Made by a program: the position numbers and the translations under genes. This document shows, piece after piece, positions 1-43,605 of a stretch of DNA of 43,605 nt. A model generated the notes under the pieces. That model did not search any database and was not told where the DNA came from. It saw only the letters and a list, made by a program, of their open reading frames with translations. Every line of letters begins with the position of its first letter. The first letter of the stretch is position 1. The DNA is from Verrucomicrobiota bacterium JB024 (GTDB lineage: Bacteria > Verrucomicrobiota > Verrucomicrobiia > Opitutales > Cerasicoccaceae): NCBI GenBank assembly GCA_030673825.1, contig JAUTCS010000158.1, forward strand, positions 1 through 43,605. Direction: 5' to 3'.

Positions 1-636
1 GGCACGCATCGCAACCACGTGTGGAGCTGCGACTTCGTCGCTGACCGCACGGCCAAAGGCGGATCGATCCGCATGCTCACAGTACTCGACGAGTACACTC
101 GCGAGAGCCTGTGTATCCATGTCGATCGTCATCTCAACGCAGCCAAGGTGCGAGCCTTCATGAGCGAGCTAATCAGTGCCTATGGCAGCCCCGAGCACAT
201 CCGCTCAGACAATGGTTCGGAGTTTATCGAGAAGAGTCTGCGGGGCTAGTACGCCGACGAGGGCATCAAAATCCTCTATATCGAGCCCGGCAGTCCCTGG
301 AAAAACGGCTACATCGAGTCCTTCCACGGACGACTCCGTGATGAGTGTCTCAACCGTGAGTGGTTTTACACACTCACAGAGGCCCGCGTGGTCATCGACG
401 TTTGGCGTTGGAAGTACAACAACATCAGGCCTCACCGTTCCCTCGGACTGCTCCCCCCGCTCGAGTTTGCGGCGAAAGAAACCGTACCCCATCCCTTCGA
501 AACCAACCTCCAAGACATGGGCTACACTCCGGCTACGCCCGCATTCCGCCCAAGCCTTGACTCCCTCTACAACCTAACACTCAATCACATCATTAACCCG
601 CTCAGACGAACTCTCAACCCGGCACAGCTTGCGTAG
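1..636 (+). pseudogene. IS3-family transposase (OrfB, rve/DDE integrase core), 5'-truncated by window edge, internal amber codon
   Basis: The reading frame is open from base 1 and runs to a TAG at 634-636, interrupted by one in-frame TAG at 247-249. Joined across that codon it encodes a typical IS3-family OrfB catalytic core. The first Asp sits in the WSCDFVAD stretch, the second in SDNGSEF and the Glu in YIESFHGRLRDECLN, giving the DDE triad. The C-terminal YNNIRPHRSLG motif is also diagnostic of the family. The stop falls where relatives commonly have Trp (RG-W-YADEG), so a single TGG to TAG change explains it. The N-terminal HTH OrfA and the left end of the element are outside the window. 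The element is probably inactive unless amber is suppressed. Confidence 0.9.
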
Positions 637-933
637 GCAGGTCACCTCTAGTCTTATCTATCCGGATGTCGGAGAGTGGACCACAACCAAGTCCAATCGC
701 ATCAGCTTATTAAGTAATCGAACGCCACTGGGTTTAGCCCGAAAAGCGTCCCCCTCATGGGCAGCAGAGCATCAACAGGCTTGCAGCTATCAACACAAAC
801 CCAGAACCGATCACCTCGGCACTCTTATTTTGACCGGGAAGAAATCGGTGCCAGTTGAAGTTGCGCGTGCGATGGGCCACAGGTCGATTTTAACCCGCTA
901 TCGTCTCAAGGGCAATGACACCAGTGCATGAGG
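637..933. other. gene-less stretch between IS remnant and AraC gene
   Basis: About 300 bases without a convincing gene. It probably contains the right end of the IS element, but the partner terminal repeat lies outside the window so the end cannot be fixed. A 100-codon frame (629-931, plus strand) ends in VEVARAMGHRSILTRY, faintly like the C-terminus of a tyrosine recombinase. It lacks the rest of the domain and is at most a degenerate fragment. Confidence 0.4.
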
Positions 934-1845
934 TCACGCAGGACCGGTTTGGCGGTATTGTCCCGGTGTCATGAGAACGCGCTTTTTAAAGGTCTTGCTG
1001 AAGTGGTATTCGGACTGGAAGCCACAAAGCCAGGCAATCTCCTTGATCCGCTTGGTGGAGTGCAGCAGATAGGTCTTTGATTTATCGATTCGTGCCTCGA
1101 TCAGGTAATTGATAGGGCTAATGCCGCAGTACTGCTTGAACTTTCCAATCAGTTGGGAACGCGACAGGTGCGAGACCTCGATTAAGTCTTCAATCGTAAT
1201 CGTTTGGGCGATATTCGTGAGGATGTACCTTTTGACATCGAGGATGTCTTCTGGAACGGGCTTGAGGTGGTCGCTCCGCAGTGAGTTTCCGAGAATCTCG
1301 TTGAAAAGCCCGGCCAGGCAATAGCCGACGCGCTTGAGGTCTTCCTCTGCTGTGCCCATGACCTCCTTTTCTAAAGTGGTAAAAAGATGCCGCAAGGCAC
1401 CTTTGCCGTCCTGGATAATCCTGGGAGGTTGGATCGGATAGCCTGTCAGTTGCTCCAGCAACTGCCCGAAATTAACGGACAGGAGCTCTTCCCCACATTG
1501 GTAGGTGAACATCAGAGTCAGAAAGGAACAGTCCGTAGGCTCGCGCGGAATGACATTGTGAAAGACATTCGGCTCAATGAGCACCATTTGTCCCGAGCTG
1601 ATTGCTACGGGCTGGTCGTCGATCAAAATCGAGTTCGCCCCCTCCAGGTAGTAGATCAAGTGGTAAATGCAGTGGGCGTGTCCATGCCTCTTGAGATCCA
1701 AGGTTCGAATCTCCTTGGCCTGGAACCAGCGACGGCGAATCCGATACAGGTGCGGGATGTAAACCTTACCGTTCATGGACACCTGGAGCCAGTGGGATTT
1801 GAGGGGAGCAGGGGTCTTCGGCTCGATGTAGTTTGCGAAGTCCAT
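934..1845 (-). CDS. AraC-family transcriptional regulator
   Basis: A 303-residue protein with an N-terminal cupin-like sensor half (HLIYYLEGANSILID, then SSGQMVLIEPNVFHNVIP, a typical AraC ligand-domain hairpin). The C-terminal double helix-turn-helix covers about the last 100 residues (TIEDLIEVSHLSRSQLIGKF, then IKEIAWLCGFQSEYHFSKTF and TPGQYR). The ATG at 1845 was chosen because the longer frame adds a Cys/Trp-rich, family-atypical stretch that would overlap the divergent promoter. The gene is transcribed away from the C-N lyase operon with 107 bases between the two starts. The repeated boxes in that gap recur upstream of the PEP-CTERM gene at 5854-6567, making this protein the natural candidate to bind them. 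The ligand is unknown; the neighbouring lyase pathway suggests an amino-polycarboxylate or related acid. Confidence 0.88.
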   Translation of the reverse strand: MDFANYIEPKTPAPLKSHWLQVSMNGKVYIPHLYRIRRRWFQAKEIRTLDLKRHGHAHCIYHLIYYLEGANSILIDDQPVAISSGQMVLIEPNVFHNVIPREPTDCSFLTLMFTYQCGEELLSVNFGQLLEQLTGYPIQPPRIIQDGKGALRHLFTTLEKEVMGTAEEDLKRVGYCLAGLFNEILGNSLRSDHLKPVPEDILDVKRYILTNIAQTITIEDLIEVSHLSRSQLIGKFKQYCGISPINYLIEARIDKSKTYLLHSTKRIKEIAWLCGFQSEYHFSKTFKKRVLMTPGQYRQTGPA

Positions 1846-1848
1846 GTA

Positions 1849-1923
1849 GGATAATAGTGCAATAATATAGGCCAAATGGCCATTGTTTTGAACAGGTAAT
1901 AGGATTATACTGCAACAATAAAA
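1849..1923 (+). promoter_or_regulatory. AraC-type operator/promoter module, copy 1 (two boxes 53 bp apart)
   Basis: Box A at 1849 reads GGATAATAGTGCAATAATA and box B at 1902 reads GGATTATACTGCAACAATAA, in the same orientation. Between them lies GGCC-N4-GGCCATTGTTTT. The same order, orientation and 53-bp spacing occur on the minus strand at 6622-6697. A spacing of 53 bp is about five helical turns, so both boxes face the same side of the DNA. Binding by the adjacent AraC-family regulator is inferred. Confidence 0.7.
1883..1911 (+). promoter_or_regulatory. sigma70-type promoter of the C-N lyase operon
   Basis: TTGTTT at 1883-1888 and TATACT at 1906-1911 are separated by exactly 17 bases. The -10 hexamer is embedded in operator box B, so a protein bound to that box would contact or block RNA polymerase. 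Predicted start near 1918, about 35 bases before the chosen ATG at 1953. Confidence 0.6.
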
Positions 1924-1952
1924 CCACCTGAAACACAAACGACGTGAAGACT

Positions 1953-3482
1953 ATGCCCAAGGCCATCCAATTACGTAAATTCCATACGCCCTATCCCAAT
2001 CCCTATGATTACGGGAGCTGGCGGACCTGCACCGGCGTCGAAAAAGCCTCTGAGCTGAATACTATCATCGCCGATTCGCAAAGGGACAGGAAGCAATACA
2101 GCAATCGGTTGACCTATTGCAGCCAGACGGATCAGGCTTGGGTCGTATGCCTGCACAAGGCCGGCGTTCTGGACGCGCAAACCACGGCCAGCCTTCTGCG
2201 CGGTTTGCAGCAGCTGCTGGATTCGGGCGAACACGGGCGGGGCGGAGAGAACTCGCTCATCCCGGTCTTGGACAACAACGAGGACCTCGCCAGTCTCATC
2301 AACCTGGGCCGCACCATGCAGGAGCCGATGAGCCGCCTGCAACTGCGGGACATGCTGGTGGACTTTTTCGACTACTTCCACGACTTCATGGAAACCGTGG
2401 CTGACTTCGCCGAAAAGCATGCCGAGGCGATTATGCCCGGGCACACGCATTTTTCGCAGGCCAATCCGATCACGCTCGCCAACTACGCACTCTCCATTTT
2501 CGACAACATGGCCCGCGGTTTGGAGCAGCTGGAACTCTCTTACAAGCTGATCAATAAAAACAGCGGCGGGTGCGGGGCCACTTCGGGGACAGCCTGGCCG
2601 GTCGACCGCGAACTGATGACGCAATACCTGGGAATGGATGAGCTGCTGGAAGTGACCTATGACTGTGAGGCGAGCCAGGACCATACGATGCACCTGATGT
2701 TCTCTATCGCCAACATTGCCGCAACCTTGAGCAAGCTGACCATGGATATTGAAATCTGGAGCCTGGAGGAAATCGGCATGCTTCACATCGATCCGAAATT
2801 CGCCGGGGTGAGCTCCATGATGCCGCAAAAATGCCACAACGGAGAAATCACCGAGGGTTTGCGTAATGTCCTCTGCGACTTGATGGGTATCCCCGTGACC
2901 GGCCTGTTCCGGACCAAGGCGGAGCCCCACGCGGACGTGCTGGCTATGTATTCTTTCCCGGAAAAGGGCATGGAATCCCTGGCCAAAGGCAAACAGGCCA
3001 TACGGCACGCGGACGTCATGCTGCGTAACCTGCACGTGCATCCGGACACCATGCTGCGACTTGTGCGCGAAGGCTACTCCTGCATGACCGAAGTCGTCGT
3101 CCACCTGGTGCGCGAGCTGGGCTACGGCGGTCGGCGCTCGCACCGCATCTGCGCGACCCTCGTGCGTCTGGCCCGGCAACGCGGCATCAAAGCGCAGGAC
3201 CTGACCGCCGACATGCTCGACGAAGCCGCCCGCGCCTGCGGTGAAGAGCCGCCCGGCCTGACGACCGATACGCTGCAACAGTGCCTCGACCCGGTGGCAT
3301 TCATTCACAGTCATGGAAATATTGGCGGCCCGGCACCGGCTGAGACGACGCGCCTTGTGGCCAAGCGACGCCTCGCCCTTGTCGAAGCCCGCTCCCGGCA
3401 GCAGAATCGTCGGCAACGTATCGCCCGGGGGCGGAAGAGTCTCCAGCGCGAGATAGACCTTATTTGCGCCGTGCCCGCCTAG
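1953..3482 (+). CDS. argininosuccinate lyase-like C-N lyase (aspartase/fumarase superfamily)
   Basis: 509 residues. Superfamily marks include GHTHFSQANPITLANY (about 163-178, like the ASL stretch GYTHLQRAQP), TSGTAWPVDRE, and the mobile signature loop GVSSMMPQKCHNGEITE starting at about 285, which holds the probable catalytic Ser. The usual SSxMPxKKNP is changed to SSMMPQKCHNG, so this is not a standard ArgH. No other arginine gene is nearby. It is first in an operon with an MmgE/PrpD protein 34 bases downstream. That pair recalls the C-N lyases and epimerases of iminodisuccinate and ethylenediamine-disuccinate breakdown, which split aspartate-type C-N bonds to release fumarate. A GTG nine bases upstream is possible; the ATG is preferred for its upstream GAAG. 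Exact substrate is not decided. Confidence 0.82.
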   Translation: MPKAIQLRKFHTPYPNPYDYGSWRTCTGVEKASELNTIIADSQRDRKQYSNRLTYCSQTDQAWVVCLHKAGVLDAQTTASLLRGLQQLLDSGEHGRGGENSLIPVLDNNEDLASLINLGRTMQEPMSRLQLRDMLVDFFDYFHDFMETVADFAEKHAEAIMPGHTHFSQANPITLANYALSIFDNMARGLEQLELSYKLINKNSGGCGATSGTAWPVDRELMTQYLGMDELLEVTYDCEASQDHTMHLMFSIANIAATLSKLTMDIEIWSLEEIGMLHIDPKFAGVSSMMPQKCHNGEITEGLRNVLCDLMGIPVTGLFRTKAEPHADVLAMYSFPEKGMESLAKGKQAIRHADVMLRNLHVHPDTMLRLVREGYSCMTEVVVHLVRELGYGGRRSHRICATLVRLARQRGIKAQDLTADMLDEAARACGEEPPGLTTDTLQQCLDPVAFIHSHGNIGGPAPAETTRLVAKRRLALVEARSRQQNRRQRIARGRKSLQREIDLICAVPA

Positions 3483-3516
3483 GCGTGCGCATGGAAACGC
3501 TCAACGCGACAGCCTT

Positions 3517-4962
3517 ATGTCCATCGCCCGTATCCTGGCTGAACTGGCCATCGAAACTGCACCCCAGGCGTTTACGCGCTCCAGCCGCGATGCCGCTCTC
3601 AAGATGCTGCTGGATACGTGCGGCTGCGCTTATTGCGGCATGGACGCCCCGGGTATTCGGGAGTTGATTGCCCTGGAGTACGAGCTGGCCGCCCCCGGCA
3701 ACGGTAGTGTTTTTTTCTCAGAGCGGAAGCTGAGCCTGCCCTCCGCAGCTTACAGTAACGCGGCCATGATGCACGCGTTGGATTTCGACAACAACTATCC
3801 CAAGGCGGACATTCACATCATGGCGATGGTGGTCCCTGTCGGCCTGGCCTGCTGCGAGGAAGCCGGAGCGAGCGGAAGGCAATTTATAGACAGCGTCATT
3901 CTGGGGGTGGAAGTTGCCGCTCGAATTGCCAAGCCCTACATGAGCGCCAAACGGCAACACTCTTACTTCCTGACCACGTCTCTGGTCGGGGGCTGGGGGG
4001 CGGTGGCCACGGCGGCCCGCTTGCTGGGCCTCACGGTGGATGAAACCGTGCATGCGATGGGCATCTACTACGCGCATACCTGTGGTAACCGGCAGGCCCT
4101 CCTGGAAAAATCTCTGACCAAACGCATTCAGCCGGCAATCGCAGCGAAAGCGGCGCTTTACTCGGTCTTGCTCGCCCGGCGGGGCATTACCGGGCCGGAG
4201 CAGGTATTCGAAGGCAAAGGCGGATTTTATCGCTGCTATACGCAAGACGAGCCACCTCCACGTGAAACGTTTACCGCGTCGGCCATTCATGCGATCGAAG
4301 AACTTTCCGTGAAGCATTTTCCAACCTGCGGCATTCATCATGCGAACATCGTTTCCGCGCTGCACTTAAAGCGAGAGTACGGTTTCGAACATGGTGACAT
4401 CAAACAAGTCGATTTCTTCTTGCACGAGGGCGGAGGGACTCTGGTCAGTATGCCATTTTTACCCGGAGCTTATCCGCAAATAGACACCCAATTTTGCGCC
4501 CCTTACGCGATTGCCTTGGCCTTGAACAAGGCAGAAGTGTCCGTTGGCGATTTTGATACAAAGAAAATTCTAGAGGACACCGACACATGGGAACTGGCTC
4601 AACGAACCAGGGAGCAAGTACGCTTCGTGGATATGAATCTGAAGCGATATGCCGAGCCCAGGCCTGACTGCAAGTACACCAAGGTAACGCTGCATGACGG
4701 ACGTGTGTTTGAACACGAGCAGGCGAGCGGGGTGCTCAATGACCCCGCATCGATGGGAGTTGCTGAAGTCCGCAATAAGTTCCGGCAGTGTGTCACGATG
4801 CATGGGGATGTTGACCCGGCTCAGGTTGAAAGAATCGCGGATACGATTTTAGACGTCGAGCAGGCGGATCGTATGGGAGAGTGGATTGTCCACATTTTTT
4901 CGAAGAAGCCGCACGCCCAAATGCCGTCGTATTGTTTAGCTGACAGCTCCTCGGCAGGGTAA
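3517..4962 (+). CDS. MmgE/PrpD family protein (2-methylcitrate dehydratase / iminodisuccinate epimerase-like)
   Basis: 481 residues spanning the MmgE/PrpD fold: the N-terminal helical domain contains ALDFDNNYPKADIHIMAMVVPVGLA, the motif region that usually reads D..D...HP/G in this family. The C-terminal part contains VKHFPTCGIHHANIVSALHLK (usual K.yp.C...h). Family members include PrpD, cis-aconitate decarboxylase and iminodisuccinate epimerase. No propionate genes (prpB, prpC) are present, while an ASL-like C-N lyase lies immediately upstream, favouring an epimerase or isomerase that supplies the stereoisomer the lyase uses. It ends two bases before the next start codon, indicating translational coupling with the permease. 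Confidence 0.8.
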   Translation: MSIARILAELAIETAPQAFTRSSRDAALKMLLDTCGCAYCGMDAPGIRELIALEYELAAPGNGSVFFSERKLSLPSAAYSNAAMMHALDFDNNYPKADIHIMAMVVPVGLACCEEAGASGRQFIDSVILGVEVAARIAKPYMSAKRQHSYFLTTSLVGGWGAVATAARLLGLTVDETVHAMGIYYAHTCGNRQALLEKSLTKRIQPAIAAKAALYSVLLARRGITGPEQVFEGKGGFYRCYTQDEPPPRETFTASAIHAIEELSVKHFPTCGIHHANIVSALHLKREYGFEHGDIKQVDFFLHEGGGTLVSMPFLPGAYPQIDTQFCAPYAIALALNKAEVSVGDFDTKKILEDTDTWELAQRTREQVRFVDMNLKRYAEPRPDCKYTKVTLHDGRVFEHEQASGVLNDPASMGVAEVRNKFRQCVTMHGDVDPAQVERIADTILDVEQADRMGEWIVHIFSKKPHAQMPSYCLADSSSAG

Positions 4963-4964
4963 GT

Positions 4965-5696
4965 ATGGCCGCGCAACTCATCTTGATTCTGCTGGCGATA
5001 CTGCTCGCTGCCATTATCCAGGCGAGTACCGGCTTTGGCTTTGGCCTGGTTGCAGTTGGTATCCTCACGGTGTTCATGCCGGTGCAGGATGCGGCGTTTT
5101 TGAACGCGCTGCCTGCCTTGGCTCTGAATCTGACCCTGATATGGCGCCTGTATCAATATTTGCAGTGGGACGACCTGAAGTGGATTGCCCTGGCGATCAT
5201 TCTGGCTACTCCCATCGGCGTGGTCGGGCTTCTCATGCTGAATGCCAGGGTCATGAACGGAATACTCGCGATGGTGCTGGCTGTCGCCATCTTGCGTTCG
5301 GTGTTTAACCGTAGCGGAGCACGGCCCTGGCATCCATTCTGGCTAGGATTTCCGATGGGGATTCTCTCTGGACTGTTGGCCGGTGCGTACGGAACGGGTG
5401 GCCCCCCGGTCATCGCTTATGTTCAATCCTATCGCTACGAAATGCACCGGCATGTGGTGTGTCTCCAATTGCTCCTGGCTATCGCAGGAACAATACGTGT
5501 CATTTCCCTGCTGATGCAGAACGCGTTAACGGTTGAGCAATGGATGCTCAATGGTATCGGCGTGTTGGTCATTCCTCTCGGGGCACTGATCGGGCTGTAT
5601 CTTCTTCGCCGCTTGCCTCACAGCTTACTTCGCAACGCCATCCTGGCCATGCTCGTCTTGATCATGGTTAATTGTCTTGTTCGCAGCCTTGTTTAG
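4965..5696 (+). CDS. TauE/SafE (TSUP) family membrane transporter
   Basis: 243 residues, almost entirely hydrophobic with about eight predicted membrane helices. It has the two TSUP signature stretches: ASTGFGFGLVAVG near residue 20 and GLLAGAYGTGGPPVIAY near residue 140. Family members move sulfite, sulfonates or organic anions. It starts two bases after the MmgE/PrpD stop, so it is the third gene of the C-N lyase operon and probably carries a substrate or product of those enzymes. Direction and substrate cannot be read from sequence. Confidence 0.85.
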   Translation: MAAQLILILLAILLAAIIQASTGFGFGLVAVGILTVFMPVQDAAFLNALPALALNLTLIWRLYQYLQWDDLKWIALAIILATPIGVVGLLMLNARVMNGILAMVLAVAILRSVFNRSGARPWHPFWLGFPMGILSGLLAGAYGTGGPPVIAYVQSYRYEMHRHVVCLQLLLAIAGTIRVISLLMQNALTVEQWMLNGIGVLVIPLGALIGLYLLRRLPHSLLRNAILAMLVLIMVNCLVRSLV

Positions 5697-5803
5697 AGGC
5701 CGACTTCGCTCAAGCACCTCTGTGAGCACTTTCCGTTTCTACGTGTATGGCCGCTTGTCGTCGGTTGTGGCTTGGTGGAAGGGTTGGTTAACGTGCATGA
5801 AGA

Positions 5804-5830
5804 AAACCCGCTTCGAGGTGAAGCGGGTTT
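5804..5830. terminator. bidirectional hairpin terminator
   Basis: Perfect 11-bp stem AAACCCGCTTC / GAAGCGGGTTT with a 5-base loop, flanked by A- and T-containing arms. It lies between the convergent TauE/SafE gene and the PEP-CTERM gene and can serve both. Confidence 0.8.
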
Positions 5831-5853
5831 CCCGGGGAATGATGAATTTATGA

Positions 5854-6567
5854 CTAGCTTCGGCGCTTGCGCAGCAAGGCAGCCATTGCAAATACGCCCA
5901 CGCCCAATGCGAGTGCGAGGGTTCCCGGTTCGGGTACAGCCGTGATGGACAAGGTCGAGCCACCCGAGACCGATTCCTTGGAATCGAATTTATTGAAGAA
6001 AGAGGTGCCATCGGTATTGACGATGATAAAGGTGGCAATGCCCTCGCTGAGCATGCTATTCGCGTAATCAACCAATTCGGCGGTGCTAAGTGTTTGTGCG
6101 ACACCTTCGTCATCAGGCACGAGGTCGGAGTAGCTTCCAATATAAGTAAGGCCGGAGGTATCCAACTGACCATCGATAAATGTGAGGCCGCTGTTGTTCC
6201 ATGTCAGGGTGCTCTCATTGAAGTCTAAACTGGCACCGCCGACAGGGATCCCGTAAATGGAAAAATCCTGAGACGAACTGAAATTAATATCTTGAGGAAT
6301 CACCGTGAGCACTGCATCGGCAACCGTACCTTCAGTATACGAGCTAAGATCGAAACGGATGAGGGTGTAGCGCACTCTGTCTGCATACAGCGAACTTTCG
6401 GGTACCAACGCGTTTAGATTGGTGTTCGCGCCATAGTTGGCATCGGGGTTCGCGATGCTGATAAAGGTGTCGGCATCAGTATCCAGAACGACCGCCGAGG
6501 CTGGTGTAGAAATTGCGAGTAGGCCACAGATGGTCAATAGGCCGGGCGTGATATTGATGTAATGCAT
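5854..6567 (-). CDS. secreted DNRLRE-domain protein with PEP-CTERM anchor
   Basis: 237 residues. A signal peptide ends near STPASA. The start of the mature part, DTDADTFISIANPDANYGANTNL, matches the opening of DNRLRE domains, beta-sandwich modules of secreted proteins. The C-terminus is a classical PEP-CTERM sorting tail: VPEPGTL, a hydrophobic helix and terminal RKRRS, processed by exosortase. The ATG at 6567 is preferred over the GTG 42 bases upstream because it directly precedes the signal peptide. It carries the same promoter/operator module as the C-N lyase operon, so it is probably co-regulated by the AraC-family protein. Its role in that pathway is unknown. Confidence 0.85.
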   Translation of the reverse strand: MHYINITPGLLTICGLLAISTPASAVVLDTDADTFISIANPDANYGANTNLNALVPESSLYADRVRYTLIRFDLSSYTEGTVADAVLTVIPQDINFSSSQDFSIYGIPVGGASLDFNESTLTWNNSGLTFIDGQLDTSGLTYIGSYSDLVPDDEGVAQTLSTAELVDYANSMLSEGIATFIIVNTDGTSFFNKFDSKESVSGGSTLSITAVPEPGTLALALGVGVFAMAALLRKRRS

Positions 6568-6621
6568 TGTATGATTGGGGTTCGTGTTTGTGTAGCGATT
6601 AAAGGGCACCTCGATTGCCCG

Positions 6622-6697
6622 TATTTTTATTGCATTATAGTCTTGATGAATCGCAAAAACAATGGGCTATAGGCCGGTTAAATTGCAGTATAATCCA
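6622..6697 (-). promoter_or_regulatory. AraC-type operator/promoter module, copy 2
   Basis: Read on the minus strand: distal box GGATTATACTGCAATTTAA starting at 6696, then GGCC-N4-GCCCATTGTTTT, then proximal box AGACTATAATGCAATAAAAA starting at 6643. The boxes are 53 bp apart, as in copy 1. The 14-mer GGATTATACTGCAA is identical to box B of copy 1. The promoter is TTGTTT (6662-6657), 17-base spacer, perfect TATAAT (6639-6634), with the -10 inside the proximal box. It drives the PEP-CTERM gene ending at 5854. Confidence 0.7.
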
Positions 6698-7001
6698 GCT
6701 CTGGCGCAAAATGCCTGTGGGTGGCCGAGCTGACGCAAAATGAAGGCCTTTGCGCGATCACCTGAAGACTGAGACGAGTGATCCCCACGAGAAATCTCAC
6801 CGGAGAGCCAAAGTCAGTAAGCCTGGGTTTCTCGTTCGGCTTTCTCCCTTCAATCAGTCGGAGATTCCAACCGCAGGGATGCTGTGGAACGAGATGATTA
6901 CTATCTCCATTTATCGCGCTTTGTTCCCGGTACTAATGTATTCGCAGGGCAACCGTATCGAATTCGGTCGCAGGAAGCCGTTTTCAACGTTCGTCTGCGT
7001 T
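6698..7001. other. intergenic stretch without visible gene
   Basis: About 300 bases between the PEP-CTERM promoter and the 3' end of the MFS gene. Short frames here have no recognisable content. No hairpin terminator for the MFS gene was found. Confidence 0.5.
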
Positions 7002-8444
7002 TCAGACTTCCGGGGGGCGATAATTCTGATGTCCGCCGAGCTTGAGAAAACGCTTGTACACATACAAACCCAGAACGGTCGCGAGCACGGCCAGCATACA
7101 CCCGGTTGCGAACGTGTAAACGTAGTTATTGCCCCTCCAGTCCACGACCAGACCCACCGCCGGGCCGACGAACATCGTGCCAATGGCCCCGAGGATACCC
7201 GCCGCGGAGGCGAACTGTGCGTACTTGGAGTGGGGGAAGAGCCGCTGCCCGAGTGAGGCCGTGCTCGTGTAGTAGCAGCCGGAGATCACCCCGTGCAGGA
7301 TCCATAACACGAGAAACGAGTGGGCCGTCTTTTCGCAAACTACCCCATACAGCGTAGCCAGGGAGTACAGGACCATGATCACCACCAGCATCCTCAGCGG
7401 ATGCACCAGGTCGGCCAGCCAGCCGATAAAATACGACAGGCACAGCGAGACAAAGAAAATGGCAGCCAGTGCCTTGCCGAAAGTCGCCATGTCGATGCCG
7501 AGACTGGCCGCTTGCGGAATGGCGTAAATATTGACCGGGGCAAAGGCCAGTGTGGCCACCGACATCAGCAGAAACACACACACGTAGTACTTGTGGCTGA
7601 AACACTCCCGGCAGTAGCGGGTGGTCTCGCGCCAGAATTTTCGCAGCGGCCCCTGTCCGCCTTCCTCCTCCGTCGGTGGAGGCGGATACTCGCCCTCTTT
7701 CACCTTGAGGCATACAAACATGAAGCTCACACCGTAAAACACGCCCACGATCACCATGATCCAGGTGAAGTGTGTCGGCACCCAGCCCATGATCCAGAAA
7801 TTGAAGATGATCCCGTCGATCAGGCTGACAGCTCGGAACAGCCCGTAAAACCGCCCCAGCAGAGACCGTGGGACCACATCGTTGATCAGCCCCCCGAAGA
7901 TCGCTTGTCCGGCCACCGCGGAAAACTCAAAGGCGCTCCAGCACACGGCGAACAGGCAGACCGATACGACCATTTTATTCTGGATGAGCCCCAGCATGAA
8001 CTCGCCCCAGGTGAAGACATCCAGTTGACGGTGCAGCCAGAGGCCGAGCGCCTTTTCCGTCAGCAGCTCATGCATCCAGCTGGCCAGGATCGGCGTCAGG
8101 CCCATACCGATCATAGCCAGCGCGCCGATGGGCGTCACGATCAGCAGGTAGGGGATGCGGCGTCCATACTTGCCCCGGTGGCGGTCGGACTTGACGCTGA
8201 TAATCGGTCCGAAGGTCAGCGTAATTAGAGCAGGCAGACTGCTGATCAACAGGCCAAAGAGCAGATTCGGCACCTGGATGTTATTCAGGTACCATTGCGA
8301 CATCGGGGTGACCGAGCGCTCCCGCATCGTCCAGGAGAAGTCGCCCAGCAGCAGCCAGAAGAACAGCATGAGCAGGCCCGGCCAGGTGTACCTGAGGGTA
8401 CCGACCGTCCATTTCACGTCATGATGAGTCGCCTTCTGTAGCAT
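7002..8444 (-). CDS. MFS transporter (sugar/glycoside carrier type)
   Basis: 480 residues with about 12 membrane helices. The loop after helix 2 has the MFS motif SDRHRGKYGRRIPYL (residues about 84-98), typical of MFS/GPH-type sugar carriers (D-R-x-G-R-R/K). A central cytoplasmic linker (KEGEYPPPPTEEEGGQG) divides the two six-helix halves. It is the last gene of the minus-strand arm of the uronan locus, 118 bases after the pseudopilin, in the position held by the SSS symporter in the right arm. It probably imports oligosaccharide or uronate products. Substrate is inferred from context only. Confidence 0.85.
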   Translation of the reverse strand: MLQKATHHDVKWTVGTLRYTWPGLLMLFFWLLLGDFSWTMRERSVTPMSQWYLNNIQVPNLLFGLLISSLPALITLTFGPIISVKSDRHRGKYGRRIPYLLIVTPIGALAMIGMGLTPILASWMHELLTEKALGLWLHRQLDVFTWGEFMLGLIQNKMVVSVCLFAVCWSAFEFSAVAGQAIFGGLINDVVPRSLLGRFYGLFRAVSLIDGIIFNFWIMGWVPTHFTWIMVIVGVFYGVSFMFVCLKVKEGEYPPPPTEEEGGQGPLRKFWRETTRYCRECFSHKYYVCVFLLMSVATLAFAPVNIYAIPQAASLGIDMATFGKALAAIFFVSLCLSYFIGWLADLVHPLRMLVVIMVLYSLATLYGVVCEKTAHSFLVLWILHGVISGCYYTSTASLGQRLFPHSKYAQFASAAGILGAIGTMFVGPAVGLVVDWRGNNYVYTFATGCMLAVLATVLGLYVYKRFLKLGGHQNYRPPEV

Positions 8445-8562
8445 TTTAGATTTTCAAAAAATAATTCACGCCGGACGAGACCGCCAAGGTCCTCCCTCCG
8501 GCCATACCTGATCCCAGCCACCTTTCACGGGAGGCATTTTCCAAACTCACACTCAGAGCTCC

Positions 8563-9228
8563 TCACGGCACGCCGTACCAGAAATCCCAGGAGGGCGTTC
8601 CGCGCGGTCCGGCCTCCGTCGGGATTTCGTCCAGAGGGCGCGCCTCCACATGGCCGTCGTAAAACAGAATGTTGGCCTTGTCTGCGTGGATGGGGTAAGG
8701 CAGTTGGGAAATTTGCAGGCAGATGTAGTTATACCGGCCGTTTTTGATCACCCCGTCGGCCACCGCCATGGTATTGCCCGGATTGATCAGTTGGTCCCGG
8801 GTTAGCCCCGGCGTATGCCGCATGGCGGATTCATTATAGCTGTACGTCCGGTCGATATCCCGAAGTTCCAGATAGCTCCTTGTCTCGTCACAGCCGTGAT
8901 AGGGACGCTTCGCCAGGCTTCCGTACACCGACATCGAAACCTCATCCAGCCACGAAGAGATGCCGGCGGGGAAATCCGCGGTCCTGGGGATCAGCTTGCC
9001 GTTGTTTTCCTGGGCGTACATGTCAAAATCGAAGCTGATCTGCCGCAGGTTGGCGATGCACTGCATGGAGTGGGCCTTCGTCCGCACGTTTGTCACGCCG
9101 ACGATGATAAGGGTACTGAGGATGCTGATCACCAGAATCACCGCCAGCAGTTCTATCAGCGAGAACCCCGGGCGGTTTTTCCGGGCTTTATGGAGGTGGA
9201 GTTGGAGTCTTGTCGCTTGGGGAGCCAT
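8563..9228 (-). CDS. type II pseudopilin-like protein with H-X9-DG C-terminal motif
   Basis: 221 residues. A short basic leader is followed by the prepilin cleavage/methylation site PG-FSLIELLAVILVISIL and a hydrophobic helix, as in type II secretion and type IV pilin subunits. The C-terminus has HADKANILFYDGHVEA, which fits the H-X9-DG motif of the processing-associated domain common in Planctomycetota, Verrucomicrobiota and Lentisphaerota pseudopilins. The start at 9228 gives the normal leader; the frame upstream overlaps the preceding gene in a different phase. It lies 23 bases after the GH32/43-like gene. A related pseudopilin sits next to the transporter of the right arm (23484-24179). 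Confidence 0.88.
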   Translation of the reverse strand: MAPQATRLQLHLHKARKNRPGFSLIELLAVILVISILSTLIIVGVTNVRTKAHSMQCIANLRQISFDFDMYAQENNGKLIPRTADFPAGISSWLDEVSMSVYGSLAKRPYHGCDETRSYLELRDIDRTYSYNESAMRHTPGLTRDQLINPGNTMAVADGVIKNGRYNYICLQISQLPYPIHADKANILFYDGHVEARPLDEIPTEAGPRGTPSWDFWYGVP

Positions 9229-9251
9229 GGGCGTAAGGGGTGGGGGTAAAT

Positions 9252-10220
9252 TCACGATAATGTTCTGATACCGTCCTCTTCGAAAGCCACCGGTATCGGA
9301 TCGCTGATGTAGGATTCTCCGCCCTCGGCCCACACGGTACCCAGGCAGTAATCGACGCCCTTGAAGCTCAGCAGTTGGCAGGCATAGGGCTGGACGGGGT
9401 CGGCGGGGCTGAACAGCGTGGGACGGGCGGGAGGACGGTAAGGGCCGCGCAGTTGATGCGACATCAGGACAAAGGTCGAGGGCCCGTGGTTGACCGCCGG
9501 GTCGAGATTCCACGGAAGCGAGGACAAGACCTTGGCCCACTCGCCGTTCACCTCGATCAGTGCACGTGCCCCGGGCAGGAGCAATTGCGGAAAGGCCGAG
9601 AACACCAGGTAGAATTTTCCGTTCCGGTGGTAAATCTGCGGGCACTCCATCTCCTGGCTGAAAGGATAAATATCCGGAGGCGGCAAGAGTGTCCATATCT
9701 TCAAGTCATCCGAGACGGCCCAGCCGACCGTCCCGTGAGAGCTGTCCGCTGCGTGTGAGCGGCTTGCGCACACGATCTGATGCCAGAGCCCACCATGGTA
9801 AAATACAAACGGGTCCCGCCAGTGCAGAGCCTTGCGCAGCCCGGTGCTCATCAACTCGTAGTCATGCCCGTCGCAGGTGGTCGTGGGATTGCCGACATGA
9901 CGTGTCCACGTAAACAGGTCGTTCGACCAGGCCATGCCCGTCTCAGCCTTACCGCTGCTCGTGTAGGCCATCGCGTACCCCTCCGGCGTCTTCACCGTCG
10001 TGCCCGTGGCGAGCGTCTCATCCCAACTTCCGGTCTTGCCCCGTCGCAGCGCCAGATCGTGGACCGTCCACTCGATCAGGTCCGTGCTGCTGGCGTGTCC
10101 GATATCCCAGGCGGTGTGAGCGGGTATGTCGCTCGCGCAGGTCAGGTAATACGCATGCGCCACGTCTGCCTCGGCGTAAAACCAGGCGTCACCAATAATG
10201 TTGTTCGGGTGTTTGAGCAT
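9252..10220 (-). CDS. five-bladed beta-propeller glycosidase, GH32/GH43-like (beta-fructosidase superfamily)
   Basis: 322 residues with no signal peptide, so probably cytoplasmic. Features in order: an Asp-rich first blade (GDAWFYAEAD, residues 10-19) where GH32/43 enzymes place the nucleophile or base; GHASSTDLIEWTVHD (41-55, like H..S.DL..W of GH32); WRDPFVF (134-140, RDP motif with the stabilising Asp); MECPQIYHRNGKFYLVFSA (191-209, ECP motif with the acid/base Glu). It starts five bases after the stop of the heparinase-like lyase, so the two are one operon. It would trim imported oligosaccharides. Assignment between GH32, GH43 and neighbouring families is open. Confidence 0.72.
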   Translation of the reverse strand: MLKHPNNIIGDAWFYAEADVAHAYYLTCASDIPAHTAWDIGHASSTDLIEWTVHDLALRRGKTGSWDETLATGTTVKTPEGYAMAYTSSGKAETGMAWSNDLFTWTRHVGNPTTTCDGHDYELMSTGLRKALHWRDPFVFYHGGLWHQIVCASRSHAADSSHGTVGWAVSDDLKIWTLLPPPDIYPFSQEMECPQIYHRNGKFYLVFSAFPQLLLPGARALIEVNGEWAKVLSSLPWNLDPAVNHGPSTFVLMSHQLRGPYRPPARPTLFSPADPVQPYACQLLSFKGVDYCLGTVWAEGGESYISDPIPVAFEEDGIRTLS

Positions 10221-10225
10221 GGCTG

Positions 10226-12952
10226 TCAGCGGGAAACGCCGGTGGGTTCTTTCTGTGTGAGGACCGAGTTTCGGTTTGATTCCGGCTGGGCCGTTCCCAG
10301 GTTCAGGGCGTGGTCAGCCCCGCTTGTAAAGGTCACTTGGCCGGGTACCACGTTTTGGATCTGCAATTCCTCCGCATTCAAGGCCACGCCCGACAGCCCC
10401 GCTGCCAGCGGGTACCCCTCGTGGTCCGAGAGGAGGTAGGCATACTGGCCGTCCAGCTCTGAGCTTTCGCTCAGCCAGACGATGCAGGTATAGCGGTCGT
10501 CGGTAAGCTCGATTTTACCGGGAGCCAATTCGATGGCTAAGAAAACGCCGGGGTCGTCTTCGGCAGAGCCGATGCGGGCCGCGTTGAGAAAGGTGTTCGA
10601 CGGGACGGCGGCGGAACGCTGTGCCAGGTGATAACCGCGCTGCTGAGGGCGTGAGTGCGTCGGCGAGTAGAGTTCCGTTTCGACGATGGTGGGTTCAACC
10701 ACCGTTTCGTCCACCGCCGATAGCAGACGCAGGCTGAGGCGCGCCGGGCCGTTCACGATTTCGAATTCGCCGGGCTCCACCTCTTCGGCCGCCGTGTCGG
10801 AGTGCCACCGCCATTCATAGACATGCGGGATGTCGGCGCTCATCGTATCGGCGACGACGAGAAAGCGCCCGGCCACCAGCACCAGCTCGCGCTTCAACTC
10901 CGTGAGCTGGAAGGCTTCGTCATAAGCGGTATCGAAGATGGCCGTCGCCGCCGCGATCTGCGAGTCGAGCCAGACATCTTCCAGCCGGATGTCCTCGTAG
11001 GCCTCGTAGGGCTCCTCAAAAGTGTACCAGGGCGTTCCGCCTTTTTTCTGGCCGACACCATCGACCAGAATACTGTTGTGATGGGCGGTTTCCTTCTTGC
11101 CGAGGTAGGCGGTGTCATTGGCCAGAAACGCGCCGTGGGCGAACAGGACAAAGCTCCCCGCGTCCGGGTGGGCGTGGCTGAAGTTACTCGAGGCGTGCGG
11201 GTGTTGCTTCAGGAAATCGGCCATATGGTGCCCGGCGGGAGGCCCGGACTTGAAGGCGAGGGCGGTTGCCTCGGGATCATCCCAGCTCCCGCGCCAGTGC
11301 ACCACCTCCATATCGGAAAAATAGCGGTACGGCTTCTCCTCGGGTATGACCTCGGACTGAGCGAATTCCTCCAATAGCCGGGGCTGGTTGAGCAGCAGCC
11401 CGAAAATCGTATCCATGCGCCGAGTGACCGGCTGGTCTGCGATGAGGCTGCGTACCATCTGGCGCGAAGTCGCGCTGTCAGCCCGGTGGTTCAGCAGCAG
11501 GACGGACGTTTTCAGGATGTGCGTCGGATAGGTGTGCCAAGGCCAGTCGTAGCCCTCCTGAAAGCCGTCCCCGGCTTCGACACGGGGACCGGCGTCGCCG
11601 AAATCGAATGCGAAGTCCGGGTCCGGCAAAAAGATATGCGCCAGGTAGGCGGCTTCCTGTTGATAGTCCTCCGGCGAGACGAGCTCCTCCCCATAGGTTT
11701 TTTCCAGCGCCTCCGAGGCGATGAACAGATAACGCTGGTAGCCCCAGTAGGAAACGGATTCAAAACACCAGGCATCCTGCGGGAGCGATGCCTTGACGCG
11801 CCGCAGCACATTGAGACTCCAGACCGCGCACATTTCCGCCTCGGGCAGCTCACCGGCCAAGGTGCAGGCCGCCGTTAGCAGACCCGCCACCGGCGTAAAG
11901 AAATGATTCTGCATGTAGGCGTAGCGATCCACGTTCAGCAGATCGACATAGGTCTGGATAGTCTGCCGGATGAGGGCCGTGCGCAGCGCCTGGACGAGCG
12001 GCTCGGGAGCATCCGCTTCTAGAAGGTCGTAGGCGAGCGAGAGGTAGACCAGCACGTCCCCTGCGATGAGGTCGTCGGCATTGTCGTACAGGCGCTGGAT
12101 GATCACGGGCTGGAAATCCTCCAGGTAGGGCACGGCCTGCATGAGCGCGTCGAGGTACTGCGGTTGCTCTGTCACCGCGTAGGCAGCGGCCAACTTGGCG
12201 AAAATCCCCGTCGCCGTCTGCGGGTTGGTCAAGCTGGCCGGGGCCGCCTGGAAATAATGAACCTCGTCTCCATTTCTTTTGGGCAGAAGTTCGCGGAACT
12301 CCCCCGGGTGGGCCTGATAATACTCCCGAACAGCCTCCAGGTCTGATCCAGAAACGATCAGGCGCGGGTGCTCTCCGGCCACGCCGTTGAGCAGATGCAG
12401 TTCCCCAGCGGCCAGCTCGTTGCGTGCGGCGCTCATCGGGGGCGGGTTGGCCGCGACGTATTTGTTGTCGAGCAACACGACCTGACTGATTCGGACAGCT
12501 CTCAGCGGGGCGCCGTCATCGCCGAAGCAGACCTGCGTGAGAACATCGCCCTTGCCCAGCTTGCCACCGCCCGCCACGGCCAGCGTCTTCAGGGGGATAG
12601 CGAGCCAGTTCGGCCCGGTCTCCAGCGGTGCCTTGACCGTGGCGGATTTTCCGTCCTGTGTTGTGACTTCGAGCGCGAGCTGGCTGGGTGGGTTGGATAG
12701 ATCGGTGTCCACCGTCAACCCGATGCATAAGACCAGGCTCTCGCCATAGGGCACCTCCGGTGTAAACCGAAGCACGCTCGACCCTGAATCTGCGGCTTCC
12801 GGCTGGGAGCCCCACCATGATCCAACGATAGCACCGTTTCGGGACACCGGAGCCGTGTCCATCGTCGAGATATCGGCGCGGCAGCCGGGGTTGCCCAGAA
12901 GAATCAAGGCGCAGGCCAGAGCCGCCATCTGATATGGGTAGTTTCGGATCAT
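10226..12952 (-). CDS. secreted heparinase II/III-like polysaccharide lyase
   Basis: 908 residues with an N-terminal hydrophobic signal (MAALACALILLGNPGC). A beta-sandwich-like segment (about 30-170) precedes the alpha/alpha-toroid part (about 195-530), which contains MQNHFFTPVAG (Asn-His near 350) and the aromatic stretch ESVSYWGYQRY. The C-terminal beta-sandwich carries NFSHAHPDAGSFVLFAHG (His near 593 and 595) and HHNSILVDGVGQ, hallmarks of heparinase II/III-like lyases. Members of this superfamily (for example PL12, PL15, PL17, PL21) cleave uronic-acid polymers by beta-elimination. The ATG at 12952 is chosen over a GTG 18 bases upstream. The preceding PEP-CTERM gene ends 36 bases after... 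its stop lies 36 bases upstream of this start. Target polymer is not determined. Confidence 0.8.
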   Translation of the reverse strand: MIRNYPYQMAALACALILLGNPGCRADISTMDTAPVSRNGAIVGSWWGSQPEAADSGSSVLRFTPEVPYGESLVLCIGLTVDTDLSNPPSQLALEVTTQDGKSATVKAPLETGPNWLAIPLKTLAVAGGGKLGKGDVLTQVCFGDDGAPLRAVRISQVVLLDNKYVAANPPPMSAARNELAAGELHLLNGVAGEHPRLIVSGSDLEAVREYYQAHPGEFRELLPKRNGDEVHYFQAAPASLTNPQTATGIFAKLAAAYAVTEQPQYLDALMQAVPYLEDFQPVIIQRLYDNADDLIAGDVLVYLSLAYDLLEADAPEPLVQALRTALIRQTIQTYVDLLNVDRYAYMQNHFFTPVAGLLTAACTLAGELPEAEMCAVWSLNVLRRVKASLPQDAWCFESVSYWGYQRYLFIASEALEKTYGEELVSPEDYQQEAAYLAHIFLPDPDFAFDFGDAGPRVEAGDGFQEGYDWPWHTYPTHILKTSVLLLNHRADSATSRQMVRSLIADQPVTRRMDTIFGLLLNQPRLLEEFAQSEVIPEEKPYRYFSDMEVVHWRGSWDDPEATALAFKSGPPAGHHMADFLKQHPHASSNFSHAHPDAGSFVLFAHGAFLANDTAYLGKKETAHHNSILVDGVGQKKGGTPWYTFEEPYEAYEDIRLEDVWLDSQIAAATAIFDTAYDEAFQLTELKRELVLVAGRFLVVADTMSADIPHVYEWRWHSDTAAEEVEPGEFEIVNGPARLSLRLLSAVDETVVEPTIVETELYSPTHSRPQQRGYHLAQRSAAVPSNTFLNAARIGSAEDDPGVFLAIELAPGKIELTDDRYTCIVWLSESSELDGQYAYLLSDHEGYPLAAGLSGVALNAEELQIQNVVPGQVTFTSGADHALNLGTAQPESNRNSVLTQKEPTGVSR

Positions 12953-12988
12953 GGAGTTACGGGGCAACACGGGGCGAGGGGCTTTGGC

Positions 12989-13789
12989 TCAGGCGACCGT
13001 CTTGCGGATGGAGCGACGGCGCAGAAAGAACAACAGGGCGCACAGTCCGCCGATCAACGAGTAGCTCGAAGCTTCGGGGATATTGGCATCCTGAACCACA
13101 ATGTTGTCCACCCAGATATCAAGGATCGTGTCCGTACTCGGGCTGATGAAGTTGATCATCGACAGCGGTGTGCCTTTAGCGAGTCCTCCGGAGCGGCCCA
13201 GATTGTCTCCGACCAGGGTGGTGCCGACCCATACGTCCATCGTATTGGCATCCAGCGTCGAAACAAAGGAGCCGATATTATAGGAATACGGGGACGCGGT
13301 ATTGTTATAAATAATGGTCACGTGGTCCACGGTGCCCAGGGTGTTGTTGGAGAGGATGCTTCCCTGTCCCATGTTCGGCAGCGTTGAGTACACGCGCTGT
13401 CCGGAGGTGGTGCCGCTGGCCAGCCGGATCGCGAAGGCGGTAGAGCCGTTGGAGTTGCCTGTGCCGATGCGGAAGTTCACGCCACCTGTCATTGCCGAGG
13501 GGATGGAGAAGTCGAACGAGATCATCCCTTGATCCGGCATCACCAGCGTCTTGGAGGCGATATTGGCGCCGCCGTCGCTGCCGGTTTGGCTCATCTCAAG
13601 ATATTGGTTATTTGGTCCGAACAGGCTTCCGCTGTCTGCGACGACAGTGGCATTGCCGGAGGTCGACCAGTTGTCGCCTTTTGGCAGCGGACCCGGTTCG
13701 TACGAGTTGAAGTCGTCGCTGAATATCACGTCTGCCTGGCAGACCGATAAAACCGAGAAGATAAAAACGATAAGGCTGGTTGTTTTCAT
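12989..13789 (-). CDS. secreted concanavalin/LamG-like protein with PEP-CTERM anchor
   Basis: 266 residues: signal peptide MKTTSLIVFIFSVLSVCQA, then a beta-sandwich-like body (DDFNSYEPGPLP, NNQYLEMSQ, ISFDFSIPSAMTGGVNFRIG, GTVDHVTIIYNN). The C-terminal sorting tail is IPEASSYSLIGG, a hydrophobic segment and RRRSIRKTVA. It is clearly paralogous to the protein at 21646-22416 in the right arm (shared DF..Y.PG.LP, R.GN...N..TAFAI.L, LGTV.H.T...NN). It probably binds carbohydrate or contributes to the cell surface. It follows the 2-hydroxyacid dehydrogenase by 169 bases. Confidence 0.83.
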   Translation of the reverse strand: MKTTSLIVFIFSVLSVCQADVIFSDDFNSYEPGPLPKGDNWSTSGNATVVADSGSLFGPNNQYLEMSQTGSDGGANIASKTLVMPDQGMISFDFSIPSAMTGGVNFRIGTGNSNGSTAFAIRLASGTTSGQRVYSTLPNMGQGSILSNNTLGTVDHVTIIYNNTASPYSYNIGSFVSTLDANTMDVWVGTTLVGDNLGRSGGLAKGTPLSMINFISPSTDTILDIWVDNIVVQDANIPEASSYSLIGGLCALLFFLRRRSIRKTVA

Positions 13790-13958
13790 AGTGGGGTCGA
13801 GGTTGGGTTTCGGTGATTGAGTTTTGGAAAAGTATGCGTCCTGCGAAAAATCAGCCGTTTTGCTTCGTGCTGAGGCCTGTCATTATGATTCGGGTAGTTC
13901 GAAGCGTAAATGAGGATTTATTCGGCATGAGAGTTATCTTCACATGGGCGTGGACCGG

Positions 13959-15014
13959 TCACGTCGCCCGGTCGTAAATATCAAGGGTGACGACCCCGTC
14001 CAAGGGAACGCCGTCCATGTACTTGCGGACGTTTTCGAGCACGAAGTTCCCGCAGGTCCGGTATTGATCCGCCGCCGGGCCGCCGATGTGCGGCGAGGCG
14101 ATGAGGTGATCGACGTGCATCAGCGGAGCTCCGGCATGCAACGGCTCTTGCCGGGCCACGTCCAGTGCGACGCGGATGCGCCCGGACTGGGCCTCCCGCA
14201 CCAGTGCCTCTTCCTCTACGACATGGCCGCGTCCTACATTGACGAAGACGGCATGATCCGGCAGGCAGGCCAGTACCTCGGCCGTTACTGAGCCTTCGGT
14301 GTCCAACCGCAGGGCCTCGCACTCGAAAAGAACTTCGCTGGTGCGGAACAACTCCTCCAGCGACTGGCACGGAGTCACGCCGTCCCGGCACATCAAGGCC
14401 CGGGGCACCCCGGCTGAATAGGCTGTGACCTCGACGTCGAAGGGCCGCAGGATATCCAGAATGCAACGGGCGATCGTTCCGTACCCGTGGATGCCAACCC
14501 GCTTGCCGCGCAGGACCATCGTCTGCAGGTAAAAGGCCGGGCGGGGGATGGAGGGGGAGTTGAAAATAGCCTGCTTCCACTGTCCCAGATTTCGCAGCGC
14601 GGCCAAGGCCAGCAGGACGGCATGCTCGGCTACCGACCACGCCACAATGTTCCCCCAGTTGGTAACCCGTCCGCCCTTTTCCAGAAACTCACGGGGCACC
14701 AGGTGCCGTATCGATCCCGCCGCGTATGCCACATATTGGAGCGCGCATTTCTCGTTGCGGATATGGCTCAGGGGGATGGGTGGCGTGCGCCAGGCTGCCA
14801 GGATGATTGTCGGGTTAACCTTCGCCAATAGCGCGGGCCAGTCGCCGGAAATCAGTGTCTCGTCCGAAAGCTGGTGGCACGTGACCTGCGTTTCCAGATC
14901 GCCCAGCGAATCCCCCAGGAAAAGCTGTCTTTCCTCCCCTGACATGGCCACGAGGAGAGTTTGGTTCGAGGCTGTGGGGGAGGCGTCGGTCGCAGAGGCT
15001 AAAGGCTGTGGCAT
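13959..15014 (-). CDS. D-isomer-specific 2-hydroxyacid dehydrogenase (left-arm copy)
   Basis: 351 residues. Rossmann NAD-binding motif GIHGYGTIARCIL (about 174-186). Catalytic triad of the family: Arg262 in VNVGRG, Glu290 in DVARQEP and His309 in SPHIGG. The N-terminal half keeps the family stretch NWGNIVAWSVAEHAVLLALAALR. The enzyme should interconvert a 2-oxo acid and a D-2-hydroxy acid with NAD(P)H. In a uronate locus a sugar-derived oxo acid is plausible but unproven. A LacI-type operator (15061-15074) lies 46 bases upstream of its ATG, between it and the LacI gene. The right arm has a paralogue in the same position after its LacI gene. Confidence 0.88.
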   Translation of the reverse strand: MPQPLASATDASPTASNQTLLVAMSGEERQLFLGDSLGDLETQVTCHQLSDETLISGDWPALLAKVNPTIILAAWRTPPIPLSHIRNEKCALQYVAYAAGSIRHLVPREFLEKGGRVTNWGNIVAWSVAEHAVLLALAALRNLGQWKQAIFNSPSIPRPAFYLQTMVLRGKRVGIHGYGTIARCILDILRPFDVEVTAYSAGVPRALMCRDGVTPCQSLEELFRTSEVLFECEALRLDTEGSVTAEVLACLPDHAVFVNVGRGHVVEEEALVREAQSGRIRVALDVARQEPLHAGAPLMHVDHLIASPHIGGPAADQYRTCGNFVLENVRKYMDGVPLDGVVTLDIYDRAT

Positions 15015-15060
15015 GTCGGAAACCTAGCACAGGCCCCGCACCCGCGAAATCCTTTGCTCT

Positions 15061-15074
15061 CTGACACAGTTCAA
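15061..15074. promoter_or_regulatory. LacI-type operator, site a
   Basis: CTGACACAGTTCAA, matching the locus consensus YTCACACAGTTGAG. It lies between LacI (minus) and the 2-hydroxyacid dehydrogenase (minus), 46 bases before the latter's start, equivalent to site c in the right arm. Confidence 0.6.
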
Positions 15075-15114
15075 ATCTGATGGTTAAAGAGATCTAGCCT
15101 CCTCTTAGATTGGC

Positions 15115-16149
15115 TCAAATCGTACTGCCTGGATTCCACTTTCCCTCGACGTGGATGCGCTGAGGAGAGTCCGGGACACCCCGTTCTCCCCGGTGCATCG
15201 CAGCCACGACAAAGTCCATCGCGACCGCGCCGATCCGGACGCTGTCCTCGACGATGCCGCTCATCCGCGCATCCGGCGCGGGCAGGCACGGCGAAGCCAC
15301 CGCGATATCTTCCGGCACTCGCTTGCCCATTGCGGCCAGCACTTTGAGCGTCCGGACGTCCTCGACCATGATCGCATCGAGGCGGTTATCTTCCAGCCAG
15401 GCGGAAAAACGTTCCAGCGTCGCCGGCTCCTCCAGTATCTCGGCTGAATAATCCAGAAACGGTGGAATGTAATCTGAACTGGGGGCCAGTGGCCGGTTGA
15501 CGAGATAACCCGCCAGGTAGTTGCCGTTCGACCGCTCAATACTCACGCGCGCCATGGCCAGCCCGATACGCTCGTAGCCGAGGCCGCGCAGCCGATGGTA
15601 TAACTCCTGGGCGGCCAGGTAATGGGCTGCCGCCGTCATGTGCAGCCGGGGAGAAACGAGACTGTACCCGAAGGTGACGAGGGAGTAGTTCTCCCACGCC
15701 AACTCCATCCGCATGTGCGGCGCTGGTTGCGGGCACAGCAGAATCCCGCGTATATTACGGGCAGCGAAAATCGACATCAGGCGTTTGGTCGGCTGGACCG
15801 TTTCGTTCGCATCGAAGATATCCAACTGATAACCGTGCCGCCGCGCCTGCTCCGCCGCACCCTTGAAATAGTCGGAGTAGTGTGTGCTTTGGCGCCACTC
15901 AAACGAACCGCTGCTGTTGTGGAGCCAGGCGAGGGTCCCATGAAAAGCGGCCGGTCGACGGGACGCCCGGTAGATCGACAGGGCCGACAGCATCGGATCT
16001 GGCGCGTAGCCCATCCGTTTGGCAATGGCGAGGATGCGCTCTTTGGTCGTCGAGGCAATGGACGCGTGATTCGAAAACGCCATCGACACCGTCGAACGGG
16101 CGACGCCCGCCTCTTTGGCGATGTCCTTCTGAGAAACACGTTTTCCCAT
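15115..16149 (-). CDS. LacI-family transcriptional regulator (left-arm copy)
   Basis: 344 residues. N-terminal HTH VSQKDIAKEAGVARSTVSMAFSNH followed by the hinge region (GYAPDPMLSALSIYR). The periplasmic-binding-protein-like sensor domain follows from about residue 65. The ATG at 16149 puts the HTH at the very N-terminus as in relatives; a TTG 42 bases upstream would add a non-family extension. It is paralogous along its full length to the regulator at 19393-20439 (shared ARNI.GILLCPQP, WEN, VTFGY, RVPED, HRGERG). The two presumably bind the same or overlapping operators. It lies downstream of the sulfatase by 176 bases and upstream of the dehydrogenase by 100. Confidence 0.9.
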   Translation of the reverse strand: MGKRVSQKDIAKEAGVARSTVSMAFSNHASIASTTKERILAIAKRMGYAPDPMLSALSIYRASRRPAAFHGTLAWLHNSSGSFEWRQSTHYSDYFKGAAEQARRHGYQLDIFDANETVQPTKRLMSIFAARNIRGILLCPQPAPHMRMELAWENYSLVTFGYSLVSPRLHMTAAAHYLAAQELYHRLRGLGYERIGLAMARVSIERSNGNYLAGYLVNRPLAPSSDYIPPFLDYSAEILEEPATLERFSAWLEDNRLDAIMVEDVRTLKVLAAMGKRVPEDIAVASPCLPAPDARMSGIVEDSVRIGAVAMDFVVAAMHRGERGVPDSPQRIHVEGKWNPGSTI

Positions 16150-16325
16150 GCCGTTGGCGGCAGCAATCCACAGATTCAAGCGCCTTGTCAAGCTGCTTCA
16201 CATTCGGGGAGGGGAAGCCGCCTGGACCTGACAATGGTCCGACACCTGAGTCTGCGCAATCTCGTGCTGGTGTTGCCTGGACGCACAAAGGTCTCGCTTA
16301 GCCTTTAAAGGCGAACTTTCGCTCA

Positions 16326-17774
16326 TCACTGTGTCATCTGTTTGCGCAGATGAGACAGGCAGGGATACTGCGGACGGCCGGCGATAAGGCGTTGGCTATC
16401 GGTAAAGCCTTCCTCCCGTCCTTCCAGTTCCTTGATAAGTACCTGCCGCCAATGAGCAGTTCGTCCCGGGCGCGTGGTTGAGAGGTCGTGTAGCTCATCG
16501 GGGTCCTCATCCAGATCGAAGAGCTGTTCGCGATCCCACTGGCTGAACCAGATGTATTTTTCGTGGCCATCGGTCAGCCACTGGGTTGACGAATCGCCGA
16601 AGCTGATATGCTCGCCGTGCAGGTGCGTGCGCCAGTCCGCAGTTTCACCGCGGGCAAGGGGAAGGAAACTGCGTCCCTCGACCACATCCGGCACCGGCAG
16701 TCCTGCGCAGGAGAGGAGGGTGGGCATCACATCCCGCAGTTCGACCGGCTCGTTAATACGGGAACCGGCTTGTATCCCGCACCCGGGCGGTCCCTTGAGG
16801 ATAAGGGGTACGCGGCTCGAACCTTCGTAGGGCAGAAACTTACGGTACAGGTGGTGATCCCCCAATAGTTCACCATGGTCGGAGACAAAGCAGACATAGC
16901 AGTCCCGGTGCAGGCTGAACTCCTCCAAGGCTTCCAGAAAGCGGTTGATCTGGTGGTCGATGTGGAGCAGGTGTCCGTAGTATCCTGCGCGCGCCAGCCG
17001 GAGCTGGTCTGGCTTGAGCAGCCCGGCGTTCAGGTCCGCGCGGTGAGAGGTATGAGTGGACTGGAAGATGTCCGTCCAGTCGCCCACGGGGGGATCGGTC
17101 ATCGGCATGTCCAGGCATTGCTCAAAAGCCCATGCCGGGGGGTCGAGAGGGGGATGAGGGCGGTGAAAGGACAGGTAGAGGAAGAAGGGGCGTCGCGGGT
17201 CGCGTCGTGTCAGAAAGTTGATCGATTGTGTCACCACCCAATTGGTGGGGTGGAGATGTTCGGGTTTGTCCCACGGACGGGCGGTGAGGGCGTTGCAGTT
17301 CAGGCCGTGCTCGAAGTAGTCAGCGTCTGGGCTGAAACGCTCACGTAGCCAGGGGACATAGTCGTCCACAGATTCCCAGGTCCGGTCCCGTCGCCGTCCG
17401 AAGTGCATGTAGCCATCGTGGAGAAGCACGTTTTCGAAGCCGAGGCGCTCGCGTTCCGGATAGGCGTGCATCTTGCCAACGGCCTGAGTCTGATAGCCAT
17501 GGCGAGTGAACTCGCCTGCCAGCGTGACCGGGTAGTTCCATGGCACACCGTCCTGATAACCTACTCGTCCGTGTGAACGTGGTGTCAGCCCTGTGTGCAG
17601 CGCAGCACGTGCGGGGATGCAGCTGGGTGTGGCTGCATAAGCGCGTCCGAAGCGAGCCCCTTCCTGGGCCAGGCTGTCTAGGTAGGGCGTGCGGACTGTC
17701 GGGTGGTCTTCGATACCGAGGCAGTCGCCACGCCATTGATCGACATTAATAAGGATAATATGGGGCTTTCTCAT
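16326..17774 (-). CDS. type I sulfatase (formylglycine-dependent, CxPxR)
   Basis: 482 residues, normal family length. The N-terminus IILINVDQWRGDCLG supplies metal ligands. The sulfatase signature SCIPARAALHTGLTPRSHG has Cys52-Ile-Pro-Ala-Arg56, where the Cys is converted to formylglycine, so a maturase (FGE or anSME) is needed elsewhere in the genome. VGKMHAYP and FVSDHGELLGDHHLYRKF provide further active-site residues. No clear signal peptide is visible, so it may act in the cytoplasm on imported oligosaccharides, or use another export route. It is 84 bases downstream of the putative lipoprotein gene in the same operon. It implies a sulfated substrate. Confidence 0.92.
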   Translation of the reverse strand: MRKPHIILINVDQWRGDCLGIEDHPTVRTPYLDSLAQEGARFGRAYAATPSCIPARAALHTGLTPRSHGRVGYQDGVPWNYPVTLAGEFTRHGYQTQAVGKMHAYPERERLGFENVLLHDGYMHFGRRRDRTWESVDDYVPWLRERFSPDADYFEHGLNCNALTARPWDKPEHLHPTNWVVTQSINFLTRRDPRRPFFLYLSFHRPHPPLDPPAWAFEQCLDMPMTDPPVGDWTDIFQSTHTSHRADLNAGLLKPDQLRLARAGYYGHLLHIDHQINRFLEALEEFSLHRDCYVCFVSDHGELLGDHHLYRKFLPYEGSSRVPLILKGPPGCGIQAGSRINEPVELRDVMPTLLSCAGLPVPDVVEGRSFLPLARGETADWRTHLHGEHISFGDSSTQWLTDGHEKYIWFSQWDREQLFDLDEDPDELHDLSTTRPGRTAHWRQVLIKELEGREEGFTDSQRLIAGRPQYPCLSHLRKQMTQ

Positions 17775-17858
17775 GTTATATGTTTTAGAAAATGGACTCC
17801 AATAGACAACCTGCTTCGTGCGCTTAACGAGCCGCAGGAATTGAGCATGGATGAGGGC

Positions 17859-19331
17859 TCAGAATTCAAGAGCCGGTTCGACAATCTCTTCCCACCAGCA
17901 ATGGCTAAAGCTCCAGCCGCCGGTGTGTTTGGCGATGGCGGTTGCATTCGCGGGCTGTTCCTTGCCGTTGGCAAAGCCAAAGTAGCCGTGCTCAGCCTTG
18001 TAGTGAAAGTCGCCGGTACCGACCCGGATGGCATCCAACAACGCGTCATCTTCGTCTCCCTGCGGGTCCCACTGGCCGCGGGCGATGATGGCTGTGGCGG
18101 TTGCCATATTGTTCATCCAGCCCTCATAAACATAAAAGAGCGAACTGCGGAAATTGCTGCCGCGTTTCTCGGCGTTGGTGGATTTAAACTCATGGCACAT
18201 CCCGAACTGTCCCTCGTAGGGGGAGATGAGATAGTTGCCCTCAGCGTCCCGTTCGAGGATGTGGGTGAAAAGCTCCGGTATGCCGGTGACGGGGATTTCT
18301 GTCTGAGCCGTGTGGTCAAACAGGCGGGCAGCCATCTTTCGGTAGATGCCCCAGGCGTCGCTGAGTTCGAGACCCTTGTAGGTGAAGTGATTGCCGTGCA
18401 CACCAGCCCCGCTGCCGTAGTCGAGGTCTTCTTCACCGTGGTAAGCCCCTCCTTCCATGAGCACACGGCGCGTTTCGGGGATGCGTGTCCAGCAGGCCAC
18501 AATGTTGGTGAAACCCGCCTGTCGGAGCTGCTCAAGGAACGCATCGAAATCGAACTGCATCAGGCGGCGGTTCAACTCGTCGTTACCGAAGTACCATGCG
18601 GCACTCAGTCCAGCGGCGACATAACCCTCCTGGTGATTCGGGTTCATGTACTTGCGGAAGTTCCGGTCTCCATCCAGCATGGTGCGGTAGTCGTTGTCGT
18701 CATCCATGCAAAAGCAGGAGGCGACCGCCAGGGCCTGCATCAGCAGGTCCGCTTTCGCCTGCTCGGCGGGGGAGAGTGCTTCCCACAGCGCCTGGGTATG
18801 GCGAATGAATCCCAGCGACCAGGCAAAAGAGCCGTGCGACCATCCACCCAGGCCGCCTTGGCATTCGGGTTCCTGGCCACCGGCCATGACTGAGCGCAGG
18901 CGTTCGGTTACTCCTTCGACGATGATCGTGTTAGGCGTTATTCCTTCTTCCTGCTCCAAGTAGGCTTCGAGGCAGAGCGTGTAGAGGGCAAAAGACTCGT
19001 TGATACGGTGGGAGCGTACGGTGTGCTCGTAGTGCCAGGCCGGGGCAGGGGTGGCCAATGCCTCTTCGAGTATGTGCACGGGTAAATAGGTAGTTCCGAG
19101 TTGCTTGGGAAGACTGGTTTCCGGTGTTGCCGTCGGAGTGGTTATGGATGACGGCGTGGTTGTCTTGTCGGCAGCGGATGGGGGATGCGCATCATTTTTC
19201 GCCTGAGCCGAGGGGGTGGCAGTGGAGGAGTCCGGACGCGTGCCTTGCCGGCAGGAGCTGCCCACCAGGCACAGCAAAAGGCTTAGTAAACAGGTCAGGG
19301 TTTTGATGGGCCGGAGTGCTGCGGTTATCAT
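17859..19331 (-). CDS. putative secreted lipoprotein, probable alpha/alpha-barrel polysaccharide-active enzyme, family not recognised
   Basis: 490 residues. Signal peptide with LLCLVGSSC, a plausible though non-canonical lipobox. A low-complexity Ser/Thr/Pro-rich linker (about 30-75) precedes a helical, aromatic- and His-rich domain: GGLGGWSHGSFAWSLGFIRHTQALWE, RKYMNPNHQEGYVAAGLSAAWYFG, GVHGNHFTYKGLELSDAWG and C-terminal GGWSFSHCWWEE. These repeated W/H/Y-rich helices resemble alpha/alpha toroid lyases or unsaturated glucuronyl hydrolases, but I cannot assign a family. It heads the minus-strand operon with sulfatase and LacI, and shares a 61-base divergent promoter region, including operator b, with the second LacI gene. 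Confidence 0.75.
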   Translation of the reverse strand: MITAALRPIKTLTCLLSLLLCLVGSSCRQGTRPDSSTATPSAQAKNDAHPPSAADKTTTPSSITTPTATPETSLPKQLGTTYLPVHILEEALATPAPAWHYEHTVRSHRINESFALYTLCLEAYLEQEEGITPNTIIVEGVTERLRSVMAGGQEPECQGGLGGWSHGSFAWSLGFIRHTQALWEALSPAEQAKADLLMQALAVASCFCMDDDNDYRTMLDGDRNFRKYMNPNHQEGYVAAGLSAAWYFGNDELNRRLMQFDFDAFLEQLRQAGFTNIVACWTRIPETRRVLMEGGAYHGEEDLDYGSGAGVHGNHFTYKGLELSDAWGIYRKMAARLFDHTAQTEIPVTGIPELFTHILERDAEGNYLISPYEGQFGMCHEFKSTNAEKRGSNFRSSLFYVYEGWMNNMATATAIIARGQWDPQGDEDDALLDAIRVGTGDFHYKAEHGYFGFANGKEQPANATAIAKHTGGWSFSHCWWEEIVEPALEF

Positions 19332-19355
19332 GATCCAGGTTTAGCATTTGTCCCC

Positions 19356-19384
19356 TTGACGGAAAACTATCTCTCGACTAACAC
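19356..19384 (+). promoter_or_regulatory. possible promoter of the right-arm LacI gene
   Basis: TTGACG at 19356-19361 and TAACAC at 19379-19384 with a 17-base spacer. The -10 is poor. If real, the transcript would start almost at the ATG (19393), making the message nearly leaderless, and operator b would cover the -10 and start site. Confidence 0.3.
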
Positions 19385-19391
19385 AGTTGAA
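19378..19391. promoter_or_regulatory. LacI-type operator, site b
   Basis: CTAACACAGTTGAA, ending one base before the ATG of the LacI gene at 19393. Bound regulator would block its own gene and could also control the divergent lipoprotein/sulfatase operon starting at 19331. Confidence 0.65.
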
Positions 19392-19392
19392 A

Positions 19393-20439
19393 ATGGCTGA
19401 CAAGCGTGTTACCCAGCAGGACATTGCGACGAAGCTCGGCCTGCATCGTTCGACTGTGTCCTTATCCCTGCGCAATCATCCGAGTATTTCTCTTGCCACC
19501 CGCCAGGAGGTTGCCCGTTTGGCCGAAAAACTCGGTTACCAGCCTGATCCCATGCTGACGGCATTGGCGGCCTATCGAGAGCGCAATCGCCCCGCAAACT
19601 TTGAGGGCACGCTGGCCTGGGTCTTCAGCAGTGCGGGTGGTTTCGACTGGAAGCGTCCGCCGCTGTACCGTCAGTATTTTCAGGGGGCGCAGGCTCAGGC
19701 CCAACGGCATGGATACCGCCTGGAGGTCCATGACATCAACAGCGAAGGCATGACGCCGCGGCGGATGGCGAATATTCTGCTGGCCCGCAATATCCAAGGC
19801 ATCCTGCTTTGTCCGCAGCCGACGGCCGAGGGGGAAATTGACCTGCCTTGGGAGAACTTTTCGGCGGTAACCTTTGGCTATACCCTGAAAAAACCGAACC
19901 TTCACCGAGTGACGGCGACACAGTATCGGGGGATTGCTCTGGTCCTGAGCAAGCTGCGGGAGCTCGGCTACAGAAAAATAGGGTTCGCTCTGGTTGAAAA
20001 AACCGATCGGCGGGTGGATCACAGTTATCTAGCTGCCTATGTCGTGGATGATTACCTGCATGGCGCACATTTTAACGTTCCGCCCCTGACGGTCGATCAT
20101 CGCCGGGATCATCCAGCGCTGTTGGAGTGGATTAAGCGCTACCAGATGGATGTGGTAGTGACGGTAGACCCTTTGACACTGGGTATTTTGCGCGAACACG
20201 GTGTACGGGTGCCGGAGGATGTCGGGTTGGCCTGTTCCTGTCTCGAGACCACGGAAGGGGAGATGAGCGGATTGTGCGAGAACTCGATTGAGATCGGAAA
20301 AACGGCGGTGGACTTTCTGGTCGCCATGATCCATCGCGGAGAGCGCGGAATCCCCCAGCATCCCCATCATTTACTGGTGGAGGGAACCTGGGTCCCGGGC
20401 AAAACTGTGCGCAAGCAACGAGTCGCCTCAACTGTGTGA
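19393..20439 (+). CDS. LacI-family transcriptional regulator (right-arm copy)
   Basis: 348 residues. HTH RVTQQDIATKLGLHRSTVSLSLRNH at the N-terminus, hinge GYQPDPMLTALAAYR, then the two-lobed sensor domain (NIQGILLCPQP, WENFSAVTFGYTL, ELGYRKIGFAL, RVPEDVGLACS, HRGERGIPQHP). A TTG two codons upstream is also in frame; the ATG is preferred. It is paralogous to the left-arm LacI, more alike to it than to the third LacI at 35478. Operator b touches its start and operator c overlaps its stop codon, arguing for autoregulation and control of the following dehydrogenase. Confidence 0.9.
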   Translation: MADKRVTQQDIATKLGLHRSTVSLSLRNHPSISLATRQEVARLAEKLGYQPDPMLTALAAYRERNRPANFEGTLAWVFSSAGGFDWKRPPLYRQYFQGAQAQAQRHGYRLEVHDINSEGMTPRRMANILLARNIQGILLCPQPTAEGEIDLPWENFSAVTFGYTLKKPNLHRVTATQYRGIALVLSKLRELGYRKIGFALVEKTDRRVDHSYLAAYVVDDYLHGAHFNVPPLTVDHRRDHPALLEWIKRYQMDVVVTVDPLTLGILREHGVRVPEDVGLACSCLETTEGEMSGLCENSIEIGKTAVDFLVAMIHRGERGIPQHPHHLLVEGTWVPGKTVRKQRVASTV

Positions 20440-20440
20440 G
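20427..20440. promoter_or_regulatory. LacI-type operator, site c
   Basis: CTCAACTGTGTGAG (reverse complement CTCACACAGTTGAG), with perfect CTCA/TGAG arms. It overlaps the LacI stop codon and lies 52 bases before the dehydrogenase start, the same relative position as site a in the left arm. Confidence 0.65.
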
Positions 20441-20492
20441 CTCACCCGGCATCGTCAGCGTATTCTGATCGAGTCAGAGTGGGTCTGTTTTC

Positions 20493-21533
20493 ATGAACAG
20501 ACCTTTATCCCAAAATTTACCGGAGGCACCACCGCGCCCGAAAGTCCATCGCCTGGCTTGTGCCATTTTGGAACGGGACCGCAGGCGTTTTTTTCCGGAT
20601 GGACTGAGGGTGGATGGTTGCGAGATCGCCGAGATGAGCATGCGTCCGGATTCCTGGCTCGAGGAGCTGGAGACGTTTAATCCGGACATCCTGCTTTCTG
20701 GTTGGGCCACGCCGGTATTACCCGCGTCATGGTTCGAGAGCGGGCGCAGTCGTCTGGCCTACATTTGCAACATTACCGGTTCGGTTCGCAAGTTTCTCCC
20801 TAGATGTTTTCTGGAGAGCGGAGGGCTAGTGTCCAACTGGGGTGCGCTGTGTGCTCCCCAGGTCGCCGAACATGCCCTGCTGCTCGCCCTCTCGGCGTTA
20901 CGTAAGCAGTCTGTCTGGCGCGAGTTTATGATGACACCCTTGCGGGACCGCGATTGGCGGAACCTCGAGACACAGACGCTCCATGGTCGTCGGGTCGGCA
21001 TACACGGTTTTGGCCATGTCGCGCGCGCATTGGTGCTGCTGCTTCAGCCGTTTGGAGTGACGGTCGAAGCCTACTCGGAGGGAGTGCCCGCATCGTTGAT
21101 GCGGAAGATGGACGTTCAACCGGTTGCCTCGCTCTCCGAGCTTTTTCACCGCAGCGAGGTGCTTTTTGAATGCGAGGCCCTGACCATCCGGTCTGAGGAC
21201 AGCGTTGACGCTGAACTATTGGCTCAGTTGCCCGATGGCGCGGTCTTTGTTAATGTCGGGCGGGGCAAGGTTGTGGTCGAACCGGCCTTGATCGCTGAAG
21301 CCGCCTCCGGGCGGATTCATGTCGCGCTGGATGTGTGCGTGTCCGATCCGGTCCAACCGGGAGCCGTCTTGCTCGATGTTCCTCAGATCATTCTTTCTCC
21401 GCATATCGCCGGTCCAACTATCGATCAGTTCCCGGCTCTGGGGCGGCAAGCGTTGGTCAATCTCCAACGCTTTGTACGCGGTGAGCCGCTGGAAAATTTA
21501 CTCACCTTGGAAATCTATGACCGTTCAACCTGA
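20493..21533 (+). CDS. D-isomer-specific 2-hydroxyacid dehydrogenase (right-arm copy)
   Basis: 346 residues, paralogous to the left-arm dehydrogenase throughout. NAD-binding GIHGFGHVARALV (about 169-181), catalytic Arg257 in VNVGRG and His304 in SPHIAG. The third catalytic position, normally Glu (DVxxxEP; Glu290 in the paralogue), is Asp285 here (DVCVSDP), a conservative change that could tune the His pKa or activity. N-terminal NWGALCAPQVAEHALLLALSALR matches the family. It follows LacI across operator c and is followed by operator d, 20 bases after its stop. Substrate presumably related to but possibly distinct from that of the left-arm copy. Confidence 0.87.
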   Translation: MNRPLSQNLPEAPPRPKVHRLACAILERDRRRFFPDGLRVDGCEIAEMSMRPDSWLEELETFNPDILLSGWATPVLPASWFESGRSRLAYICNITGSVRKFLPRCFLESGGLVSNWGALCAPQVAEHALLLALSALRKQSVWREFMMTPLRDRDWRNLETQTLHGRRVGIHGFGHVARALVLLLQPFGVTVEAYSEGVPASLMRKMDVQPVASLSELFHRSEVLFECEALTIRSEDSVDAELLAQLPDGAVFVNVGRGKVVVEPALIAEAASGRIHVALDVCVSDPVQPGAVLLDVPQIILSPHIAGPTIDQFPALGRQALVNLQRFVRGEPLENLLTLEIYDRST

Positions 21534-21553
21534 ATCTGTATGGCTCCACTTGT

Positions 21554-21567
21554 CGCAACTGTGTGAG
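21554..21567. promoter_or_regulatory. LacI-type operator, site d
   Basis: CGCAACTGTGTGAG (reverse complement CTCACACAGTTGCG), between the dehydrogenase stop and the secreted protein gene, 78 bases before that ATG. Confidence 0.6.
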
Positions 21568-21645
21568 TCCTCCGCCCGTTGCGGATGGAGTCGTCGTGAT
21601 CAACATTCATTCTATCTCCCCACTACCTTTTCCCCCAACGCGTTC

Positions 21646-22416
21646 ATGAAACCCCATTCCATCTATTGTCTCATCTTGTTTGGATTGATGCCCGTTGTCT
21701 CGATGGCAGCGGCTTTTCAGGAAGATTTTCAGGCTTACCCTCCTGGCGTTCTGCCGGAAGAGACCGGGGGTAGCCCTTGGCTGGCTCGTCCTGAAGGAAA
21801 AACCAATGATGACGGTGGCGTTGTCATCACTCGCATTGAAAGCGATAGGGGCAACCTCTTTGCGCAAGGTGCGGATAACCATTATCTGAGGCTAAGCCGT
21901 TCATCCGGTAACGGCGATACGCAGAACGTCGCTGTCAACGGTCTCGCGCATAGCCCAACGATCATTTTGACGCTGGATTTCCTGCTCCCGTCCGCCGATG
22001 CCCCGGGTGGCATGGGCTATGTCTTACGCGTCGGAAATGCCGCCGGTAATGCCAATACTGCCTTCGCCATCTGCCTGAACGATGGCGCTCTCTGGCCGAC
22101 GAGCGGTACCGGTGTGAATCCCACGAAGACACCGCTGGCGTCCATCTCTCTCGGGACTGTCCACCACCTGACGCTGGTGATGAACAACAGCAAGGAGCCC
22201 GTCGTCTACGGGCCACAGCGCAGCCAGCTCTCTGCGGGTCAGATGGATGTCTGGCTGGACGGTGAGTGCGCAGGCTCAGGCTTGGCCAAGAGCGGCGGGG
22301 CTGATGGCAGTGGCATTAAGACCGGTGTCCGCCTGGACAGTTTCAGCATCACGGCCAAGGTCCATACGCATGGATCCTTGTGGGTCGATAACATCTCCTG
22401 TGACTCTTTGCTATAA
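21646..22416 (+). CDS. secreted concanavalin/LamG-like protein lacking a PEP-CTERM tail
   Basis: 256 residues; the ATG at 21646 directly precedes a signal peptide (IYCLILFGLMPVVSMAAA). The body EDFQAYPPGVLPEE, NHYLRLSRSS, LTLDFLLPSADAPGGMGYVLRVGN, TAFAICLNDG, SLGTVHHLTLVMNN and QMDVWLDGE aligns along its length with the PEP-CTERM protein at 12989-13789. Unlike that paralogue it stops at VDNISCDSLL, without PEP motif, hydrophobic helix or basic tail, so it should be released rather than exosortase-anchored. Probable carbohydrate-binding or structural secreted protein. Confidence 0.78.
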   Translation: MKPHSIYCLILFGLMPVVSMAAAFQEDFQAYPPGVLPEETGGSPWLARPEGKTNDDGGVVITRIESDRGNLFAQGADNHYLRLSRSSGNGDTQNVAVNGLAHSPTIILTLDFLLPSADAPGGMGYVLRVGNAAGNANTAFAICLNDGALWPTSGTGVNPTKTPLASISLGTVHHLTLVMNNSKEPVVYGPQRSQLSAGQMDVWLDGECAGSGLAKSGGADGSGIKTGVRLDSFSITAKVHTHGSLWVDNISCDSLL

Positions 22417-22519
22417 ACACCACGTGTATCCAAATATTAATGACAAAAATCAGTTAGCCGTTTTTGCCCAAGTTTCGCCTTTTAGCGCCCTAAAATAACC
22501 ACCCCAAATATCCAAGAAT

Positions 22520-23398
22520 ATGAAAAATCAATCCTCACGCGTTTCCCTCCTGTTGACCGCTATGCTGGGGTGCGGCATCCTGGCCGCGCCTCTTTCGGCT
22601 GCTACGTTGCTCAACGATGGTTTCGACAACGGAAGCATCGGCCCCCAGAGCCTGCCGGATACCGCGCAGTGGTACGGCTCCACGAGTGATAATGTGACCG
22701 CCTCCACCGGTTCGATGACGCTGAGCACTGCCGGCGGTACGACTTCCGGATTGGTCACCGCTTATTTCACCGACTCGGGAACAGTCAGCCTGAACAGTGG
22801 AGAAACTCTGACGTTAAGTTTCGTCTTTAGCGTGACAGGAGTTGATAGCTCGGTTGGATATTTTCGCTTCGGGCTCTTTGATTCCGGTGGCAGTCGCTTG
22901 ACCGAGCAGGGCCAGGGGGCCGCCAATAGCCTGTTCAACAACTACAGCGGCTATGCGACTCTGACCAACCTCGACAGTGACGGCTCTAATATCGGCCTGA
23001 ACAAGCGTGACAACCTGCCGAACAACGCGCTGCTTGGCACGACTTCGGCCTATAGCTCGCTCGGCTCTACCGGCGCGAATTTCACGCTGGAAAACAATAC
23101 GACGTACACCAGTACGCTTACCCTGACGTATACCGGGACGAGCATTATCATGACCCAGTCCATTACCGGGGGAAGTCTCAGCGGGATCACCCACACCTTG
23201 ATCGATGATAGCGGCTCTCTTTTTACCGAGTTCGACACTGTTGCTATCAGCATTCAGTCCGCCGCCGCCAATACGATCACCTTTGACAACATCAACGTAT
23301 CCGTGATCCCCGAGCCGGCCGCGAGTTCTTTCATCATGACCGTATTGATCCTGGGGGCGTTAGCCATCGGTCGTTCCCGGTTCAAACGACGCGGTTAA
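22520..23398 (+). CDS. secreted beta-sandwich protein with PEP-CTERM anchor
   Basis: 292 residues. Signal peptide up to APLSAA, a Ser/Thr/Gly-rich beta body (NDGFDNGSIGPQSLP, LTLSFVFSVTG, YFRFGLFDSGGSRL), and C-terminal VIPEPAASSFIMTVLILGALAIG followed by basic RSRFKRRG, a full PEP-CTERM sorting signal. It lies 103 bases after the released paralogue-type protein and 85 before the pseudopilin. No enzymatic motif seen; probably an extracellular matrix or glycan-contact protein. Confidence 0.83.
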   Translation: MKNQSSRVSLLLTAMLGCGILAAPLSAATLLNDGFDNGSIGPQSLPDTAQWYGSTSDNVTASTGSMTLSTAGGTTSGLVTAYFTDSGTVSLNSGETLTLSFVFSVTGVDSSVGYFRFGLFDSGGSRLTEQGQGAANSLFNNYSGYATLTNLDSDGSNIGLNKRDNLPNNALLGTTSAYSSLGSTGANFTLENNTTYTSTLTLTYTGTSIIMTQSITGGSLSGITHTLIDDSGSLFTEFDTVAISIQSAAANTITFDNINVSVIPEPAASSFIMTVLILGALAIGRSRFKRRG

Positions 23399-23483
23399 TC
23401 CGACCGGAGGCCTTGTTGCGATTCCGGTCCGGTTTATAAGATCGCCTCTTCATACGTATCCCGTTAACCCCGTTATCTGTCCC

Positions 23484-24179
23484 ATGCCCCGGATGAGTTA
23501 TCATCATTGTCCGTCGCGCCAGGGCTTCAGCCTCATCGAGTTGCTGGCGGTCATGGCCGTTTTTGCCATTCTGACGGCTATCCTTATTCCTGCCATCTCG
23601 CATATACGGCGTAACGCCATGGTGGTGAAGGATGCTGATCAAATACGACAAATCGGCCTCGGCATATTCAGCTATGCCCACGATCACGAGTTGAGGCTGC
23701 CTGGTCCGCTGTACACCAATCAAATGACACACTATCGGGCAGGGAGCTTCTCTGGACACCTCTCAAGTATATTGCCAGAGTATGTCGACGCGCCTCCACC
23801 GGACGACCAGCTTCGTGTTTTAAGCCTGATGGTTGACCCAGTCTGGGAAGAGATCGTTGCGGATCCGGATGTTTACAATGCAACCTGCTATCGTGTCATT
23901 CAGCTCAAACCCCGCGAAACATCCGCGACGTTTATCAAGGGCCAGAATATCTTTGGCTACGCTGGTTATACCGGTCAGGACGAGAGCAAACGTTCACCCC
24001 TTCGGTTGAGCCAGGTACCGGAGACGATTCCGTTTTCTGGCATTCCAATCATCACCAACAAGAATCTCGCCGAACTGGACGATCTGCCGTCCCATCAAGA
24101 CCGTCGAAACATCCTTTTTCTGGATGGTCATGTGGAGACTTTTCAGTCCGAAGATCCAGAATTCGACGAATATTACTAA
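23484..24179 (+). CDS. type II pseudopilin-like protein with H-X9-DG C-terminal motif
   Basis: 231 residues. Leader MPRMSYHHCPSRQG precedes the prepilin peptidase site FSLIELLAVMAVFAILTAILIP. Near the C-terminus HQDRRNILFLDGHVET fits H-X9-DG. It is the right-arm counterpart of the pseudopilin at 8563-9228: in both arms the gene directly precedes a transporter gene (SSS here, MFS there). The pairing of pseudopilin and carbohydrate transporter suggests a surface fibre or secretion pseudopilus co-expressed with polysaccharide use. Confidence 0.88.
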   Translation: MPRMSYHHCPSRQGFSLIELLAVMAVFAILTAILIPAISHIRRNAMVVKDADQIRQIGLGIFSYAHDHELRLPGPLYTNQMTHYRAGSFSGHLSSILPEYVDAPPPDDQLRVLSLMVDPVWEEIVADPDVYNATCYRVIQLKPRETSATFIKGQNIFGYAGYTGQDESKRSPLRLSQVPETIPFSGIPIITNKNLAELDDLPSHQDRRNILFLDGHVETFQSEDPEFDEYY

Positions 24180-24280
24180 GCCTTCGAGAGAGTTGACCTT
24201 CCGACTGCTACCTTGCTCCTAGAGGGGGCAAGCACAGGGGCTATGTCTTCTCTGCCGACCTGTTCGTATCCTCTGAATTC

Positions 24281-26071
24281 ATGTCCAATCCCTCTATTAA
24301 TTACGTCCTCGAGTACGGTGTTATCGCCGCCTATCTGGTGTTGATGATTATCATCGGTATCGTCTTTCGAAGCTTCAACAAGAACTCGGGAGATTTCTTC
24401 CGGGGCGGCTCGCAGGCGACTTGGTGGATGGTTGGGATGAGTTGCTTCATGAGCGGGATCAGCGCGGTGACCTTCACCGGAAATGGGGGGGCGGCCTATG
24501 AGGCAGGGTGGAGTGTGCTGGCCGTCTATTTAGGTAATTTTACCGGCATGCTTATCCAGGCTCTGCTACTGGCTCCGTGGTTTCGGCAGATGCGGGCGAC
24601 GACCTTTCCGGAAATTATCCGTGAGCGTTTTGGTCTGGGCACGCAGCAGTTGTTCGCCTTTGTGAAGATTTTCATCTTCACCATTTACGCATCGCTCTGG
24701 CTTTTCGGCCTGGCCGTCTTCAGTGCAGCGGTTTTCGGCCTGCCGGTGAATGTGGTGATTCCTGTGCTCGGCGCCGTTGCCCTGTTCTACTCAGCGATGG
24801 GCGGGAAGTGGGCGGTGCTGGCGGCGGATTTCGTTCAGGGGCTCATCATGATGTCGATGTGCGTCCTCGTCAGTATTCTCTGTCTCGTCAAGCTCGGCGG
24901 GATCGATGGGTTCTTCGCCCGCATTCACGAAATGGATCTGGGGACCACGTTTGCCGCCATTAAACCGGAAGGAGTCGGGCCCCAGCGGCTTTACACTTCT
25001 GGCTGGTTCTGGGCGGCCTTTGTCATGTCCGTCATTTTCAACTGTGGGGCCAGCAACGCCGTCAAGTTTTTCGCCGTCAAGGACGGGGCCGAGGCTCGCA
25101 AGGCCGCTCTGCTGAGCTCAACCATGATGCTACTGGGCATTGTTTTCTGGTTCATCCCTCCGATGACTGCGCGGCTGCTTTTCTCCGGAACGGTGGAGAG
25201 CATCCCCATCGGTACACCGGCTGAGGCGGCCTTCGCCGTCACGAGCATGCAGCTCCTGCCCAACGGCTTGATCGGCATGATGGTGGTGGCGATGTTTTCG
25301 GCCACCATGAGCTCGATGGACGCTGGGATCAACGGCAATGCCGCCATCATCGTCAAGGACGTCATTCCGGCGCTTCGGAGATTGTTCTGGCGGTCGGAGG
25401 TGCCGGAAAAAACGCTTCTGCGCTGGGGGCGGATCGCCACTTTCTTTTGTGGTATCGTCATCGTATTGCTGGCCGAGTACCTCTCGATGCAGACAGTGAT
25501 GGGGATCTTCGAGCTGATGATTAACTTCGGGGCGGTTGTTTCCATCCCCATTGTCATTCCCACAGTCTTGTGCCTGTTTGTACGGCGTGTGCCGCCCTGG
25601 TCAGCCGTCTTCTCCATTCTGTGCGCGGTGACCGTGCCCATTGCCGCTCTGATCAGTCCCGAAAGCTGGTCCTTCCAAGAGCGAACCTTGCTCACGGTGC
25701 TGGCGGGTACACTCGGGTTTTTCGTGACGCGGTTGTTTTGGAGGCGGACCAGCGAATCGTATCGACGTCAAGTGGAGGGTTTCTTCACCAAAATGCACAC
25801 CCCTGTGGACTTCGAACGTGAGGTAGGAGAGGGGTCCGACCACCGGCAGTTAATCCTGATGGGGCGCTTTACCCTGGCGGTCGCTGTCTTTGTGGCCTTG
25901 CTGCTCTTGCTCCCCAATCCCTGGAGCGGGCGGCTTTGCATTTTGGCCTTGGCGGCGGGTATGGCCATGATTGGGAGCACGCTCTGCCTGATTGGTGCTC
26001 GCCGCCGGCGCGCCCGCAATGTTTCTACCGAGACCTCCGCCATCGCCGAGCCCCAGGAAACGACTGGGTAG
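24281..26071 (+). CDS. sodium:solute symporter (SSS family)
   Basis: 596 residues with about 13-14 membrane helices. N-terminal GVIAAYLVLMIIIGIVF, SGDFFRGGSQATWWMVGMSCFMSGISAVTFTGNGG and the conserved FSATMSSMDAGINGNAAI segment, an SSS sodium-site stretch, define the family. Members close to SglT/NanT types import sugars and uronates with sodium. It ends the right-arm plus-strand gene series, 101 bases after the pseudopilin. It probably imports the mono- or oligosaccharides released outside. Confidence 0.88.
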   Translation: MSNPSINYVLEYGVIAAYLVLMIIIGIVFRSFNKNSGDFFRGGSQATWWMVGMSCFMSGISAVTFTGNGGAAYEAGWSVLAVYLGNFTGMLIQALLLAPWFRQMRATTFPEIIRERFGLGTQQLFAFVKIFIFTIYASLWLFGLAVFSAAVFGLPVNVVIPVLGAVALFYSAMGGKWAVLAADFVQGLIMMSMCVLVSILCLVKLGGIDGFFARIHEMDLGTTFAAIKPEGVGPQRLYTSGWFWAAFVMSVIFNCGASNAVKFFAVKDGAEARKAALLSSTMMLLGIVFWFIPPMTARLLFSGTVESIPIGTPAEAAFAVTSMQLLPNGLIGMMVVAMFSATMSSMDAGINGNAAIIVKDVIPALRRLFWRSEVPEKTLLRWGRIATFFCGIVIVLLAEYLSMQTVMGIFELMINFGAVVSIPIVIPTVLCLFVRRVPPWSAVFSILCAVTVPIAALISPESWSFQERTLLTVLAGTLGFFVTRLFWRRTSESYRRQVEGFFTKMHTPVDFEREVGEGSDHRQLILMGRFTLAVAVFVALLLLLPNPWSGRLCILALAAGMAMIGSTLCLIGARRRRARNVSTETSAIAEPQETTG

Positions 26072-26224
26072 GGCAGGAGAGGGCGTCTGTCTGAATGGTT
26101 TCGGGCAAGCACGAGGATAGCCTTTTACAAAAAGTCCGATGATCGCAGTCACCACGGGTGGAAGCTGACTTGCGCGAAGACGCTTCCCGATTGGGCTATA
26201 TACTTCCCTGATGTGCGGCGTCTC

Positions 26225-27241
26225 TCAGCGCAGGCGCGAGGGCGTCATCCATGGGTCCACCTCCGGGCCGATTTCCTCTTTCAGCGTTTCGCTGCTCAGC
26301 CATAAGCGGTCGATCAACACCGGATCAAGCCGCGCTTGCAGGACATTGGCATTTTCCCGGGCTTGGGCCGCGTTGCGGGCCCCTGCGATCACGGTAACCA
26401 CCTCCGGTTTTGACAGGAGTACGGTCAGTGCTGCCGTTGACATGGAGACGCCGGATGCTTCGCAGATATCCCGGATGCTCTTGATCGTGGCAAAGGTGGT
26501 TTTTTCGTGACCGGCCTCCCCATGACGGATTCTGGGGCGACCCTCGGCGGCAAAGTGCTTGGTGCGCGCGCGACCCTCGGGTACCTCGGCTGCGGAGGCG
26601 AATTTACCCGTGAGTAAGCCCTGCATGAGCGAGCTGTAAGTCATCAGCCTGATGCCGAGTCGTCGGCACAAGGGTAACAATTCGAACTCTGCGCCGCGCC
26701 AGAGCAGGCTGTAGGGGAGCTGGTTGGTGGATATCGGCATGAGGTCGGAGGCTTCGCGGAGATCCTCCACACCAAAATTACACACGCCGATAGCACGGAT
26801 TTTTCCTGCCTCTTTGAGTTCAATAAGGGCCTCGGCACTCTCGCCCATCGGCGTATCACGATCAGGCCAGTGGATTTGCAACAGGTCCACGTAGTCCGTT
26901 TGCAGGCGTCGCAGGCTGGCCTCACAGGAAGCTTTTATACCGGCAGCAGTCAGCGGAGCCATGACCTTATCGGCCAGGAAAATCTGCTCGCGGCGGTGCT
27001 TGAGGACCTCGCCCAGCAGGGTTTCGGAGGCACCGTCTCCGTACATCGGCGCAGTGTCGAACGCGGTAATCCCGGCCTCCAGGCTCGCTTCGATCGCTGC
27101 CTCGGAATCCGCCCGGGATTGCTGACCCCAGTTGGCATCGCCGATCAGCGACCAAGTGCCCAGCGTCACCGGGCTCAAAAGAGGCAAGGCGGGTGGGGGA
27201 GTATTGACAGAAGGTGAAAACGGCTCATTTCCCATATTCAT
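26225..27241 (-). CDS. aldo/keto reductase
   Basis: 338 residues, TIM-barrel AKR. Catalytic tetrad visible: Asp62 and Tyr67 (FDTAPMYGDGASE), Lys92 (LADKV) and His124 (LLQIHWPD). The family pattern GVCNFG follows, and the NADP-binding region appears as VIAGARNAAQARENA near the C-terminus. It should reduce a sugar aldehyde or ketone. In this locus a uronate or 4-deoxy-5-hexoseulose-uronate-type substrate is plausible. It is downstream of the mannonate dehydratase (91 bases) with operator e between them. Confidence 0.88.
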   Translation of the reverse strand: MNMGNEPFSPSVNTPPPALPLLSPVTLGTWSLIGDANWGQQSRADSEAAIEASLEAGITAFDTAPMYGDGASETLLGEVLKHRREQIFLADKVMAPLTAAGIKASCEASLRRLQTDYVDLLQIHWPDRDTPMGESAEALIELKEAGKIRAIGVCNFGVEDLREASDLMPISTNQLPYSLLWRGAEFELLPLCRRLGIRLMTYSSLMQGLLTGKFASAAEVPEGRARTKHFAAEGRPRIRHGEAGHEKTTFATIKSIRDICEASGVSMSTAALTVLLSKPEVVTVIAGARNAAQARENANVLQARLDPVLIDRLWLSSETLKEEIGPEVDPWMTPSRLR

Positions 27242-27289
27242 ATTTAGCCATCCTTAGCCCAGCCGCTTAGGGTGACGATGCCGGATGGG

Positions 27290-27303
27290 TTCACTCAGTT
27301 GAG
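27290..27303. promoter_or_regulatory. LacI-type operator, site e
   Basis: TTCACTCAGTTGAG, between uxuA-like and aldo/keto reductase genes (both minus strand), 48 bases upstream of the reductase start. Confidence 0.55.
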
Positions 27304-27332
27304 GACTGATGTGCTGTTGGAGGAGAGATTGA

Positions 27333-28400
27333 TCAGCGATCAAGGCGGTCCAGCTCGGCTTTCAGGTAGCCCATGGCGAAGGCCATCCCGGCATGCCAGG
27401 GAGCCGCACAGGACATTTGCGGCGCGTGATCCGGGATGATGACACCGTCGAAGTTTTGCTCATACAGAATGCGCAGGATGCGGGGCACGTTCACCTCGCC
27501 TTCGTCGATAAAGGTCTCGCTGTAGCAGGGAACCTTGCCCCGGACGTTGCGAAGATGGACGTAGGCTATCCTGTTCTGGCCCGCGTAGCATTCGGTGGCG
27601 GTATAGATATCCCCGTCGCGCATTTCCGCCAGTGTGCCGACGCAGTATTCGAGAGCATTGGCCGGACTGGGATTCAGCTCGATCAGCTTCTGGTAAAGCT
27701 GCGGCTGCCAGACAAGCCGAGGGGTGCCGCGCACGGTTTCCAGTGGCGGATCGTCCGGATGCAGGGCCAGGCGTACGCCATGCTCCTCAGCCACCGGGAG
27801 GATCTCTTCCAGAAAGTACGAGAGTCGTTCCCATAGCTCATCGCTCGAACAGGGGGGCATCGTCCCATCTTGGGCCGACGGATCGTACACCATGTTCCAA
27901 ACCATGCCTCGGGGGATGGGCGTGTATTCGGGGCCATTCATGCCGACGGCCTCGGCTTGCCCGCGGGCGAATGGGCCGCGGATTCTCGCGGATACTCCTG
28001 CGAGGCTGAAGTTATACCCCATCACTGAGATACCCGCTCTGCCCATGTCCCGAATCATGTGTTTGAGCCCGTCGAGCTGAGCGGCACGCCTCGGCCCACC
28101 GAGCAGAACATCGTACCAGTGGGCCGGATCGAAATTCTCGATCGCGTACAGATCCAGCCCCTCGGCGGCTGCTGCGCGCTTGAGCCGGTCAAAATCGTCG
28201 TATGTCCACAGCACGTCGGGATCTCCGGCCCGCCCCCAGCCCCGCAGGTCACCTGTCGGCTGATCCGAGGATGCGTTGGCGCGGCTGTCCCTGAAATAGT
28301 CACACAGGTGCGCGATTAAGTGAGTGGATCCGCATTGCCGGGCAAAGCGGAAGTTCTCCGTGTTCAACATATGCCGATAGAGGCCAAAGCCAAGTTTCAT
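27333..28400 (-). CDS. uxuA: mannonate dehydratase (UxuA family)
   Basis: 355 residues, TIM-barrel. Recognisable UxuA segments: MGYNFSLAGVSAR, LALHPDDPPLETVRGTPR (metal-binding His and Asp), ALEYCVGTLAEM, and the late HLRNVRGK and IIPDHAPQM stretches. The enzyme dehydrates D-mannonate to 2-keto-3-deoxy-D-gluconate in glucuronate catabolism. It ties the locus to uronic acids. The start at 28400 faces the divergent PL6 gene across a 266-base region with two operators (f, g). A related xylose-isomerase-like enzyme with another acid sugar is possible, but the motifs favour UxuA. Confidence 0.85.
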   Translation of the reverse strand: MKLGFGLYRHMLNTENFRFARQCGSTHLIAHLCDYFRDSRANASSDQPTGDLRGWGRAGDPDVLWTYDDFDRLKRAAAAEGLDLYAIENFDPAHWYDVLLGGPRRAAQLDGLKHMIRDMGRAGISVMGYNFSLAGVSARIRGPFARGQAEAVGMNGPEYTPIPRGMVWNMVYDPSAQDGTMPPCSSDELWERLSYFLEEILPVAEEHGVRLALHPDDPPLETVRGTPRLVWQPQLYQKLIELNPSPANALEYCVGTLAEMRDGDIYTATECYAGQNRIAYVHLRNVRGKVPCYSETFIDEGEVNVPRILRILYEQNFDGVIIPDHAPQMSCAAPWHAGMAFAMGYLKAELDRLDR

Positions 28401-28545
28401 AGAGTGGGTGAAGAGGTTGGCCGGGCAAGCTCATCGGCGAGCCACCCGGGAGGATTCGTGGATTCGTTTTTTTCAGCGTCTCGTGAGTGCGTATTTGCAG
28501 GCATGATCACGGCTCGCTTCTTCATAAAAGGCAACGAGGCCCTGC

Positions 28546-28559
28546 CTCACTCAGTTGAG
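28546..28559. promoter_or_regulatory. LacI-type operator, site f
   Basis: CTCACTCAGTTGAG, with CTCA/TGAG arms, in the divergent region between the mannonate dehydratase and PL6 genes. Confidence 0.6.
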
Positions 28560-28579
28560 AGCCCGCAGCCCAGCTTTGC

Positions 28580-28593
28580 TTAAACTGTGTGAA
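28580..28593. promoter_or_regulatory. LacI-type operator, site g
   Basis: TTAAACTGTGTGAA (reverse complement TTCACACAGTTTAA), 34 bases from site f in opposite orientation and 73 bases before the PL6 ATG. The pair could allow control of both divergent genes. Confidence 0.55.
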
Positions 28594-28666
28594 GCAGGTC
28601 TCTCTTTCCTCCCGGCGGGAGATCACATAGATGAAGAGATGTATTCTCCCTTGGTCTCCCTAAGAT

Positions 28667-30115
28667 ATGCAAAACCGATACTCCACCGATCATACCTGGT
28701 GTTTCTCTTCCAGATTGAGATACGCTCAAAAGCTTTTAACTGCGTTTTGCCTGCTTGCCTTTTGTTTCGGTCAGGCTGGGGCTGCCATGACGGAGGTTTC
28801 ATCGGCAGAGGATCTCGAAGATGCCGTGAACGCAGCGGCTCCGGGGGATATGGTAATCGTGACCGCTGGTCGTTATTCAGGGCATCTGGATATCGAGGGC
28901 CAGGGCACTCGAGAATCTCCGGTTACGATCCGCGCGGAGCGCCAAGGCTCAGTTGGCTGGGAGGGGCCTGTTACGTTGAAGGGGAATTACCTGAGCCTCG
29001 AAGGTTTCGTATTTGGTCTGGAGAGCAGTGTCACCATTGCGGAAGGGACGGGGCACCGGATCTTACGATGTGAGTTCAATGCCCTCCGAGCCGGCCATTG
29101 GGTACGCATTGACGATGAGGCCACCCGTTGTGAGATCGGTTATTGCTCGTTTACGCACGATGATAACTCGCAGGAGATCAAGGGGCAGCAAGTGGTGCAA
29201 GTGCGGCGCAGTGATGCCAGCGGGCCGGATCACCACTGGATTCACCATAACTACTTCGCTGAGATATCCCGGGGAGGAAGCAGCAACGGCTTCGAGACGA
29301 TCCAGCTCCATCAGGGCAAGGTCAGGGGGCGGGGCTCTTCGCAAACACTCATCGAATACAACTATTTTGAGCGTTGCAACGGAGAGCCTGAAATTATCTC
29401 CGTCAAGTGCTCGGACAACGTCATCCGGCATAATGTTTTTGTCGAGTGCCAAGGGATGCTGACCTTCCGTAACGGACATGGAAACACGGCTGTCGGCAAT
29501 GTGTTTTTCGGCTCCGGGGTGGCAGGAACGGGAGGCATCCGTTTTCAGGGCAGAGATCAAACGGTGATCAACAATTACATGGAGGGGCTGACGGCCAGTG
29601 CAATTTCTCTCCATGACGGCGACCCGGACGATAAGTATGAACGTGTCGAGGATGCGACTATTGCTTTCAATACCATCGTGAATTGTGCGCTGGGGTTGAC
29701 GGTGGGGCTGCGGTACACCAGCAAGTCAACCGAACCACCTCTGCGGGTTGTCCTGGCCAATAACCTTTTCGCCTGTCCGGAAGGTTCATTGGTCCATTCG
29801 CCCGACAATGATTTGAGCACTTGGACCATCTCCGGGAATATTTACTCCGGCCACGCTCTGGGCATTCCCGATCCGGGCGGATTTCGCTACGAGGATCTGC
29901 TGCTGGTGGCGTTACCGGGCGGCATTCAGGTTCCGCAGCAAGGCAGTCCGGCTATCGGAGGCGCAGAGGGAGATTTCCCCGGTGTCGTGGAGGATATATT
30001 TGGATTGCCGCGTCCTGTAAGCGGCAAGGATGTCGGCGCCGCACAAGTGAGTGCGCCGTTGCTTCCTGTCTCTCCAATAGGAGTCGGGCCGGACGCTGCG
30101 ATGAGCGCTCCGTGA
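28667..30115 (+). CDS. secreted PL6-family polysaccharide lyase (alginate lyase / chondroitinase B type)
   Basis: 482 residues; signal peptide with hydrophobic LLTAFCLLAFCFGQAGA after an unusually long N-terminus. The mature part begins EVSSAEDLEDAVNAAAPGDMVIV, the PL6 opening, followed by right-handed beta-helix coils. The catalytic region NGEPEIISVKCSDNVIRHN...GMLTFRNGHGN places Lys247 and Arg268 as the base/acid pair and the acidic residues near 240-242 as Ca ligands. It should cleave alginate or dermatan-type uronan by beta-elimination. It is divergent from uxuA and carries operators f and g upstream, joining it to the LacI regulon. Confidence 0.88.
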   Translation: MQNRYSTDHTWCFSSRLRYAQKLLTAFCLLAFCFGQAGAAMTEVSSAEDLEDAVNAAAPGDMVIVTAGRYSGHLDIEGQGTRESPVTIRAERQGSVGWEGPVTLKGNYLSLEGFVFGLESSVTIAEGTGHRILRCEFNALRAGHWVRIDDEATRCEIGYCSFTHDDNSQEIKGQQVVQVRRSDASGPDHHWIHHNYFAEISRGGSSNGFETIQLHQGKVRGRGSSQTLIEYNYFERCNGEPEIISVKCSDNVIRHNVFVECQGMLTFRNGHGNTAVGNVFFGSGVAGTGGIRFQGRDQTVINNYMEGLTASAISLHDGDPDDKYERVEDATIAFNTIVNCALGLTVGLRYTSKSTEPPLRVVLANNLFACPEGSLVHSPDNDLSTWTISGNIYSGHALGIPDPGGFRYEDLLLVALPGGIQVPQQGSPAIGGAEGDFPGVVEDIFGLPRPVSGKDVGAAQVSAPLLPVSPIGVGPDAAMSAP

Positions 30116-30454
30116 TACTGACTGGCTCTGGGCCGGCGCTGAACGTCACTGGTTTTGATGCCACGCTTGAGACACCTCAGTCGCCGCATACGCAAGCGTC
30201 TCATTTTCGTAATCCCGGCTCGTTCATCTGATTTCGGTTTTATGGCAGGCTCCGGGCTGAAGTGTGTTACCAGCCCGCAGTGAGTGCGGGCTGAGTCATA
30301 AGGGAACAGCCGCTCGGCTTGTCATATGAAGGGCAAGCCGCCTCCATTGTTCCGGACCGCGTTCCCTCGTCGGTCGGGTAAGATGGCTGCGGCCTGCGAA
30401 AAGCCTTCGTCGTTTGTGCGGTTTGTCCGGTGATGGCGTATGCTGATCGGTGGG
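30116..30454. other. convergent intergenic region
   Basis: About 340 bases between the PL6 and GH5-like stops. Apart from the hairpin at 30271-30293 nothing was recognised. Confidence 0.5.
30271..30293. terminator. hairpin terminator between convergent genes
   Basis: Perfect 9-bp stem CAGCCCGCA / TGCGGGCTG with a 5-base loop. It lies downstream of PL6 and of the convergent GH5-like gene. No strong T-run. Confidence 0.6.
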
Positions 30455-31846
30455 TCAGTGGCGGACACGGATCACCAGCGAGCGTGTGAATGTCGGCAGC
30501 GCTATGGTGTCGTTGCTTGGGGAGGTGGAGGTCCATGCGTCTGTCCAGGGATCGTAGACATCGAGCACTGTGGGCGGAGCGGAACCGTTCCCGTGCGGCA
30601 GCTTCAGGGTTTCGCCGGTGACGGGCGCGGGCGGTGTGCCGTCCCGCAGTTCGGTTTGCCAATCGCAGGCCGTGTCCCGGCACCAGAGGAGCGAGGTGTC
30701 TTTGCCCCGGAGCGCGTACACGCGCAGGCGTTGCGTGTCCTGACGGGCGGGGGTGAACGCTTCGCGGACCGGGTCAATGCCCTCGATGGCGCGGGTGAAG
30801 CGCCGGAAGTGCCACCACAGGTCGTTGCGGTCGATGTACTCGTGCCAGTGCCATGGCTGGCCGCTGCCTGCCGAGCCTGCGAAGAAGGGGGCGAAGAGCA
30901 CGTCGTGCATGACGATGCCGTCGCGGTCTTTAGCGTACAGGTCCCAGGGGCGGGCATGGTTGGGCTCGACGGCACCGCCTTCGGAGAGCAGCACGGGCTT
31001 GCCCGGGGCGATCCGGCGCAGCTCGGTGATGGCGTCGGCCATCATCATGTCCACCGGCCCCTGACAGATCGTCCACGGCGCGCCGAAGTCGAGGTAGCGG
31101 TGGACCTGGGCGATGTCGTTGGACGGCAGGGGCATGATCCGATCGTAGGGGACGCGCTTGTCATCGCGGTCGAAGCTGCCGAGGTTTTGCATGACGAGGC
31201 GCTGCGGGAGGCGCCGCTTGAGCTCGGGCAGCATGGCGTCGGTCCACGCGGGCCAGTGGGGGCTGCGTAGCGCGTTCATCTCGTTCCACAGTTCCCAGCC
31301 GAAGGCTGCGGGATGGTCGCCGAGGCGTTCGATCAGCCAGTCGAGCTTGGCCAGAAAGTGTCTGTGCCCCGCCTCGCTTTGCAGGTACTCGTCGAGGGTG
31401 TCGAACTTGCCTCCGTTGGCGGTGTGGTAGAGCGGGCGTGAGAAATTCAATGCGCCGGGGAACACTTCCGCCTGCGGCTGGGGATCGATGGTGCGGAACA
31501 GTTCGAGCGTCAGCTTTACGCGGATGCCTCGGGCGTGGGCGTGGTCGAGTAACGCGCGCAGTTGCTGCGCTTTGCCCGTGTCGAAACAACCCAGGCCGTT
31601 CGCCTCGATGTCGAACAGCGGGTGCCCGAGGAACAAGCGGGTGTAGTTGCCGCCGTTGTCGGCGAGAGCGTCGAGGTAGCGCCGGAGCGTGGCGAGACCG
31701 TCTTCGGGGGAGTTATAGAAGCGCGGGAAGCAGAGGTTGGCGCCGACCGGAATCCAGGTCGTGTCGCCGCACTGGAAATAGCGCGCATGCGTGGCGCTGC
31801 ATCGGATCGGCTCGGCGGAAACCGGGGTGGTCGCGGAGTGGAGCAT
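30455..31846 (-). CDS. GH5-like (clan GH-A) glycoside hydrolase
   Basis: 463 residues forming a TIM barrel: early strand TTWIPVGANLCFPRF, then GGNYTRLFLGHP, GIRVKLTLELF, acid/base Glu189 in GWELWNEMNA and nucleophile Glu289 in KPVLLSEGGA, the spacing expected of retaining clan GH-A enzymes. A C-terminal beta domain (about 370-463) ends in TRSLVIRVRH. There is no signal peptide, so it is probably cytoplasmic or exported otherwise. It is 28 bases after the GH2 gene, in the same operon. Specific family (GH5, or a related clan A family) is uncertain. Confidence 0.75.
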   Translation of the reverse strand: MLHSATTPVSAEPIRCSATHARYFQCGDTTWIPVGANLCFPRFYNSPEDGLATLRRYLDALADNGGNYTRLFLGHPLFDIEANGLGCFDTGKAQQLRALLDHAHARGIRVKLTLELFRTIDPQPQAEVFPGALNFSRPLYHTANGGKFDTLDEYLQSEAGHRHFLAKLDWLIERLGDHPAAFGWELWNEMNALRSPHWPAWTDAMLPELKRRLPQRLVMQNLGSFDRDDKRVPYDRIMPLPSNDIAQVHRYLDFGAPWTICQGPVDMMMADAITELRRIAPGKPVLLSEGGAVEPNHARPWDLYAKDRDGIVMHDVLFAPFFAGSAGSGQPWHWHEYIDRNDLWWHFRRFTRAIEGIDPVREAFTPARQDTQRLRVYALRGKDTSLLWCRDTACDWQTELRDGTPPAPVTGETLKLPHGNGSAPPTVLDVYDPWTDAWTSTSPSNDTIALPTFTRSLVIRVRH

Positions 31847-31874
31847 GGTGAGGGAATGTATTGCGCGAAATAAA

Positions 31875-34373
31875 TTACCGACCGTCGGTGACAGGCAGGG
31901 AAATCACCGGGATGTAGGCGTAGCCGGGCTCCAGGGAGACATTGTGGCGGTACTGTGCTTGATAGTCGAGTTGTCGCGGGTTGCCGTCGGCGTTCGTCCA
32001 GGTGAGTGTGTAATCGGAGGCGAAGGGCAGGGTAAACCAGGCGCGGCCTTCACTGTCGGCTTGGAGTGTGAGCGCCTCCCAATCGGCGAAGGCGCTGGTC
32101 GGCGTAGCCGTGACCCAGGCTCCCGGCGTGCCGGTGGCGACGATCACCTCGGGCGAGAGTTGGTAGTGTCCCTGTGTCCAGGGCGCGTAGGGCGTATCGG
32201 CCCAAACATCGACCACATCGTCGTAGAAGGGGCTGGGGGTGAACAACGGCAGGGTCGGATCGTACCAGTTGATCCGGCAGTTCGGGCGGCGGACGAAAGT
32301 CGTCATCTGCTCGGGGCGCGAGCCGAAGCCGCTTTGCGCGGGCCAGGTGACGGCCACGGTCTGGGGAGAGGCACCGAAGGGGATGTCCCATGGCGTGCGG
32401 GCGTCCGGGCCGCCGCCGAAGGCGTAGTTACTGATGTGCCAGTACGAGTAGCCGCTGAAGCCCAGGTCGCGGGCGAGTTGCTGGCGCTGCTGGAACTCCC
32501 GCCCGTGCGTTTCCAGGTCGCGGGTTTCCTGTTCCATGTTCTCGTACTTGCGGCCGCGGATTTCCATGGCGGCGAGGAACTCCTCCCAACTGACATCCTC
32601 GCCGATGATGGTGGGCTTTTGCAGGACCTCGCTCCAGTGCTTGTCGCGCCCCTGGATGTTGCCGGTGGCCGGGTCGATGCGGCGCGGGAAGGGGTAGTGC
32701 AGCACGGCGAGATCGGCCCCGCTGCCCGCGAGGTCCATGCTGCGGCTGCCTTCACTGTAAATCAGGCGCGTGGTGTCCACCGTGCGCATAAAGTCCATCA
32801 GGTCCTTCAGTCCCTGGGCGCGGTCGGGCATCAGACGGTTGTGGCTGATGACTTCGTTTTCCGGCACCCACGAGATGATGCTCGGATGGTTCCAGCTCCC
32901 CTCTATCCAGGCACGCAGTTCGCGGCGCAGGTGGTCGTAGTAGCCCACCCAGCGCGGGTCGCCGTCGGCGGGAACCTGCCAGTCCAGATAGGGGACGGAG
33001 CCGCTGCCGAGCGAGTACTGGTCTGCGATCATCATGCCCATCTCGTCGGCCACCTGGTAGAAAATATCCGGCATGACCTGATGGGTGTGCGGGCGCAGGG
33101 TGTTGACGCCCATCCCTTGCAGGATGGCGATGAACTTTTCCAGCGCGGGGCGGTTGACGCCCTCCATTCCGTGAGAGATCCAGCCGACGCAGTCGGCCTG
33201 GAGAAAGATTTGCCGGTTGTTGAGGTAGAGCTTGAGCGGGTCCTGCGGCTCGTCCTCGGCGTCGGTGTAAAGCGGATCGCCCACGCTCAACTGACGGAAG
33301 CCGAAGCGGACGCTGTCGCTGTCGATGGCCTCGCCGTCGAGCCGGACGGTGCTGCGCAGCCAGTACAGATAGGGCTCGCCGTAGTCGCCACCGATGCCCC
33401 ACAGGCGGACGTCTTCCCAGGGGCGGTTGTCGGTGAAAAGGAACTCCTCGCCGGGTTGGATGATGACTTCGCTGGTGGGGAGCTCCAGGGCGACCTTGCC
33501 CTGAGCGTCATAAACGGTGCGCTCCAGACGCACGACCTGTGGGTGGTCGAGGCGGTTGCGGACCCAGGTTTGCGTGCGCAGGCGCTTGCCGCCGTTGACG
33601 GTCGTTTCCACCTTCTGCCGGGTGATGTCGAGGTCGCGTCCGCGGGCCACTAACCAGATGTCCGCCTGAATGCCGGAGCGCAGCCCGAACCCGGCGCTCG
33701 GGTTGTGGCTGTCGGGGTTCTCGAACCAGTAGATGTCGCGTGGCTTTTTGCTACGGATGATCTCGCCGACCTGGTCTTCGTTCAGGGTCTGGATGGGCTG
33801 GCCGTCCACCGTCACGCCGGGAAAGATTGCGGGGCTGTTGGGGACGCCTTCACCGACCTTGAAATGGTCCACGCTGCGCACGGCAATGAGGAGGGTCTGC
33901 GCGGTGCCAGGGCGGGCGTAGGGTGTGAGGTCAAAGGTGAATGGAGTTTGTCCGCCGATGTGCTGGCCCACCCACTGCCCGTCGAGGTACGCGTCAATGG
34001 CAAAGGTGGCCTGATCCCCGCGCAGAAGGATGCGCTTGTCCTTCCAGTTCGCGGGGATGGTGAGGGTGCGCTTGTACCAGCCGACACGTAGACAGTGTAC
34101 TTGCTGCCAGTCCTTAGGGACACCTGTCAGCTCCAGCGGGTAGGGATGGACGCGGGTGTAGAGACTGGGGACGGGAATGTCGATCCAGCGGCTGTCGGCG
34201 CCGGGCAGGTCCTGCTCCGACTCGCTCTGGCTGAGTGTCAGCTCCCAGGTGCCATTGAGCAGCATCCGATCGGTTTCGGTCGGTGTGGTTTGGGTGTCGG
34301 CGGCGCGGAGCGACAGAGGATGGGCTGCGATGGCCGCAAGCAGGGCAAGAGGGACGACGTTCAGCAGTCTCAT
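31875..34373 (-). CDS. secreted GH2-family glycoside hydrolase
   Basis: 832 residues with signal peptide MRLLNVVPLALLAAIAAHPLSLRA. In order: sugar-binding jelly roll (LNGTWELTLS to about 230, including GWYKRTLTIPANW), immunoglobulin-like domain, and TIM barrel with acid/base Glu near 507 (SWVPENEV) and nucleophile Glu near 592 (IIGEDVSW). GH2 includes beta-galactosidases, mannosidases and glucuronidases. The ATG at 34373 gives a normal signal peptide; a TTG 36 bases upstream is less likely. It is in the operon of the GH5-like enzyme, next to a PEP-CTERM gene and the third LacI regulator. Confidence 0.85.
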   Translation of the reverse strand: MRLLNVVPLALLAAIAAHPLSLRAADTQTTPTETDRMLLNGTWELTLSQSESEQDLPGADSRWIDIPVPSLYTRVHPYPLELTGVPKDWQQVHCLRVGWYKRTLTIPANWKDKRILLRGDQATFAIDAYLDGQWVGQHIGGQTPFTFDLTPYARPGTAQTLLIAVRSVDHFKVGEGVPNSPAIFPGVTVDGQPIQTLNEDQVGEIIRSKKPRDIYWFENPDSHNPSAGFGLRSGIQADIWLVARGRDLDITRQKVETTVNGGKRLRTQTWVRNRLDHPQVVRLERTVYDAQGKVALELPTSEVIIQPGEEFLFTDNRPWEDVRLWGIGGDYGEPYLYWLRSTVRLDGEAIDSDSVRFGFRQLSVGDPLYTDAEDEPQDPLKLYLNNRQIFLQADCVGWISHGMEGVNRPALEKFIAILQGMGVNTLRPHTHQVMPDIFYQVADEMGMMIADQYSLGSGSVPYLDWQVPADGDPRWVGYYDHLRRELRAWIEGSWNHPSIISWVPENEVISHNRLMPDRAQGLKDLMDFMRTVDTTRLIYSEGSRSMDLAGSGADLAVLHYPFPRRIDPATGNIQGRDKHWSEVLQKPTIIGEDVSWEEFLAAMEIRGRKYENMEQETRDLETHGREFQQRQQLARDLGFSGYSYWHISNYAFGGGPDARTPWDIPFGASPQTVAVTWPAQSGFGSRPEQMTTFVRRPNCRINWYDPTLPLFTPSPFYDDVVDVWADTPYAPWTQGHYQLSPEVIVATGTPGAWVTATPTSAFADWEALTLQADSEGRAWFTLPFASDYTLTWTNADGNPRQLDYQAQYRHNVSLEPGYAYIPVISLPVTDGR

Positions 34374-34481
34374 GGGGCTGGGAAGCAAAGGGCGCGGGTG
34401 GTTATTCAAAAGAATAGGGGGAGCCCGGCTGATGGCAAGATGACGTAGTGCCGGCAGAGTCCCCCGCTTTATTCGGTCGTT

Positions 34482-35345
34482 CTACTGGCGGCGACTACGC
34501 ACAATCAGCGAGGCCAGCAGGACGAGTATCCCCAGTCCCATCTGGGCCGGTTCGGGTACGGTGGAAATCTCGGTGATGTTCGTGGTCCAGCTGTTGCCGG
34601 AGTTGTTAAACACATCGCCAACGGCCATGATCAGGGAGCCGTCCGTGGTGGCGGCGCTGCTTAAATCGGAAATGTTTGTCGTCGCGGTACCCTGAACGGA
34701 GTTGGCGGTCTCGTCGATGATCGACAGGCTGAAGTTACCGGAATCGACGTCGAACTCCATGACGACCTGATAGTTGGTGCCGCCGCTGAAGCTGCCGATG
34801 TAGTTGTTGGCGTCGGTGGACCAAGCGCTGCCTGTCCAGAACTCCGCCCCTGTCTCGGTTTGGCGAAGGATGCGGAACTGGTTCCGGGCGGTGATCGCGG
34901 AGATAGACAGAATAAAGCCGGAGCTGCTGTTGATACCGTTGGCCGTGCCGACCGCCGAAGGTGTCAGCAGTCCCACAGTCAGCCCGTTACCGCTGCCCAC
35001 TGCGCTGACGTTGAACTTGACCGAGCGGTAGATGTCCTGTGCGCCGGAGCCGCTGAAGGCGATCCCCGCGTTATCCCGGACCCAGGAGGTGGAGGAGTTC
35101 ACCGTGTCGGAGGTCATGCTCAGGTAGTGTCCGGTCGTCACGGTGCCGGTGTTGTTCACCTGCCCGATGTAGCTGAAATTCGTGGTATTACCATCCGTAT
35201 CCAGCAGGGTGTCACCAACCGCGAGGGAAGTGGGGACGGAAGGGTAGGCCGTGGCGTTGAAATCAATCAGGGTGGCCGAGGTTACCAGAGGGGCGCCCAA
35301 GAGGGCGGCGAGGAGTGGGAGGGTGTGTCGCATGGTTTTCATCAT
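34482..35345 (-). CDS. secreted beta-sandwich protein with PEP-CTERM anchor
   Basis: 287 residues. Signal peptide (LLAALLGAPLVTSA), a long Ser/Thr/Asn-rich beta body (FNATAYPSVP, VKFNVSAVGSGNGLTVGL, QVVMEFDVDSGNFSLSIID) and C-terminal TVPEPAQMGLGILVLLASLIVRSRRQ-type PEP-CTERM tail. It heads the minus-strand GH2/GH5-like gene series (108 bases to GH2) and is divergent from the third LacI gene across 132 bases containing its palindrome. Probable surface carbohydrate-contact protein; no catalytic motif. Confidence 0.83.
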   Translation of the reverse strand: MMKTMRHTLPLLAALLGAPLVTSATLIDFNATAYPSVPTSLAVGDTLLDTDGNTTNFSYIGQVNNTGTVTTGHYLSMTSDTVNSSTSWVRDNAGIAFSGSGAQDIYRSVKFNVSAVGSGNGLTVGLLTPSAVGTANGINSSSGFILSISAITARNQFRILRQTETGAEFWTGSAWSTDANNYIGSFSGGTNYQVVMEFDVDSGNFSLSIIDETANSVQGTATTNISDLSSAATTDGSLIMAVGDVFNNSGNSWTTNITEISTVPEPAQMGLGILVLLASLIVRSRRQ

Positions 35346-35463
35346 TCGAGTGTGGTGGGGTTGAATAAATTACACCGATGTCATCTGTGTGGCGATAGAA
35401 TGCACGGCGTGCGAAAGTGGCTTAAACCTCAGACAAAATGGCTTGTCTTCGCAATCGCTTCCG

Positions 35464-35480
35464 CATGTAACAGTTACATG
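35464..35480. promoter_or_regulatory. 17-bp palindromic operator over the LacI start codon
   Basis: CATGTAACAGTTACATG is a perfect odd-length palindrome whose last three bases are the ATG of the LacI gene. Its half CAGTTAC resembles the CAGTTGA half of the operators of the other two LacI regulators. It is a good candidate autoregulatory site that could also act on the divergent PEP-CTERM/GH2 operon. Confidence 0.6.
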
Positions 35481-36506
35481 TTAGTCAGTATCCGGCAACT
35501 GGCGCGAGAAACGGGAGTGAGTGTGGCAACAGTGTCGCGTGCCCTGCGAGGGCTGGCTCATGTCGATCCCGCGACGCGGGAACGCGTGCTGGCCACGGCG
35601 GAACGCCTGGGGTACACACGTGATCCCTTGCTGTCCACCGCGCTGTCGCGGGCCCGGCGTTCCCAGCAGCCGATTTATAAGGAGACGATCGTGTTTCTGG
35701 TGGTGGAGGCACCCGGAGAGCCGACCGCCCACCCCTGGAAGCAGGAGTTCTGGGAAGGGATTGAGAGGCGGGCTGCGCAGTTGGGGTACAAGGCCGAGAA
35801 GCTGTTGATCCCGCTATCGGAGGACGGGCAGCGTCGCTTCATTCGGCGGCTGCACGCCCGGGGCATCCGCGGGGTGATTTTCTCGCCGCAGACGCCGCTG
35901 GGCAGCTATCGGCTGATCCCTGAGTGGCAGCAGTTCCGCGGGATAGAAATCGCCCACACGCTCGAACAGTCGTACTTCCCGCGGGTAGACAGGCTCATCC
36001 ACGACGACATGCAGGAGATGCTTGTGGAGCTCAAGCGGCGTGGTTACCGGCGCATCGGGCTGGCTCTGGTGTATGAAGGCGAAGCGATGCGGCGCTGGCC
36101 GCTCCTGGCCGAGACGCTGTCTTTCACACGCAGGGACCGGGGCATGGAGCTGTGTGGGATTCTTTGGGAGGATGGCTACGAGTTTTCCCCGGAAGGGCTT
36201 GCCCAGTGGATCCGGTTCCGTGAGCCGGAGGTCATCATCGTCAACGGTATGATCGCGTACGAGTGGCTGCACCAGGCGGGCTGGAAGTTTCCGGAAGATG
36301 TCGGCTTGTGCCGGGTGGACACGGTCGCCGGACGGCCCGAGAGCGGGATGACGGTCGATTATATCCGTCACGGCCAGCAGGCTGTCAGCTACCTGGCCTC
36401 GCTGCTCGAACACGAGCGCGGCAGCGACGAGTACCGCGAGGTCGTGATCGGTATACCCAGCCGCTGGCACGAGGGGACCACGCTACGTCCGGGCGCTACG
36501 GATTGA
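35478..36506 (+). CDS. LacI-family transcriptional regulator (third)
   Basis: 342 residues. HTH SIRQLARETGVSVATVSRALRG at the extreme N-terminus, hinge with GYTRDPLLSTALSRAR, then sensor domain (KRRGYRRIGLAL, FPEDVGLCRVDT, GIPSRWHEGTTL). A longer in-frame start (ATG 35399) would put 26 extra residues before the HTH and is rejected. It differs from the paralogous pair at 15-20 kb: shorter shared motifs and no LLCPQP segment. It probably controls the divergent PEP-CTERM/GH2/GH5-like genes. Confidence 0.9.
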   Translation: MLVSIRQLARETGVSVATVSRALRGLAHVDPATRERVLATAERLGYTRDPLLSTALSRARRSQQPIYKETIVFLVVEAPGEPTAHPWKQEFWEGIERRAAQLGYKAEKLLIPLSEDGQRRFIRRLHARGIRGVIFSPQTPLGSYRLIPEWQQFRGIEIAHTLEQSYFPRVDRLIHDDMQEMLVELKRRGYRRIGLALVYEGEAMRRWPLLAETLSFTRRDRGMELCGILWEDGYEFSPEGLAQWIRFREPEVIIVNGMIAYEWLHQAGWKFPEDVGLCRVDTVAGRPESGMTVDYIRHGQQAVSYLASLLEHERGSDEYREVVIGIPSRWHEGTTLRPGATD

Positions 36507-36563
36507 GGTGGGGTGGAAACACTGGCTGGCGGCATTCGTGCGAACTTTTCCGGTGGCGCGTGC

Positions 36564-36587
36564 TTTTCCCTTTCCGCCGGGGGAAAA
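36564..36587 (+). terminator. possible terminator after the third LacI gene
   Basis: TTTTCCC / GGGAAAA stem of 7 bp with a 10-base loop, 57 bases after the LacI stop and just before hom. Weak. Confidence 0.35.
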
Positions 36588-36609
36588 ATCCGTCTAAATC
36601 ATCCGCTTC

Positions 36610-37947
36610 GTGGAACAGAAAAAACAGAGCAAACGGGTTATCCGCATCGGGCTGTTGGGCTTCGGTACGGTCGGGCAGGGCGTGTGGAAACACATCCGGG
36701 CGGATGCTTCGGAGCTGGAGCGGCGGCTGGGCGTGAAGCTCGAACTGGTCCGCGCCGCGGTCTCGGACCTGAAGAAAAAACGCGCCGTCAGCATTCCGGC
36801 CTCGAAGCTGACCGACGACCCCTACACGGTGGTGGACGACCCCACGATCGACATCGTGTGCGAGCTCATTGGCGGCACGAAGCTCGCCCGCACCTTGACC
36901 CTGCGCGCCCTCAAGGCGGGCAAGATCGTCGTCTCGGCGAACAAGGCGCTCATCTGCCAGCATGGCGCGGAACTGTTCTCGGCGGCCTTGCGCCACGGGA
37001 CGCATTACTTTTTCGAGGCCAGCGTGGCCGGGGGCATCCCCATCATCAAGACCCTGCGCGAAGGGCTCGTGGCCAACCGCTTTCCGCTCATTTTTGGTAT
37101 CCTCAACGGCACGTCCAACTACATCCTGACCCGCATGGAGCGCGAGGGGCTGAGCTTCCCGGACATCCTCGGGGACGCCCGCGCGCTCGGCTATGTCGAG
37201 GCGGACGAGTCGCTCGACCTCGACGGCTGGGACGCCGCCCACAAGGCCGTCATCCTGGCCTATCTGGCGCACGGGCGCTGGGTCAAGCCGAAGGAAATGC
37301 TCGTCGAGGGCATCCGGGGCATCACCCAGCACGATATCGCCTACGCCCGCGAGCTGGGCTACAAGATCAAGCTGCTGGCCGTCATCACCCGCGACTTTAA
37401 CGCCAACTGCCTCAGTGTGCGCCTGCACCCGGCCCTGATCTCGCGCCGCGAGATGATGGCCAATGTGGACGAGGTGTACAATGGCGTCAGCCTGACCGGC
37501 GACGTTGTCGGCACCACGCTGCTGGTGGGCCGGGGTGCCGGGCAGGATGCCACTTCCAGCGCCGTCATCAGCGACATCGCCGATGCCGTTTACGCGCTTC
37601 AGGGCTGGCCCGCCCCGCGCATCTGCGAAGAGGACGAGCACATTTACGCCGATCTGGGCGAAGGCGTCGAGTTGGCCGGGCCGGAGTCCATCCGCTCCGC
37701 CTACTACCTGCGCCTGCACGTCAAGGACCAGCCCGGCGTGCTCGCCCGCGTGACGGACATTCTCTCCCGCGAAGGCGTTTCCATCGCCACCATGACCCAG
37801 CATCAGGAGCCCAAGACCGGCACCGCGACGCTGCTGTTCACGACCCACCAATCGAACGAAAAAGTCATGGCCGCCACCCTGAAGAACCTCAAGCGCCTCA
37901 GCTCCGTCGTCGAAAAGCCCTTCCTGCTGCGGATTTTTCAGCCGTAG
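36610..37947 (+). CDS. hom: homoserine dehydrogenase
   Basis: 445 residues, normal length. Starts with GTG (an ATG is not available near the Rossmann motif). NAD(P)-binding IGLLGFGTVGQGVW (14-27), VSANKALI, FEASVAGGIPIIKTL, GILNGTSNYILTRM and the catalytic region GYVEADESLDLDGWDAAHKAVILA are diagnostic. A C-terminal ACT domain (about 368-445, YYLRLHVKDQPGVLARVTDIL) indicates feedback control. It converts aspartate semialdehyde to homoserine. With lysC and thrC nearby it forms a threonine/lysine pathway group. Confidence 0.96.
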   Translation: MEQKKQSKRVIRIGLLGFGTVGQGVWKHIRADASELERRLGVKLELVRAAVSDLKKKRAVSIPASKLTDDPYTVVDDPTIDIVCELIGGTKLARTLTLRALKAGKIVVSANKALICQHGAELFSAALRHGTHYFFEASVAGGIPIIKTLREGLVANRFPLIFGILNGTSNYILTRMEREGLSFPDILGDARALGYVEADESLDLDGWDAAHKAVILAYLAHGRWVKPKEMLVEGIRGITQHDIAYARELGYKIKLLAVITRDFNANCLSVRLHPALISRREMMANVDEVYNGVSLTGDVVGTTLLVGRGAGQDATSSAVISDIADAVYALQGWPAPRICEEDEHIYADLGEGVELAGPESIRSAYYLRLHVKDQPGVLARVTDILSREGVSIATMTQHQEPKTGTATLLFTTHQSNEKVMAATLKNLKRLSSVVEKPFLLRIFQP

Positions 37948-37970
37948 GCGGGAGAAGGAAGAGGGGGATA

Positions 37971-38002
37971 TTTCTCACACGGAGGACACGGTGAGCACGG
38001 AG
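37971..38002 (+). repeat. left inverted repeat of the GxxExxY element
   Basis: Begins TTTCTCACACGGAG and ends CACGGAG; contains the GTG start of the gene at 37991. Inverted partner at 38385-38416. Confidence 0.8.
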
Positions 38003-38383
38003 TGGGGAGAGAGCCAGATTGGCGACATCGTGGTCGAGACCGCGATAAGGCTTCATCGTGAGTTGGGGCCGGGACTGTTGGAATCCGTTTACGAGATTAC
38101 CCTTTCGCGGTTACTGGCCAAGCGTGGACTTGCCGTGCAACGGCAATATCCGGTTCCGATATATTTTGACGGCGAGCGTCTAGAGGAGGGTTTTCGTGCC
38201 GACATCCTGATTGAAGGTAAAGTGATCCTTGAACTGAAATCGGTGGAGCAATTGACCCGACTTCACCACAAGCAGCTTTTAACATATCTTAAGCTCTCGG
38301 GCCTGAAGTTGGGGTATCTGCTAAACTTTGGCGAAGAGTTGATGAAGTCGGGAATCAGTCGTGTGGTCAACGGCCAGCTCTAA
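37991..38383 (+). CDS. GxxExxY protein, PD-(D/E)XK nuclease-fold family
   Basis: 130 residues, typical length for the family. Name motif GxxExxY at Gly28-Glu31-Tyr34 (GPGLLESVYE). A nuclease-like core follows: Asp71 (FRADILIE), then Glu81-Leu-Lys83 (VILELKS), matching the D...ExK pattern of PD-(D/E)XK enzymes. The C-terminal LLTYLKLSGLKLGYLLNF is conserved in relatives. The start is GTG inside the left inverted repeat. Its codon use looks less GC-biased than the flanking hom and lysC genes, fitting insertion between them. Cellular role is unknown. Confidence 0.88.
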   Translation: MSTEWGESQIGDIVVETAIRLHRELGPGLLESVYEITLSRLLAKRGLAVQRQYPVPIYFDGERLEEGFRADILIEGKVILELKSVEQLTRLHHKQLLTYLKLSGLKLGYLLNFGEELMKSGISRVVNGQL

Positions 38384-38384
38384 C

Positions 38385-38416
38385 CTCTGTGCCCACCGTG
38401 CGCTCCGTGTGAGAAA
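38385..38416 (-). repeat. right inverted repeat of the GxxExxY element
   Basis: Reverse complement starts TTTCTCACACGGAG, the same as the left repeat, with four mismatches over 32 bases. Begins two bases after the stop codon. Confidence 0.8.
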
Positions 38417-38418
38417 AA

Positions 38419-38439
38419 GAGCGCCCCTCGCGGGCGCTC
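38419..38439. terminator. hairpin just outside the GxxExxY element
   Basis: Perfect 8-bp stem GAGCGCCC / GGGCGCTC with 5-base loop, followed by a T-containing stretch (CTCCTTTCTC). It could end transcription from hom and the element gene before lysC. Confidence 0.55.
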
Positions 38440-38493
38440 ACTCCTTTCTCGCTTGAATCGGGCGGGAAATTGACCATCTTTGGCGGTTTTGCC

Positions 38494-39708
38494 ATGGCCC
38501 TGATTGTACAGAAATACGGCGGCACGTCGGTGAAGGATGTTGATCGCATCCGCAACGTTGCCCAGCGCATCAAGAAGACGGTGGACGAAGGTCACCAGGT
38601 CGCGGTGGTGGTATCCGCCCGAGGCGGCGTGACCAACGAGCTCGTCGCCCGCGCCAAGGAGCTCAACCCGCGGCCCGACGACCGCGAGATGGACATGCTC
38701 CTGGCCTGCGGCGAGCAGGAAACCATCGCCCTGACCGCCATGGCGCTGCACGCCCTGGGCATTCCCGCCGTCTCCCGGCTCGGCTCGCAGGCCGGGTTTC
38801 AAACCGACGCTGTCCACACCCGCGCGCGCATCCGCGACATCACGGGCGGAGACATCCCCGCCCGCCTGGCCGAGGGCAAGGTCGTCATTGTGGCCGGTTT
38901 CCAGGGCCAGAATGAAGACGGCGAGATCACCACGCTCGGGCGCGGGGGCAGCGACCTGTCCGCCGTTGCGCTGGCTGCCGGCCTGAAGGCCGACGTGTGC
39001 CAGATCTACACCGACGTGGAGGGGGTTTACACCGCCGACCCGCGCGTCGTCCCCAATGCCCGCAAGATCGATGAAATCTCCTATGAGGAAATGCTTGAGC
39101 TGGCCTCGATGGGCAGCAAGGTCATGCAGGCCCGCGCGGTCGAGTTTTCCCAGAAGCACAACGTCATCTTTGAAGTCCGCAGCAGTTTTAACCACAACCC
39201 CGGAACCATTGTGAAAGCCGAAGTCCCTTCCATGGAAGATGTCGTCGTGAGCGGCGTCGCACTCGACCAGAACCAGGCGAAGATCGCCGTGAGCGACCTG
39301 CCGGACTTGCCCGGCACCGCTGCCAAGGTCTTCATGGCCCTGGGTAAAGCCAACGTCCTGGTCGATATGATCGTGCAGAATATCGGCCGCGGGGGCGCCG
39401 CCAACCTGACCTTTACCGTGAGCAAGGACGACGTGTCCCGCGCCGTCGAGGCCGTGGAAGACGCGCTCAAGGAAATGGGCGGGGGCACGGTTAACTACGT
39501 CGGCGATGTGGCCAAAGTCTCCGTCGTGGGCGTGGGCATGCGCAGCCATGCCGGGGTGGCCGCCGACCTGTTCAGCATTTTGGCCGACAACGGGATCAAC
39601 ATCCAGATGATCACCACCTCGGAGATCCGCATCTCCGTTGCCATCGCCCTGGAAGACGCCGTCAAGGCCTGCCAGGCCGTTCACGACGGCTTCGGGCTGA
39701 ACCAGTAG
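38494..39708 (+). CDS. lysC: aspartate kinase
   Basis: 404 residues. Opens MALIVQKYGGTSV (KYGGTSV, phosphate-binding), then VVVSARGGVTNELV, LGSQAGFQTD, TTLGRGGSDLSAVALAA, YTDVEGVYTADPR and the regulatory C-terminus with two ACT domains (KIAVSDLPDLPGTAAKVFMALG near 270, VSVVGVGMRSHAGVAADLFSIL near 345). It phosphorylates L-aspartate in the first step to lysine, threonine and methionine. The ATG at 38494 is used; a TTG eight codons upstream is less likely. Confidence 0.96.
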   Translation: MALIVQKYGGTSVKDVDRIRNVAQRIKKTVDEGHQVAVVVSARGGVTNELVARAKELNPRPDDREMDMLLACGEQETIALTAMALHALGIPAVSRLGSQAGFQTDAVHTRARIRDITGGDIPARLAEGKVVIVAGFQGQNEDGEITTLGRGGSDLSAVALAAGLKADVCQIYTDVEGVYTADPRVVPNARKIDEISYEEMLELASMGSKVMQARAVEFSQKHNVIFEVRSSFNHNPGTIVKAEVPSMEDVVVSGVALDQNQAKIAVSDLPDLPGTAAKVFMALGKANVLVDMIVQNIGRGGAANLTFTVSKDDVSRAVEAVEDALKEMGGGTVNYVGDVAKVSVVGVGMRSHAGVAADLFSILADNGINIQMITTSEIRISVAIALEDAVKACQAVHDGFGLNQ

Positions 39709-39742
39709 CAGCGGGGCCGTTTCGGCCTCGCCCTCACACACC

Positions 39743-40291
39743 ATGCCCTCCGAGCCGGTCACGCTCTTCATCTCCCGCCGGGTCAAGTCCGGCTATGAGG
39801 ACCGGATGGAGGCGTGGACGCAGGGCATCCGTGCAGCTGTCGCCAGTTTCCCCGGCTACCTGGGCAGCCAGACGCTGGAGCGCCATGGCGAGCGACGCGA
39901 CACCTTTGACGTGATCGTGCACTTCGACAGCGTGGAGGCGCTGATGGCATGGCAGGAGTCGGAGACCTGCCACCAGTGGTATACCCAGCTTGAGCCCATG
40001 ATTGAGGACGAGCGCATGTCCCGGCTCCAGGGCTACGAGCCGTGGTTTCCGCCGCCGGAGACCTTCAGCTGCGCACCCCGGCCCAACAAGTGGAAGATGT
40101 GGGTCGTGACCTTCCTGTGCGTGTACCCGCTGGTCAACCTGACGCTGCTCGTCATCGGGCCGTTCATGGGCGGTTTCCCGGTCTGGGCGCGGCTGCTGGT
40201 GTCCGTTCCCATCGTAAGCTTTCTCATGGCGTTTTTCGTCATGCCGTTCCTGAGCCGGATTTTCGCTCGCTGGCTGTATCCGCCCCGCTAG
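39743..40291 (+). CDS. ABM-domain protein with C-terminal membrane helices
   Basis: 182 residues. The N-terminal half (about 1-95) is an antibiotic-biosynthesis-monooxygenase-type ferredoxin-like fold (VTLFISRRVKSGYEDRMEAWTQGIRAAVASFPGYLGSQTLE, FDVIVHFDSVEALMAWQES). The C-terminal half has two hydrophobic helices (MWVVTFLCVYPLVNLTLLVIGPF and LLVSVPIVSFLMAFFVMPFL). This architecture is widespread; function unclear. It follows lysC by 34 bases. Confidence 0.85.
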   Translation: MPSEPVTLFISRRVKSGYEDRMEAWTQGIRAAVASFPGYLGSQTLERHGERRDTFDVIVHFDSVEALMAWQESETCHQWYTQLEPMIEDERMSRLQGYEPWFPPPETFSCAPRPNKWKMWVVTFLCVYPLVNLTLLVIGPFMGGFPVWARLLVSVPIVSFLMAFFVMPFLSRIFARWLYPPR

Positions 40292-40303
40292 AGTGATGGA
40301 CGC

Positions 40304-41965
40304 ATGGCGGCTCTGACGCAGACAAATGTTCCTCCCGAGGGAGTTGCTCCTGGCGTGGGAGATGCGACTGACCGCTTGTACCGTCGGGTATCGCTTCTGC
40401 TGTTTGCTGCGGTGGCGATGCTGACTCTCTACACGCTGCCGGATTACGGCATGTGCTGGGACGAGTACTACCGCTGGGAAGGTGGTCAGCAGAAGTTCGT
40501 TTACTATCAAAGCCTTTTCCGGGGTGAGGATGCGCAGGCTCTCCTGCCAGAGGCGGACGCCTATCCGGGTTTTTTCGATCTCACGCTGGCCGTGCTGACG
40601 GAGGTGACGCCCTTCGGCATTCTGGCGCTCGGGCACGGACTGAGCCTCGCCTTCGGGCTGGCGACGGTGGCGGGTGCCTGGGCGGTGGGACGGCTGCTGG
40701 GGGGCGAGAGGCTGGCTTTCTGGTGCGGGCTGTTTCTGCTGCTGATGCCGCGTTTTTACGGGCAGATGTTTTTTAATCCCAAGGACATCCCTTTTGCCGC
40801 CGGGATGATCTGGGCGCTGTACTTTCTGCTGCGTTGGGGCAGGGAATTGCCCAGGCCCCGGATTGGGTTGACGCTGGCATTGGGGGTGGCAGTCGGCTTG
40901 GCGCTGGCGATCCGGATCGGCGGGCTGGTGCTGTTTGCCTACCTGGGCGGCTACGTGGCCATTGTCCTCTTGCGGGAACGGCTGAACGGAGACGTGACGA
41001 CGAAGCTGTGGCTCGGGCATGTCCTGCGGGCGGGTGGGCACTGTTTGCTGGCGGTGCTGGTGGCACTGGCAGTACTTTATCCCTGGTGGCCGTACATCCA
41101 CAGTGATCCCCTGGGACGTATCGCTGAGGCATTCAGAACGATTTCCGCTTATCCCTGGGAGGGGACGGTCCTGCTGCAAGGGGAGCTATACGCCGCCCCG
41201 GACATCCCCTGGTACTATGCGCCGCTGTGGTTGGGGATCACCCTGCCGGATGTTTTCTGGTTCGTCATGGCGGGCGGGCTCGTGTTAGTGGTGCTGGGGC
41301 CGCGCCGGTTGTTGGAGCGGGCGTTGAGTCCGGAGGGCATTCCGTGGGTGGTTGTGGCGGTGGCGGCGGTGTTTCCGCTGGTTTACGTGATCGCGCGGGG
41401 GTCGGTACTCTACCACGGTATCCGGCATATGCTGTTTATCTTTCCGCCGTTGGCGTGCCTGGCGGCTCTGGCCTGGGTGAGCCTGCTCGATCGGCTAAAA
41501 CACCGAAAACGCTGGCGGGTGCTTGCCGCCGGAGCGCTGGCGATGCTGGTAGCGGTGGAGCTCGCCACGCTGGTCCGGCTGCACCCCTACGAGTACGTGT
41601 ACTTCAACCAGCTCAGCGGTGGCATCGGGGCCAAGGCCGGACGCTACGACTCCGAATATTGGGGGACTTCGCTGCTGGAGGCGGCCCGGTGGCTGGACGC
41701 CTACGCGCCGGAGGGTGAGTACACGGTCGCGGATTCGTTGGCGGGAACACGCCTGCGGATGTACCTGCCGAGGCGCTTCAAGCTGGCTAAACCAGGCGAG
41801 AAGGGGGACTTTTATGTGAGCCTTACACGGATGGATGGAGATACCATACGGGAGGGCGAAACGGTCTACCGGATCGAGCGTCTGGGACTGCCCATCGCGG
41901 TGGTGAAGGATTTGCGTCCCGGGGCGGACCCGTTGGCGGACAGCCCCTCTACCGGCCAGGACTGA
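40304..41965 (+). CDS. GT39/PMT-like membrane glycosyltransferase
   Basis: 553 residues, about ten membrane helices. The first extracytoplasmic loop has CWDEYYRWEGGQQ, the acidic loop expected of GT-C enzymes (Asp-Glu). A second region FFNPKDIPFAAGMIWALYFLLR and LYHGIRHMLFIFPPLACLAAL match the lipid-linked-sugar transferase type. A C-terminal soluble part follows. It would transfer a sugar from a polyprenyl donor. It starts 12 bases after the ABM gene, so probably co-transcribed. Confidence 0.78.
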   Translation: MAALTQTNVPPEGVAPGVGDATDRLYRRVSLLLFAAVAMLTLYTLPDYGMCWDEYYRWEGGQQKFVYYQSLFRGEDAQALLPEADAYPGFFDLTLAVLTEVTPFGILALGHGLSLAFGLATVAGAWAVGRLLGGERLAFWCGLFLLLMPRFYGQMFFNPKDIPFAAGMIWALYFLLRWGRELPRPRIGLTLALGVAVGLALAIRIGGLVLFAYLGGYVAIVLLRERLNGDVTTKLWLGHVLRAGGHCLLAVLVALAVLYPWWPYIHSDPLGRIAEAFRTISAYPWEGTVLLQGELYAAPDIPWYYAPLWLGITLPDVFWFVMAGGLVLVVLGPRRLLERALSPEGIPWVVVAVAAVFPLVYVIARGSVLYHGIRHMLFIFPPLACLAALAWVSLLDRLKHRKRWRVLAAGALAMLVAVELATLVRLHPYEYVYFNQLSGGIGAKAGRYDSEYWGTSLLEAARWLDAYAPEGEYTVADSLAGTRLRMYLPRRFKLAKPGEKGDFYVSLTRMDGDTIREGETVYRIERLGLPIAVVKDLRPGADPLADSPSTGQD

Positions 41966-42060
41966 GTCCGTGGGCGTGATGGGCATCGAGGGCGGCTGGC
42001 GCGAAATCCCCGCACTTTCCCCTTGTCGGAAGGGGAGGGGGGCGGTTTCTTGGAGGGCCT

Positions 42061-43422
42061 ATGCAATACGTCAGCACACGCGGAAAGAGCGAAGCGGTGA
42101 GTTTCACGCAGGCGGTGGCGGCCGGGCTGGCCCCGGACGGCGGCCTGTACCTGCCGCAGGAGCTGCCGGACCTCTCCGGCAAGCTGGCCGCGTGGGAAGG
42201 GCTGAGCTACCCCGAGTTGTGTTTCGAGTTTTTAAAAGTCTTCGCCACGGACATGGACGAGGCCGTCCTGCGCCGGCTGGTCGAGGATTCCTACAAGCGC
42301 TTCACCCACCCGAAGATCGCTCCGCTGGTCGGGCTGAGCGAAGACCTCTACGTGCTGGAGCTTTTCCACGGGCCGACGCTGGCGTTCAAGGACTTCGCGC
42401 TGCAACTGGTGGGCAACCTCTACGAGGAGCAGATCAGCGGCAGCGGCGAGCACATCAACGTGCTTGGGGCCACCTCGGGGGACACCGGCTCGGCCGCCAT
42501 TCACGGCCTGCTGGGCAAGGACGGGGTCAACATCTTCATCCTGTACCCGGACGGGCGGGTCTCCCCGCTGCAGGAGCGTCAGATGACGACTACCGGCGCG
42601 GCGAATGTCTTCCCGCTGGCGATCACGGGCAGTTTCGACGACGCCCAGCACATCGTGAAGGAGCTTTTCGGTGACCTCGACCTGAAGCGCCAGTACCGGC
42701 TCTCGGCCATCAACTCGATCAACCTGGCCCGCATTCTGGCCCAGTGCGTCTATTACTTTTACGCGTACTTCCAGCTCCCGAAGGAGCGGCGCGAGGCGGT
42801 CGAGTTCATCGTGCCGACGGGGAACTTCGGGAACATCCTCGCCGGATGGCTGGCCAAGCGCATGGGCCTGCCCGCCGCGTCCTTCCGCGTGGCCACGAAC
42901 CAGAACGACATCCTTTACCGTCTCTTCACCACCGGCCTGTACGAGGTCGATGAAGTCGTGCCGAGCCTGGCCCCGTCGATGGACATCCAGGTGGCCTCGA
43001 ACTTCGAGCGTTTCCTCTACTATCTGGAAGGGCGCAACCCCGAGAAGGTCCGCGCCGTCATGGGGCAGTTCCGCGACTCCGGACGCTACCAGTTCGAGAA
43101 CTTCGACCCGGACGTGTTTACCGCCTCGCGCACGACCGACGCGGGCATCCGCGAGATCATCGCCGAGGTGTATAAAAAGTACGGCTACGTGGCCGACCCG
43201 CACACGGCCTGCGGCTTCGTCGAGCGCGACCCGGCCAAGACCGCCGTGGTCCTCGCCACCGCGCACCCCGCGAAGTTCCCCGACACGATCACCGAGGCCA
43301 CCGGCATCGAGCCGACCTCGCTCGCGCTGGAGGAATTAAAGGCCAAGGAAATCGTCCGCCACGAACTCCCCGCCGACATCGACGCCGTCCGCGCCTTTAT
43401 CGAGGAGCACGCGCAACTGTAG
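42061..43422 (+). CDS. thrC: threonine synthase
   Basis: 453 residues. N-terminal MQYVSTRGKSEAVSFTQAVAAGLAPDGGLYLP is typical of ThrC. PLP lysine is Lys110 in HGPTLAFKDFALQ. The phosphate-binding loop LGATSGDTGSAA and FIVPTGNFGNILAGW follow. It converts O-phosphohomoserine to threonine, completing the path begun by lysC and hom. It has a good Shine-Dalgarno (GGAGG) shortly before the ATG, unlike many genes of the window. Confidence 0.97.
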   Translation: MQYVSTRGKSEAVSFTQAVAAGLAPDGGLYLPQELPDLSGKLAAWEGLSYPELCFEFLKVFATDMDEAVLRRLVEDSYKRFTHPKIAPLVGLSEDLYVLELFHGPTLAFKDFALQLVGNLYEEQISGSGEHINVLGATSGDTGSAAIHGLLGKDGVNIFILYPDGRVSPLQERQMTTTGAANVFPLAITGSFDDAQHIVKELFGDLDLKRQYRLSAINSINLARILAQCVYYFYAYFQLPKERREAVEFIVPTGNFGNILAGWLAKRMGLPAASFRVATNQNDILYRLFTTGLYEVDEVVPSLAPSMDIQVASNFERFLYYLEGRNPEKVRAVMGQFRDSGRYQFENFDPDVFTASRTTDAGIREIIAEVYKKYGYVADPHTACGFVERDPAKTAVVLATAHPAKFPDTITEATGIEPTSLALEELKAKEIVRHELPADIDAVRAFIEEHAQL

Positions 43423-43425
43423 GTT

Positions 43426-43448
43426 TTTGGGGGCTCCGCGCCCCCAAA
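43426..43448. terminator. hairpin downstream of thrC
   Basis: TTTGGGGG / CCCCCAAA stem (8 bp, 7-base loop) starting four bases after the stop. Lacks a T-run. It is the first of three hairpins in a row. Confidence 0.6.
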
Positions 43449-43455
43449 CCCTGCG

Positions 43456-43508
43456 GCAGGCAGAGCCTGCACTTTCGGTCCGGCGTCCGGGCTGCGCCCA
43501 AACGCCGG
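43456..43508. repeat. two further palindromes after thrC
   Basis: GCAGGC-AGA-GCCTGC at 43456-43470, and a nested hairpin at 43480-43508 (outer CCGGCGT / ACGCCGG, inner GGGC-TGC-GCCC). Together with the hairpin at 43426 they look like a dispersed intergenic palindromic repeat, but only one copy is in the window. Bases 43509-43605 hold no recognised feature. Confidence 0.5.
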
Positions 43509-43605
43509 AACGACATTGTAGCTATACTGACGCATAACTTTCCCAACATAAACGTTTGGGGCTCAAGATAATTGACTGAGCGATTCCCACGCACGAAAAA
43601 AAACG

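Follow-up and report, generated by a model that had tools for sequence, protein, structure and literature searches.

Two intergenic regions in the window, a 43,605-nucleotide stretch of the genome of Verrucomicrobiota bacterium JB024, carry the same arrangement of sequence boxes in opposite orientations. One lies before an operon for a lyase pathway and the other before a gene for a protein with a PEP-CTERM tail. Do these regions form a shared operator, which protein would act on them, and why would such different genes answer to one signal?

Two modules and the genes behind them

Module A (67 bp; 1849-1915, forward strand) precedes the lyase operon, and module B (67 bp; 6696-6630, reverse strand) precedes the DNRLRE/PEP-CTERM gene. 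Box 1 of module A (GGATAATAGTGCAA, 1849-1862, forward) occupies approximately -69 to -56 relative to the predicted start and sits 3 bp from the start codon of an AraC-family regulator gene. The middle element (GGCCAAATGGCCATTGT, 1870-1886, forward) starts 21 bp on from the start of box 1 and runs into the -35; we read it as a degenerate box copy. A weak -35, TTGTTT (1883-1888, forward), and a -10, TATACT (1906-1911, forward), were recognised from the sequence, with the -10 inside box 3 (GGATTATACTGCAA, 1902-1915, forward) and a start predicted near 1918. Module B repeats this layout on the reverse strand, with box 1 (GGATTATACTGCAA) at 6683-6696, the middle element (GGCCTATAGCCCATTGT) at 6659-6675, a similarly assigned weak TTGTTT at 6657-6662, and box 3 (AGACTATAATGCAA) at 6630-6643, which contains TATAAT at 6639-6634 and places a predicted start near 6627.

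Most of the geometry given in the first-pass annotation was reproduced. The outer boxes are 53 bp apart, start to start, in both pairs (1849/1902 forward, 6696/6643 reverse), and the 14-base identity it described, between 1902-1915 and 6696-6683, is exact. Its GGCC-N4-G(C/G)CCATTGTTTT element and its TTGTTT-N17-TATACT/TATAAT promoters are present as read. The proposed consensus, GGATwATAsTGCAA, needs one correction, in that the box at 6643-6630 (AGACTATAATGCAA) is three mismatches away.

The first gene behind module A (1953-3482, forward) encodes a 509-residue lyase of the ASL/fumarase superfamily (PF00206, Lyase_1, 75.7 bits). Its closest solved relative is 6g3d, which carries the PDB name argininosuccinate lyase and which we take to be EDDS lyase; the SSMMPQK loop of the window protein aligns with SSIMPQK of 6g3d. 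The protein scores 204.5 bits against the ArgH equivalog model TIGR00838, under the curated NCBIfam cut-off of 279.5. An MmgE/PrpD-family protein follows (3517-4962, forward; PF03972 188.4 bits, PF19305 65 bits), with IDS-epimerase 2hp3 as its closest solved relative, and then a TauE/SafE-family membrane transporter (4965-5696, forward). EDDS lyase and IDS-epimerase are thus the nearest solved counterparts of two adjacent enzymes, although the similarity is remote and the setting here is a polysaccharide-degradation neighbourhood.

Behind module B lies a gene (5854-6567, reverse) for a presumably secreted DNRLRE/CBM96 protein of 237 residues (PF24517 42.2 bits; NF033679 48.4 bits). Its PEP-CTERM tail, composed of the PEP motif, a hydrophobic stretch and an arginine-rich end, scores 21.7 versus 20.7 bits for PF07589. 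An 11-bp perfect hairpin, found by reading the DNA and missing from the list of the window's element scan, lies between the convergent genes at 5804-5830; it is followed by a T-rich stretch on the reverse strand and is possibly the terminator of the PEP-CTERM gene. A remnant of an IS transposase occupies positions 1-636. The first-pass annotation regarded the link between the lyase operon and the DNRLRE gene as unprecedented. The shared module supports the link. With sulfatases, polysaccharide lyases and glycoside hydrolases around the loci, the connection is also less surprising than that annotation made it.

Recurrence of the module in other genomes

The best match of module A in the window is module B, and the two agree at 44 of 67 columns. 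The next-best match elsewhere in the window agrees at 31 of 67, and the simulated maxima were 38 (40 windows of intergenic composition) and 37 (40 windows of window composition). Single boxes were dropped as evidence: at up to three mismatches the window holds 7 matches against 4.7 expected, a count reached in 15 of 100 shuffles and not clearly commoner than chance. Across the JB024 genome (G000; 4.6 Mb, 163 contigs, 95% complete), the two-box pattern with up to three mismatches matches only modules A and B and its reversed control matches nothing, which agrees with the predicted regulon of two gene sets. A short half-box pattern gave 4 forward and 5 reverse matches across the same genome, versus 0 and 3 for its reversed control; of these, the matches inside the window were taken further.

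The module recurs in MAG NP23 (G056), which belongs to the same order and a different family. A sequence check set in advance found it there before the orthologue of the lyase operon and before the reciprocal-best PEP-CTERM gene. Altogether NP23 has three modules with the same 53-bp spacing, before the lyase operon, a DNRLRE gene of PEP-CTERM type and a GH5 gene; a fourth match to the two-box pattern, with three mismatches, lies at C35:10475. The lyase is 77% identical to the window protein. Among 28 DNRLRE domain matches (11 in JB024, 17 in NP23), the two genes that carry the module are each other's best match. The NP23 protein scores under the curated cut-off of the DNRLRE family (27.9 versus 34 bits) and ends, by eye, in VPEP...RRRRS; PF07589 was not reported for it at E 0.001. 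From the two window modules and the three of NP23 we built a model, R1. By eye, no box lies upstream of the next closest NP23 DNRLRE paralogue, which shares the contig, and R1 gives no match there either. Since the loci of the two genomes have a common origin, by descent or by transfer, their agreement is not fully independent evidence of conservation.

R1 also recovered modules in a spirochaete MAG (G696; phylum as assigned to the MAG). The best 5 of 13 matches score 28.9, 25.3, 21.1, 15.7 and 15.3 bits, and the remaining eight have E values of 0.53 to 8.0. All five lie directly upstream, in the correct direction, of a lyase remnant or of genes for apparently secreted products. One copy stands between an orthologue of the AraC-family regulator and the lyase remnant, so the module again accompanies orthologous genes, and others precede genes for GH20-like and LamG proteins. 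The two-gene-set scope accordingly holds in JB024 and not beyond it, since NP23 adds GH5 and G696 several targets. Scored against a fixed 72-column matrix, four of these modules reach 26.1-37.3 bits, compared with top scores of 14.7-23.9 across five simulated genomes resembling G696; the fifth, at C111, lacks the 53-bp spacing and scores 6.4 bits, a level attained some 105 times per simulated genome. The modules at C183 and C111 each follow a gene for an AraC paralogue of their own and may answer to other regulators. Their box 1 overlaps the last codons of those genes, and part of each match is therefore coding sequence. Box 3 in G696 resembles little beyond a -10. Beyond the window, three copies in NP23 and four in G696 preserve the 53-bp spacing, and all seven stand before a gene or the remnant of one.

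Wider searches returned few relatives. Among 342 genomes of the order, full-length R1 matches at E 0.01 occur only in JB024 and NP23; three further genomes of the order gave four partial matches of 17.1-19.0 bits. Partial matches at C133 of JB024 (12.4 bits, E 0.73) and C89 of NP23 (14.4 bits) were not counted. In two overlapping draws, of 372 order genomes and of 367 phylum genomes, the AraC orthologue was found in 2 genomes each time, JB024 and NP23; it was also found in 1 of 296 genomes from the phylum draw of G696. Full-length module and orthologue thus co-occur in JB024, NP23 and G696, and elsewhere neither was found at the thresholds used. A genome whose lyase is 72% identical (G697) has no AraC orthologue and no R1 match. 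The box pair is absent from L012 and L013, the loci of lyase-like proteins of G005 (45 and 30%), and from L015, where the lyase pair exists without module or regulator. A tblastn search of plasmids with the lyase gave zero matches at 1e-60, and alignments of the AraC protein and the lyase to viral contigs revealed no relatives.

The candidate regulator and the repeat architecture

The AraC-family protein of 303 residues encoded at 934-1845 on the reverse strand is the proposed regulator of both modules, on the grounds of linkage and co-occurrence. Its C-terminal double helix-turn-helix matches HTH_18 at 71.7 bits (Pfam cut-off 33.6), and its N-terminal sensor domain matches AraC_binding at 26.5 bits (cut-off 21.1) and Cupin_2 at 27.4 bits (cut-off 27.2). 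Orthologues in NP23 (64% identical) and G696 (43%) each adjoin a module, and the gap between regulator start and module is 3 to 16 bp in the three full-module genomes.

The -35 TTGTTT agrees by eye with the sigma-70 hexamer at 3 of 6 positions. Both promoters are missing from the promoter scan list because this falls under the scan's requirement of 4 of 6. So poor a -35 would be expected at a promoter that depends on an activator. Across the five Opitutales modules the TATA and T of the -10 are invariant, and the boxes, a CCATT motif and the -10 are conserved while most remaining columns have diverged. The first-pass description of two boxes and a spacer stands for the boxes; the spacer is probably better read as a third repeat. 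It would be a weaker copy of the box, giving direct repeats at 0, 21 and 53 bp, of which the first two probably form a pair like araI1-I2 that reaches the -35 and the last lies over the -10. Offset 21 is the best for the middle copy in the five Opitutales modules, at a p of 0.16 that is not significant. In the G696 modules, a matrix of the outer boxes is positive at offsets 0, 21 and 53 and peaks at 21 (p 0.0004), these modules having been picked with R1, which already contained the middle columns, and their box 1 registered by hand.

In our view the module is likely to serve as operator and promoter for a small AraC-family regulon that joins a pathway like that of EDDS lyase and IDS-epimerase to secreted carbohydrate-related proteins. 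The protein could instead work purely by repression, from box 1 and the copy on the -10, with activation absent and the middle element a mere -35 region. The position of box 3 on the -10, the G,A and C,A that it retains outside the hexamer across the five Opitutales modules without exception, and the weakness of the middle copy there fit such a repressor. The poor -35, the positive signal at offset 21 in G696 and the centring of box 1 near -62, a position more usual for activators, argue for activation, and we regard pure repression as rather unlikely. The modules might also bind a different regulator, with the AraC gene a mere neighbour, given that the assignment is by linkage and co-occurrence and that the C183 and C111 modules lie behind other AraC paralogues. 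This is very unlikely considering that an orthologue lies within 3 to 16 bp of a module in all three full-module genomes and that neither module nor orthologue was found, at the thresholds used, in the remaining genomes searched. Copying of a promoter segment by recombination or a mobile element, without regulation, would suit the nearby IS remnant and the 44 shared columns of the window modules, and is scarcely credible when boxes, CCATT and -10 are kept as most other columns diverge, when the 53-bp spacing persists in seven further copies before genes or remnants, and, for a mobile element, because the copies stand at promoters.

A putative AraC-type switch for polysaccharide use

In the favoured model of an activating AraC-family regulon, the 934-1845 protein would bind the first two repeats, at offsets 0 and 21, from about -69 to -32, and reach the weak -35. 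Activation would follow once an effector occupies its N-terminal cupin-like domain, as in class II regulation at araBAD; RhaS and XylS are further class II examples in the AraC/XylS family. The copy at +53 covers the -10, where the regulator, lacking effector or present at a high level, may hold the promoter closed by competing with polymerase or by bridging sites. Autoregulation that limits synthesis of the regulator is probable as well, because box 1 of the operon module sits so close to its start codon.

The resemblance to araBAD extends to an HTH_18/AraC protein with an N-terminal sensor domain, divergent from its operon, and to probable direct repeats about 21 bp apart of which the inner meets a weak -35. 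The I2 site of E. coli is described at -35 to -51, overlapping the -35 (PMC11434276). Unlike araBAD, the modules have an extra copy over the -10 at 53 bp, their targets include PEP-CTERM, GH5, GH20-like and LamG proteins, and no upstream O2-like site was recognised, though none was specifically sought.

A single signal would thereby switch on an intracellular pathway, comprising the ASL-superfamily lyase, the epimerase-like MmgE/PrpD protein and the TauE transporter, together with carbohydrate-related proteins: the DNRLRE/CBM96 PEP-CTERM protein in the window, GH5 in NP23, and GH20-like and LamG proteins in G696. These carbohydrate-related proteins appear to be secreted, judged by eye from their N-terminal stretches. 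The likeliest context would be breakdown of a polysaccharide or its substituents, with an N-substituted aspartate or similar adduct as the lyase substrate.

Searches of open-licence literature for an AraC and PEP-CTERM regulon matched only Staphylococcus work, and those for a regulator of polysaccharide utilization and PEP-CTERM proteins in Verrucomicrobiota found none. Judged by title and abstract start, nothing relevant stood among the papers listed that combine the Puniceicoccus group, PEP-CTERM proteins and AraC in twos or threes, and none of those on EDDS lyase, the epimerase or iminodisuccinate concerned this operon. The PEP-CTERM gene pepA of Aquincola is described as controlled by RpoN and PrsK-PrsR from a sigma-54 promoter with -24/-12 GG/GC elements (PMC9850573). 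The modules would resemble that system, as described, in giving a PEP-CTERM gene a dedicated regulatory input, and differ from it in their sigma-70-like -10 and AraC-type repeats. This points to an AraC-type regulator for the PEP-CTERM protein, instead of the RpoN-dependent route reported for pepA (PMC9850573).

Read by eye in a single window, the predicted regulon has held up under sequence tests in two further genomes, of which one is assigned to a different phylum, and its operator sequence lets further members be found. The apparently secreted proteins predicted to be co-regulated suggest polysaccharide breakdown as the place to seek the substrates of the lyase and the MmgE/PrpD protein. 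We put forward, as a tentative and doubtful extension, a three-direct-repeat switch (0/21/53, the last on the -10) common to Verrucomicrobiota and Spirochaetota. In it, one AraC protein would couple two activities: the lyase, epimerase and transporter would strip a natural polysaccharide of an N-aspartyl-type substituent, and proteins that bind or cut glycans would be displayed or secreted. If true, pairs of enzymes like EDDS lyase and IDS-epimerase would gain a natural role in glycan use.

The module in the window

The two 67-bp operator/promoter regions of the window each contain box 1, a middle element, and box 3 over the -10. Module A (1849-1915, + strand) separates the AraC gene (934-1845, - strand) from the divergent lyase operon (1953-5696, + strand), and module B (6696-6630, - strand) is upstream of the DNRLRE/PEP-CTERM gene (6567-5854, - strand). 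The duplication with 53-bp spacing described in the first-pass annotation is borne out. Box starts are 53 bp apart in both modules, and 44 of 67 columns are identical, compared with 31/67 at the next-best place in the window and a maximum of 38 over 80 simulated windows. The genome scan that the same annotation had proposed, run here for paired boxes and allowing at most 3 mismatches, recovered modules A and B alone from the 4.6-Mb JB024 genome; the reversed control gave no match there, nor did the pattern in four relatives (G001, G002, G003, and G005). A possible divergent AraC-gene promoter (TTCAAA-17-TATATT; 1864-1892, - strand) lies inside module A; matches of this kind are at least as frequent in shuffles.

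The AraC-family regulator has a cupin-like N-terminus. The operon lyase belongs to the ASL superfamily, retains the SSxMPQK loop, and scores below the ArgH cut-off; its closest solved relatives are 6g3d (EDDS lyase) and 6rx8, both entered in the PDB as argininosuccinate lyase. The operon also encodes a TauE-family transporter and an MmgE/PrpD protein whose closest solved relative is the IDS-epimerase 2hp3. In the PEP-CTERM protein, matches to DNRLRE, CBM96, and PEP-CTERM all score over cut-off. Among the ORFs scanned, heparinase II/III-like, sulfatase, chondroitinase-B-like, GH2, and GH32-like proteins, together with an SSF symporter, two LacI regulators, and two 2-hydroxyacid dehydrogenases, mark a polysaccharide-degradation neighbourhood. 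The LacI and dehydrogenase genes form two oppositely oriented pairs (13959-16191, - strand; 19387-21533, + strand) with 44% and 45% mutual identity. An IS transposase remnant occupies 1-636 (rve_3 at 253-636, with a stop in frame just ahead of 253).

A second Opitutales genome

Lyase homologues are rare. They occur in 3/177 genomes of a draw of relatives (1e-60; JB024, G056, and G005, the last with lyase-like proteins at 45 and 30% only) and in 2/387 phylum genomes (1e-150; JB024 and G056). A single scan of GTDB yielded three loci: PBYS01000048.1 (Puniceicoccaceae MAG NP23, our G056), PWZG01000420.1 (a PVC MAG), and DNNS01000108.1 (Spirochaetia MAG UBA12135).

As anticipated for orthologous genes in a relative, G056, which belongs to a different family within the order, carries the module before its lyase operon (27041-27107, + strand) and before a DNRLRE-type gene (37276-37210, - strand), and also before a GH5 protein that appears secreted (43753-43687, - strand). 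A fourth pattern match, with 3 mismatches, is at C35:10475. The module-bearing DNRLRE proteins share 36-38% identity, and each is the other's best hit among the 28 DNRLRE domain matches of the two genomes; that of G056 scores under the family cut-off (27.9 vs 34 bits). Upstream of the closest G056 paralogue (C48:44126) the box is absent by eye, and R1, a sequence-only model built from the five modules of JB024 and G056, has no match. At the G056 locus L014, an MmgE/PrpD remnant (17851-17999, + strand) adjoins the module-bearing PEP-CTERM-type gene and is perhaps the trace of an older adjacent operon copy, arranged as in the window. An alginate-lyase-family gene (PF05426; L014:6866-7876, - strand) directly follows the AraC orthologue on the same strand.

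Modules in a genome assigned to spirochaetes

R1 was run against four genomes, including G696 (which carries the Spirochaetia locus and is the one genome assigned to spirochaetes that was tried) and the PVC MAG G697. G697 has the lyase pair, with neither an R1 match nor an AraC orthologue. At E up to 10, G696 has 13 matches; the five strongest are on C75 (28.9 bits), C343 (25.3), C183 (21.1), C111 (15.7), and C415 (15.3; already noticed in a scan of locus L016). With a fixed 72-column matrix these score 37.3, 36.1, 28.6, 6.4, and 26.1 bits, respectively, against peaks of 14.7-23.9 in five simulated genomes, so C111 fails the fixed spacing.

The C343 module is flanked by an AraC orthologue (43%) and a decayed lyase N-terminus, which lies immediately behind it (L048, about 5340-5575). 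The C415 module comes after the lyase-epimerase pair, upstream of the gene for a LamG/DUF2341 protein; this lyase is the intact one, and the contig end cuts it off at a similar sequence. The C75, C183, and C111 modules are upstream of genes whose products start alike and appear secreted. Those on C183 and C111 have GH20b and a GH20 match under cut-off; on C75, GH20b is on the next open frame, beyond undetermined bases. Two paralogous G696 AraC genes (L050:5200-6174; L051:8597-9565) end in EAKIVQ or EAKLVQ plus stop, and their last codons overlap box 1 of the following gene's module.

Operator architecture and the putative regulon

Invariant across the five Opitutales modules are GGA..ATA.T..AA in box 1, CCATT in the middle, two single columns between them, and GA.TATA.T.CA in box 3, where the third copy retains G,A and C,A beyond the -10 hexamer. 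Scored with an outer-box matrix, the middle of these modules is best at offset 21, which is not significant (p 0.16). The G696 modules are positive at 21 and 53 (p 0.0004 for 21), R1 having already held the middle columns and box 1 being hand-placed, and negative at the remaining offsets from 14 to 55; the sequences at offset 21 are TGACTATAGTGCATTG (C111) and TGACTATAGTTCATTG (C183). Both outer boxes have TG(T/C)AA in the G056 operon module and TACA(A/G) in the other two, as if the outer boxes of one module change in concert. The E. coli I1-I2 spacing is 21 bp. The module's putative direct repeats, which start at 0 and 21 and stop at the -35, match that layout, in which I2 occupies -35 to -51 (PMC11434276).

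AraC orthologues (E 1e-45) occur in 2/372 order and 2/367 phylum genomes, in overlapping draws and each time in JB024 and G056; at 1e-40, 1/296 genomes in the phylum draw of G696 has one, G696 itself. R1 at E 0.01 matches 5/342 order genomes, with partial matches (17.1-19.0 bits) in the three besides JB024 and G056; in searches of this size only the few top-scoring candidates per genome are scored, so weak copies could have escaped them. This patchy distribution suggests spread by transfer. G696 is assigned to spirochaetes by its record title, and some of its contigs may be mis-binned.

The core of the first-pass observation is correct and extends to further genomes. Binding, the direction of control, the effector, and the enzyme substrate in the putative regulon are matters that we infer. 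The best reading is a small AraC-type regulon, occurring in genomes whose assignments span two phyla, which would join an EDDS-lyase/IDS-epimerase-like operon with apparently secreted carbohydrate-related proteins.
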